This document shows, one piece after another, positions 1-64,000 of a DNA stretch of 64,000 bases. The stretch covers positions 2,846,501 to 2,910,500 of the forward strand of contig OX359193.1 in assembly GCA_947172415.1 (NCBI GenBank), read 5' to 3'. The stretch is from Chondrosia reniformis. Lineage: Eukaryota; Porifera; Demospongiae; Chondrillida; Chondrillidae. The position numbers and the translations under genes are program-made. The notes below the pieces were generated by a model. The model saw nothing but the letters and a program-made list of their open reading frames with translations, had not been told where the DNA came from and made no database searches. The first letter of the stretch is position 1; each line of letters opens with the position of its first letter.

Positions 1-75
1 ATGCATAAATGCTGTTTCAAAGATTTCTCTCCTAGCATCTATGCATATTTGTTATACCCATAACTAAAAAGCTTG

Positions 76-746
76 GATGACTGGGTTCCTGTTCACAGAG
101 TGGCTGTAGTTTTGATCAACACATCAAGCAGACGATAAACCGTTATGTCTTACTGCTATGGACAATTTAACCGGTCATTTTCCAGATATCACCCTTGAGT
201 GTGTGGAACTGCACTAATTGTCACCAAATACAAAACGTCACCTGAAGACTCTTGATGCTGGGATTATTCAAGGCCTGGTATCAAAGATCTCATTTAAATG
301 GATTCACTGAACTAGTAGAAAAAGAAAAGAAGCCAGATATCAACTTCAAAGGGGCTATTTGTCTTTTACATTAGTCTGCAGAAACAGTTACTCAAGCCAC
401 AGTAAGCAACTTTTGGAAGGACACTGGTATCTTACCTGAACTTGAAGACCAATAGCTAGAAGTTGATCCAATGCAGAAGCTTCATAGTCTTTGGAATGTT
501 CCTCTTTTTCAGATAGCTAACTGCATGCCAGATTCAAATTACGTAGATATTGATGTAGAAGTAGAAACAGAGGAATTACCATCAGATGATGACATTGTTG
601 CAATGGTACAGAAGGAAGGGGAAGATAATGATGATGGTGGGGCAGACAGTCCCATTCCCATACTAATGCAGGCTATTCATGCTGGAAAGGTCTTACAGCA
701 GTACTGTGATAGTAGGACAGATAGGGAAGACAGTATAGTAGTCTAA
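76..746 (+). pseudogene. Tigger/pogo-type transposase, degenerate C-terminal remnant
   Basis: Translation across several stops and frame changes gives the tail of a pogo/Tigger (CENP-B/jerky-like) DDE transposase. In order it reads an 'N-F-T-G-H-F' block, 'LSPNTKRHLKTLDAGIIQGL' (the family's PPNTT..LQPLDQGII motif), 'TVTQATVSNFWKDTGILPE' (the family's W..v...ti.nCw.ktGi), and an acidic tail with 'DDDIVAMVQKE'. The last 91 residues (471-746) are open; the upstream part is broken. The catalytic first Asp and the DNA-binding domain are absent. It lies upstream of the first visible PIGS exon and looks like a dead insertion. The family call is moderately secure; the exact subfamily is not. Confidence 0.7.
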
Positions 747-2659
747 AGGAAGTTGGAGAAAACATTTGAAGAAAGGAAATCACAGACTTCCTTATTTGAT
801 TATTTTATTACAAAATGAACTCACACTATTCTATGCTTTATAACAAGATTTTATTTAGCTGGCTATATAATATTCAAGTCAAAAGTAACTTACAGTTTGC
901 CGCAAAATTCCACACGTATTTTTATGGAATCTCCACGTACGTCCGCACTGCTATCTGCAATTACCCATACTGCCTTCCGTGGTTACGGGCGTTATTATAA
1001 TATATACCTTTATAGAGGGTCATCTTTCGACTTTTAAAATGTCTAAAGTCTTGCTGTGTGACACTGTATAAGTCGAAAGATGACCTTTTCTAAAGATAAG
1101 TTCGACGCAGTTAGATAGAAGGAATCCTTACGTACGTACTAGTTGCTTTCGGACCAGTGCAGATTTCCGCGGATGGCTGTGCAGAAATCTGTAAAAGTCC
1201 GTACAGGTAACTGTGGTTTACAGCATCCGCGGTTTCCAGGAAACTGCGGAAAACTCTAAGTTACTTTTATACTGTATATGTGATATTTGTTGAATCTGCC
1301 AAACCAAATATACCACGACAGATCAACAGGGTTACACTGTATAATTTAGCTGCAAAAGTTTCCAACTTTCATTTGTTTTTACGGACCCTGTCCCCAATCC
1401 ATAGATGAATCGATCTATTGTTCCATATAAAAAGGCAGAAGAGAGCAAGTGACTGCATTTACTCATTGACTCCAGTATACAAGGAAGATTCCTGCCCTAC
1501 CCAGCACAACTATATTATACTGTGTTGCAAGTGTGACTGGAGCAGTCATTTCTGGAACTGCACCTACTGGAACTGCGCCTGTATGATGGCACTCTATAGA
1601 CTCTTGCTCTGCGGAGATTGTACACTGATGAAGGAACCTCTACATAGTACATATAGGTATAGCAAGTTGGTCCTTTGTACCAGAGCTGACTTAAATGTTG
1701 TGTGCAGACAGCTCTGCTATGGAGTACTTTGCACTGAAAGTGATAATGGTCCTGCCTACAAAAGCCCCACCCAAACTCCAGAGCCCAAGACCACACACTT
1801 AACCTAGGCTATCGTTTAAAGTTACAGGGCAATATAGACATCAACACCTTTCTAATGGTAGATCGTACCATTCAGCACTAACTCCCCCCTGAGACTGCAG
1901 CAACAGAACATTGGAAACCAACTGGCCCATACCTTCGGAAAGCAAATTACTGGCTTCCCTATTGACCATCACAGAAAATGGCAATGGTTGTGTACTTTTC
2001 TCTGAGTAAATACTTGCAGGAAACTCTTAAAAGATACACCCAAAAAACCACCTGTTTTTAGCAGCCTTTTTTGAGCCCAACACATTGACAGAGGAAACCC
2101 ACATCTTCTACCTGGAGATGTGATGGCACACTGTGGCTTTAGATAGGCTCCAGCTTGTGTTACTAGCAATCGTGATTGCATTATGCATCACTGAAAAGTT
2201 GTACATTTTGCATTATAGTATATGGACCGACCACTTCTCTAAAACCCTATAGACCTGGACTTCAACTTTACATAAAATTGTTCCATAATAGTGTATTAGC
2301 AGAATTAAAATGATATAATTTGCTGTAATATTGTTAACAATGAAAGTTAATATTCTTGAGGTTTTGCAGTATATTTCAAACTTGTTTTTAATGATTGAAA
2401 ACTACTTTGCTACCTTCAATTGGGTTAGTTGCTTTTCAAGTTAGTCTAATAAGCCTGGTTATACTGAACACTTCTCATTTAACCATAGATTTGTTTCCTA
2501 CATAGGCAGTGGGTTCATAATTTTGGACAGTACGGTAAAAGCTCCCCATCTTTCAGTTAATCAACTGCTTGTGCCTTTTGATGTGGAAAGTACGTAGGTA
2601 TCTTGCTGTAATCATGCAACCTACTGTAATGTAAGCACACTAACCTTTAAGATTTGCAG
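747..2659. other. Non-coding stretch before the first visible PIGS exon
   Basis: AT-rich sequence with short open frames that have no recognisable domain. The only structure I could place is the small hairpin repeat at 1014-1133. The missing N-terminal PIGS exons were looked for here and not found, so this is probably part of a PIGS intron. Confidence 0.4.
1014..1133. repeat. Short MITE-like hairpin with hAT-like terminus
   Basis: GTCATCTTTCGACTT near 1020 is mirrored by AAGTCGAAAGATGAC near 1070, forming a hairpin. It is followed by TTCGACGCAGTTAGATAGAAGGAATCCTTA. A similar end occurs at 28068-28100, next to the hAT-like transposase pseudogene, and again in inverted form near 53950-54005. 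This suggests a small non-autonomous relative of that element; inference from shared ends only. Confidence 0.45.
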
Positions 2660-2989
2660 GAATCCATTGTTCATGTACAAAGTATTCTGGAAACCCTTGT
2701 CATTGTGCCACAAGAGCTGGGTAGTTTTCATCAGTCTCTTATTAAAGAGAAGAAGGTAAGTGAATAGTAAAATAATAACTAGGCTTTCCATGTCTTAAAA
2801 ATGATATCCTAATTATAATGTAGATATATTTTTAAGTCCACGTACTCCCCTCTCACATGTACGCCATCATACAGTAGTTGCTTAATTCTTTGATTATACG
2901 TATGTTATTGTCTACGTTTCTGTTTCTTTCGTCACACAACCTACAGACTAGCAAAAAGGAACCTATGCGAGTTTTGAAGTCATCTAGAA
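2660..2989 (+). CDS. PIGS: PIGS exons at 2660-2755 and 2947-2989
   Basis: The first exon follows 'gatttgcag', encodes [17 protein letters not shown]..., and ends AAG|gtaagt in phase 0. It aligns with the IVQVAQAM.. helix of vertebrate PIGS. The second follows 'cctacag', encodes [14 protein letters not shown] and ends A|gtatgt in phase 1, matching the RRPLKSS segment. Confidence 0.88.
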
Positions 2990-5900
2990 GTATGTTTGTT
3001 AATTCTACAAATGTTTATTATCTGGGACCATATGTTTAGTGTTTATTATTAGTATAGTCACTGAATCTTATCTTTAGATGTCCACTGCAATGTAATAGGT
3101 TTATGCCTCAAATAGCCTAATAAATACAGAACCAAAAATGTATATCTAGTACTAAAACAAGTATTTTGAGTTTAAAAACACGTGGGGCTGCCGCCCCCCG
3201 AATTAACTCGAACTACTTGGCCGCATCCTTGGGCTTTAATATATATATTCTTAATCCTAACGATTGAGGATGTTTTAGTGTCCTGAACATTATAAATAGC
3301 GACAGAAAAGCTTTGTTAACTAAAGCTTCCTGAACGACGCCATTTGCAAAACGATGTATTGACGTATAACTTTATTGTTGTAACAGTTGTGTATGAACCT
3401 GTATTATACATATATCGACGTATAAATAAAGTGTTATAATAGTTGCGTATCAACCCATATTATATATATACATATATATATATATACAGTACAAGTTAAA
3501 ATATACTAAGGTAACAGTTTGCAAATATAATATAAAAATGGTGTTTGGTGGACTTGATTGGCGTGTTGATTCGAGTTGAGTCAAGTCGAGTGGAGTTGAG
3601 TTGAGCTGATTTGAGCATTGCCATTCGAACATTGTCTACAGCATATCTTCGATCGAGGTTAACGATTGTCCCGAACCGCCGGAGACTCAGTCGGCTAGTC
3701 AGCCAGGAGATCCCTCCCGCGCCCAGTGCTCGATCTGCCTGCAAACGATGCCATTAACGAGAGCAGGGCTCATCCGAGTGCACGGCACGGTGGAAGATTG
3801 GTGTCCAGGCTCACGGAAACCTTCATCCTCGCTGCCCCAGAGGGAGACGACCCCTGCTCAGGAATTTCGTCCTAGAAGGCCATCGGTGAACATCCTTAAG
3901 CGTATCCCCCGGGCATCCTGAGACCAGTCTGACAGAAAGTTAGCCTCTATCCTCAACCAGGTCACAACAGACAACAGTGCAGCTTCATGGGATCGTCTCT
4001 TCCATTTCGCTTCTCGTTGCCTTCGTGCACCGAAGCGAGGTGGACATCGTAGAGGTCTGGCCTCCCATGTAAACCAGATGATAAGGGGGGAAGTGGATCC
4101 AGATACTTCCCGACAGAGGTCAGTCAAGCAGCGCCACAGACCAGCCCAGGACCCCCTGGAGACCCTTGCAGTTAGAGTGGCATCGAAACTGAAAGAGGGG
4201 GATTTTAAGGGGGCAGTCCGTCTTGCCAGTTCGGAAAACTCTGTCGCTGAACTCAGTGACAGAACCCTTCAGGCCCTCAAGGAAAAACACCCTGCACCCC
4301 ATCCCAATTCTAGCCCCCCCCCCTGCTCCCACTGGGGGACAAGCTGTCCAGGTGTCTCCGAAGGAGGTGGCTAGGGCTATCCGTTCCTTCCCCTGCGCGT
4401 CAGCGGGTGGCCCAGATGGACTTCGCCCACAACCCCTCAAAGACATGATTGGCACTGATGGGGAGGGGGGAGGCCCTCAATTGTTGAGGGCGCTCACCTC
4501 ATTTACCAACCTGATCTTAGAGGGCAAGGCTTAATCCAACGTATGCCCCTATTTCTTTGGAGCTTCTTTAATAGCTCTGGAGAAGAAGGACGGTGGGGTT
4601 AGGCCTATTGCTGTTGGCTGTACACTTCGACGCATGGTAGCCAAATGCGCAGGAAACAGCATCGTGCAGGCAATGGCAGAGCTCTTGGGACCCAGGCAGC
4701 TGGGGTATGGCATTTCACACGGAGCGGAAGCGGCTGTCCATGCCACCCAGATATACCTTCACAACTTGCAGCCACAGCACCTCATCCTGAAGCTGGATTT
4801 TCGGAACGCCTTTAACTGCCTGCACCGGGATAAGATGCTTACGGTAGTTAGAGAGAGGGTGCCTGAGATATTCCCATTCATTCACTCGGCGTATAGCAAC
4901 CCGTCTTGCCTCTTCGTCGGGGAGTCCATCCTTCAGTCATCAGAAGGCGTGCAACAGGGGGACCCTTTGGGTCCCCTGCTGTTCAGCCTCACCATTCATG
5001 AGATGTTACAGCAGTTGAAAGGAGAATTTGGAGTGTTTTACTTAGATGATGGCACACTGGGAGGCAGTCTGGAGGAAGTCCTGAGATATCTACGCATGGT
5101 AGAGCGAGTTGCTGGTGACATGGGTCTCCAGCTGAACCACAGTAAGTCGGAGATAATCTGTGATGACCCTATCACAAGACAGTCAATGCTTGCTGCCTTT
5201 CCCGAATTTTGCATTGTGAGCCAAGCCCATGCCACCCTCCTGGGCTCACCCATTGGTAACTCAGTCGAAGGGATCGAGGACACCATCAGAGCCAAAACCG
5301 AAGCTTTGGCAGTGATGGGGGACAGGCTCCGCTTGCTCCACGCACACGATGCATTTTGACTCCTTAGAAATGCTTTCACCTTACCCAAGATGCTCTATAC
5401 TTTGCGAACTGCCCCCTGCTTCCTATCCCCACTGCTCCAGAGCTTCGATGACCCACAGAGATCTCTGCTGGCAGACATCGCCAACATTTCCGTTGATGCC
5501 AATGATCCAGCCTGGGCCCAAGCTGTTCTCCCGGTATGGTCCGGAGGTTTGGGGATTCGGAGTGCATCTCAGCTTGCACCTTCTGCCTTTTTGGCTTCTG
5601 CTGCTGGTTCCTCCGAGCTCACCCACCGGATCCTCCCACCTGGACTACAGGGGGCACCCTGCCCTTCTCATGAGGTGGCGCTCGCTCTCTGGAGTAGTGG
5701 ACACGAGGAGCCCCCTCCATCTACCCCAGTCTTCTTGCCTTCAGAGGTCCTGGGATTCTCCCAGAGTGACATTGGCATAAAGGAACCTCCTGGAGACTGC
5801 TCCGGATGCACCCGCACGGGCGCGCCTGCTTGCTGCTCGTGCAAAGGAGTCGGGAGCTTGGCTGCAGGCCCTTCCTGTATCATCGTTGGGCCTGCGCATG

Positions 5901-8900
5901 GACAGGGAGGTGGTCCGGGTGGCCTTGGGTCTTAGCTTAGGGGTCACACTGTGTCATCCACATGTGTGCCTGCATTGCCAAGCACAAGTGGACCACCGGG
6001 GCCTCCATGGACTAAGTTGCCGCAGGAGCCAGGGCAGACACCCCCGCCATGCTGCCATTAATGATATTGTTAAGAGATCACTAACATCTGCAGGGGTGCC
6101 ATCTCACTTGGAGCCAACCAGCATCTGTCGATCGGACAGGAAACGACCCGATGGAGCCACAGTAATGCCGTGGAAGACAGGCCGGGTCTTAGTGTGGGAC
6201 GTAACCTGTCCCGACACCTATGCCCCCTCCCACATCTCGTTGGCAACCAGAGAAGCAGGCACTGTAGCAGCTCAGGCGGAACAGAGGAAGCGTTTGAAGT
6301 ACACTGAGCTGGAAGCTAGTCACCACTTCGTTCCAATGGCCATAGAAACTGCAGGAGTCTGTGGTCCGGAGGCCCTGCATTTCTTCTGTGAACTTGGACA
6401 CCGCCTCAAGGCAGAAACAGGAGAGTCACGTTCCCTCCAATTCCTCTTCCAGAGGATCTCGGTTGCCATGTAGAGGGGCAATGCAGCTGCTGTACTGGGC
6501 ACAATCAAAGACAATCGCATTGACAATGTTTTCAATCCTTAATTTCAATTTCAATTAGAACATGTACAGTAAATTCTTACTTGACAATCTTATTTACATA
6601 TTGGTTTACTTATGTATTCATTATTAAGTTTGCAAAATAATCCTAATGTAATTAAATAAATAAATAAATAAATAATACATATGACTCCAAAAGAGGACCT
6701 AGAAAGAAAATGGGCATATCATCATAAAGTTTAGGTATAAAACTCATTTTAAATTAAGGGATTTTTTATTTAGGTCTCTGTTTGGTAGAAAACGGAGAAC
6801 AAAGTCTGCATATAAAATGCCATAGGACTATAGAAAACCTATAGGAAATTTATATTGAAACCAGATGTTATATTGATAAAAATTTTGAATTGGTCAGATC
6901 ACTTTGAAACCAACATATGTCATGGTACTTGTCTATGACAAACATCTGGCGAAATGTTTTTTTAATTAAAATTGCACAATAATCAAGATATAATGAAGAA
7001 TTCAAGGTTATGATTGTGCAATCTGGTGATGTATTATGATGTTTTTGTATTGCGTCACCGACACCCTCATATGTCGCTCCATACATGCACATTTTGTGAA
7101 TCTGTGACATTGCATAAACGTCACCTCATCGTTGCAAAAGAAGATCATCCTTTTGTGAACGCCTATGACAAGTCGTCACTCTCCTACGAAAAGAGCTACC
7201 GAACAGGCGAGTTGTAGCGAAGGTTGGATAAAGCGTTTTTGTATACGTTCTCATCAAGTTTGAGGTAGAGTTATTCCTATGTTGATGTGAAAGACTAAGT
7301 TCGTTTGGTTGACCGTATTACTGTGGTAATTTAAGCTCTGTCTTCTCTCCTTACGTTATCTGTTATTATTTTTACTTATCTATGTGTATCATTACGAGAA
7401 TAAAGCCTTGTTAGTGTCAGCAACATGAATTTACTAATTTCCTATTTATACTGACTTGTATTCCCATTCCTCATGTACTGCTGATGAAGACCTCTGGGTT
7501 GAAATGTCCAGAATTAGCAAATTCATGTTGCTGACGTTCAATAAGGCTTCTTATCCATGTGTATACGTTTTCCATTTGTACATACAGTAGAATCTCATAA
7601 CAAAATTCCTCATAGCAAATGTCTAGTATAGTAAAATACTTTGCTAGCTAATTACATTCAAGTGCACTACACAGTGAAAGTTACTGGCAAATATATATAA
7701 TGTTAAAATGACAATCAAGTACTAGCTATTCAGTGCAAGTTACAAATTTAAAGAGATCCAAGTGACCCCTAGGATAATCAGTATTTTAAATAGTACGTAT
7801 AGTTGTAGGCTTTGAAATCCGCAACTACTGCATAGAGAGTAGTAGTTGATACAGATCATCCAATTGCAAGGTAGAACACATGGCCTACCAATTACCTTTT
7901 CACACCTTAGTATAGATTGAAGATGATGCATCTGCATGCAATATTTCAGCAAAGGTTCCAGTCTGAAAGGGGTCTCAGCTAATAACCACAGCAGATTTGA
8001 TTTACCTTGTGAGGGAGCTAAGAATACCAGCGGTTGGTTGCATGCATTCGCATAATCAACAGGATTACAGACGATTTGGTAACTTTCACACAGGGACATA
8101 AAAGCTGGGGCCTTTATTTCATGAACAATGTCCCTTGTGTGCAAGTTACCAAATCGTCTCTAACCCTGTTGTTTATGCGAATGCATGCAACCAACCAACG
8201 GAACTCCTAGCTCACACTCAAGGCAAGTCAAATGTGCAGTGATTATTGGCTGAGACCCCTTGCATGAGACTGGAAGTTTTGCTGAAAATGACATGCAGAT
8301 GCATCATCTTCAGTCTATACTAAGGTGTGAAAAGGTAATTGGAAGGCCATGTGTTTAACCTTGTATGATCTGTAGAGACTACTACTCTGTATGTTGAAAA
8401 TTTCAGTGTGGCTAAAGTCTTGTAGCGTTTAATATACCTGATTGTGATTATATTGGGAGTCATTTGCATCTGTATTATATTATATACCTCAGTTTGATTA
8501 TTTTGGGAGTCACTTGGTCCGTGTATAAATTTGTAACTTGCACTGTGTAGTACTTGATTGTATTTAAATATGCACACTCCTATATATATATATATTTTTG
8601 TAACATGAAGCCATATAACATAAACAGCTAATGAAAACAATATAAGGGGCTTCCTGAGGCAGCCCCTAAAAATTATGGCAATTCACAGTGAGTCACTTGA
8701 TAAAAATGGCCTATCACATGGAAAAAATATGCACGGCAGACGGGGATGTCCCAGTAACTTAGACAACTAGATAATAGAGGTTCAATTGTATTCATTTTCA
8801 TATACTTTAAATCTTGATATACTAATGTTTCATTCAGACGGTAGAATCAGAAATAACCTAGGAGTTTATTGATGTGATTTGCTAGCCAGGAATGAATAGG

Positions 8901-11900
8901 AATTAAGCCAAACATGAGAATGACCAGCAATGAAGAGGGAAGTGGTACACACTTAAGACATTAGGAGAGGGGAAAATATGGTGTAATACAAAAATTAAAT
9001 GACAGCATTAGATGTCATGTATGCATTCTAGGGAAGGATAAAAATTAAAATTAGTTTGAAAATATAGTACGTACATGACAACTTTTACTAAGGCTGGAAT
9101 GCAGTGTGAAGAGGTTTACTGGTAAACAGAGGACGTTTAACATGTAAACGTGAGGTATAATTGTTCCATCACTTCCATTCAAGGAGTCCCTGTGATTTAA
9201 TGTGTATATATAGACTCTAAGAATAGTCTCTGGTGGGTAGTATGGGTGACGTGCTCCAACAAGCCATCCAAACAAGAGGTCCATCTGACTCTACCTCTAC
9301 CGCAAACTAGATACTTGGCTGAATACTGTTAAGGTGGCTCTTAAAACCTCATATTCTATTGGATGGAAGTGCTGTCTGTTTTTCCACTGCTCCCCTCTCC
9401 TTATAGTTAGCTGTATTTATGGGAAGGTTTGGTAAACACATGTCACATAAAATCCTGAAATTACAAGGTAAGTAATCACATTAGGAGAATTATGAATGTA
9501 GCAAAAAGAATTTATCATCTCTAATTAAAGAATAGAGATGTCTGATTCACTTACCACCAACTGCTTATTATCTCTCTTTCCATCTGTACTTAATATTGTT
9601 GGAGCATGATTATTTGATGTTTGATTCACTTGGCCTAACCATTACCATCAATGAATATTAACACCACTGTCACTTATGTATGTGTATCATTACTTTATCA
9701 TTTTATAGCAAGATTATAGTGTATAATGTATAAACACCTAGTGGGATGTATAAACGTCCTGGGGCATTTGTTAGTAGGCATACCAAATCAGGTAAAAATT
9801 GAAATCAATGCAAACTGGTTTCACTCTTAAAATTGATATCGTACAATCAGCAGGGTTTCGTTTGTTGTAATTTCTGTGCCACTCTTCAAAATTCCTAGTG
9901 GTCCGGTTCTTGCTCTGTTCCGTTCATCTAGGAACCTTTATAAAGGAATACTGATCGACTTCCTTCTTAACGAGGGCAGCGAATTATTTCTTAAGGGACA
10001 GACAGAGCTTTGAGGGAGCATTTTCCTTCTTTCTTGTCGATCTGGTACAGTGGATGTAGAATTTCCTGCTAGAAAGTCAAAACTTGGAGTATTTTATACA
10101 GTTAAACAGTGTATTAATGTGTATTTTTAGAGCAACGGCTGTTAAGATAAATGCTATTTCCTATATAAAATTTATGTGCACTGTCAGTAACCAACATTAA
10201 GAGACTAAAACCTTATTTATTGATACTGAATACATATAAATAGTCAGTCCTGATATCAGTACTGTAGCCACAGCATTTTAAGAGAATTGCTTAAATAAAG
10301 CTTGGGGGTGTCTAAAAACTGTTACTACGAATTCATAGGTGGTCATATAATTTGTTAGTTTAGTCAAACAACAGAGAACTAAGGAGGACCAGTCTTCTGT
10401 CGGGAGACTGAGACCTCAAACTGAGGCTCTGATTCTCGTAGCCCACGATGATGTGCTGCACCCTAGGTGGTACCAAAACAGGATTCCGAAGTATTCTAGC
10501 CTCCTAATGTGCAGAGAATGTGGCAAGGCTCTGGAAACAGTCAAACACATACTAAATATGTGCAAGTCCAAGGGATTTTCTCTACAAAGAGAGGCATAAC
10601 CAGGCAATACTGACAGTGTTGTGGAGATTGTTGAAAGAATATGGGTTCAAGCAGTAAGAGCCCTGGTACTACTTAGTAGCTAAACCAGTCAATGAGAATA
10701 AGTCTGTCAGACTCTTGTGGGTTCTTAGTATCCCTACAGATGAAGAAATGACAGAAAGAAGACAAGACTTAGTGGTTGAGGATCAGCTATGTAAGTCCAT
10801 CTTCATTATTGAGATGTCAGTTCCTACTGACAACAATCTTAATGGAAGAAAGGCAAGAGAAGTTCCAAAAGTACCTGAAACTGGTGGCTGAGATGAGCAA
10901 ACATGGGGCTACTGAATTAAGGTAATCCCGATGATAATTGGAGCTTTGGGACTGTGGATATGCTCCCACAAGATCTGAGGAGCATTCCAAAGCTGTCAAA
11001 AGGTGCAGTAGGAGTGATGAGAGCCATGCAGAGATCTGTTCTCTGTTCGGCTTTAAGGATTTTGAGGAGGCATCTATCTGTTGAGGGATTGGGTCCTGGG
11101 CGAAATTAAGTAGCCCCGTCCCAGTCCTTGCCTGTTAACCTCTGGAAAGTAGTGGTGGATTGGTGTATGGAGGTACTCCCTCCTATTATGACGGTCAACT
11201 TTGACCCAATGCGCACCTCTCTGCTGCTGCCGGAAGGTGGCAAAGCCTGGGCTTCTGGTTATAAACCAAAGAAGGAAAACATGACTGACTGAGGATTGTC
11301 CAAGACAGAAACGCCTTGCCTTAGTAAACTAAGGCAAGGAGTGACAAGGTTCTCCGTTAATGCTTTTGTTTGTAAGACAAGCTTCAGCTAGTAGTATACA
11401 TCAGAGATAGTGGCTACCTTTTTTGTAGGTTACAGGCTCTCATTTACTCTATTGGTGGCTGATCCAAATGAATGTAATGTACATTGGAATATTGATGAGA
11501 TTATCACTGGTATGTATTAATACATACACATATATATTACCTTTTGTAAATAAGAATACACATTGTACTTAATGCAAGTTAAATTGAAATGTGTTTACAA
11601 TTTTAGACTTGTTGGAACCTTTGTTGGCTGATTTAAAAGATGTTTCCTTTTCCAACTTTTCTGTGGAATCCCAGGTAAGGCATTTTTTGGTTACATTGTA
11701 AGAATTGTTGCCTTGTATTGGAAAAGCTCTTTTATGGGTTGATTACAAAGCATCTACTTTGATTGTTGTTAAAAAGTATAAAGTACTCTCACTAGTATAT
11801 TAATTATGTACCTAGGTGTATGTACCTCTGGTACTTTGAAGGAAGTCAGTGACATTTTATAATGTAGAGTTTACAATTCTTGCTCTGATTAGTTTCGTTA

Positions 11901-14900
11901 ACCCTTACCTTAGGTCTTCTTTTACTTTTTGAGAGTGCCTACTTGCTGTATGTAAAGTCGACTTCTGATGCAACCAACATAATTGTTAATTATAAAAGAA
12001 ATTTTTTATTACCAAATGTACTTTGTTTGCATATTACTATACAAATACACTACTCATCAGTGCAGTATGAATACAGTAAACAGCTGTAGAATGCTTACAA
12101 AATTACATTTATGTAAAATAGTATATTAATGGTACTCAGGGTGGACTTTGCAACTGGAAATTCGTCACAAATACCCTTCTCCTTCCTCCCTTTATCCACT
12201 GGGTTCAGTAACTTTGGTTTAAGATTGATAAGTAAAACCAATTTTGGCTTCACACATACATAATTATAAGTTAACATGTTTGTTATAATCGATGTTTGTT
12301 TGTTATAAACAGAAGGAATTGAATTTTTTGACAATCGTTCGTTATAACCCATTATTCGTTATGAGTGAGTTCGTTATAAGTGGAGTCAACTGTACTTATA
12401 AGTTTAAAGAATTGAATTTAATATTTCTGTAGCTAGCTGCTGACCCTAAAACCTTTTCTTAATTATACCACAATATATAATGTAATATTGTGCTTGTCAC
12501 TTCTGTATATATATATAGCTTGCACTGTATATATATATATAGGTGCACTATTACCCTGACCTTCATTTACCAGTAAGACAAAAAGATTCCTACAAGACTG
12601 TGAGAATTAGAGATCTCCCTGAAGCTATCAGTCGTTTAGAGGCCAAACTAGGTAAAAAAGTAACTTCTTGCAGGTTACTGTGCATAATGGATAATAAGAA
12701 ATCTGTTTAACAATGTAAATATGTTTTGTGTATTTACCGTAGAGGGTACTACTAGACATCTATATATAGAGTTTGTGTGTTTGTTTGTTACCCCTATACT
12801 CTGTCGTTTCTGGACGAAATGCAGTCTAACTCTCATATATTATTATGGAGTATCACTTGGGAAGTGACCTGAAGTATTTCATTTATGAAAATTCGCCGCT
12901 GCGGAGAAGAGTGTCCAGTCTCAAATTCCCGCAGTAAAGATGCCATGTTTTATCGTAAAGACGCCATTTTTATTATTATTCGTAACCGTGTAAATACTTC
13001 CATGCTGCACATTTTAACGGTTGTGCAATTACTTATCCCAAGGATGTGGAAGTTACTTGCATGCGTGGGAGATGCCGGGTTACAGTGCGCTGTAGTGGAG
13101 AAGCCCGCAGTAGTGTAAGTGTATAGTATGCAAGAGTAAGCCAATTAATGCATTTGCAAAAACAGCCTTTAAGTTGTATTTCACTCTTGTGTATGCCTGT
13201 AAAAGTCTTAAGAATTGAAGCATTCATTTGTGTGTGTGGCAGCTAATACTTTTTACAGTTGTTGCCTGGTTTGGTCTATTGGCCAATCTTTTAGTTTTTT
13301 CATCCATTTCCTGCATTTCTAACATTTGTAGCATCCCACATTACCCAGGATCCTGATGTACATTTTCTTATCTATATTCCTAAAGCTGATGAATATCCTT
13401 TAAAGATAGTCACTACTAAGGGTAAGCCATTTGTGAATGCTGTATATAGTCATTTGTCAGTAGAGATTTAAAATCTTATAGATTTAAATGTATTTATGAT
13501 TTTTAACTCCTTTTGAAATTATTCTTTAGCTTTCAACTATATTTAGTGGAATTGTTTTATTTTACATTTTTACTTTCTAATGAAGCCACTGCATAGTAGA
13601 CAGTGAAATGTCTTCAATTCTTTCCTATTAATTTTATTGTATGGTGCAGAATAAATTTATTGTATTTCAACCAAAGTATTAAAATAAATCATTGCTAATC
13701 TGTAATGACTCTAATGTGACTATAATGTTAAAAAAGTAATTCAAATTAAGCAAGTATTTCAAGTTTAAAAATCCGTGGGGCACCTGGCAACCCCAAACTC
13801 AAACTACTGACTGGTTCTTAGATGTCTGGTTCACTGATTCCAGTCGACGCTTGAGTAGTGTCAAGTTCAAGGCTATATCTTGTAGAAAACGTTTTTGCGC
13901 AGGCTTTACATTACATGGTATCAGAGAGTACTGCTATGTAGGGATGGTACCGGTTATTTCGTTTTCCCTGTACATTTGTATAAGAATGAAAATCCAAAAT
14001 AGGCTGAAAGTGCCTAAAAAAAGCTATGTATAGTTAACAAATATTTGGCCCATGCAAACTCAAACTAATTGCTGGTTCTCAGATATCTGGTAACCGTTTC
14101 TGGTAGTTGCTTGATTTCCGTCAATTCAAGGCCATATCTCGTAGAAAACGTTTTTGCCGAGTTTTACCTTACATAGTATTTGTAAAGGTGGTTTTTAAAT
14201 CTGTTCAATGTTCAATGCTAAGGAAGAGAAAGCTAAGTTTAAGGCTAGAACATGAAAGCCAGCCGAGCGTCTGCCATTTTCTGGACAGATATATATTCAG
14301 TACAAGTTACAATATACTAAGGTAATCTAATCTAATAAAATATAATATAAATAAATCTCGTCTCTGCCTTCTCCATCCGAGCCATCTGTGCCGTCTCCAT
14401 CCGAGCCTTCCCTGTCTGAGCTGTCTGTGTCTTCTCAATCTGAGCCTTCCCTGTCTGAGCCGTCTGTGCCTTCACCGTCCGAGCCATTTGTGTCTGACTC
14501 TGGGGCTGATTTCGTACCCAATTCTATAGGTTGCGCTTTCTCTTGGCCTAACTCAGACTCTGACTCCGAGCTTGTGCCAGACAATTCCACGTCAGCATCA
14601 AGCTCAGAGCCAAGCCCTGCAAGAGTCGCTGCTTTTGCATCTTCATACTTCCCGTCTATGGGCTCTTTGTAACGTTTGGCGGTCATGGTTTCATACTTGG
14701 CCATTGCTAGTCTGTTCTCCTCAGTGTTGGCCATCTCCACGATTACTTCAACCGGAATTTCGAGGCCTCCTTGAATGAGAGGCGACTTCCGATGGTGTCA
14801 TCAAGAACTTTCACCAAAACTCTTGCACCGTGCAGAATGGTGAAGTATGTCAGTCTAGAGATCTCTCGAGGCAAATGGCAGATTTGGTAAGGAAGCTTGG

Positions 14901-17900
14901 GAGTTGTTTCGTAGCGGCTATAGCATATCGATCATAGCGATTGTACTTGCTTATCTGGATCTGTATGTGTTCAATAGAAGTCTTACATTGCTAAATTTAA
15001 TACACAGTATTCATAAAAATGGAAATATGGCTCCAAGAAAGGACCTAAAAACAGAGTGGGAATAGTATAATAAAGTTTAGGGTATATAACTCATTTTAAA
15101 TTAAGGGATTTTTATTTAGATCTCCGTTTGGTAGAAAATGGGGGACAAAATCTGCATTTAAAATGCCATAGGACTATAGAAAAGCTATAGAAAATTTATA
15201 TTGAAACCAAGTGTTATATTGATAAAAATTATCAATTGGTCAGATCACTGTGAAACCGACATACATCATGGTACATGTATATGACAAACGTCTGGAGAAA
15301 TATTGCTTAATTAAAGATGCCAAATAATCAAGATACAGTGGGCCCTGGTTTAACCGACCTTGAGTTAACCGACAACCTTATTTCACCGAACGAATCGACT
15401 GAAACCGATCTAAATCATATACCCTGTAGGCCCTCGTATATCCAACTCGATTTATCCGTATCCGACAGTACCGTAAATCTTCTAAAAATTCGAAACTCTA
15501 ATTTTCACAAACATTTCGCGATCTTGCACTGAAACGCTCTAAAAATTCGAACTCTTCGCGAACTCTAAATTTCGGAAACGCCCTCTAATTTCGGCAACGC
15601 ACATGTAAAATGGGCACTGCTACCGCTTTCCTATCATGAACGTTCTCATCCTCGTCAAAGCACTCCAGGGGCTCCAAATCTCTTTGTAGCACATGATACT
15701 CACAAATAACGCATGATATCGCGACAAAGAACGAGCCAGAGGCAGCCATTTTGTACCTCCCTAAAATGGCGTCAGAACGCTTCTAATTTCGCAAGAAGTC
15801 TCTAATTTTCGCAAGACGCAAACAAAGGGGCTCATATTTCCTCCTAAACTTCAAAAAGTAAGAATTGAAAAGTCTCAAAAGTTCACGAATTTTTAGAAGA
15901 TTTACGGTATTTTCTGATACAGATTTAGGTATGTGTGTATTTTTTAACCTTTATTATCCGATAGTTGCGGTGTAGATTAAGAAAGTTTCAGAGAATGGCA
16001 GAAAAACGATTGACCGTCAGCAATATCCTTAAAGAATCGTCCTTGTAGAGGATTCCAACAGCACAAATAGAAGACTACCATGCCACAAGAAGATGAAACA
16101 AGCGTTTTTGACTATTCGTGCTTTATCTTATTATTATTTTGCAACCCTTTTTTATCTCACACTTGATTTATCTGACATTTTTGGTTGAAACAAACAGTGT
16201 CAGTTAAACCAGGCCCCACTGTGTAATGAAGAATGCAAGGTTACGATTGCACAATCTGGTGATGTATTGTGATATTTCTCTTGTGCGTCGCCAACAATCT
16301 CCTATGTCGCTCCATATATATTTAGGGAATCATGTGACTTTCCAAAAATGTCATCGTCTCGTTGCAATAGAAGATCATCTCTTTTGTGAACGGCCATGAC
16401 AAGTCAATGCTGTCCTACAAGAAGGAGCTACCGAATAAGCGAGTTATAGCGAAGGTTGGATAAAGCTGTGTACGTTCCCATTAAGTTTGAGGCAGAGTTG
16501 TCCCTATATTGATGCAAAAGAAATTCGTTTAGTCGACCGTATTAAAACTTTGGTAATTTAAGCCCTGTCTTCTCTTATGTTTTCTGTTCATATTTTACTT
16601 GTCCTTTGGAGTGTTTGTTGCGATCATTATGCCTTGTTGCCCCATTCCTGTATTACCGATGAAGACCTCCGGGTTGAAACGTCCAGATTTATGTTACTGA
16701 CAGTCAACGAGGCTTTATTCTTATCCATGTGTACATATAGTCGAATCTCATAACGAAATTGCTCATAGTGAATGTCTAAGTATAGTGAAGTACTTTGCTG
16801 GCTACACTCAACTACACTACAGAGTGGAAGTTACTGGCAAATATTCACCATTTTAATGACATCATAATCAGTCGAAGATTGCAAAACTAAAATGGTTTTA
16901 AAATATAAATCTAATTCCTAGTGCATGCTCCATAATAAGTACAGAAACTACAAATATTACATATTTTCTCCAAAAATAGTGGAGATGTAGGCATAGTACA
17001 AAAAGTACAAAACAACCAATGATGTTACACAGTGAAGCATTAGCTGTGCATGAATCATACAACCAAGGGTGTTGCAGCATATCCGTACATCTGGCAGCAT
17101 GTTGCATGGTGTGCTTACCACCAGAAAATTCATGATGTCTACTCTTATTCTTCCCATGTACATAGCTATATAGGAAGCCTTTGTCTATATCCTACTTTAC
17201 TATACTTACTTGCAGCATTTACACTTATTTCATTGCATGTCATTGTGTGGAGTATACATATTAGGAGGACTGCAGCTTCATCTGTCTCACTTCCTATGCC
17301 AATTTTGCCAGATGTAGGGATATGTTGCAACACCCTTCGTTGTATGATTCACACACGGATAATGCTTCACTGTATAACATCATTTCTTGTTTCTGTACTT
17401 TTGTGCCATCCCTACATCTTTACTATTTTTGTAGGAAATATTTAATATTTCTAGTAAGTAAATGTACTTTCTAAATCCTTTTAATTCAATATTGGACATT
17501 TTCTCTATATATTTGTATAGGATCGAAAATCTGAAATAGGCTGAAAACTGCCGAAAAAGGCTCATTATAGTTAAAAATAGACCAGCCATGCTGTAAACTG
17601 GCCTTTATGGCAAGTGACTGTGTTCCGCTGGCAAATGAACGAACTTTAAATATCCAACTATTGTTTTCTGCTTCATCTTCTTCATCTTCTTCGCACGCTG
17701 CGTTACAGTGTAACTAAAAAAGGAAATGAGCTTTTGGACTACTTGTTATGCAAGAAACCTCTACGTTGCATTCTTTTGTAAAAGTGAGAGTGATAACGTT
17801 ATCATTGAGCATAACACTTGGCCCAAGAGTCAAGGTTTCATAAATTCACCATTTTAATGCGGATAACTCTTCCCTCAAGAGGTCAAATAATATTAAAATG

Positions 17901-20900
17901 TCATGCAGCATTCAGGCTTACAAAACAACTCATCAGCCTATGTACAAGTGGTAGGAAGAGATGGTTGTTCTCAAGTTGTCACACTTATTTTATACGTCGA
18001 TATATGTATAATACGTGTTCATACGTAAATTTTGTAACACGTAATTTATACATCAATACATCTTTTTTGCAAATGGCGGCGTTCAGGAAGCTTTAGTTAA
18101 CGAAGCTTTTCCATCGTTATTTATAAAGTTCAAGACACTTAAGTGTCCTCAATCGTTAGTATTACGAATACATATATTAAATCCCAACGATGCGGCCAAG
18201 TAGTTCAAGTTAATTCGGGGGGCGGCAGCCCCACGAGTTTTTAAACTCGAAACACTTGTTGTAAATGTTTTTATTTACTTTATATATATATTATTATTAT
18301 ACCCTAATTAAACTTTATGATAATATGCCCATTCTGTATCTAGGTCCTTTCTTGGAGCCATATGAATTATTTAATTATTTAGATTATTTATTTAGATTAC
18401 TTTAGTATATTGTAACTTGTTCTGTTAATATATTGTAACTTGTACTGTATATATATATACAGTACAAGTTACAATATACTAAGGTAATCTAAATAAATAA
18501 ATAAATAATATAATATAAAATCAATAATTCATATGGCTCCAAGAAAGAAACAGAATGGGCATATCATCATAAAGTTTAGGGTATAAAACTCATTTTAAAA
18601 TAAAGGATTTTTCATTTAGGCCTCCGTTTGTTAGAAAACAGAGGACAAAGTCTGCATATAAAATGCCATAGGACTATAGAAAATCTATAGGAAATTTATA
18701 TTGAAACCAGGTGTTATATTGATAAAAAAATTCAATTGGTCAGATCATTTTGAAACCAACATATATCATGGTACATGTCTATGACAAACATCTGGCGAAA
18801 TTTTAATTAAAATTGCAAAATAATCCAGATATAATGAAGAATTCAAGGTTATGATTGTGCAATCTGGTGATGTATTATGATGTTTTTGTATTAATTGTGT
18901 CACCAACACCCTTGTATGTCGCTCCGTACATGCACACGTTGTGAATCTGTGACGTTACGCAACGTCACCTCATTGTTGCAAAAGAAGATCATCCTTTTGT
19001 GAACGGCTATGACAAGTCGACGCTCTCCTACGAGAAGGAGCTAACAAACAGGCGAGTTGTAAAGAAGGTAAGATAAAGCGTTTTTGTATACGTTCCCGTC
19101 AAGTTTGAGGCAGAGTATTCTTAGCTCCCTCACAAGGCAAATCAAATCTGCTGTGGTTATTGGCTGAGACGCCTTTAAGACTGGAACCTTTGTTGATATA
19201 TGGCATGCAGATGCATCATCTTCATTCTACACTAAGGTGTGAAAAGGTATTTGGTAGGCCATATGTTCTACCTTGCAATTGGATGATCTGTATCAACTAC
19301 TACTCTCTATGCAGTAGTTGAGAATTTCAAAGCCTGCAACAGTGTGACTAAAGTCTTGTACTCATACTGATTATCCTATGGGTCACTTGGATCTCTTTAA
19401 ATTTGTAACTTGCACTGCATGTGTAGCTAGTACTTGATTGTAATTTTAATATTGTATAGTCACTTGGCCCTCTTAAATTTGTAACTTGTACTGTGTAGTA
19501 CTTGATTGTAATTTTAATATTTTATACATTTGCCAGTAACTTTCACTGTGTAGTGTACTTGAGTGTAATTAGCCAGCAAATAACTTCACTATACTTAGAC
19601 ATTCTCAGTATGAGCAATTTCGTTATGAGATTATACTGTATGTACATTAATGAATAAGAATATATAGCCTTGTTGAACGTCAGTAACATAAAATTTACTA
19701 ATTCTGGAAGTTTCAACCCGGAGGTCTTCATCAGTAACATAGGAATGGGAATATCAAGTAGGAAATTTGTAAATTCATGTTGCTGACGCTCAACAAGGCT
19801 TTATTCTCATAATGATCGCAACAAACACTCCTTATTCCTACACATGGACAAAACATAAGAAGAGAAGACGGAGCTTAAATTACCAAAGTTTTAATACGGT
19901 CGACAAAACGAATTTCTTTTGCATCAATATAGGGACAATTCTGCCTTAAACTTAACGGGAACATATACAACAAATACGCTTTATCTAACCTTTGCTAGAA
20001 CTCGCTTATTCGGTAGCTCCTTCTCGTAGTAGACCATCGACTTGTCATAGCCGTTCACAAAAGGGATGGTCTTCTTTAGCAACGAGGCAGTGACGTTTTC
20101 GCAACATCAAATGATTCTCAAAATGTATGCGCAGGGACATACGTATGGAACGCGGAATGCGACAAAATTCACGAGTGAAATTTACAGTACGAAAACCGAG
20201 TTTCCAATCGATTTTCTAAACGATTTCGAAAACGATTGAATAATCGATTTTCTAAACGATTGTGTAATCGATTTCGTAAACGATTGTATAGTATAAATTT
20301 TGGAATCGCGACTGCAAAAGGAACAGCTGCATCAACTAACTTAGTGTAGTACGTGTATGCAAACAAAATGACCGCTCAAAGAGACAATATCACCAAAGAG
20401 CAGATTGAAAAAGCTAGAGAAGCCCTAGACATCCTCTCATCCCCTCTCATGTGATTGATTGAGATGAATTGATTATTAAATGTGATGATCAACTAGCACA
20501 AGTTTCCTGTGGCACATAACTATTACACATACAGACATAATCACATATTATTTGAATGAGTATTAGTAAAGGTTTTCGCTGCAATAAAATGGCTAAGTAG
20601 AGTCTCTTGTGTGTACCCATCCATAAGGTAATTAGTGCTATGAAATTCTTGTACAACTTCTTCTGTTAGGATCTCTGAAACCTCCTCTACAGTGACACGA
20701 TTGTCTTCTTCATGGAGAACGACTTCATTCCAATCAATTCCATACTGGTCCCAATGACACTGCAATGGATATATAGATAATTATATATATAAATAGATAC
20801 AGATACAATATCTACATAGATGCACCTCAATATCGATACATTCATTGTATAATTTGTGTTCAGATGTATAGTTGTGCAATATACCTCTGAAATTCCAGTA

Positions 20901-23900
20901 ACTGCCTCATGCATAGGGTCTGCAATATTCATTGCATGGAGTCCCAAAATCCAAAGCTGATTTGGAGTTCTGTTCCCCTCAGTTCGAAGTGGATGATTGG
21001 CCCAGCCATGTCTAAAGAGATCAAGTTGCTTCTGGATAACAGGAATAAATGACACGTGGAGTGCATACAAATCCATGGTGTCCTCATGATTTAACAAGCC
21101 AGCATCTTCCAAAAAGTAGAAAAAATGATAAAAAAGGGAAATGCACCCTGAAAAAAGGTCCCTCCACAAACGTTCAATTCTTTGGTTGTGTGTACTTATA
21201 CCTGTTATTACACTTCCTCTTCCAACTCCACGCTGTGAATGGTCCAGCATATACTGTGCAACAAGAACATTCTCTCCACCTCTGTCTGTTCTGACTCGTG
21301 AAGGTAGACCATACTCACTAACTGTAGAAAGAAAGGCAGACAATACTGTTGCACACCAGTTCTTGGTTGATGCCTTTAGAAAGGTGATCATCCGACTGTA
21401 TCCATCTATACCCCCATGAATAACAATTTGCCACCGTATCAGTTTATGATATCCATCCAGATGCCAAAGTGCATTTGGAGCAACCACTGAATAAGCCCGC
21501 CTACGCAAAAGTCTACAAACACGTGCTTCAACACCTGTCGGGTCCACGCTTCGTAATGACTCCCTTATTCTTTCTCTCTGCACATGTATTCCCTGACTTC
21601 TCAGCCTACCACGAATTGTCTTTTCTCCAATTAATGGATGTAACTCACACATATTCCCTATAGATTCATCTAATTCCAAATCAGTAAGTGGAGTAAAATT
21701 GCGACCAGACATTCCATACTTACTTAGTCGTCGTTCAATGGTTCTCCTACTACAACCAAACATACTAGCAATGTCTGCAATCTTGAATCCTTCATCTATA
21801 AGGAACCCTATTTGATCCTTTTGTATTGGTATTTCAGGGCGATCTCTTTTTCTCAAATATGTACTTTGCTGTAGGTCTGATTCCATTAATAGGAGAAGAT
21901 TTTGGATATTTGAGACAAGTAGACCTCCTTCTTCAGGTAGAAATTCCTCAATTAGGACTAAATATTGTAGCACTTGCTCACAAAAGCTTATTAGATCATT
22001 TCTGACGTCTTCACTACCAGCTTCATAATTTCTGAGTATACATTGGATTACAATCTCTACTAACTGAAGCACACATTCCTTTATTTCTTGGATTTCATCC
22101 ATGAAGCGTGTTTAAACAATCCAAACTATCCTGGCGGGTCTACTTGTAATGTGCGCATGCTCAGAAAAGGGAAATTCTAATCGACTGCAAAGTCGTTCGC
22201 AAATTCGTTTAGGTAATCGTTTACGAACTCATTTATGCAATCGTTTTGAAAATCGGTTTAAAAATCGGTATTCGTTTAGAAAATCGATTGGAAACTCGGT
22301 TTTCGTACTGTAGATTTCACTCGTGAATTTTGTCGCATTCCGCGTTCCATACATACAGAGTTTTGTTGGTGACGCAATATAAAACATCATAATACATCAC
22401 CAGATTGCACAATCATAACCTTGAATTCTTCATTATATCTTGATTATTTTGCAATTTTAATTAAACAAAATTTCGCCAGATGTTTGTCATAGACATGTAC
22501 CATGATATATGTTGGTTTCAAAGTGATCTGACCAATTGAATTTTTTATCAATATAACACCTGGTTTCAATATAAATTTCCTATAGATTTTCTATAGTCCT
22601 ATGGCATTTTATATGCAGACTTTGTCCTCTGTTTTCTACCAAACGGAGGCCTAAATAAAAAATCACTTTATTTATACCTAAACTTTATGATGATATGCCT
22701 ATTTTGTTTCTAGGTCGTTTCTTGGAGCCATATGAATTATATTAATTATATTAGATTGTATTAGATTAGATTACCTTAGTATATTGTAACTTGTACTGTA
22801 TAAATATATATATTCCTAATATGACTAATACATCTGCTTAACCATACACTTCTGCGGTTGGTCACACCAAGCTGAAGCAGGAATGGTGCGCCCGAATAGA
22901 GTCTAAACTTGTCTGCAGGTCTTCCTCACTAGATTCAATGAACACTAAATCATCTGTATATATACAAGAGGTGCACTATCCTTTCACTGCCTAAGACCTC
23001 ACCATTTTTGTTAGCCCTTAGTGCAGTCCCAATATTACCGTATAGCAAGAAACTTTGGCAGGCAATATATTTGGCGAAATTCCTGATTTTTGCATTGGGC
23101 GAGTTTTATATTTGGCGGATTGCCCCATAACTATGATGCAATCATTGGCTTAATTGTTTAAATGGACGAGGGTACTGTTACGTTTGAAATTGATAACTGC
23201 ATTTGCGAATTTGGCCAAAAATTAAATTTGGCAAGCTTGGAACTACTTGCAAAATTGCTATTTGGTATCAACCACGAACAAATAGGCTGAATAATATGGT
23301 GGACAGGATGCATCCTTACCTAAGCCCCCTTCCAACATTAAAAGGTCCAACCTTCACCTACTTTGACCTGATATTGGACATAATGGTATATCAGGAACAT
23401 CAATAAACTGTGGATATTACCCCTGCCCACTCATCTCCCCTGATGGGCAGGGATAATATCAGCTAATGGGCAGAACCTAAGTTTGCTTAATGGGAACTGG
23501 AGTCTTCTCCTAGCTACTCAAAAAGATGATCAAGCTATAGCCAACTGTTTCTTCCTTAGTAGGACTCATCAGTATGGCATACGATGGAAGTTTGAGTGGC
23601 TAGTCTGCTAATAAGAACTCCTGAATTAAAGCAAGAGATGCTTCTGCTTTCCTTATCAACAGATAAGGGGTACGGCCAAAAGTGTGGCTGACCAATAATA
23701 TAAAAATATATGGGGAACTTTATGATCTAATTAAAGCCGATCTTAAAGCAAAACAACATTGAACTCTCTTTTTCCATATTACGTTTTGTACAGGTACTAT
23801 TTCTGAATCAAATTCATTTCTTATTCAACAGTGGGGAGGACTTGTGGTTTATAACTCACCTAAAATGAATACATCCCAAAAGCATCATGACTTGCCAATG

Positions 23901-26900
23901 GAAATAGTTGTTGATGTTAGAAAAGTTATGCCAGTGTTTCTAACGCAGTTTAAAGCACTTTTGGGAATACCAGATATTTCCAAAGTAAGTGTATATTTAG
24001 CCTCCTCCTATGTACATATAATACCATACATTTCCTGTACAGTAACACTTCCCTTGATATTGAATAAAATGCAGAAACCTCCACACTAAATATGTACCAA
24101 TTGCTTTTCCCTAAATGACTACCATAATCACAAGATAGACCTTGCAATGTCTGAGATTTGGACATCTCTGTTTCAGATTTTCAGACTAATTATGAACACT
24201 AATTGATATTTCTTTATTGTAATTTTTTCTCTAAGAACAATCCAAGCAATGGTACATGTATAGTCACATGCATAATGTTATTCTGCTGTTAGGGAAGGCT
24301 ATGTAATGTTCAACTGCCAGAACTTCCCCCATATAAATTGGCAGACTGGGTGAGTTAGCTCCTTGAACTGCATTCTTCCATGACTGTTACTAAGCCTTCT
24401 GTAGGTAATTAGAATTGTGTCTCAGTGGGTTTAATATTCAATTAAAAGTGAACATCAAAGTTTATTACATTAGTCTCTTTTTATAATATTATTCAGTGCT
24501 TTTAGCTTCATTAAATCTTTTAAAAGGCGCATCTGTCAACTCTGCGTGTTTAAAAATGTACTTTTGTTTTAAAATCTTCCTGTCCAACGTTTTAACCCTG
24601 ATTGTTTTCTTCAGTGTGTCGAATCGAGAGATATACCATCTAAAAGATAGTATCAAATTTCTTGAGCTTGTCAATGGCAAGTAATGAATTATTACTTAAT
24701 TTTTCGGTCTCATGGACCTTCATCAGCAGAATGGGGGTGCACAAGTACAGGTGAATATATAGCGATGGTGAAAACATGTTTATGAATAGTGAATAAGACA
24801 ATGGTCAAAAAAGGGAGGATATGGAATGAGATGAAAGTAATTAGCTAGAATAGTTAATTATATACATTGTTCACATCTCAAAGAAAGGTATCCAGGTATG
24901 GTTGTGGATGAGGTTGCAATCCAGTTTTTTAATCGTATCAGGAAGGAGTTGGTGGATGAGAGTGTTTGAATAGTGAGTTTTGAAGTAATCAGCTTATTTA
25001 ATCCAGAGGTATTATTGAGCAACAGCAACATAAATTATTGATAACAGGATGTTTCAACCCGTAGGTCTTCATCAGCAAACAGGATAAAAGAGGAATGGTT
25101 GGGGTTTATAAAGAAGTTGGATAAGAGGTGTGAAAAGATGATGTCATTGTGAAATTGCACCGAATATTAAATTAGGATAAAAATGAATTAGGGGCTAAGG
25201 GAGTTAATTGATTTGGTCATTCCAAATAGGATCAAGGGAGATTCCCTGATCCATGTTGAAGCAGGTGGTGGTCTTGATCTTGATGGCTTCTTTTACCTTC
25301 CTTTTGGTCTTGTGTCTTTCTTTTAGGATTACTTTAGCATCCTTCCAAGCGATGTTATGTCTAGTGTCCCTGACATGCTTATTTACTAAGATTCCACTAG
25401 ATGATGCACTACAGATTATTTCTGCCTTACTGGCCTATGACGACCCACTCCAACAACAAACCCTTTTTCCAGCCCATGACATTTGTCACCTCACTGAGCA
25501 CTACCTAAGGACTACTTACTTCAGTTTTGAAGAACAGTTCTTCGAACAGTTGGAGGGAGTGGCAATGGGATCACCTCTTTCTCCCATTGTTGCAAATCTG
25601 TACAAGGAAGGCTTTGAGAGGAAAGCACTTACCTTAGCATCTGTTAAGCCCAGAATGTGGATCAGATACGTCGACGACACATTTTTACTATGGCCACATG
25701 ATGATAGACAGCTTGAGACCTTCCATCAACATTTGAACAGTCTTCATCCTTGCATCAACTTCACAATGGAGGAGGAAACTAACAATCAGATTCAGTTTCC
25801 TGATATATCTGTCCGAAGGAGTGGAGGTACAGTACTTCCTCGGTTATCTGTGCCTCGATTATTCGAACTCTCAATTATCCGAACGGTTATGGGAAAATCA
25901 GCCATATTATTTGTGACGTCACTAGCGAAATATTGTATATCGGAAATTGGATGCCCGAGTCAAAAGAATACGAATTGCGAGTTTGACTGTATGCACAGTC
26001 TTTTGACACGTTTTGATTTGACACCTCAGTAATTTCATATACATGTCCCGTACATGTAAGCTTTATCTCACATTCTTTAAACCGCAATGTTTACTTAAAC
26101 CTATAATTTGCAATCTTTTACTCTCGCATTCGATGCTATTTCACTTATCCGGACTAATTCACTTATCTGAACAAACTTGAGTGAAGTGGTTTCCAAAGGT
26201 GTTCAGATAACCGAGGAAGTACTGCATGCTCCTTAAGGCAGGTTCGCCTGTCGTTCTTAATCAACTTGAGCGGCAAAAACACTCTTCCAAGCCAGCCATT
26301 AGCCATCGGCAGGCAGAACAACAGCTCAATAATGGCCAACACATTTGTCCACCCCTTCGCATCTACGGCATTGAATAGTTTCCACCAAATGACCTTGTAG
26401 TTTTTCCGCACAAGGTTTGGGTACTGCTTCCCATACCCCACCTTATCGTCCCACTCTTCCTGCACAAGACTGAGATCCACGGAGGCAATCTCCAGAGGGA
26501 CCTGAAATCTCACACAGACGGCATCTAATGCTGCATACCCGAAAGAGGGAGACTCGCTTCGTTCCCAGCCGTTAGTGGCCAGAAGAGTCATGACGTGGGT
26601 GAGCAGCTCAGTGTCTTGGGATCTCATGCGCTCACGAAGGCATTTCTCTACAGCTTCAATCCACACGGTGTAATGTGTTTTCAGGTAAGTCAGAGCTCCA
26701 TCATGACCCTTCAACTCAATCCCTTGGTAAATGTATGACCCACTTTCTTCCTCCTGAACCCGTGCAAGCACCTTTTTCACGGAAGGCAGCTCTTCAAATT
26801 GCACAGTTGTAAGCTTATCAAGGGCCTTCTTGGTCTTAAAAACAGCCTCAGTTGCTCGCACTGTACACAGCTCATCCTCCTGAAGCACCTTGCATAGGGT

Positions 26901-29594
26901 AGCCAGTGACTTGAGAAAGTCATGGAAGAAGGCACAGCCAAGCAGGACCTTTGAGTCTTGCCACTTCTTAACATATACCTCCATCTTCTCCTTGTCGGCT
27001 GGCTTGACACTGGAATCCTCAGTCATGGCAATCAGGTGACTGATGTAGGCACCGAACCTGTCCATCATCCTCTCCAGTGCAGCCATTTTGTGTGCAACAA
27101 AGCACGTTCCACACACATGCAGGCGGCATGTTCCTCCTTTGCTGGACATCTCTGTGGGCTCCAAACATGCCTTTAGCTTGACGACGATGCCTTCCAGCTC
27201 GCGGCACTTTTTTGGCGACTTTTCTTATATACAGTAAAGTTGCAAAAGAAGCTCCTAGATCGTAGCAAAGAATGCAGGTTTCAGGGCAACTTTCACTGAC
27301 TGCTTAAGGCGATGAGCAAGAGACCAAAAGACAAAAACCCATTGCATTTAATGTGCGAGAAGACCCCTCAAACCTCCCTGTGCAAAATTAGCTTTGGTTC
27401 TGTCGCAACCAAAGCCAATCATTTTGGTTTTCCACTCCTCAAGCTTCATGTATTCGACCGCTCTCTTTAAAGACTTGAAAACACCTTGAGCTGTTTTCCT
27501 ACTGAGGTGCCTGACGGCGAAAAACCTATAGCAGAATGTCTTGCTGTTTCCTAGCTATAAACTCAATGAAGGTGGTGCAGGCTTTATCATTCTGATACTC
27601 TGTCCCCAAATCAGCACCATGACGTTCCTCCAACTCACAGATGGGGTTCGTCTTCGCACTTGCGAGCTTCTCCTTGGCTGTCACGTACGCCGTTTCGAAC
27701 TTTCGCTTAATTTTCATGGTAGAAGCAGCATCCATCAACAATTGAGCCAGTGCCCTTGCAATCGGCACGTACTCACAAGGCCCGCTGGATTGCGCCTTCT
27801 TAAAAAGAACCATAACATAATTGTGCATGTTGGTGTCGGCATGATCCTTGAAGGTGGATGTGCGCACGTTGGACGTGCCGTCAATGAACGCAGGTCTGTA
27901 GTTACGCATTGGCTGGAGTCTCTCCTGAAACTAAGAACAGACAGCACACTTCAGCGTAGCCACGTGGTTGCGATCGTCAGCTGCCGTCTCGAACTTGAAC
28001 CATACGGAGAAGTTCAGCTCTTTGTCGTTCTCCACAATTCACTTCTCAATATAATCTGAAAGATAGTTCGACATAGTTAGAAGAAATCCTTATTTATTGT
28101 AACTTCATTGAAGTATAATATTTAGTTTAAATGTTTTTTACAGTTCTACTTTCAGGGTGTTTTCATGAGTTCTTGTGTGTCCATATATATAGTGTAACAT
28201 TGCTAAGGTATTTGTTTACATGCTATATTCCCTTTAGGTATGTACAAACACATTTTATTCTATAGCAAATTGACAGACTCTTAAGGTTTAAGGTGTTGGA
28301 AAACCTTTTTTCTTCCATGTCAGCTTTAACATCTCTTGTAGGACTATTAGATAAGGTGAAGAATATGGTCATCAGTGATGAAATACAACATCTAGTGAGT
28401 TTTCATAATGGCTGTTTACTATTACCTACAGTATCATTTCTCAATTACACTGTTTGAAGAGACTCTTTTGTTGAGTATTTTTTCAAGTTAACACTGAAAC
28501 TGCTGTACTACCCTGACAAATGAATGTTTCATTGGTGTTAATACTACAATGTATGCATATTGAGTCTGAAGGATTTTTCCTGTATATAGAACTAAACTAA
28601 TCAGGTGGATAATTATTATACAAATCTGTTTTCTACAGGTAACATCATCAGTAACTGCTTTTCATCAGGTATTCAACTATATCTTTTTTATGGTTTGTCA
28701 TGTTTAATTTAATTTATATTAACCTTACAGTGTTTGTTACATGTTGAAAATGGAGATCTCCACAAAGGCCATGTTTTCTCAGTGGAATCATTGACTCAAG
28801 CTGGTGAGTTTCTGCTTTCATTTATATTTTGTACTGTACCATTACAATCCTGATAGCAGGCTTAGAATAGTTATGTTCAATCTGGCTTATTTCTTGCTCT
28901 TTTAGAGGTGGAGTAGATGTATATATGCACAAAGTTCTTATGATCAGCTATTTACGGACATCTTTCATTTACATTTCCTTGTAGAAAAAGCTTTCTTCGA
29001 TCAGTCTATACTTGAATTACTTTACTTTCCGGATGATCAGAAGTTAGAAGTGGAATACATTCAGTACCAAACCGTGCAAATACAATGCTGGTTTATTATA
29101 TTAAGATTCCTTCTAACTGCCTTGAACTTACCTTTTGCATGGATGGTTCATGTCTTGACACCTTGAGCAAGTAAAATGCAACTTGACTTTAAATCTTTGT
29201 GCTGAACTTTTTGATCCCAAAAGTCTTGCAATCCTTGATGAACACCTGGGGTTGTTATATTTGACCTATGGATTGAAATCCATGCCAACTAAATTTATAT
29301 GCTCAAATAATGATAAAAGATAAAACCTGTTAAATTAATACACACAGTTTTCTCCTATTATTTTATTGCATTCTTATGATGGATTGCTATTCATTAACAT
29401 GGTTATATACTAAAATGAATTTTGTACAACCCCCATTGAGTCATTGTCTACTATCTACCAATATATCATGGTTGATATTAAACTCTATGCTTCCCTTTTA
29501 TAGATATGGAATATACGTGCCACTGTTCGTGCCAATCAGTGTTCCTATCATCTTATCTGCTCTAAGGGCGTTAAAGTGGTTAAAAAGGCTCTAA
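2660..29594 (+). CDS. PIGS: GPI transamidase subunit PIG-S, 13 exons, 5' end missing
   Basis: PIG-S is a subunit of the ER-membrane GPI transamidase complex, which attaches GPI anchors to proteins. Exons: 2660-2755, 2947-2989, 11429-11509, 11607-11674, 12543-12651, 13332-13421, 23794-23984, 24293-24349, 28266-28394, 28639-28668, 28731-28803, 28985-29042, 29504-29594. All junctions are GT..AG and the phases join without a break, giving 371 residues and a TAA stop. Family landmarks in order: [57 protein letters not shown]...[26 protein letters not shown], and a final membrane segment [19 protein letters not shown] with basic tail. Human PIGS is about 555 residues, so roughly 185 N-terminal residues, including the first membrane segment, are not visible. 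Introns of 8.4, 10.4 and 3.9 kb are filled with mobile elements, yet no exon is damaged, so the gene is probably functional. Confidence 0.93.
3160..3440 (+). repeat. Family B interspersed repeat, copy 1
   Basis: About 280 bp beginning near AAGTATTTTGAGTTTAAA, passing through GTGGGGCTGCCGCCCCCCGA (a short GC-rich palindrome) and ACTACTTGGCCGCATCCTTGG, and ending near TATATATCGACG. Recognisable copies occur at 17985-18262 (-), 49800-49982 (-), 59790-60062 (+), and partly at 61300-61375 (+) and 13745-13790. No coding capacity; probably a MITE or SINE-like unit. Confidence 0.7.
3561..6540 (+). pseudogene. Non-LTR-like retroelement: zinc finger, reverse transcriptase, restriction-like endonuclease
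   Basis: A single ancestral ORF broken by frameshifts near 4310 (in a poly-C run) and 5780 and by in-frame stops after 4531, 5356 and 6470. In order: a C-x2-C...H finger-like segment ([20 protein letters not shown], near 3727), an '[20 protein letters not shown]' spacer, RT motifs [34 protein letters not shown] and [14 protein letters not shown], then the catalytic box FYLDDG (near 5033). The C-terminal domain has CLHC..H..GLSC and the nuclease-like pair RPDG...[12 protein letters not shown]. This layout is that of retroelements using a PD-(D/E)xK-type endonuclease; the exact clade is not assigned. A GAGTT-rich minisatellite (3567-3616) sits at its 5' edge. Base composition is far more GC-rich than the flanks. 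Confidence 0.85.
6650..8570 (+). repeat. Family A foldback repeat, copy 1
   Basis: The copy starts with (AAAT)n, then the family opening '..catatggctccaagaaagg'. It follows the consensus shared with copies at 15004, 18459, 22360 (reverse) and 63120: GGGATTTTTTATTTAGGTC, TGCCATAGGACTATAG, TCAATTGGTCAGATCA-type and GAAGATCATCCTTTTGTGAA blocks. The part from 7730 to 8130 is repeated in inverted orientation at 8135-8560 around the centre GTGTGCAAGTTACCAAATCG, giving a ~400-bp-arm palindrome. No ORF with recognisable domains. It carries a hammerhead-like core at 7478-7511. Confidence 0.75.
7405..7547 (+). ncRNA. Hammerhead ribozyme-like motif in family A
   Basis: Core CUGAUGA (7481-7487), stem II GACC/GGGUU around a UCU-type loop (7489-7500), GAAA (7501-7504), then UGUC and CAG (7509-7511). 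That CAG can pair with the CUG at 7478-7480 as the base of stem I. An outer inverted repeat (7405-7439 against 7512-7547, sharing GTCAGCAACATGAATTT) encloses the core after an asymmetric internal loop. Stem III would be minimal (A-U plus one pair), as reported for hammerheads of Penelope-like elements, which are thought to act as dimers. Activity is not shown by sequence. Confidence 0.5.
8600..10384. other. PIGS intron sequence without identifiable genes
   Basis: AT-rich. At 8625-8690 there is a fragment (CTTCCTGAGGCAGCCCCT, AAACAATATAAGGGG) also seen in inverted form at 48640-48720 and partly at 61400-61435, so it is another interspersed repeat end. No ORF of interest otherwise. Confidence 0.4.
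10385..11110 (+). pseudogene. Retroelement RT C-terminal remnant (CCHC finger domain)
   Basis: A degenerate frame encodes [20 protein letters not shown], then a C-x2-C...H-x4-C finger ([18 protein letters not shown]), [16 protein letters not shown], and a partly frameshifted [12 protein letters not shown] stretch. This is the distinctive C-terminal region of a family of non-LTR-type reverse transcriptases found in invertebrates. The polymerase domain itself is absent, so this is a 5'-truncated copy. GC-richer 3'-UTR-like sequence continues to about 11300. Confidence 0.65.
11429..11674 (+). CDS. PIGS: PIGS exons at 11429-11509 and 11607-11674
   Basis: The first exon uses the acceptor ttttttgtag|GTTAC. 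The nearer 'ttacag' would shift the frame and lose the match. It encodes [20 protein letters not shown].., corresponding to 'GYEITFSLLNPDP...V.WDI'. The second encodes [20 protein letters not shown].. and ends CAG|gtaagg. The acceptor choice is fixed by phase and family match. Confidence 0.9.
12230..12392 (-). repeat. MITE end with pogo-like terminus
   Basis: Reading on the minus strand from 12392, the sequence begins CAGTTGACTCCACTTATAAC next to a TA dinucleotide, followed by AACGAACTCACTCATAACGA and further TTATAACGAAC-type repeats. This pattern of short ATAACGAA repeats after CAGT is typical of pogo/Tigger-type MITEs. The opposite end could not be fixed. Confidence 0.5.
12543..13421 (+). 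CDS. PIGS: PIGS exons at 12543-12651 and 13332-13421
   Basis: The first exon lies immediately after a (TA)n tract ending in 'ag' and encodes [15 protein letters not shown]...[13 protein letters not shown]. It matches the conserved 'Q.YY..L....R.....LPHVINPVESRLG' block. The second encodes [20 protein letters not shown].. and matches 'LNFLLYVPE'. The intron between them (12652-13331) shows no identifiable element. Confidence 0.92.
13745..14200 (+). repeat. Tandemly duplicated ~250-bp unit
   Basis: A segment containing AACTCAAACTACTGACTGGTTC...TAGAAAACGTTTTTGC (13795-13900) recurs at 14058-14160 with about 80% identity. The first copy starts with the head of family B (AAGTATTTCAAGTTTAAAAA). 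Short open frames here are by-products. A family-A-like terminus (CAGTACAAGTTACAATATAC) follows at 14298. Confidence 0.55.
14340..14965 (-). pseudogene. HIRAN-like domain ORF with Ser/Glu-rich repeat tail
   Basis: Minus-strand translation from about 14965 gives [17 protein letters not shown], a frameshift, [33 protein letters not shown], a frameshift, and [20 protein letters not shown]. It ends in an acidic repeat tail of the [15 protein letters not shown] type (14355-14500), encoded by a minisatellite. The order 'N..D.YAVAV..., GHLPR.IS, ...GGLEIP' is that of HIRAN-like domains that occur in many copies in sponge and cnidarian genomes, often alone or in mobile elements. At least two frameshifts make it a pseudogene. 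The family call is moderate and its function unknown. Confidence 0.5.
15004..16860 (+). repeat. Family A foldback repeat, copy 2, interrupted by a MITE
   Basis: It follows the family A consensus from ATGGCTCCAAGAAAGGACCT (about 15030) to 15335, is interrupted at 15336-16223 by a pogo-type MITE, and resumes at 16224 with TAATGAAGAATGCAAGGTTA through to about 16860. A degenerate hammerhead-like core (CCGATGA at 16656-16662, GAAACGTCCAG at 16676-16686) sits at the expected place. The first core base is mutated (CUGAUGA to CCGAUGA). Confidence 0.75.
15336..16223. mobile_element. Pogo/Tigger-type MITE inserted in family A
   Basis: The left end CAGTGGGCCCTGGTTTAACC and the inverted right end (reading CACAGTGGGGCCTGGTTTAA on the minus strand) form imperfect terminal inverted repeats. 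TA dinucleotides flank both sides (15334-15335 and 16224-16225), and the interrupted family A sequence reads through cleanly when the insert is removed. The interior (888 bp) has no transposase frame. TA target duplication and CAGTG termini are those of the pogo branch of Tc1/mariner. Confidence 0.75.
16866..17870. repeat. Diverged palindromic repeat related to the 31-kb hairpin
   Basis: Arms at about 16895-17100 and 17295-17450 are inverted copies of each other (shared blocks CAAAAATAGTGGAGATGTAG, TTACACAGTGAAGCATTAGC and complements). They match the arms of the hairpin at 30993-31225. The flank 17460-17870 corresponds in reverse to 31260-31720 (shared CTTCTTCATCTTCTTC tract and TAGGCTGAAAA). 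Apparent ORFs on both strands here are products of the palindrome. Confidence 0.65.
17985..18262 (-). repeat. Family B repeat, copy 2
   Basis: Minus-strand copy containing the GGCTGCCGCCCCCCGAATTA palindrome, CTACTTGGCCGCATCGTTGG, the AAGCTTCCTGAACGCCGCCA block and the TATCGACG end. It is close to copy 1 at 3160, so it is probably a fairly recent family. Confidence 0.7.
19705..19737 (-). ncRNA. Hammerhead ribozyme-like core in family A (minus strand)
   Basis: Minus strand: CUGAUGA (19734-19728), AGACCUCCGGGUU with a 4-bp stem II and UCCG loop, GAAAC (19715-19711), then UUCCAGAAUU. The expected GUC at the cleavage position reads UUC here, so this copy may be impaired. The outer inverted repeat with CAACATGAATTTACAAATTT (about 19770) is retained. 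Confidence 0.4.
20143..22352 (-). mobile_element. Nearly intact DDE-integrase DNA transposon with ~80-bp TIRs
   Basis: The terminal inverted repeats start GTATGGAACGCGGAATGCGA at both ends and agree over about 80 bp with one or two mismatches. A 4-bp duplication ATAC (20139-20142 and 22353-22356) flanks the element, and the interrupted family A arm is continuous across the site. Inside the TIRs on both sides are subterminal repeats of AATCGATTT and AAACGATT type (20200-20290; 22190-22290), plausible transposase binding sites. One spliced transposase gene fills the interior. Near-identical TIRs and an open frame argue for recent insertion. Confidence 0.85.
20541..22102 (-). CDS. DDE integrase-type transposase (two exons)
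   Basis: Exon 1 runs from ATG at 22102 to 20885; a 125-bp intron (gtatat...ttgcag, 20884-20760) joins in phase 0 to exon 2 (20759-20541). The product is about 478 residues. Reading through without splicing gives an improbable Ile/Tyr-rich tail, which supports the intron. The N-terminal ~100 residues are helical; a helix-turn-helix follows ([20 protein letters not shown], about residues 105-125). An integrase catalytic core follows with Asp in WHLDGYHKL, Asp in [10 protein letters not shown] and Glu in [11 protein letters not shown], so a complete DDE triad. This is the integrase-core family found in many invertebrate and fish genomes. No stops or frameshifts are seen, so it may be active. It acts in the nucleus on the TIRs of its own element. 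Confidence 0.88.
22830..23035 (-). pseudogene. LINE reverse transcriptase fragment (YTDD box)
   Basis: Minus-strand translation gives a stretch reading ...[20 protein letters not shown]. This matches the catalytic YADD box and following helix of LINE RTs (LYADDLVLIS.S.E.LQ..L). Only ~70 residues are left. Confidence 0.6.
23036..23420. repeat. Probable MITE and unclassified intron sequence
   Basis: The stretch opens ACCGTATAGCAAGAAACTTT and contains repeated TATTTGGCG/TTTGGCGAAATT words. This resembles short MITEs common in invertebrate genomes. The right boundary is unclear. Sequence from 23420 to 23793 shows nothing recognisable. Confidence 0.35.
23794..24349 (+). CDS. PIGS: PIGS exons at 23794-23984 and 24293-24349
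   Basis: The first exon begins after 'gtacag', 10.4 kb downstream of the previous one. It encodes the highly conserved [13 protein letters not shown] and [20 protein letters not shown] segments and ends AAA|gtaagt. The second encodes [19 protein letters not shown] and ends TGG|gtgagt. The very long preceding intron carries the family A foldback and the nested DDE transposon. Confidence 0.93.
24672..24728 (-). ncRNA. Hammerhead-like motif in PLE region, long stem III type
   Basis: Minus strand: CUGAUGA (24726-24720), stem II GGUC-CAUGA-GACC, GAAA (24705-24702), then a 7-bp hairpin AAGUAAU-AAUUC-AUUACUU in the stem III position. The pairing right beside GAAA and the cleavage triplet do not fit the canonical model cleanly, so function is uncertain. 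Confidence 0.4.
25044..25078 (-). ncRNA. Hammerhead-like motif beside PLE GIY-YIG remnant
   Basis: Minus strand: CUGAUGA (25075-25069), AGACCUACGGGUU (4-bp stem II with UACG loop), GAAAC (25055-25051), AUCCUGUUAUC. Core elements are all present. AUC replaces GUC next to the short stem III, and flanking stem I pairing is weak. Confidence 0.45.
25200..25386 (-). pseudogene. Penelope-like element GIY-YIG endonuclease C-terminus
   Basis: Minus-strand translation reads [37 protein letters not shown] and MDQGISLDP. This matches the end of the PLE GIY-YIG domain (H..T.H.IDW..A.V...E....R..KEAI.I......N.D.G..L.P). It abuts an RT fragment on the opposite strand at about 25387, so the two are joined head to head. 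Confidence 0.7.
25387..25828 (+). pseudogene. Penelope-like element reverse transcriptase fragment
   Basis: The plus strand reads [60 protein letters not shown], then the catalytic box [14 protein letters not shown] and [11 protein letters not shown]. '[10 protein letters not shown]' with YVDD and the following 'FLD..V.R' are diagnostic of PLE RTs. The frame is cut at 25829 by a MITE, so the RT thumb and endonuclease are lost. Confidence 0.8.
25830..26224. mobile_element. 395-bp MITE with perfect 21-bp TIRs
   Basis: Starts CAGTACTTCCTCGGTTATCT and ends with its exact reverse complement (21 bp), preceded by TA. Subterminal ATTATCCGAAC/TTATCTGAAC words are typical of pogo/Tigger termini. No transposase frame. 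It sits exactly at the junction between the PLE fragment and the hAT-like pseudogene. Confidence 0.75.
26225..28100 (-). pseudogene. hAT-like transposase pseudogene (ZNF862/TTF-type family)
   Basis: Minus-strand reading from about 28055: a Cys pair finger region ([10 protein letters not shown]), [20 protein letters not shown] with [39 protein letters not shown], then past several stops [49 protein letters not shown], and the hAT dimerisation segment [20 protein letters not shown] followed by [14 protein letters not shown]. Domain order is BED/TTF-type finger, RNaseH-like core, hAT C-terminal dimerisation, as in the ZNF862/hAT-like proteins. Stops cluster at 27170-27520. The 3' end is cut at the MITE. 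A hAT-type terminus (TAGTTAGAAGAAATCCTTA) remains near 28068-28100. Confidence 0.7.
28266..29042 (+). CDS. PIGS: PIGS exons at 28266-28394, 28639-28668, 28731-28803 and 28985-29042
   Basis: Four closely spaced exons encode [20 protein letters not shown].., [27 protein letters not shown].., and [19 protein letters not shown]. The last uses the donor AA|gttaga, and the split Lys codon is completed by the next exon. The block [14 protein letters not shown] is close to invariant in PIGS. The 30-nt exon is accepted because its phase and both splice sites are exact. Confidence 0.92.
29504..29594 (+). CDS. PIGS: PIGS terminal exon with membrane anchor
   Basis: The exon follows 'cttttatag' and encodes [20 protein letters not shown] then RALKWLKRL and TAA. 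This is the C-terminal transmembrane helix with positive residues after it, as in other PIGS proteins. Vertebrate tails are about a dozen residues longer. Confidence 0.92.
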
Positions 29595-30826
29595 CTTAAA
29601 TCAGCTGCCCTGAGCATAGGAAAGATAACTACCATTTAACTAAAGTTAAATAGAAACATTCAAAAAGGTTGTTAGAAGTAGTACTGTTACAACAGTGACT
29701 AGCTAGCACATCAAGACAATGGAATGAAATGAGATAGGGATCATGTATTAAGGCTAACGATAAAGAAGTGGCATACTGTAATTTAAGTATATCCGAAGTA
29801 GGATTGATGGGCCCAAACATAGGAGTGATGTGTATAGTTAATTCACAGTATGCCACCTCTGTATGATTAGCCCTTCAACATGATCCCTGTCTTTTTGTTA
29901 CTTATTCTAGATGTGCAAGCTAGTCACTGTTGCAGCATTGGCCATCTGTACTTTAACAAATGGTTTAATTTAACTTGCATTCCTTGCATTTTCTTCTAAA
30001 TCAAGCATGAGCAAAATGATATACTTATAGGCAGTTGGTAAACCAGAAGAGGACAGTCCTTCCAAGTTTGTATGGACAAATCTTCAAATAGAGGATATGC
30101 ATCACATGCACCATTTTATTACATCAAATGTTGACAGTGAACAGTCTCTATAAGTTTAGAAAATGTGGATTAATTTCTCCAGAATTAACGTGTATCGATG
30201 TCATTGTAGTGTTTAGGGCAGAAAAGGTCGATTCCTAGAGCGAGAAGATATGCTACATCCATTGAAATAAAATTCAGGGGGATTACATATCTAAAAACCA
30301 ATCTTTCAACCTTCTCCAAGTGCACAGTTTAAAGTTTTATCTATATATACTGGCTTCCTAGTATTCTAAAAACTTCAAAACTGTGCACTTTGAGAAAGAT
30401 TGGTTTACCAAATTAACATGCATGATCTCTCCTCTGATGTATGTCACTAAATATTTGCCAACCTCACTAATCCACCACATTTTCCTTGAAACAAGTGTGC
30501 ATATACTGCGTAATACACAGACAGCGTCAAAGGACCCTTAATTTGCAACTAATTTTGCCTATTGTCTTTCCAAGGTTGACTAAAAGTTAGCGTGTACTTT
30601 AGCACAATTTTACTTTTGTGCTCTGAAGTCTGTTCTTAGAGGTACATATACACACTTATAGATTGGGATTTTACGCATATCCGGATCTGTTACATGGAAA
30701 ACAATTAAATCTCAGAAGATATGCAACTTATAATAGTCTCTTACCCAGACCGTTTTTGGAGTGAAGGGCGGAGTCGCCGAGGAAAACGCGTAATCGCGCA
30801 TATTATACTCAATGCGAAACTAGACT
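29595..30826. other. PIGS 3' flank with small palindromic repeats
   Basis: AAAGTGGCATACTGTAATTT at about 29764 has an inverted partner (CACAGTATGCCACCTC near 29842) and a related copy at 50505, suggesting a MITE. A second hairpin is at 30295-30405. No polyadenylation site could be assigned with confidence, and no gene is recognised. Confidence 0.4.
30295..30405. repeat. Short inverted repeat (MITE-like hairpin)
   Basis: AACCAATCTTTCAACCTTCT...AAGTGCACAGTTTaAAGTTTT (30296-30338) is mirrored by AAAACTTcAAAACTGTGCAC...GATTGGTTT (30368-30405). The arms are about 38 bp with a few mismatches and a 29-bp loop. Confidence 0.6.
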
Positions 30827-30985
30827 TTATTCTTCAGCCTCCACCATGCCGGACGAGTTATCGACGGGGGACCACTTGTCGCCTGCCATAATCGTGATAG
30901 TTCCACTTTTTAGGATAGAGAAGTACAGCGTCAAAAAATATTTTGCTGGGTCTGTTATGCAACATATGGACTCTCCTATGTCGTT
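30827..30985 (-). other. Possible terminal exon of an unrecognised minus-strand gene
   Basis: A minus-strand frame reads ..ITDPAKYFLTLYFSILKSG, TITIMAGDKWSPVDNSSGM, VEAEE and TAA; AATAAA overlaps the stop. An 'acatag' acceptor candidate stands just upstream, at about 30980. Local CpG content is higher than the surroundings. I do not recognise the peptide, and the upstream side is occupied by a hairpin element, so this could also be a retroelement scrap. Confidence 0.25.
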
Positions 30986-30992
30986 GTTAAAA

Positions 30993-31225
30993 AATATTAA
31001 AAATTTTCTACAAAAATAGTGAAGATGTAGGGATGGCACAAAAAGTAGAGAAACAAGAAAGGGATGTTACACAGTGAAGTATTAGCTATACATGAATCCT
31101 ACAAGCAAGGGTGTTGTACGATTCATGCATAGCTAATACTTCACTGTGTAACATCCCTTTCTTGTTTCTCTACTTTTTGTGCCATCCCTACATCTTCACT
31201 ATTTTTGTAGAAAATTTTTAATATT
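30993..31225. repeat. Near-perfect 113-bp-arm hairpin
   Basis: The left arm (30993-31105) and right arm (31113-31225) are reverse complements with only two mismatches that I can find, separated by about 7 bases (GCAAGGG..). Blocks such as GATGTAGGGATGGCACAAAA and TTACACAGTGAAGTATTAGC occur in both. Diverged relatives of the same arms occur at 16895-17450. Such identity implies very recent origin or gene conversion. A transcript would fold into a long double-stranded RNA. Confidence 0.85.
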
Positions 31226-31760
31226 TCTAGTTTCTGTACTTTTTATGGAGTATGCGCTAGGAATTATAATTGTATACCATTTTGGTTTCGCAATCTTCGA
31301 CTGAATATGACGTCATTAAAATGGCGAAATTATCGAGGCCTTGACTCTGGGGCCATGAAAACCGTCATACTCAATAATAGCGTTATCGCTCTCGCTTCTA
31401 CAAAAGAATACAGCTCGGAAAATTTGCAATAATTTCGTTTAACAATTAGTCCAAAACCTTGTATAGTTTTTTAGTTACAGCGGGCGAAGAAGTTGAAGAA
31501 GAAGAAGATGAAGAAGAAAACGAAAATAGGAGATTTCAAAGTTCGTTCGTTTGCCAACGATACACGGTCGCTTGCCTTCAAGGCCAATTTATAGCATGTT
31601 TGTTCTATATTCAACTCTACATAGTCTCGTTTTGGCGATTTTCAGCCTAATTCGGAATTTCGCTCCTATACCAATGTATGGGGAAAACGAAACAACCCGT
31701 ACCATCCCTACATAGAGAGTACTACCGTACTCTCTGATACTATTAGATTACTACGATACA
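31226..31760. repeat. Flank of the hairpin element
   Basis: This corresponds in reverse to 17460-17870 and 16866-16990 (shared TATGGAGTATGCGCTAGGAA-type and GAAGAAGAAGATGAAGAAGA tracts). The tract gives an acidic short frame (EEVEEEEDEEENE) that is a simple-repeat artefact. It ends near a reverse family-A-like terminus (TTTTAACTTGCACTGTAT) at 31755. Confidence 0.55.
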
Positions 31761-32035
31761 TTTTAACTTGCACTGTATTATATACTATTAGTGGTAATTT
31801 AGCTCTAATTAAAATTGTCTGGAATTGATTGAGGCAGTTGAGCTCTGTATGGCTTAGAACTCAAACTCTAGCTTAAGGTTTCTGGATTTAAATGGCCCGC
31901 TATTCACCATACACTGCAGAATGATCTACCTATTTTGTTTCATGATATAGGATTTACACTTAAATTTCAGAAGATACAGAAGGGATATACAACAACTGTT
32001 AACTTCTATGCTATCGTTTTGAATGTTTCTTCTAT

Positions 32036-32462
<427 letters not shown>

Positions 32463-32581
32463 ATGTGCGACCTGCTGAGGAAGTACTATTGCACTATTTT
32501 CAGTCATACAGTTGTCGAGGACTCCAAAATGGGACTGGTAGTGTTTACAGCTGACAACTTCGGCAAAATTACAACTTTCAG
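32463..32581 (+). CDS. THOC6: THOC6-like first exon
   Basis: ATG at 32463 opens [20 protein letters not shown], then [14 protein letters not shown], ending TTCAG|gtgagt in phase 2. The match to the N-terminal first blade of THOC6 is good over ~30 residues. The start choice is the only in-frame Met before the conserved part. Confidence 0.75.
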
Positions 32582-34089
32582 GTGAGTTCTTACTGTATTC
32601 TTCAGACTAATGGTTGGTTTCGTGGCTCCTGTTTGCGTGGTTCACCAGCTAGTTTAGCATAGTAATGGCGCGAATTTTTTGTCAGTAGAGATTTGTAGTC
32701 ATTTAATCTGTAGTCCTCTGGAAGGAGCTGTTTTCAAGGGAAAGTCACATTCCTTTTTTACCTTTCACAAATATTCACAAATATTGATTATAATATGGGC
32801 GTTTGTTATGGTCCCGCTAGTCCTACTTACATTTGCTTCACCATCCTACCTCACTTTGCCAAGGAATTCATCCTGTCCTCAGAGGGAGTGCAGCAGGAAT
32901 GCCTACTTGTGCATTATTCGTCTACCTGCCGTACATATTGTATGGTATAGCAACTAAATATTGAGTTGAATGTGCTTTACCTGTACAATGGTGAGCTGGA
33001 AATATAAGGCTGGTCCTATAATATTGAACAGAGAGGCCATGTTTTTGGGCCATCCTTACTTAGTGATGAACTAAAGTTAAATAATTAACAATGGATGGTT
33101 TTACAGCTAAAAAGATTATTATTATACGTATTATATGTATATATTATGACTTATCTTATCGCATGATGACGTCATACATCAAAGGGAAAGGTGTGCAGGT
33201 AAACGGGTTACTAGCACTGCCAATAACATGTAAGCACCCCTAAAACCTCCTTATATGGCTTTAAGGGGGAACAACCCCCACGCATCTTCCATATATGGCT
33301 AGCAACACAAACACACTAATTGCAAATCAATCAGCACTTACAAAGGTCATTCCTATTCCTAACCCAGTCTTGAAACAAGGGCACACACTTGCACGTATAT
33401 ATCTGCAGCAGTGTTGGCAGTATGAATCCTTTGCTTAACTCTTTGAAATCGTCATCTGCCATGTCAAAATCAAATCGCCTGCTTGGTGGTAGGACCTGGT
33501 TTTCCTTACTGCTGGATGGCTTCACACGTTTGCACTTAGCCATAGCGGGAGGCAGACTGCAACGGACTGGAGGAGGCAAAAGGCTAAAAGTGGGCTAAAG
33601 GTTCAAAAGTACTGCACATTTGTAGAGCAATTAATTTAGCGATGAACCACTTATTACATGCTCCAATGACATATTGCGTATTGACTGCACTCGCCCTCGG
33701 GCAGTAAAAGAAATGCACCATTGAGTGTGTAATAACTGGTACATATGGTACAATATATTAGTAAAACGGGGATTTATTATTATTATTATTATTATTATTA
33801 ATTTGCCATATGCTCACCAGCACTATGGCCAAACTGCCCTATAAGGCACAAAACTACAATAATAAGAAACATACGTATGTCTTAGTGATATATACTAACA
33901 CCAGAAATCAATATACAACCTGAACATAAACTGTAAATTTACAGTGGATAAATGATAATGATAAGAATAATAGTAATAATATCACAAGCAATAAATTTAC
34001 AATTGATAAATAATGATGATGATAATAATAATAATATATAATACAGGCAACTGGAAAATGTCTACAATTGAGTTCTGGAGAGAACCCAG

Positions 34090-34131
<42 letters not shown>

Positions 34132-37100
34132 CAGTGCAAGTTGCAATATACGTAATAAGGTAATCAATTACAATGCACACTGTTGATACAATGCATGATC
34201 CATCTATAATTATTAATAAATAAATAAACAGTCTAATGTGAGCACCATGCATCTTGTATTGTTTTCATTTGCGGATTATGTTATATAGATTCACGTTACG
34301 GAAAGATATATTAATGTGACATGCTATACAAAACTGAAATCAGTAAAGACAGCCCAACCACAAGGGTTTGCAAGTCACACTAAAGACATCTGTAACTGGA
34401 TAGGGATGAGGGGGGAAGTGAATTGTATGCATTATAAAACTGCATGCTAAATAAGACTATAGGTGACCGATGTGTGGTGTAAGTACATGAGATGGATACA
34501 GTTGATGATTTGTTTATTAGGATATGAGGGTACTTCTGTACATTTGTTAGAGAATTAAAATAGCATAGAGGTTAGTAATATGACACTCATTAAATATGTT
34601 ACATCTTAGTGTTAAAAATGGGACATTTGGTAATAAAATGGGTTGAATCCTCAACCTCACCAGTGTTACACAACTCACAGACCCGATCCTCCAATGCCAC
34701 CTTAGGATGGATGGTTCTGAGCTTTTCGACCTGCAGTGGCTAGCATCGACACCTCAGGGAAGCCAAGACTCTTCTCTTATCCCGCCCCCCAGTCAGCACT
34801 GACACCACGACAGGTGGACACCCTTTCATGAGCCTGTTAATATTGGATTGTGTTATTCCAGTATTTCAGCAGTCACACTATGTATGCTAGTATACCAGTT
34901 ATCAATTAGTCTGTGTCTTACTTTAGACAAGTAATTTAGTATCTTCTTAGGTAGACGTGAATTGGGGAGATTATTGGCATGCTACCAGTATTTAATGGCA
35001 ATACATTTATTTAGTGTGGAAATGTAAAGATTTCCATTTCATTTCTCCTTGAAGGCTTGCAATGGGTGCAATCTTCCCTAGTCCTAAAAATGATCGCATA
35101 ACGTTATTCTGTACCTGTTCTAAAAATTATATTCTTTGAGGCCCCATACATGTACACTATATTCAATAATACTCTATAGACCACTTCCATAATGACGTCA
35201 TGGTTTTCCAACGAGATACGGTTGGCAAAAGAGTGTATTGTGGTATACGCAATTGTATATGATTTAGTTAATAACAAGTATGCCCATCAGTTGTTATGCT
35301 ATTGGCTGTGCCATTCATTTTAGTAAGACTCTGAAATAACTTTTCATCGTTTTCGAGAAGATAAAATTGGATGAAAGCAGTGGAAAATCACCGTATCTCA
35401 AGATCAGTGGAAAGTGAAGGACAACCATCGAATCTGCAGCAAACATTTCGTAAGCGAAAGACCTTCCAAGGACCCCAACGACGTTGATTACATACCGACA
35501 GTATTTACTGATGCTAAGAGGAGAACCAATGTAGTTAAATTAGACACAAAACGATCGGATAGAGCCCTAAAAAGAAGGAAAGCAGTAGACGAAGTTAATG
35601 ACACTGCTGCTATGTATATTGATCAATTTATCGATTTCCTCGCTGGACTTAAGCCATGAGTTCGAACCTGAGGTTAGCGAAGTGAAGGCACCACCTAAAG
35701 AAATCAACAATCAAGCTCTGCATAGGGTAATAATTTCATTAAAGGTTAATATACAAAGCTTACATATATTACTACAGGAAAAGGATCTGGAGATAAAACA
35801 GGTAACATTTGGCGTGCCTAAGATAGTCAACAATGATAGTTTAGTAAAATTTTACACTGACTTCCCAAATTATGCAACATTTGTAGCTCTTTGGGTATGG
35901 CTATGGCTATGGCTATCTTATTTAAACTGAGGATGGCCACTAGCCAAAATCGGCTACTATTAAGGCACCCAGTGAAAGGAAGTACAAAAAGAATACACAA
36001 AGTAAAATATCAAATAAATTAAGTTAGAAGTTTAAAACTGTTTAAAATTAGTTTAAAAATTATAATAAATAAAAATTACAGTTGTTTGCTTAAATACAAT
36101 AATTGAGAGAGGTATTATACAGAATAGAAGTGAGTGCATACACGGGAGGTAAATGAAGATAGGGAATTGATTTGCTTCAGGTAGGGAGTTCCATAGCTGA
36201 GTTCCTTGAAAGGCAAAAGCCTTTTTTCCAAAGTTTGTTGATGGTTGAGGTAGGTAGAGGTTGCCACTTGCTGAGGCACGAGTGTCATGATGGTGCACTA
36301 CTGAGGAAGGAGTCAGAAGTGGTGCTAGGTAGCCAGGATCAAGGTGGTTAAGGCACTTGAAGACTGTTGTTACCAGATGTACCTTTCTCTGTTCTTTCAG
36401 TATAGGCCAGCCAAGCTATTCCCTGATCCAAGTAGCAGAAATGGACTTTCTCTTCTTCAAAATTATGCATCCAGCATAGTTCTGGAGTCTTTCAAGCTTA
36501 CTGGCCTGCACATCAGTACAGCAGTTCCACACGACATCACAGTAATCAAACAAGGGGAGAATGTAGGAGTTGTAGAACAATAGCATGGCTGGTCTTGGTA
36601 GAAACCAAGACATCCTCCTAAGTAGATTTATGTTCCTGGATACCATGTTTGTGATGGAAGCAATGTGGTTGTCCCATGAAAAATGTTCATTTATATTGAC
36701 ACCTAGGAATTTGAAGCAGGTGACCTGTTCAATAGGGGTATTCTGGAGCTCAACTGTAAGAGGAGGATTCCTTCGCACTGAATGGAGAAGCATATATTTG
36801 GTTTTTTGTAAATTGAGTTGAAGTTGGTTCTTGGACATCCACTGGCTACAGTTCCTCAGAGTTGATGATAGGGTCTGGCTAATATTGGTGACAGAAGAGC
36901 CCACCACATAAATTGTGGTATCATCAGCAAACAGGACTGTGGTACAATCTGAACAGCATGCTGTTGGTAGGTCACTGATGAATATGGAAAATAAGTTTGG
37001 GCCCAGAACAGAACCTTGTGGGACACCTGCCCTGATGGATAAAGGTAGAGACTTCACTCCATCAATTACAGTAGACTGCAGACGATCAGAAAGATAGGAC

Positions 37101-40100
37101 CTAAACCACTGGAGTGAGGATTGTGAGACTCCATATGATGACAGTTTGGAGAGTAGTAGACCATGGTCCACGGTGTCAAATGCCTTAGACACATCCAAGA
37201 AGAGGACACCAACATAAAGACCAGTGTCAAGTGCCCTATACCAATCATTTGTAGTCCGTAGTAGAGTAGTAGCGATGGAGTACCTCTGTCTAAAGCCTGA
37301 TTGAAGGGGGTGTATGAGTTTGTTCTCCTCGAGATGGGTAGTAAGCTGAGAACGGACTACCTGTTCAATCAATTTGCTGGTGATTGGTAGGAGAGAGATT
37401 GGCCGGTAGTTTGCAAGCAGTTCTTTATCTCCACCCTTAAAAAGGGGTTTTACCCAGGTTTGTTTCCAGTTGGAAGGGAAGCAGGAAGTATAAACGGAAG
37501 AGTTAATGATGTTAGCCAGAGGTGGAGCAATAATAGGTTTGGCACATTTCAAGATGGAAGGAGGGATAGTATCGGGCCCAGTACTTTTATTGGTTTGGAG
37601 ACAGTTAATCAGCTTTAGACAGTCTTCACTGGAGACCGGTTGCAGTTCAAACTTTCTGTTGACATTAACCGAAGGTAACACATCCAAGGTAGTAGAGCAA
37701 CTAGCAGATGATACGGCATTGAAGTGTTGATTGAAAGTGTTAGCCAGGGTGGATGGATCACATCTACATGAATTCCAGGTTTCTGAAGAGCGTGGCTGGG
37801 CTGACTTTAGACAGGCCCAGAGTGCAGATGATCAGGTATCCCTACGAATCATCTTCTCAAAGTGCGATTTTTTACTATTGCGTAGTAGGCAAGTGACCCT
37901 ATTTCTCTGTTGTTTGTAGGCGGACCAGTCAGAGGTTAATCGGGTTCTTTTGAAGTGTCTGAGGAGCCTGTTCCTCTGGTCAATAGATTTACGGAGAGGT
38001 GGTGTAATCCAGGGTAATTTATTCTTTCCTACACGAATAGTTTTCCAGGGAGCATGTTTGTCCAAGCAGTCTTTCAAGAAAGACTGAAAGATATACTCTA
38101 TATATCTCTATATATAATATCCAACTTGTCATCAGGTGAGTCAAAGGTGTTAATAATGGACCATGGACATTTGTTTAGATCATAACAAAAGTCTAGTTCA
38201 TCAAACTTACTAAAATGTATTTTGCAAGTTAGAGCTGCCTTAATTTTTAAACGTTTCCACGAAAGGCGGAGATAGATCATCATGTGGTCGGCAATTGCAA
38301 GATCTGATACGCCTGCACATTCAGCTAGTCCTTGGTCAGATACAAGGAAGATGTCCAGTAGAGAACTAGTTGTTCTAGTGATGCGTGTAGGCAAGTTAAT
38401 AGGTTGGTATAGACTATGGGAGTTTATAAAATTAAGAAGTTTATCCTTGAAGGAATGGTTACCACCGGATAGATTGATGTTTAAATCACCGCAGACTACT
38501 ACATTCTTTTTATGAGAAAGAGCAGTCTCAACCTCAGAGAAGAAGTGATCAACAGAGATAGGTGGACTACTAGGACGACGATAGCAACAGCCTAAGAGAA
38601 GGATGGAAGGGAAGGTCTTGTAGGAAACCTCTAACCAGATGGATTCAGTAGAGGTGTTAAGCCCATTGGAGGCGGAGAAGGGTTTAGTACATAGATAATC
38701 ACATGCTAAGATAGCAATACCACCACCCTGATGATTGTGGTCTTTCCTGTGGACAGAATATCCCTCAATCAGAACTTCGTTGTCCATAATTGTGTAGTCA
38801 ATCCAAGTCTCAGATAGCACAATGATGTCTGGTTCTGATTGCACAGCAAAGTGTCTAAGTTCATCAATGTGATGGAGCAGACTACGGATATTAAGATGAA
38901 CTATCTGAAATTTGCTGTTACTAACGTTTCTAGAGGTAGCACGTTCATCCATAGTAGGCATAGATTGAAAAGCAACACAGAAAGAAATACTTGAGTTAAC
39001 TTCAAAAGACTCAGAGTGAGAAGTGTTGTGAACGGACCCTACTGGCCTCAAAAGGGAATTATCAAGACAGTATAATTTCTGGTCAGTGGTGAGGTCTTTG
39101 AGTAAGGAATGAGGTAGATAAGACTGCAAACATGCACAACATAGCCACTCACGATCACTAAGGCTTTGAAATTCTTCGTAAGACAGGGCGCTGCAACCTA
39201 GGTGTGTCCATTTTCTACACTTCGTACACCCGATACTATTCTCAGAATTGCGAATCGCTTTAGAACATGAAACACAGGAGAAATGGCACTTAGGTCCAGG
39301 GTTTGTTTCAATATCGCCAGATATCATTAGAAGGAGAGAGATTAGTAGGGATTTACATCCGATGAAACGATATCCCTGGCGTGCGGTGGTCCTTAGTAAA
39401 ACAATACAGCATTCCGACTTAGTTGGCTTGAAGGCCAGAGCAAAAAGCACACTGGAATCCATGAAGTTGATGTAGTCTATTCTAGGCCGTTTTACTTCTA
39501 AAAGGTTGGTTGATAGACAGATAAGCCCATTACTTTGAGAAGAATTGAACTTTTTGCTGCCGCCATTTTTCACACCTCATCGTCGTCTCTATTCGAATAC
39601 TTGCAGCCAAAGCTTATGGTGCCAGTGAGTAGACTACCAAAACTTAGCCTAGATGGTTAATTTCTAATGGTCCTTATGTATGTACGACTTGGCCTTTTAA
39701 ATCAAGCTTTGGCTGATAGATTTTTGGTAACAACATCCACTTTTTCCAGAATTTTTGTGAAATGGATAAATGTTATGTCTATCGAATTGAAACTACTGTT
39801 TACATGGCCAAATAAGAAGAAAATAAAAACGAAACTGCCAACTCAATTTGCTAATTATCCCTCTACCCGTATTGTCATTGACTGCACTAAAATTTACATT
39901 CAGCGACCAACGTCATTACAGAGCCAAATGGTGACATTTTCGAACTATAAAAATCATAAGTTAACTCTTTCAAGGTTCTAGTAGTAGTCAGTCCAGGAGG
40001 AATTGTATCATTTGTATCTGATCTGTGGGGAGGGAGGGATTCTGATTATCATATTACTGAAGAAAGTGGCCTCTCATCCTTATTAGAAGAGGGTGATAAA

Positions 40101-43100
40101 ATTATGGCAGATCGAGGTTTTGATATACAGGATCTGCTTGCTCCCTTAAGAGTCACTTTAAATAGTATGAATGGCAGAATAAATTATGGTCGCCCTATCC
40201 AATGTACTATCAATCAACACCTTATAAATAATAATAATACAGTGGCCGCCAGTTAATCCGGTTAATAGGGATTTTCTGTTAAAGGGGCGCATTCCTGTGG
40301 AACGGATTCGCTATACACATTTTGTATACAAATTACTTCTGATAATCAGGACGAGGTTTCAGTTAATTGGGACTACATGTGTGAATACAAAGTGCAAACA
40401 TGGCGTATTGACTTGTCTTTAGCAGAAAAAGTGAAGCTGCTGAAGGTACTAGACTCACCTGGTGTAAAACAAGCAGCTCATGCCAGGAAGTTCGGTGTTT
40501 CTACATCTCAGGTGTCACGTTTGGCGAAGGCTAAGGAAGAAATCTTGGAGCAGTTTGAAAGCGGCTGAAATCGTGAGCGTGAGCGTAAGCGACAGTGAAT
40601 TGGGAAAGAGCAGGATGTTGGCAGTGTCCTGTTTCTATGGTTTAAACAGAAGTTGAGCCAGGGTGCACGACTTTCAGGACCAATACTACAGCAGAAGGCC
40701 AAGGAACTTGGAGAAGCGGATAGATCAAATTTTTCACCTTTTGACGGCTGGCTGTCACGTTGGAAGATTATTCGGTTATTTCAAGCTCTACAGTGTTAAG
40801 AATGTGGTTAACAGAAATCAATTATCAATAAACTGTGCATCTTAAGGTAGTAGGGTGGGGGGGGGTAAAGGCTTTCTTTGGGGTACATTGGTCTTAGTGA
40901 TGTATCTTTCTGACCATAAGTCCAACTAACTTGAATTTTACAAGCAAGATGTTTTAATTTAAAGTCGAAAAATGTCACCTCAAAAAGTGTCAAATAGCTC
41001 CACAAAAAGCTATCTACTTCTACAAATAAACTGAGAAGCACCAAATTTGGTATATATAATCTACAAGCATGGGTTCACAGGACTACGGGAGCGAATTGCC
41101 CTTCTCGCTGGTATTCTGGAATAATTCCTGTTTTCCAAAAAAATCGCAACATCTTCGTCAAAACTTCAAGTATCCCAATTCGCTCCTGTCAGTTTGTGCA
41201 CGCTTTGGGTGCCTTTACAGGCAAGTTGTCTGCGTTTGAATCAGTTTTAATGTAACAGACTAGTTAGATTTGCAGCACCTTCGTTAACACTGATTCTATA
41301 CAAATTAACTACGAAAAACGGTCTTACCATATTTTCGCCTTAAACAAACATCAAATTGTAGAATTATCCATACTGTATACAATAATCAGTTAGTTAAAGG
41401 CCAGCGACTATAATGTTTATTCACCAGAGGAGAAAGTTAACTCGGTCAAATTTGGGCCCCATTAATTGTTGATTTCACACCTAATTTATCTATCACCTCC
41501 GAAGTGTTTCTGAATGAATCTGTCATGCTAAAAGTAAAAAGAGAGTCATTCAACATCAAGTAGGCAATTAACGCTTAAAATTTAACACAAGATAACGCTT
41601 TCCTATTCCTTTAATAATTCAAGTTTAGAAGTACAAACGGGTTTAAAATCCAGCTATGAAAAATAGACCACTAACCTAACCTCTGTACCAAAAGTCGTGT
41701 CATTTTGATTTCAACACAATAGCCCCTTAATGAATGTATATATATGCTTGCTAAACAGTCAATAAAAGTATGTAGCATAGAACTTGGTTAGCTCTCGAAG
41801 CATTTCATTTACCCACAGGTTTCTGTCAAACTCAATCCTTTCAACATAAATACCTGCCCTTGGCCAGACAGCAAAATCACTCCAAGGCACACCTAAAATA
41901 GCCAATTCACCTTGTACTTGGTAATAATAATTATGATTCCGCTTCAATCGGGGCTTATCCTTATCCTCAAAAAGCTCCAGGCAACATTTAGGGTGTTTTT
42001 CCAGTTTGCATGGATGAATGTTGGTGACATTAACATTATTAATGGAGTAGGGGGCCTTAACCTCCAAAACGCCCTGTCTCTCTGCACCATCTTCACCAAT
42101 CCAGCCATCACGACTGGCTCCCAAAAATGAATGAGATTTAAGCAAGGTTAACCACTATTTGTTATTGTAATGTCTTTACCTTCTAGTCTCTTCTCTATGT
42201 TTGCCATTTGTGCCATCCTTTCGTTTTCCTTCCCCCACTTCATATGTAGCTGCTCTTGGAAAAGATGGTGAATACCCCATGATCCTCTTAATTATGTTCT
42301 CCTTATTTGTGGTTTCCCTACTGTGCATAATTTCTCTGAAGTTTGAGCTGGTGATGCGACCATTGTGGAGTAGCATCCTCAGGTGACTAGAAGGCTCTTC
42401 TCTTGTTGCCTCCTCAATGTGCTTGACTAATTCTTCTGTTATTTTAGTGTTCTGGATATATTCATCAACTAATTCATTCATGTATGCACTACTTGGAAAT
42501 AAGTCCATTAATTCTTCTGAAACTGCCAGGTTGGTAAAAAATTAGCTTCTGAACATGTCCTTCATGTTCTACTAAACCAGACTGTGTTTCCATGTCATCC
42601 TCATTTGTGTTGGAGTCAGAACTGTCACACCAAAAGTGCAACAATCCACTTTGTGGGCATTTCTCTGAAACTGTAGTGAGCAAGGTAGTTACCTATCCAT
42701 ATCTACAGTTTGAGAGTGGTTCTGTTGACACGCTTTGCTTTGCCTTTATAGTGTTCTTACCATACTGTGCTTTCTCAAACTGTATTGCATTTACTGGTAC
42801 TGGTTGCACTTCCCGCTTTGGAGGCACATGCCATTGCTGAAGTTTCCCTGTTGAAGTGATATCTTCAGGGATGCTCACAGTGTTGGAACGTTTAAGATCC
42901 TCCAGCTTGAAAAGAAGAGCTGCAACATGACTACAAGCTTGGCCTAGTCCTGCCTTACATTGACATTTTGCTGAATAAATACTTCCTTGTTTGCTCATGC
43001 ACACAAAGACAGTGTAAATTTCTTTCACAGTAAGTGACTTCATACATGTGAAGACTCTCACCTTACCAGATGTTGAACCAGTAGCACACCCAGTGTCTCC

Positions 43101-46100
43101 AGCTGCCAAAATGGACCAGGTTGGACCCTCATCCCTGCTGCATAGCATCGGCCCTCAAATGACCCCGACTGTACACGATTGTATTGTTTGCACCATCAAA
43201 CACAGTCCGAATGGACATGTAACACTCAGCAAGATTGCTAGTCTCATTCTCAAAAAATGAAGAACTTAGCATCACAAGGCGATCACCAGCAGCTTTAACC
43301 TTCTCCAGTAGTCTAACAGGTAAGTTGTGTATTGTTCATCTGTAGCTGTGGGTTCCTCGTCCAATTCACATTCTATTATGTCATTTAGTTGTTCAGTTAG
43401 AGGCTGCTGAGAGTCATAGGTGCTGCTGTCACGGTTAATGTCATTGTCACTCTCACTCTCAGAGGAATGGCTGTCCCTATTCACTGCAGCTTTGCAAAAT
43501 GCAGGATTGCAATGAGTGTGATCACCGAAAACCTGATCGGGACCATTTCTTAGATCATGCCTGAGTTGACTGACATTCTTAGTTTTGCTGTGCATTCTAA
43601 TTGCAACACGAGCACCAACTGTCAATCATTGTATAGCTCGTTTCGTCAGACTCCCTTACCTCTAAATTCAGGGTGGTCTTTAGCCAAACTTTCTAATTTG
43701 GAACGATAACACTTATAGGCATGATTGGCACATTCAATTTTTTTAATGAATGGACCATATGTGACACACTGTTGCAAATTATCCGCCACTGAGCTGTCAC
43801 CATCCCCAATGATTCGCATGTACCTAAGTCCATGTGTCTGCTCAGACAACCGAAAACCCTCCACAATAATGTCACTCTCCATGGCTGCAGATGACCCACT
43901 CCGATTGTGGTAACACCGATGGTGTGGTGTTGACATGCTTTGATTCTCTGCCACTGAGCATACAGCACAATATTTGTGTTGCACACCTAGAAACAACAAC
44001 TTCTTGGTGCACTGACCGAAAATCACAGCAACCCCACTTTTAGCATTGTATAAATGCTTATGAGACCAGTTGGACCACCCACCATCCACCACCACAGTAA
44101 TGGCTGGCATGCCCTGATGAAAGTCACCCCTCACCATGGCCAGCTTATTCTCTTCCTCACCTGCTGCAATCGTCTTCTCATTGAGAAGCTGATGCATGCA
44201 GTCGCTCAGAAGTCGCTCTGTGTTAGTGTACAATTTTTTTCTCATTCCGGGAACATTCATGGGTGTCACTGAGCATGTTATGGAAGTTGCGCCACCACCT
44301 GTAGCCATCTGGCCTAACACTGCAGCAACATTGACAACCCATCGCTGATGCCATCTGCCGTTTTCACACGTTTGGATGACTTGATGCTAAACTTCTGCCA
44401 CATTTGATGCATTTAACGATCACCACTGATGCCAGCTTGTCTTGTTTCCCCATCCAATACACACATCCCACCCCATTGTCCACGGTGGGTGGTGATTTCT
44501 GTTAAGCCAGACCCCAGGTTTTCCAAATCCAGGATCTGTGATCCTAGTGCTGGTGAAGTGTTAGTGATGTCAGTTAGAGGCTGTTGTGCCTTCTTCCATC
44601 TATATACGTAGCTTCTATTGCCTTTCTAGCAGAACTCCTTCTCCCTGTTTGCTGTGTTGCTGTATCTGCTCTACGATACTTTGCTTTTCTTGTACTCATG
44701 TTGTGTTGATTGCTCCAATCTTCCTCACTCTTTTCCCGCCACGGTAGAAGTGAATGACGGGGGGGGGGGATGATGGTCACCCAAATGGCATGTGATGTTT
44801 ATTTTGTTAGCGATATTCATTAAGTGTTTAATGATATTCATTTATGCATGAATCTAGTTAAGTAGTAACAATATGGCAGGTCACCCGCCACCCTAAAGCT
44901 CCTAACTTTGTAAAGCTTCGAAACTTCGAATCAATATGCTTATAAAATTTTTCCTATATTAACACTTCATTTGAAGTATTATATTTTGAGGTGCAAAACT
45001 GAAGCTCATATCAGTCAACGATCATTGAATTAGTGAAAGGTTATTTCTATGCCTACTTGGAGACAGCTAGAAAGGCTATATACAATCAACTCAGAATGAA
45101 GGTATATATGTATAAATAGAATATATACGTACGTAATAATAATATATTTTGTTAGTACGTTTGTGCGTATACAATAAATCTTGAGTTCTTCAACAATCAT
45201 ATCGAATTTCCTGTAGCGGAGACATGTTATTATCTAATCTTATGCGAAGGGGAAAATTCCGCATCTATCATAAAAGAATCTGACATTGTAGAGCCAGAAA
45301 TACCCCAAAAGGATCAGATTGTAAAAGTTAAATGGGCAAAAGCAATACTAAACGGCCAACTAATTGACAAAGGTTCAATGATGGAAGAGACAAGAAGAGA
45401 AAAAAGCCTCCTAAAGACAGAGGAAGAAAGTCACAGCCAGAAAAGATCAAGAACACCACTCAGAGAGAGGAAAGGTCTCATGATGAGTACCCCTAAGAGA
45501 AAAGAAAAACTTGTCAAGAAGAGCCAAAAACTAAAAGTACAGAAGAAAGTGGTTAGGACAAGACCACCAGTAAATTCAATTCACTTATCGATAAAGTGTT
45601 ATACAAGCCGTTAATTGTTAAGTATGCCTTTTGCGTAAGAATGTACATAGGTGCATCGAAACTTTGGAGGAAGCTTCGTAGCTTCACAACTTCGTACTGC
45701 TTCGAAAGACTTTGCAAGTGCTTTGAAGAACTTCACAACAGCTTGGAAAAACTTGGCCAACTTCACACTTCGTACGTCAAGATTTTTTCCCGCCATACCA
45801 TAGCACAATAGTCTATTTCGATAATAAGACTTTAAGTTCTATATTATCCCAAACTCCAAGTGTTGTAATGTAGAGGTGGTAGTTAGCAGGCAAGAAGATA
45901 ATCTTGAAGGCCAACTAAAATATATTACTTGTTTATTGTCCGACAGTGATCATGAGATAGTGGAGGGAGGTCCAATTTTAATTTTATCTTTTACTTTTTC
46001 TTATTAGTCCATGCACGTCACATGAAACTCAAATATATAGGCATTCATTTCAGTCAATTAAAAAATCGATTGTCAGATACAACAGTGTACATGTTTGTGC

Positions 46101-49100
46101 ATAATTATGCAGGTACCAAATCAATTACAGCAAAGAAATACAGGCAGGTGTGTTTACAGATAGAAATTGAGTACATATATATACCAATACATTTATTTTA
46201 TTAATATGCAGACAGTGAACAGTGCATGTGGAAAAGGGTGAAAGACAAATATACAAGTGTCTAGTATAAGGAATCCACATCAATTATTTCTTAAGTCCAG
46301 GTGTAAAGGAAAGTGTATGCTTTTGAACTTTCTCCTTTCCGGCACACAAAGTGCATAGTGGATAATAGCCTAGATTATCAGTGCATAGTTCATCCTCACG
46401 TCCACAAAATGGGAGCTGGTCATAACGGTATAAGACCTATGCACACATGTTATGCAACGCAACGTTTAATAAATGCAACATACTACGCAATGTCTTTACG
46501 TATATATACGGTTCCAGTATGTTGGTCACAGGTATTTAAAACCTAATTACGTACATTCATGGTCAGGGTATATATATAAACTGTCCAGGCGGTTGTATAT
46601 GCTGAGGAATGGACGGGGACGATGAAGAAGTAATATATTTATTTATATTTCTAAATTGCTATATTTATCCTTTATTTCAGCAGGATAACAACCAGCATTG
46701 TCCATCAGTAGCGATACTGATCTTCTACCTTGAGTGCTCAAATGGCAATTCACCTTGGATAAAATGATGTCCAGTAGTATATCACCAGACTTCCAAATAA
46801 CAATTGGTAGCATCACACTTCCACCAGCTGCATTAATCATTAAAGCCACAGTTATTCTCTGAACAGACTGCTTTCCTCCCTTGCACTGAATTCCACGCTG
46901 ACCAAAGCCTTCCAATCACACCCTGTTTCATCCAGGTTCCAGATATCCTCTTTATAGCCCTCTAGCAGTATAGGAAGTCTCTCATTCCGTGAATCCGCTG
47001 TCTCACTATTGACATCTCCAGCCACACCACATATGGATACCTGCTTCACATTATAATGCTTCTTCCACTTTTCAAGCCATCCATTTGTACCCTTAAACTC
47101 TGGCTTTCCTAGCCTTTCTGCAATCTGCTTTGCCTTTGAAGTGAGCCGAGGTCCTTCAGGGTAAATATTTTTGTTTTTTTGGAACAAGCCATTTGATACC
47201 ACTGTTTAACGGAGGTTAAATAGTATGTTATTAAATTATTTGGCAACACTAATATTGTCCATTGGATGGAGTGGATAGGGTCCGCTATTGGGGGGTGCTA
47301 TTATTCTAAATATGTAAGACTAAATCTGTGATTTACATACTGTCAGTTGACTGGAGATTGTCCATTATTCAGAGAGTCCGTTAATAGAGGTTTCACTGTA
47401 TTATTATAATTACTAATACTATCCAAGGTAAATCAAAAGAAATAGCCAACCACTATTGCATAAAGAAAGGGGCAGAGGCTGCACCTGGGCACGTATAAAC
47501 CATTACTACTTGTAAGGGTTACCAGGCCATCCACCAAGGTGCACAGCCCAGCTGACTGGCAGCAGGCCATCGGGTTAAAAAGAGTCATACATAGATAAAT
47601 GAAGTTTACATGTGTTGAGTTAGGTTTTTGTTCGACCACTGCAGAAATCAATTGATAATCTTACATTTTTGCAGACTTGGAAGCCTACTTGGAATAGGTG
47701 ATTGCAGCATAAGGAGGCCCTTGAAATCTTTTTTTGGTAAGGTTACATGATTTTCATCTGAGCAGGCTGTAATTTCTATTACTCTTAGGTCATAATGGAG
47801 GACCTGTATATGATACACTTGTGATAGACCATTGTTTTGTAAGGTATGGAGCAAGAGATTGTTTATAAGTATAAAAGTAATACAAAAGCATTTTATGCAT
47901 TTACTCAGCTCAGGGAAAGATGAAGCAAAAGTTTGGTCCATGGATTGCATAATGACAGATGCAACTGTACCTAAGAAGACTTTACGACCTACTAGGAGGT
48001 AAATTTAACATCTTCAGGTTCATCACATGCAGTGTATGCATTTAAAAATGTATTCAGAGCCCTTAATGTTATTATGCAGTGTGATGTTTAATTCATTGTA
48101 CAATGTGGTGAGACCATGTAGTTTAATTGCAGTCTATAGTCTGACTAATTTATTCTTCAGCGTTTACTCTCAATCTGATATCTGATTTGTAGTAAAGCCT
48201 TTGTAATGGAGTACATGGGTGAAATCTATCTAAGAACTGCCATTGCAGAGGTCAAAATAACGTCAGGTCGTCTGTCAATTTCTGTAAATTTAATTAATTA
48301 TAACAAAACATTATCATTGTCAGCCAGTGTGAACGATGAACCCCCTTTGACCTTCTGAGGGACTATTTGACCAGTTCTCCATAGCTTGTGCTGGGTGGTA
48401 TTAGAGTCCTTATTTTAGGCGGAAATTGTGAACAAGCATTGGTATTAATTGATAATTCATTGAATAGGACAGCTATGTTATTTTGGCAAACTTTATTAGA
48501 GAGTTACTTAGTAACTTCTTTAATAAATCAACAACAAAACATTTTCCGGTTGTATATTGACTGTTTATGTACGTTGGTCAAAATGCAAACACCTGTTATA
48601 TTCTATGATGTCAGCAATATACCCAATTCCAATTACAGCTTGCCTCAGGAAGCCCCTTATATTGTTTTCATTTGCCGATTCAGTTGTATGGCTTTATGTT
48701 ACGGAAAAATATTCAGATAGGTAGATATATACGTACGTATAGTACAGGTTCATATGCAACTAATATAGCACTTAATTTATATGCATTCCAATTAGTTTAT
48801 TGATACTACATACATTTTTGCACAAGATAGTATAAAAGGAAATTAGCACAACATGATGCATGATATTGTTATGTACTTGTCAATAACGTATCAACAATGA
48901 GTTCAAAGGCGGCCCTCACTCTGACAATCATGTCAGTATAGGGGTGTTTTTCAAATCAAGTCTGCCCGGCTTGTGTAATGCTGATCTTGCACCTCTCAAA
49001 CAGAGAATCGCTGAGTCTTTCAGTGAAAATGCGAGCTTGCATCAAATCATCTTTATAGTCTCGCAGTACGGTGATGAGTGCTTGGGTAGTATGGCAATGA

Positions 49101-52100
49101 GTGCTTGTGGCTGATCATTGAGGCCAATTGCTTGTAGAAGATTGCGGCTGAGGGGCCCAAGTCCACCTGAGACAGACATCACTAAGGGTCGTAAAAGAGC
49201 CATGCTCGATCTCGATGACTAGCTTCTCATATTGCCTTCTCTTGTCCTTCTCATTCTTTCTGCAAGTGGATTGGATGGTCTGGTTGGCATGGGATGGTGC
49301 AAATGGGTTAAACACCCTCACATCAATGAATGTACCTTGCCTATTGTTTTCACAGAATCCAAAGGCTTTCACATCTAGTCTTGCATTGGCCTCCACATTT
49401 GCAGTTTGGTTTTGGAAAGTTTCCCCAGATAGGGGTTGAAGGTAAGGTTCAACCTCTGCACTTGTGCACACTTCAGTAAGACGTTGGGCCATCAAATCAT
49501 GGATGTGATTGTGCCTAATTGTTGGATCCTATCTATATCGAATGCACAAGGCATCACTTGTATTTCAGCCATAGCGTGTACACCCGCCTCACAGCCACTA
49601 AACTGTCCCGTGCTGAGTTGAATGTCACCTGTAGCCTTCAGAATGTCTGTACTTGGAATGTGTAGGACAGCTTTAGCAACCATTCTCCGAAGGACCTTGC
49701 AGACCCCAATGGGCTTCATGCCAGGGCTTTTATGCAGAGCAATCAAGCAGCTGGCTAAGAGGCATGTCAGGCCTTCAGGGTCAACATCTGTGCAGACACT
49801 TAATTTATACGTCGATATAGATATAATATGGGTTCATACACAACTAACACTTAATTTATACGTCAATGCATAGTTTTTGCAAATGACAGTGCCACATTCA
49901 GGAAGCTTTAGCTAATGAATTGTTATTTATATACTTAAGCATCTTCAATCGTTAAGATTTTGAATATATATATTAACCCCTTGACTGTCATAAGCTATAA
50001 AAGTGGCCCTTAAAGACAGACTTTCACATCCACCATCTTCCTTCCGATTTCTGTAAATATTCGTATGTATTATGTTCCTAATATTAGAAATTTGTTAGTA
50101 AAGTTACAGCCCGTTATAATACATATTAATAAAGTTACAGAGTAAAGTATACGAAGGAATCGTTTACACAAAAATGCACTATAAAACCGGTTTTGATAGA
50201 AAATAAATGGCAGCAGCAAGATATAGTAAATACATGAAGTGATTTCTAACAAGTGAACTTCTCTTTCTGGTCGTTTATTAATAGTTTTGTTTGTATGTGC
50301 CTAAAACAGTAGGTTTATGGTCTCCAAACCACTTTATTTTGGAGAAAAAGGTAGTGCGCCAGAATAGTGGCTCATGACAGTCATGTAGTGATAAAGAGAA
50401 GTTAGAAGTAGGGATTGCTAGTGTTGCAACAATCTATTAATAGCACAAATGGAAGAAGCATCAAAACAAGACAGTGATCATGAGAGGTACAGCTAACCAT
50501 ATAAAAGTGGCATACTGAAATTTAAGTTATGAAACATCTAAGATACCATTTTCCTACATGCTATGCCTATTCTGTAAAAGAGCCTATAAGGGAACTAAAC
50601 CTAAAAGAGAGTTTTGGATAGAGATACAGGAGTCTTTTCTTCCTTCTTTTCCCTTCTTTCATCTTCTTCTCCACTTAGTTAGACAGCCGTGTCTGGGAAT
50701 TTCACCCTTCATCAGTGATCCTGGGAGTCTTTGTCTTTTTCTTTACCTTGATCTTCTGTGAATCCTTGGCTCTCTATGCTAAATCTAGGGGCCTCATATA
50801 CACTATTTTAGTGCCAAAAGTTAAATAAGGTGTTAATTAAGACACATGATGAAATTTAATTTTATGAAAGGAATGTAAGTCAAATTAATTAAATCTATTA
50901 GTAATCTTGCTTGTACAGTTAAAACGGACTCAGCATAACTATATAGACACAAGTAGGACATATTACATAACTCTACCCTTAGGTCTTATAGTAGTAACAT
51001 TTCTTTGGAGGTTGGGTAACACAATATGGGGTAACACAAGACAATCCTTAAGCATACTAGCTACTTTTTGCTTATACTTGATTCTAACTAGAGGCTGCTG
51101 AGATAGGAAGGTTTTAAAGGTTGATTTTAGCATAAAGTATTTGTAACCCTGCTTAATAAGCCTACTGCATAACTGCAAACGTTTAGCCTGAAAACTGGAG
51201 AAATCACTACATATTCTGGAATACCTAATTAGTTGTGAAATGAAGACACCATAGGCTGGGGTATTAGGAATATTTCTATCTAAATGGAGGAAATTTACTA
51301 TATCAAAGTTAAAGTCCTCTCACTTATCATATACTTTAGTGATAAATTGATTACTGGTAATGGTATGACATTTAAAATTCGACACCCCTCTGAGAAGTTT
51401 GAAACTCCTGCTTTGTTCTTAATATCCATGCAAGTTACATAGGTTTTGTTTGTCCAAGTCTGCAGAGCAATTAAAATTTATTTAATTAGTTGTATAGGAA
51501 CTCCTAAACATTCTGAGTAGACATATATACGTACAGAGTATAGTGTTACGGATTGTACTGGATATTCATGCCATTTACAAACATATGGAGCTATGTAGCT
51601 GTCCTGAAGGATTAGATTTGCATATCTTTTCTTCTCTCTTTAACAACAATGTTATATCTATTTGTCAAGACGCTACACTTTAAATTCCTTTTTTTTTGAA
51701 ATAGAAAGGGTGAATACAAGTTAAATGAAACATTAAAAAGTGAATTTAGCCAGTTTATAGCATTAGAATGAGGTAGTCCACCAAGTGCTTCAGCCATTTT
51801 ATCTGGTGTTCTAATTCTTTAGATATATCTTGGGCTATTTAGTCATAAGAGCCACAAGGGACTTCGTTTACTGAAAGAGCCAATGCATTTATTGCAGTTG
51901 TTGCTTTAACGTGGTTCCATCCGAGTTTTAATGCAAGAAAGCTTCTGTTAGCTTTGTTGCTTTTTGGCATCATTGACATACTTTCAGTTCTTCACATCTC
52001 ATATATTGGGCATAACTTTCTTTAGGAAGGGCTATTGTGCATTCATCAAAACTTCGCAAGAAGTACCTAAGTATAGTTTTAACTGTTGACTCAAATTTGC

Positions 52101-55100
52101 CAGGAGGCAGTCCCTTTACTAACAACTTATAATGCAATTTTCGGAGTGCCACTGAGTAAGTCTTTCTTGTTTTTGTTTCATATCTGAAGTCAAATGTGAA
52201 GTTATTTTTTCTGATTTCATTTGAAGCAGATAGTAACTATATCTCTTCCTCCAAATCTGTGATGTCTTCTAGCTTCTGTTGATTTAGAAGTTTCTGTAAA
52301 TAGTACTCAAAACTGAGATTCTCTTTAGTTGGAACATTTTGATTTCTTTAGTTGCTTTCACTAATTTCTTGTCTTATTCAACCTTTAAATATTGCATTTT
52401 GTTCTGGATATGACTTGTCTTAACTGAACAGTCTCTAGTTCTGAATCAGTGTCCTTGATCTTTTTTTCACTGTCTGAATCTGGATCTTTTTTACCGGATC
52501 GACTGGTCATATTGTCAAGGATATCGTAACTTGTTCTTTGCTTTTTGTAATCCAGAGTTCTTGGTCTTCTTCTAGCACTTGCTAAGAAACAGATCAGTAT
52601 GCCTTGTGTGGAAGTAATTGTATCTGTCTAAGGAACGGGTCTACTGCTATGTATGTATAGTCTCCCAATTGCAGTCTTCCCAGCATCATGAATAAAAGGA
52701 CAATCAATGCTTTAGAAATGCATGTAATTGCTTGTAAAATTCCATAGATGGTGGCTTGGTAAATGACAGAACGGATTGATCATTCTGAGCTGCAACAATA
52801 GTCCTCTTTAATTTCAATCCTGTATATCCTGCCACTTGGATAACACATGGAATCCCTTCCACTAATTCTATATACAATGAAATCGACAATTGTACTAATG
52901 ACTGCTGTTTCAGTATGAATTTTGAAATTCAGAAATGTTAACACTGAACATGTACATATGCAGTAAGGGATACTAAAAGCTACTACACACCACAATGTAC
53001 TCTATATGCAGTGGGCATAAAGGAATTTTAATATGTACCTTGCTTGTTATTTATCTTTGGTACCCATCTGTTTTTTATTTTGATACTTTTTCCAGACGTG
53101 CAATGCATTGTTACCATCCCTACTTCTATCTTCTCTTTTTTAGATATATTTTTTCTTTATAAAGCAGTTTAAAGGTTATATTATGCTGTGTGACATCCTA
53201 CACAGTTGAATTGAACGTTTTTGGCCTTCCTTTGTATTCTGTTAATGCACAGACAAGGGTAGCACCTGGAAATATCGCAAGCAATCGAATGCCTACCCTT
53301 TAGGTGTCCACATTTCCTTGCTTACCAGCTGGATGAGGCATTTGCATCTGTAAAATGAAGAAACAGATCGAAATGTTCAAGTCTATCAAAGTTTCTCTTA
53401 GCAGCTACACTCTCAAACCATAATTCATACCTTTTGTCTGATATGTTGCACCCGTTTATGACATGAACCGTTTTTTCACTTTATAGCTATTATATGCCTA
53501 ATTAACAACCTCCTTAGTAATCTTAGGCACCACTTCGGATGTTAAAGTAGAGAATATCGAAGATTTTGTTCCAAAAACAGGCATTTTTGTCAATTATCAC
53601 AGTGTGCCTAAACCCAAAGACAGTAGTGAGGTTTATGGTATTTTGGTTTTCGAAATGTCTCTGTAGTTCCAAGTTCTGTAGTTTAATATTCTGCCTGAAT
53701 GTCACCAATATACTGCTTATCCTTGATTATTTTTCTAATTACAGTTCGGGCATATTAAAGATGTCCTATAGTGAATCTGGTAAGTCTCTCTTTTGTGCAC
53801 AAGAAAATGGTTGCATCAGTGAATGGGATATTACTACAGGAAAAGAGAAGGTATGTAAAGGTTACTGATTGTCCCTAACCAATTTTGTATTGTAGTTTCA
53901 AAGTGTCACCATTGTTTCTTCCTTGTGTACTATACCCATTTAAATAGAGTAAGGATTCCTTATAACTGCGTCAAATTTATCTTTTGAAAGGATCATCTTT
54001 CAACTTCGTCCAGAGATGCAGTTTGTTGTTTCTTCTTGGCTGTCAGACGTTTTGACCAAGGGTCTTCAGTGACTGCTGGTGGTTTACTTTTATAGGCATC
54101 ATTTCCTGCCATTTTCTACACATTTTAATTTATTTTATTATCCCTAACAGCATTGATAAAATAATATAACCTGGAGGTACAATTGCGAAGATTTACTTCA
54201 GATTGCAATAGATTTGGTAGATCTACTATTTTCATATAACATTTGATTCAAATGGAAACCAGGTATCATTTAACAGCCGAGATTCAGGGTGTAACCTGAG
54301 GGATTCCCTGTGTGAATTCCTGCTGCTGGGTGTAATATTATACGTATATAATACAACATGTGTCTCTTCTGTTAGGGTATTATCTGCTAAGATACGTACA
54401 TAGTTCTCTTATTCTTGAAAGATGGAAGTATGAATGACCCTACATTATCACCCTACCGGCCAAAATATGCTTCAGTACATTGCAACTTTTTATAGATATT
54501 ATCTTATATATAAAGAGAAGTTCAAAACGTATGTTTGTGATCTCCTCCCGTGCACACAGTCGCATCGCAACCAAACATGGACCATCTTCCGTACACTAAT
54601 GGGGTCTACGTGCTCAACAGGCTGCAGCCGAGTAGTGCACACCGAAAATCCTAACAATGACCATCTGTTATCTTGGATCTACGGAGAAAGTATATGGTTT
54701 TCCGTGGACGATTCACATGTTAATACCGCAATGCCAACAAGGCAGTGCCTTTGTGGAAGTGCCAGAATAGAGAAGCCTGCCATCTATGTTTGTATATTAT
54801 ATTAAGGATAAATTGTTACACAAATACAGATTCTAGTGAAGGCCCGGGCAAACGGAGACTGTGTTACTAACACCTGGCAGGCTTCTATTTAACAATGGTG
54901 ATAGTAATTATCATCAATTAAGTACATACGTATAACAAAAAGGCAAGGAAGACTGACTTGTGAATTCTGCTAGTGTTCTACTAAGATAATTAAATGGCTA
55001 TCTATAAGGGTAATTTTGAATGACATGTGTGTATGAATTTCTGTGCAAATAGAACATAGCAATAGTATTCCTGAATGTAATATTTGTAATAGAAAGTTCT

Positions 55101-58100
55101 TCCTATCTCTTATTATGTGTAGAGTTGCTTTGCTGCGCACACTGGTGCTGTATACTGTCTTTGTCAGAGATCAGGAACATCTCACCTTGTAACTGGAGGA
55201 GAGGATGGAAGAATCTGCATTTGGGGTATACATTGATTGCATATTTAATTTATATTGAATTTTGTAAATTAATTGTAGAAATATTGGTCTTTCTTTCTTA
55301 TTAACTGTTGATTTTGTAGATGAGAATAATCTTCTCACTGCAGCAAGAACAGGTTATCTTGGAAGAGGTAATGTCATATCCTCTTTAGATTTGGACAAAG
55401 GGGGAGATTGGCTGGTAAGATATATGGTAGTAAACTCATGCAATGTGCCTTCCCAATCTGTGTAAATGAAAGTACATTTATATTATTTGTTACGGAAGGT
55501 GTATTTTAATTTGCTTGTACACTTTATCGAACTCTGACTTAATAGACTAACATATGTTTTGAATGAGTTAAGTATTTAACAGGGTTTCTTACAGCTTTCA
55601 GCCCAGGGGGGTGCAAAATGAGATGGCATGGATTATTGGGGGGAGGGGGCAAGTACGTATCCATGTGCAAAGCATACAGCAAACTAGGGGCAGTCTGGGA
55701 GAAAGTTTGATTTTGGACTTTTTATTAGATGCAATGTGAGACTGTTTCACGCAAGCATTATTTACATCTGTCAGGTGAAACCTTTATCCTCTGTTGCTAA
55801 GGTGTGAATTCCTAACTTTGGGGAAATTAATCTGCACTTTTCTATCAAATTCAGTCACTATATTCTGGGTTACCTAACACCTTAAGGCAACTGCTGAGTA
55901 ACACAGGATATAGTATATTGACAGGTTAGGTCACATCTTGTAACAGTTTCCTCTTGTAGCCTAATATAAAAGGCTAGATTAGAAGCTGACTAGTATATTC
56001 ACAAGTCTACAAGCTCTTTATACTAAGTCTTCTCTGCTTCACTATGAGTAAGGATATTCATGGCTACTTTAGCTGTAGCTCATCATTACCTCCTACTAGA
56101 TAAGATTTCTCTGAATTTGATTACTGATATTGAGCCTACTGTTGCTAAAAGCAGTGTTGTGGTTTTACTTGTTCACATCAAGCTTCTACTTCTAGCAAGG
56201 AACGCCTGAATGGCGCATATTCATTTATCGGTTTGTGTAATTAGAACCTACGGTCTGGGGAGCATGCGCAATAATTGGAGTCAGCTCTCTCCTCCCCTCA
56301 AGTAGATCGCAGCTTCCCAGCTGTGTAGCAAAAATCGGCATGGCTTGAAGATGCCCCATTTCTGTGCTGTTCCAGGATGCAGCAACCGTCTGACCTCAAT
56401 ACTCAAGTAAGCTGTCAATGCTTGCCTCTAAAGAATAAGCCATTGCTGAAGCAGATAGAACAAATTTACCGCTCAATGAGTCTACGTGCGTACGTAGCAA
56501 CCACTTCATTAATTCCAGAAGCAGATTGCTGCGCCCAGACAAGGCTCCTTTCTTGAAACTACCAATGCAGGTTGCTGGACTGCCGCCACGTAGACCTCTT
56601 CTTTGATCTGTGCTCCCCTATACCCAGTGATATTGATATACCTGATTCAGATGTCTTCTGCTGTGATGTAGCTGTAAACACTGACCTGACTAGAGCTGAT
56701 CTAGAGTCACTTTAAAGGGAAGTACATGATTTGAGGGACAGACTGACGCAGCTGGAGTGTGACTGTGAGGATTTGAAGAAGCAGCAGCTCTTTCGCCTCA
56801 GGAACATCAGTGATGATGAAAGCAAAGTGAGATTTTATCCTGGCTTTTACTGAGGTTAATTTTTTGGGGCCAACTGTCAACAGGCTGAATTATTGGTCAA
56901 GCACCAGTGGAACTGAGAATCAAACTAAATCTACAAATGGCCGAAAAAGGATGCTTCCTTCCCTAGATGTGTTCTTCCTTGTTTTAGTCCACCTGTGCCT
57001 AAGACTATTTGAGCGGGATATAGTGTATCGCTTGGCCACCTAAAGCTTTTATTCAGTCCCACATACCCAAAGTCTTTGTGGAAAAGTATCCATCTATACG
57101 AGTTATAATTGATGGAATAGAAATTTTTGTTGAACAAACTGCTGTACAAGAATCATAACACCTACAATAGAATCATCAAATTTCACCTACTGGTACAGTT
57201 ACATGTGTATCAGTATGTATCCTTGTAGCGTTTCAGATAGGGAGCTGATGCGGCAGTCTGACCTCATTGATTTGTTAGAGCATAGGGATTCTCTCATGCC
57301 TGACAGAGGTATTGACATTGAGGAGGATTTAGTCTTAAGAGAGTAAGACTAAATATACCACCTTTTCTGAAGGGAAAAGCACACTTAGTGCATATGAACT
57401 TGTAGAAACCAGACATATTGCTTCATTAAGAATACATATAGAAAGAGCCATGGAACAGCTGAAAAATTTTTGTATCTTTGATAGACCTCTTCCTGCATCA
57501 TTTAGGGACACTGCTAGTCACATTTTCTTAATATGTGCCTTGCTCACTAATTTTTATCCTTCCTTGTGCATGTAATGTTTAATTTGTTGCATGCATTATT
57601 GTCTTGTCGCAGAGTAATTTCTTACATTATAGAAAAATAAAGAATTACATAATGTAATCTGGTTTATGTTGAGGATAAGCATGTAACATCAAAAAAAGGC
57701 TCAAGTTCAGGAATGCACTTTTTCCATTCAGCATTGGGTAAAATACGCTATACAGACAGTCCCTTACAAATAGAAATATAGAAGTCACACTAATGATACA
57801 CATCCACACATACGTATAGCTGTAGCAGAACTTGATGTTAGTACGGGTGTGCTGGTTTGAGACAGACTTCTGAGCCCACTAGCTCACAACAGAAAAGAGG
57901 ATCACTCCATGCTGCTTATGGTGTTGCTTCATGTTTGGAATGGGGACATTTAATTTCAACTATTTAATTTCACTGCATGGAATGTTCATCCCTTACATGC
58001 CCATCAGGTGATGCACCCAGCCATCCTTCCACAGGATGAATTAAAAAGCCACACGTCTCAACAGAAACGTTATGCCCTACAACATGCATATGAGAGATGT

Positions 58101-61100
58101 ACTTTTGTGTAGCAACTGCTTCATTATGACGTTCCCAAGCAATGGCTGGAGGGTGTGCGTCCAAGGGTTTTCGATACAAGCACTGCTTCAGGAGAGAGAT
58201 GCTTTTTTCTTCGGACACAAAATCTTTCCTCACTTCAACCCAGTTATTCACTTTGATCTTTCAATGTACCTTCGCTCTTACAAAGACTGCCTTTGTGTAT
58301 CTCTTTCAATCCGCTCCCGCTCCTCCAGAGAGATATTTAGAGTTGCCTTTTTAGTAGCACACACTGTTCTTAATTCATCAATATGTATGGAACAGTGTAG
58401 TACATCTGAATCTACCTCAACTGACTCTGTATCAACATTCTTACCTGTCACTTCTCCTTCTTCATCTCCGAATGGCAATGTGTAAGTGTAATCATGCTTG
58501 ATTTTGTTTACTGATGGAACCAGAATACCCAAAAAAGCACAGGGCTCATTAAGTAATAGCAAATCACATCGAAGGTTTTCCACTGCCTCACTGCTAATTG
58601 CACGCTGATGTGGCTGCTTAGGGTCAAAATTACTGAGAAAGCTCACCCTCACTTTCTCTGTGCAGCATGTCGCATCTTCTCGCTGTTAGGCTGGCTACAA
58701 GGATTACTGCCATTTTTTGGGTCAGGTTCTGTTCCATTCTTGAGCTTGTGCTTATCAGTGCGTGTCCTAATATACTGGATGTACCCACTCCAGAACAAAT
58801 TTAGTACTCTGCTGTTTAGGGCCTTCATATTATTAGCTGGCATACCATCAACTACAGTCCTCACCACTAAGTAGTTGATGATATTAGCATTTGTGAAGGA
58901 AAATACTTCATGGGGATCTTCTCCAGCAGAAGCTTCCTTTAACATTTGCTAATTATCACTTGCCCTGTTGGAATCTGCTTAGGAGAAGGCAAATCATCTG
59001 TACCTTTGCACTATGGTTCAATTGTTCGGTGTTGCCATCAGGATCAATTACCTTACTAGCCATCCATTGCTTATGTAGGCATGTACTCTAAAGAAGGAAA
59101 AGTTCAGGGCTAGCTAGCTAGCTGAAGTAAAGCAGAGAGTTTCCAAAGTTTAACTCACTGTGCAACAAGGTTGGCCTCCTTTTCCTTCGTTGTCGCATCA
59201 CAACACTTTAACCAGCAACTGCGGAATCGTTAAAGTGGCCGGTTCTCTGCCATTCAAGGCAGCGCCCTGTACGTCACTCTCTTTCAGGGATGCCTGTGGG
59301 TCACAGGTAGGTTGTTGTCCATATTCCCCATCCATGACTTAGTCAACTTTGCAACAAAAAGCTCCACTTACGCAGCTGGAAAGCTTGGATCTACTCGAGG
59401 GGAGGAACGAACTGACTCCAGTTGTCGTGCATGCCCCCATATCATAAGTTCTAATTATGCAAACCCATAAATACATATGCGCCATTGATTTACGTACATA
59501 TATAATAGAATTCTCAGCATATCCAGTGGGTGGATGCAAGCCAAAGACTCCCCTGAAAGAAGCCCTGTTTAAACCTGGCCTGTTATAGAAGTAAATTATT
59601 CTTTAGAAAATGGTTGGATTTTACTACTACTTTGTACAGTAAAGTTGCCATTTATATATTAATAGCAACTTGCAAGCTAATTTTCTGAATGCAGTAAGAT
59701 TACTTCAAAAAGAATGTTATTAAAGAAATGTTATTCGCAAGAATCACTTGAAAATTAATGCCAAATGTGTTCTACAATATAGAAGTACAAGTATTTCCAG
59801 TTTAAACATTTGTAAACATTTGTGGGTCCCCGCACTTGCATTTGAACTACTTGACCACTTCGTTGGGCTTTAATATACGTATACATATATTCATAATCTC
59901 ACTGATTGAGGATGCTTAAGTGTCCTGAACATTATTAGTAACGATAGAAAAGCTACATTAGCTAAAGCTTCCTGAATGCTTGCTGCCTTTTGTAAAAACG
60001 ATGTATTGATGTATAAATTAAGTGTTATAATAGTTGCATATGAACCCCTATTATATATATCTATATATCTCAGGTTGTATTGTTTTCTAAGCTGTATAAT
60101 ACCTTAGTAACCCCAGTCATGGATTATGGGGCTGAAGTATGGCGGGTTAGGTCACCTGAGAGGATGGTAGATTAGGTACAGAATAGGGCCTTAAAGGGTT
60201 TCCTAGGAGTAGGAATACACCACCCTATCACAGCCTTAGAGACAGAAAGTAATTGGATTCCTGCAAGGTGGGGAGTTAGGATGAAAGTAGTGTTGTACTG
60301 GTGAAAGCTCTTAATCAGGCCAGATTCCGTAATTGTTAAAAGAGTAATCAATTGCATATTACGTGGCTAATAATATAAAGGTTGAATGGGTCTCAAAGAT
60401 TGTTAGCATATTTGATACGTTGAAGCTAGGGGATCCTACTGACTGTAAGAGCCTATCCAGCAATGAGTTTGGAGCAGTAGTATTCATTTGCCTTAAGAGA
60501 GATACAAAGTGAATGGAAGGAAATTATAGCCAGTAGCAGCAAACTGCAAGACTTAGCTGGCCTACTGTCTATTAGTGAACCTAGTTATAGTACTGATATT
60601 AGAAATAGAGAAGTCAGAAGCGTTACTTCTAAGATAAGAGGAGGCACAGCTAGACTGAGAGTAGAAGAGGGTAGATGGTCTAGGATTGAGAAGAGTGAGC
60701 GTCTGTGTCAGCACTGTGAATTACAGGAAGTAGAAGACAGTAACCATTTCATCCTCTTAGGTGTGAAAAGCTTAGTAATGTAAGTAGTAGCTTGTTTGAG
60801 GAATTACGAGAGAGTGTTGCTGAATTTGATAGTAAACTAGATAGTGAAAAGCTGATAGTGGCATTGACTTAGGCTTGCAGGAGTACTAAAATCGGGTTTT
60901 TAATAGTAAAAATGTGGAAAGGACGAAACTATACGTCGCATAATAACCTCATGGCTCCCCCCTGTGTATATTTCACTTATAATTTATGGATATTTTATTA
61001 CTTTCTTATTACATTTGTGTATATGTGCACCTACATTATCTACATTACCCACATCATCCCACTCTGTCAATCATCCTTCACCCTTTATTTCACTTGAACT

Positions 61101-61604
61101 GAATATGCACCACCTCCGAACTCGGTGCTTATGTATGTGACTGTTTGGGAAGTGTGGCCTGGTAGCCTTAACTGGCAATGGTTTATACGTGTCCAAGTAT
61201 AGCCCTGTGCCCCTTAACCAAAACTGGTTGGCATCTATTCACACCTTAATGTATAATTACATGCATGGGCACTTTAATAATATAATACTTAATAACAATA
61301 ATATATATCGACGAATAAATTTAGTGGTATAATAGTTGTGTATGAACCCGTATTATATATATGTATATATGTATATCATCATGAAGGCTTACAACAGAAT
61401 CAGTAATTGAAAACAATATAAGGGGCTAGTACCATAGAATGGTATTCAGTCTAGTTTAGGTATTTTACTGCATGTGTGTTATTGTAGGTTTGTGGTGGAA
61501 ACTTCAAGCCAAGCTTATATCACCTCAGCAATTTTACTAAATCTGCCTCTTTAGTTATGGAGAACTGTGGAACTACATATGCTGCAAAATTTCTGGATAG
61601 CAAG
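32463..61604 (+). CDS. THOC6: THOC6-like WD-repeat protein, partial gene with giant first intron
   Basis: THOC6 is a WD40 subunit of the THO/TREX complex that couples transcription to mRNA export in the nucleus. Visible exons: 32463-32581, 53745-53850, 55123-55225, 55320-55414 and 61488-61604. All have GT..AG borders and compatible phases (180 codons). Landmarks: CTIFSHTVV.....[13 protein letters not shown] (family: MTIFSQSV...LAAGNNYGQIAIF), [42 protein letters not shown] and [20 protein letters not shown] with [14 protein letters not shown] (family: RWIGCLATDSDWMVCGGG..LTLWHL). Human THOC6 is 341 residues. About 70 residues between the first and second visible exons were not found in the 21-kb intron, and the 3' end lies outside the window. 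Either small exons were missed or the first exon belongs to a broken copy. Confidence 0.82.
32582..33330. other. THOC6 first-intron sequence, nothing recognised
   Basis: Low-complexity AT-rich stretch. Short frames on both strands lack domains. The missing THOC6 exon was searched for here without success. Confidence 0.35.
33331..33579 (-). pseudogene. Crypton-like/DUF3504-associated N-terminal fragment
   Basis: The 82-residue frame has a basic Ser/Pro-rich start followed by [19 protein letters not shown] and [14 protein letters not shown]. The 'RFDFDM.D.DF..MSKG..P..T......C...F.DW...RN' pattern precedes the DUF3504 tyrosine-recombinase-like domain in Crypton-derived ORFs. The catalytic part is absent, so this is a truncated remnant. 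Confidence 0.5.
33774..34190. repeat. (ATT)n microsatellites and family-A-like terminus
   Basis: ATT repeats lie at 33776-33801 and 34090-34128, with AAT-rich imperfect runs between them. ATACAGTGCAAGTTGCAATA at 34130 is a diverged family A terminus. The Asn-run ORF here is an artefact. Confidence 0.7.
34600..34830 (-). pseudogene. LINE (CR1/L2-like) ORF2 C-terminal fragment
   Basis: Minus-strand translation reads [40 protein letters not shown] and ITKCPIF. C-x2-C...EVED..HF...CP is the C-terminal zinc-finger-like motif after the RT thumb in CR1/L2-type LINEs. Everything upstream is lost. Confidence 0.6.
36053..38077 (-). pseudogene. LINE ORF, reverse transcriptase half
   Basis: 38077-37832 encodes [15 protein letters not shown] and [19 protein letters not shown] single TGA separates it from 37830-36416 in the same frame. 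RT motifs there: [66 protein letters not shown] and the catalytic box [10 protein letters not shown]. The thumb ([28 protein letters not shown]) follows. After a frameshift, 36298-36053 adds [18 protein letters not shown] and TQLWNSLP, the family's C-terminal segment. Without the three lesions this would be one continuous ORF. Confidence 0.82.
38098..39573 (-). CDS. LINE ORF, N-terminal half: 2A-like peptide, PHD finger, APE endonuclease
   Basis: 491 residues. Residues 76-94 are hydrophobic then GDIETNPGP, a 2A-type 'ribosome skipping' motif (D-I-E-x-N-P-G-P). A PHD-like C4HC3 finger follows at about 96-148 (CVSCSKAI.. [12 protein letters not shown].. LCCAC). An APE-type endonuclease spans about 228-460, with N in HLNIRS, E in VLSETW, D/N in CGDLNIN, D in LLDIFL and DH in IADHM, so the catalytic set looks complete. 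The endonuclease nicks target DNA for priming. The frame ends in YRDI* from a frameshift; the sequence continues in another frame as [16 protein letters not shown]. Confidence 0.82.
   Translation of the reverse strand: MKNGGSKKFNSSQSNGLICLSTNLLEVKRPRIDYINFMDSSVLFALAFKPTKSECCIVLLRTTARQGYRFIGCKSLLISLLLMISGDIETNPGPKCHFSCVSCSKAIRNSENSIGCTKCRKWTHLGCSALSYEEFQSLSDREWLCCACLQSYLPHSLLKDLTTDQKLYCLDNSLLRPVGSVHNTSHSESFEVNSSISFCVAFQSMPTMDERATSRNVSNSKFQIVHLNIRSLLHHIDELRHFAVQSEPDIIVLSETWIDYTIMDNEVLIEGYSVHRKDHNHQGGGIAILACDYLCTKPFSASNGLNTSTESIWLEVSYKTFPSILLLGCCYRRPSSPPISVDHFFSEVETALSHKKNVVVCGDLNINLSGGNHSFKDKLLNFINSHSLYQPINLPTRITRTTSSLLDIFLVSDQGLAECAGVSDLAIADHMMIYLRLSWKRLKIKAALTCKIHFSKFDELDFCYDLNKCPWSIINTFDSPDDKLDIIYRDI
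40240..40815 (+). pseudogene. Tigger transposon 5' end with DNA-binding domain
   Basis: CAGTGGCCGCCAGTTAATCC at 40240, preceded by TA, looks like a Tigger terminal repeat. The frame from 40377 reads [40 protein letters not shown] (psq-type helix-turn-helix), a stop at 40566, then [20 protein letters not shown] and [21 protein letters not shown] (CENP-B HTH). It breaks off near 40800; the DDE domain is missing. Confidence 0.75.
40816..41750. other. THOC6 intron sequence with one small inverted repeat
   Basis: GGGAGCGAATTGCCCTTCTC near 41087 and CCCAATTCGCTCCTGTCA near 41174 form a short inverted repeat enclosing about 75 bp. Nothing else recognised. Confidence 0.35.
41759..44720 (-). pseudogene. 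Mutator-like transposase + SWIM finger + YqaJ nuclease polyprotein
   Basis: Minus-strand reading order: [20 protein letters not shown] (about 44690), [30 protein letters not shown]..., then a transposase-like core [89 protein letters not shown] and NPAFCKAA. Next comes a [16 protein letters not shown] segment (about 43200), a SWIM finger [20 protein letters not shown] (about 42940), a [18 protein letters not shown] YqaJ N-terminus, WGKENERM (recovered in a second frame), and the YqaJ core [11 protein letters not shown]...LEVKAPY...[12 protein letters not shown]. At least three frameshifts (43635, about 42600, about 42240) disable it. YqaJ is a lambda-exonuclease-type fold; D/E-x-K residues (DGW, EVK) are present. 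Confidence 0.78.
44721..45215. other. Intron sequence between element remnants
   Basis: A poly-G run lies at 44759-44769. The words AAGCTTCGAAACTTCGAA (about 44915) recur loosely at 45655-45775. No gene recognised. Confidence 0.3.
45216..45614 (+). other. Unrecognised lysine-rich open frame, possible exon or element ORF
   Basis: An open frame begins after 'ttcctgtag', a plausible acceptor, and reads [40 protein letters not shown], then a strongly basic tail ([24 protein letters not shown]) to a TAA at 45614. The first part has the 'Y.I....EN....I..S.I.......V.VKW.K.IL.G' pattern seen at the start of BEN-domain-like and transposon-associated proteins, but no BEN domain follows. It may be a lone exon in the THOC6 intron. 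Confidence 0.3.
45615..46639. other. Intron sequence, nothing recognised
   Basis: AT-rich with short frames lacking domains. No repeats matching other parts of the window except GCTTCGAA words. Confidence 0.3.
46640..47398 (-). pseudogene. Tigger transposase, internally deleted
   Basis: The right end reads CAGTGAAACCTCTATTAACG on the minus strand from 47398, next to TA: a Tigger-like terminal repeat. The frame 47202-46855 encodes the CENP-B helix-turn-helix ([32 protein letters not shown]) and the first catalytic Asp ([12 protein letters not shown]). A frameshift leads to [31 protein letters not shown], then a jump to [11 protein letters not shown] with the second Asp. About 60-80 residues between these are deleted and the C-terminus is lost. 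Confidence 0.75.
47399..48889. other. THOC6 intron: LINE 3'-UTR scrap, SET-like scrap, repeat end
   Basis: 47470-47600 (minus) resembles 61130-61210 (shared AATGGTTTATACGTG and TGGCCTGGTA words), so both are 3' parts of one LINE family. 48195-48255 (plus) reads [19 protein letters not shown]. 48640-48720 is the inverted copy of the repeat fragment at 8625-8690. No intact gene. Confidence 0.4.
48890..49790 (-). pseudogene. Retroelement RT with large internal deletion
   Basis: Minus-strand frame 49746-49492 reads [20 protein letters not shown] and [20 protein letters not shown], then [11 protein letters not shown]: the start of a distinctive RT family (LIALDK.PGVRPIG..E..RRI.AK). It then jumps straight to [80 protein letters not shown] and HGSFTTL, the C-terminal domain of the same family. 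The catalytic RT region, about 300 residues, is missing. The tail continues to about 48900. Confidence 0.65.
49800..49982 (-). repeat. Family B repeat, truncated copy 3
   Basis: Minus-strand copy holding the ATATCGACGTATAAATTAAG, AGCTTCCTGAATG and AACGATTGAAGATGC segments. The GC-rich palindrome end is missing. Confidence 0.65.
49983..50900. other. Intron sequence, nothing recognised
   Basis: AT-rich. AAAAGTGGCATACTGAAATT at about 50503 matches the MITE fragment at 29762. No domain-bearing frames. Confidence 0.3.
50901..51590 (-). pseudogene. Reverse transcriptase C-terminal fragment (unclassified group)
   Basis: Minus-strand reading: [27 protein letters not shown] then [40 protein letters not shown], and a basic tail [18 protein letters not shown]. 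The sequence 'VYDKRDDF.F.IVNFPFLDGNIP..PAYGV..SQLIRY.R...' is the characteristic end of an RT family widespread in marine invertebrates. One stop precedes it (VYDK*EDF). The catalytic palm is not preserved. Confidence 0.6.
51600..52640 (-). pseudogene. Remnant of an unclassified transposon-associated ORF
   Basis: Minus strand, N to [21 protein letters not shown] and [20 protein letters not shown] (about 52580-52450), then [67 protein letters not shown] (about 51880), [17 protein letters not shown] (51797). The middle recalls a repeated invertebrate ORF with 'LR.LYY.LL..GLPP.KI...V...L......LP..S.A.YMR..EL' and '.DGTTL' motifs. Its function is not known to me. Several stops occur, so it is not expressed as one protein. 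Confidence 0.4.
52641..53744. other. THOC6 intron sequence before exon at 53745
   Basis: Short frames on both strands without recognisable domains. A polypyrimidine-rich acceptor (ttatttttctaattacag) ends the intron. Confidence 0.35.
53745..53850 (+). CDS. THOC6: THOC6-like internal exon (WD blade)
   Basis: After 'aattacag' it reads [20 protein letters not shown] and [16 protein letters not shown] and ends AAG|gtatgt. The phase joins the first exon exactly. It corresponds to '[30 protein letters not shown]' in vertebrate THOC6, so a preceding blade is missing. Confidence 0.82.
53851..55122. other. THOC6 intron
   Basis: At 53950-54005 lies an inverted relative of the 1014-1133 hairpin (AAGGATTCCTTATAACTGCG and GATCATCTTTCAACTT). 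The 123-residue frame at 54434-54805 shows no domain and is probably chance. Confidence 0.35.
55123..55414 (+). CDS. THOC6: THOC6-like internal exons at 55123-55225 and 55320-55414
   Basis: The first exon encodes [20 protein letters not shown] then [14 protein letters not shown], a typical WD blade with H-x-G-x-VYCL and GGEDG..R.W signatures. It ends G|gtatac. The second, after 'ttttgtag', encodes [20 protein letters not shown] then [12 protein letters not shown] and ends CTG|gtaaga. A 94-bp intron separates them, a normal compact size for this genome. Confidence 0.88.
55415..56210. other. THOC6 intron upstream of the TIR element
   Basis: No genes or clear repeats. A GGGGGGAGGGGG run lies near 55640. 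Confidence 0.3.
56342..57575 (+). pseudogene. THAP/DDE_Tnp_4 transposase of the TIR element
   Basis: Near the left [19 protein letters not shown] (THAP start C-x4-C) begins at about 56349. Further on: [20 protein letters not shown] (coiled coil), RFYPGFY, weak DDE-core similarity ([12 protein letters not shown]), then [37 protein letters not shown] (catalytic-region DRG), [40 protein letters not shown] and [19 protein letters not shown]. The C-terminal 100 residues are well kept; the middle has numerous stops. Confidence 0.72.
57960..59340 (-). pseudogene. YqaJ-type nuclease gene of the TIR element
   Basis: Minus-strand pieces: [40 protein letters not shown] (58945-58649), then [153 protein letters not shown] and PDG. 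'PAI.WER.NE.VA...Y' and 'GWLGASPDG' are the first YqaJ nuclease motifs. The C-terminal half with the E-x-K motif is missing, cut off before 57960. Confidence 0.72.
59790..60062 (+). repeat. Family B repeat, copy 4
   Basis: Plus-strand copy: AAGTATTTCCAGTTTAAACA, GTGGGTCCCCGCACTTGCA (palindrome altered), GAACTACTTGACCACTTCGT, GATTGAGGATGCTTAAGTGT, AAAGCTTCCTGAATGCTTGC, ending at TATATATCTATATAT. Confidence 0.68.
60063..61230 (+). pseudogene. LINE (CR1/L2-like) RT thumb, C-terminus and 3'-UTR remnant
   Basis: The frame reads [40 protein letters not shown] and [20 protein letters not shown]: the thumb of CR1/L2-type RTs. Later [32 protein letters not shown] is the C-terminal zinc-finger-like motif. 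Several stops are present. After about 60850 comes 3'-UTR-like sequence, whose end (61130-61210) is related to 47470-47600. Confidence 0.68.
61290..61440 (+). repeat. Family B tail and repeat fragment
   Basis: ATATCGACGAATAAATTTAG...AACCCGTATTATATATA is the 3' part of family B. AAACAATATAAGGGGCTAG (61415) matches the 8630 fragment. Confidence 0.5.
61488..61604 (+). CDS. THOC6: THOC6-like internal exon at 61488-61604
   Basis: After 'ttattgtag' it reads [20 protein letters not shown] then [19 protein letters not shown] and ends AAG|gttggt. It continues DWL|VCGG across a 6.1-kb intron filled by the YqaJ/THAP element and LINE remnants. Confidence 0.85.
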
Positions 61605-62385
61605 GTTGGTTAAAGTATTTTAATATGATTCTTAGTCTTGCTGCCATCCCACTTCTATCCGGTCTAGTACTATTTTTAGTTTGCATACGTGATGGCATTG
61701 CTTATTTAAGTGTTCCACCACAACTACTTTTAGTTTTGTGAAGGCCATTCCACTCTAAATACCAGAGCTAGTGCAATACTAAATTAAAAGTAGATTCTTG
61801 TGTTGTTATTGTTTTTGGTGTTGTTAATTAGTGCATTATTGCTCAGTAAGTTGTTGTTGCATGGTTTACTTTATTATTATAAATACTACACTTTAATAGA
61901 TATAATGTTAAGTTCTCTCAAGTAGGTCAAATGCTAACAGGTTTATTTTAGTAGATCATATATGTTAATATTTTTTATTCAAAAAATGGTAATTAATATT
62001 TGGTCATGTGCATGTTACACACTTGAGACAAATTTCACTAATACCATAGTAACTTTACCAGTAATGTTGGTAATTCACTGCCTAATAGATATTGAAACTT
62101 AACTTGTAGGAATGATTTTAGACATTCTTATAACAAGTGCATATTTTAAAGCATTGATTGTAGTTAATCAGTTATCAACTTAACTTAAAAATGATACTGT
62201 ATAATTTCGGTTCAGTCTGTTTAATCAGACTACAAACTTTCCTACTTTTGCATTTACTATTGTCCGGAAACCATCATTAAACTGCCTCATAAATATCTTT
62301 TTATCTTTCTATTTTACCATAATTTTCCATTCTCATTTTCTTCAATGACGACAACACTGATAAACCGTCAAGAACAGCAGCTTTA
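61605..62385. other. THOC6 intron, nothing recognised
   Basis: AT-rich, T-rich stretch without open frames of interest. The next THOC6 exon (expected to encode a final WD blade) was searched for up to 64000 and not found. Confidence 0.35.
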
Positions 62386-62640
62386 ACTTTACTCCTATTC
62401 ATTTGCTTCCTAAATTTCAATGATCACTAAGGCATATTGATTTGAGTTTGATTGCCATTTCTAAACAACAGAAGTTGATAGATGGTCTTCATGTGTATTG
62501 TATGGTCTATTATGTCAAAGGCCTTACTAATATCATTCATCACATATAGCTTATCATGTGTACGAAATGGAGATGAGAAGTATTTAATGAACTCATTAGC
62601 AATTTTGTTATGATCTGCTTCCCTCCGGAGGCCTCACAGC
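62386..62640 (-). pseudogene. LINE reverse transcriptase fragment (DxSKAFD motif)
   Basis: Minus-strand translation reads NEFIKYFSSPFRTHDKLYVM then NDISKAFDIIDHTIHMKTIY. D.SKAFD..DH with the upstream F..SPFRTHDK segment is the RT fingers/palm motif of LINEs. About 75 residues only. Confidence 0.6.
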
Positions 62641-63119
62641 ATTAATTTGCCCCTGACTGTACTTCCCGGGGGCTTGTTGATGTCTTTCCAAGCCCTTTTC
62701 AGGCTCATCTGTGATTTTTCTGAAATTCCTTCCAAAGATTATCTTGGCTACTATGTTTCTCTATTTATTTCAATCCTCCTTTTGCTTGTCTATTTAGTCT
62801 TGTTGCCGAGTTTCTCATTTTCTTTAAAGTCCCTATATCTTGATTCATCAAAAGTAATTTTATCGGAGAGTAAGGCAATACTCTCTAAGTAGGGATGGCC
62901 GAAAAAACATGGCCGCCCTATTCAATGTATTATCAATTAACAACTAATAAATAAACAGCGATGTTTTTTGCTTGTATTCGAGTGTTTGCAGTCATTTTTG
63001 CATGCTTTTCTAAATGCCAAAACATGTTTTGATGCTCTACAACCTTCGCAAAGTGGTTAAACTGAAATAGGCCAAATTCTGAAATTCCTCATTATTTCTT
63101 CTTGTTCTTCTTCTTAAGG
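62641..63119. other. Intron sequence, nothing recognised
   Basis: A short hydrophobic frame at 62647-62892 has no domain. GGCCGCCCTATTCAATGTATT at about 62912 resembles 40189-40206, which suggests a scrap of the same THAP/DDE element's end. Confidence 0.3.
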
Positions 63120-64000
63120 GCTGCCATAGCCCTCTATTGTTTTCATAACACGATTTATATATGGCTTCATGTTACGGATATATATATATATACAGTGCAA
63201 GTTACAATATACTAAGGTAATCTAATATAAATAATATAATATAATATAAATAATGTAATTAAATAGTTCATATGGCTCCAAGAAAGGACCTGGAAACAAA
63301 CTAAGCATATCATCATAAAGTGAAGGGTATAAAACGCATTTTGAATTAAGGGATTTCTTACTTAGGCCTCAGTTTGTTAGAAAACGGAGGACAAAGTCTG
63401 CATAAAAAAGGCCATAGGACTATAGAAAACCTATGGGAAATTTATATTCAAACCATGTGTTATATTAATAAAAAAAATTTCAATTGGTCAGATCATTTTG
63501 AAACTGACATATATCATGGTACATGTGTAAGACAAACGTGTGGCGAAATATTGCTTAATTAAAATTGCAAAATAATCAAGATATAATGAAGAATTCAAGG
63601 TTAGGATTGCGCAATCTGGTGATGTAGGGTGATGTTTCTCTAGTGCGTCACCGACAACCTCGTATGTTGCTCCATACACATTTAGTGAATCATGTGACAT
63701 TGCGAAAACGTCACCGGCTCGTTGCTAAAGAAGATCATCCTTTCGAGAACGGCTATGACAAGTCGACGCTCCCCTACGAGAAGGAGCTACCGAATAAACG
63801 ACTTGTAGCGAAGGTTAGACAAAGCATATTTATATACGTTCATGTTAAGTTTAAGCCAAAATTGTTGCTATATATAGAAGGACAATTCTGCCTGGAATTT
63901 TTGCTGATAATGGCATGCATATGCATCATCTTCAGTCTATACTAAGGTGTGAAAATATAATTGGAAGGCCATGTGTTTAACCTTATATGATCTGTAGAGA
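63120..64000 (+). repeat. Family A repeat, copy 4, running off the window
   Basis: TATATATATATACAGTGCAA at 63180 gives the family terminus, followed by the whole left-arm consensus (ATGGCTCCAAGAAAGGACCT, GCCATAGGACTATAGAAAAC, GCGTCACCGACAACCTCGTA). From about 63890 comes the GCATCATCTTCAGTCTATAC segment seen at 8290. The hammerhead-bearing part is deleted or lies outside. Confidence 0.72.

Follow-up and report, generated by a model that had tools for sequence, protein, structure and literature searches.

The locus considered here raises the question of which kind of mobile element interrupts one arm of a host inverted repeat in the genome of the sponge Chondrosia reniformis, and whether its copy can still be a source of transposase. 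The window, meaning the whole stretch of 64,000 nucleotides that was analysed (contig OX359193.1, positions 2,846,501 to 2,910,500), had been described in an initial annotation as carrying a possibly active DDE-integrase DNA transposon that has TIRs and subterminal repeats and encodes its transposase in spliced form, and all of these structural attributes are upheld, while the suggestion of activity is not. The element is very probably a complete but decaying copy of an autonomous DNA transposon of cut-and-paste type belonging to the IS3EU (IS3EU/GingerRoot) superfamily. It adds a member to this already known superfamily and does not define a new kind of element.

Termini, target-site duplication and the interrupted host repeat

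The whole element spans positions 20144 to 22351 (2208 bp, minus strand) and combines TATGG..CCATA termini, TIRs, a 6-bp target-site duplication (TSD) and an rva_4 transposase. Ungapped alignment of the outer 84 bp of the left TIR (20144 to 20227, plus strand) and the right TIR (22268 to 22351, minus strand) gives 81 identical positions, with the first 38 bases read inward, beginning TATGGAACGCGG, equal at both ends, and a wider inverted match between the ends covers 146 nt at 86% identity, in agreement with the earlier claim of TIRs matching over about 80 bp. The ends themselves had been placed one base further out, at 20143 and 22352. The base preceding TATGG at the corresponding end is C in a 98% identical copy on contig C8 but G in the window copy, and among copies it is not fixed, being G, A or C. 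Because this outer base varies between copies, the element start is set at the T of TATGG, and the outermost G/C pair is assigned to the flank.

The left TSD reads CATACG (20138 to 20143, plus strand) and the right one CATACA (22352 to 22357, plus strand), giving a duplication of 6 bp with a 5/6 match and one substitution. The host element, an inverted repeat designated family A (18448 to 22824, no strand assigned), was delimited by comparisons within the window and by uninterrupted paralogous sites. Four such sites in the window read CATACA, CATACG, CATAGG and CATATG at the target, and the flanks joined with a single TSD copy form a continuous host repeat when set against them, as had been proposed, save that the lengths differ by 2 bases immediately past the target. 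Copies or pieces of family A lie at 6638 to 8571, 15025 to 16842, 18448 to 22824 and 63167 to 63996 of the window, and are mostly 72-89% alike.

The duplication had originally been called as a 4-bp ATAC; the flanking duplication itself stands, and its length is corrected. The empty-site comparison looks alike under a 4-bp or a 6-bp reading, and for the window copy and the related loci L048 and L046 a longer TIR combined with a 4-bp TSD is an equally good description, since the bases immediately flanking their two ends are complementary by chance. Preference for 6 bp over 4 bp is decided by L050, whose outer bases are non-complementary, by the variable outer base and by the literature. In the inverted-repeat scan, which comprised 81 loci (many overlapping, with the best three repeats per locus), 14 of which were inspected for TATGG-type ends, the TATGG..CCATA termini of the window copy recurred in L046, L048 and L050. 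These three other families with both ends carry perfect 6/6 duplications (L048, CTTTTG; L050, CGTGTA; L046, TATACA), where 4-bp duplications had been expected of further copies, which changes the length called but does not speak against a transposon. Another inverted-repeat family, L068, has one decayed end and flanks agreeing at 4/6 positions, and L064, with decayed ends, was left out of the TSD scoring. A single substitution in the TSD can disguise a 6-bp element as a 4-bp one, and the match to IS3EU had been hidden because the one-substitution 6-bp duplication was misread as 4 bp. The targets CATACA or CATACG, TATACA, CTTTTG and CGTGTA all fit YNNNNR, four sites being too few to establish a preference.

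A spliced transposase with an integrase core

The transposase is encoded on the minus strand by exon 1 (20885 to 22102, 406 aa), comprising an N-terminal region, a helix-turn-helix at about residues 95-130 and an rva_4/rve core at residues 204-388, and by exon 2 (20541 to 20759, 72 aa plus stop), separated by a 125-bp GT..AG intron (20760 to 20884). Removal of this intron yields an open frame of 478 aa from Met to stop, as originally read, and the open-frame list holds no other frame longer than 95 aa inside the element. The D, D and E catalytic positions noted before are D216, D273 and E310, with spacings of 56 and 36 (D216-x56-D273-x36-E310). A profile search, which had been suggested as a check of integrase-core homology, matched exon 1 to Pfam PF24764 (rva_4) with 258.7 bits and an E-value of 4.3e-77; exon 1 also matches helix-turn-helix models, among which HTH_23 scores barely above its cut-off (25.3 versus 24.6 bits), while the rve score of 22.4 bits falls under the cut-off for that family. 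In the PDB, a profile search gave no match at 0.01, and a single-sequence search returned eight weak matches, six of them integrases, with a best E-value of 0.0026.

The window protein was aligned with seven relatives chosen from open frames and 38-57% identical to it; four of these are partial (L047, L050, L053 and L045), and inclusion of the close pairs L049/L053 and L045/L050 means that the seven stand for five families. All eight aligned sponge homologues match rva_4 and rve and three match HTH_23, and at an E-value of 0.01 the Pfam search returned no zinc-finger family for any of the eight. The predicted intron has independent support from these and other relatives: in L045, about 46% identical, inspection of the DNA by eye places a GT..AG intron at the homologous position, and exon 2-like peptides (YGIDW...GPV) occur in diverged families, namely L044 (E 0.008), L045 (E 0.13) and L062 (11 residues, E 7.8), each of them weak singly.

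Outside this genome, transposase relatives that are 49-55% identical in the best segment lie on LWTN01000118.1, LWTN01000139.1 and QPIL01000069.1, three of 31 pattern matches; these three contigs were deposited within metagenome-assembled genomes of bacterial symbionts (Cycloclasticus, Methylococcales) of other sponges. LWTN01000139.1 also encodes a retroelement protease and an RT-RNase H, and QPIL01000069.1 a HECT domain together with a transposase split as though by an intron; the most likely origin of the three contigs is DNA of the sponge hosts that was misbinned. Among viral contigs, none of 48 pattern matches was a relative.

Copies in the genome and decay of the window copy

At least 77 rva_4 matches are present in the genome, to be counted as fragments or exons rather than copies, many of them fragmentary or stop-bearing, as compared to none in 14 control genomes. 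The element terminus at up to three mismatches occurs 10 times in the genome, two of these being the window's own ends, versus no occurrence of the reversed control. Within its family, the window copy is the only one that the genome search found with both ends. In the copy on contig C8, 98% identical, one end is missing, exon 1 is interrupted by a TAG stop and exon 2 contains indels. Extension of the loci L047 and L049 revealed no inverted repeats around them. Two further rva_4 loci on different chromosomes, L054 (C12) and L055 (C7), share 99.8% identity across 2599 bp or more, up to both locus ends, and represent a very recent duplication or transposition; a TATGG end was not seen at the near boundary of this match.

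Comparison of the window and C8 copies reveals 22 differences among 1218 sites of exon 1, of which 21 are nonsynonymous and one is synonymous, against a neutral expectation of 5.0 synonymous changes. Outside exon 1, substitutions number 5/249 in the 5' end, 5/219 in exon 2, 0/125 in the intron (with one indel) and 0/91 in the 3' end. The shortage of synonymous changes gives a one-sided P of 0.026 in one of 16 rows of comparison, some of which overlap, and none of the other 15 falls below 0.05 in this direction, with two leaning towards few synonymous changes (L064 versus L069, 0/10, P 0.056; window versus a copy on contig C1, P 0.072) and L047 versus L044 exhibiting the opposite, purifying pattern (P 1.2e-6). 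An unusual mutation process, considered in view of these counts, was dropped, as P 0.026 was reached in just one of the 16 rows.

Residues invariant among relatives were defined as the 54 alignment columns that are occupied by five or more relatives and show one residue in all of those present. The window copy departs from six of these, sharing two changes with the C8 copy and having four of its own (residues 87, 185, 225 and 247), at which the C8 copy keeps the common residue. This pattern is read as decay without constraint after insertion, and the window copy probably no longer supplies functional transposase. The sequence consequently lends no support to the label of a possibly active element, given that this is the sole complete copy found, that its divergence from the C8 copy is near neutral and that changes have accumulated at invariant residues. 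Evidence of recent activity was likewise rejected, and the TSD mismatch, the four changes peculiar to the window copy at the 54 invariant columns and the 21:1 ratio relative to C8 are taken as signs of decay.

Subterminal arrays, superfamily assignment and comparison with known elements

Both ends carry subterminal arrays of 12-bp units. The left one (20197 to 20290, plus strand), built around AATCGATT / AAACGATT, comprises seven CGATT-centred motif matches at a constant spacing of 12 bp, in phase with the TIR, whereas the 12-bp units of the right one (22187 to 22306, minus strand) are more degenerate and shift in phase; both were detected by self-match and TRF. At a multiple of 12 bp, the self-match peaks at 0.81 on the left and 0.64 on the right, while 500 simple base shuffles reach at most 0.59 and 0.50, the stretches having been picked because an array was visible there. 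Scanned in the same manner, L048 (20 bp; 0.58/0.52 versus shuffle maxima of 0.40/0.41) and L046 (21 bp; 0.45/0.47 versus 0.40/0.40) have arrays above every shuffle, while L068 (17 bp; 0.42/0.46 versus 0.46/0.46) and L050 have none beyond shuffles. Arrays exceeding all shuffles are hence found in three of five families examined, with a different unit in each. The repeats had been likened to binding-site arrays; the arrays themselves are real by this measure, and they are putative binding sites of the transposase.

The N-terminal helix-turn-helix of the spliced 478-aa transposase would recognise the element ends, with the subterminal 12-bp arrays as the probable contact sites. The RNase-H-fold DDE core would then cut at the TA termini, and joining of the 3' ends to target positions 6 bp apart would generate the 6-bp duplication. 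Beyond what is directly observed (termini, TIRs, 6-bp TSD, coding capacity, shared intron, DDE positions and related families with the same ends), we infer cut-and-paste chemistry for the element and past activity of its lineage. More speculatively, and with doubts somewhat outweighing our confidence, sponge IS3EU families might keep a similar terminal sequence while the array unit and its period (12, 20 or 21 bp) turn over, such that helix-turn-helix and array co-diversify. If true, co-diversification would give each sponge IS3EU family a private recognition of its own ends.

IS3EU families have TA..TA termini and usually a 6-bp TSD, and they are united with GingerRoot in a single lineage (PMC10045372), with fungal IS3EU elements having TAYGG..CCRTA ends, TIRs longer than 30 bp and a 6-bp TSD (PMC12730594). 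The TATGG..CCATA ends of the window copy, L046, L048 and L050, the 84-bp outer TIR stretch with 81 identities, the duplications (6/6 in three other families, 5/6 in the window, 4/6 in L068) and a DDE integrase-like rva_4/rve transposase with no zinc-finger match agree with this description. The assignment, which rests on termini, TSD and integrase core rather than on a tree with Repbase proteins, links rva_4 proteins to IS3EU in a sponge and ties PF24764 integrase-core proteins, familiar to the initial annotation as uncharacterised, to an element whose ends, TSD length and gene structure are defined. A literature search that excluded most subscription journals and Repbase entries retrieved no work joining IS3EU with subterminal arrays and nothing joining IS3EU with Porifera beyond one paper listed as dealing with Tc1/mariner elements.

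It is very unlikely that the element is an integrase transposon of Ginger1/Ginger2 type, or a new one, that duplicates 4 bp of target, even though counting the outer G/C pair as TIR leaves it flanked by exact copies of ATAC and TSDs are 4 bp in Ginger1 and 4 or 5 bp in Ginger2 (PMC10045372). The outer base of that pair differs in the 98% identical C8 copy, the four scored copies all have 6 bp (one with a mismatch, the three from other families 6/6), a Pfam zinc finger was reported in 0/8 members at E 0.01, and rva_4 outscores rve by 258.7 to 22.4 bits. An IS481EU-like element could make duplications of about 4 bp, and the published tree leaves IS481EU and IS3EU/GingerRoot unseparated; such an assignment is nevertheless extremely improbable, as elements of that group are described in the same source (PMC10045372) as parabasalid, with TNT..AYA or TGT..ACA termini and TSDs of about 4, 15 or 25 bp, unlike the TA..TA ends (TATGG..CCATA in the window copy) and 6 bp seen here. 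Retention by the sponge of a domesticated transposase gene that is no longer a mobile element would account for the intact frame with its intron in the window copy, but is scarcely credible when TIRs and TSD are still there, the comparison with C8 shows no constraint (1/22 synonymous, 5.0 expected) and four changes of the window copy affect residues invariant in the aligned relatives.

The IS3EU assignment can be placed against its neighbours as follows. With Ginger1/Ginger2 the window element has in common an integrase-like DDE core and a cut-and-paste transposon organisation, and it differs from them by their 4- or 5-bp TSDs and by the N-terminal HHCC finger of Ginger1, (PMC10045372), none being detected here. 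With the parabasalid IS481EU transposons it shares the integrase-like DDE core, TIRs and the absence of a zinc finger, but neither termini nor TSD length. Fungal TET-bearing IS3EU members carry TET/JBP and alpha-kinase genes (PMC12730594), whereas in the window element no open frame besides the transposase is longer than 95 aa. With IS3EU/GingerRoot in general it shares TAYGG..CCRTA termini, TIRs longer than 30 bp, the 6-bp TSD and an integrase-like DDE transposase in which no HHCC finger was found, and it is set apart by its sponge host and its subterminal 12-bp arrays.
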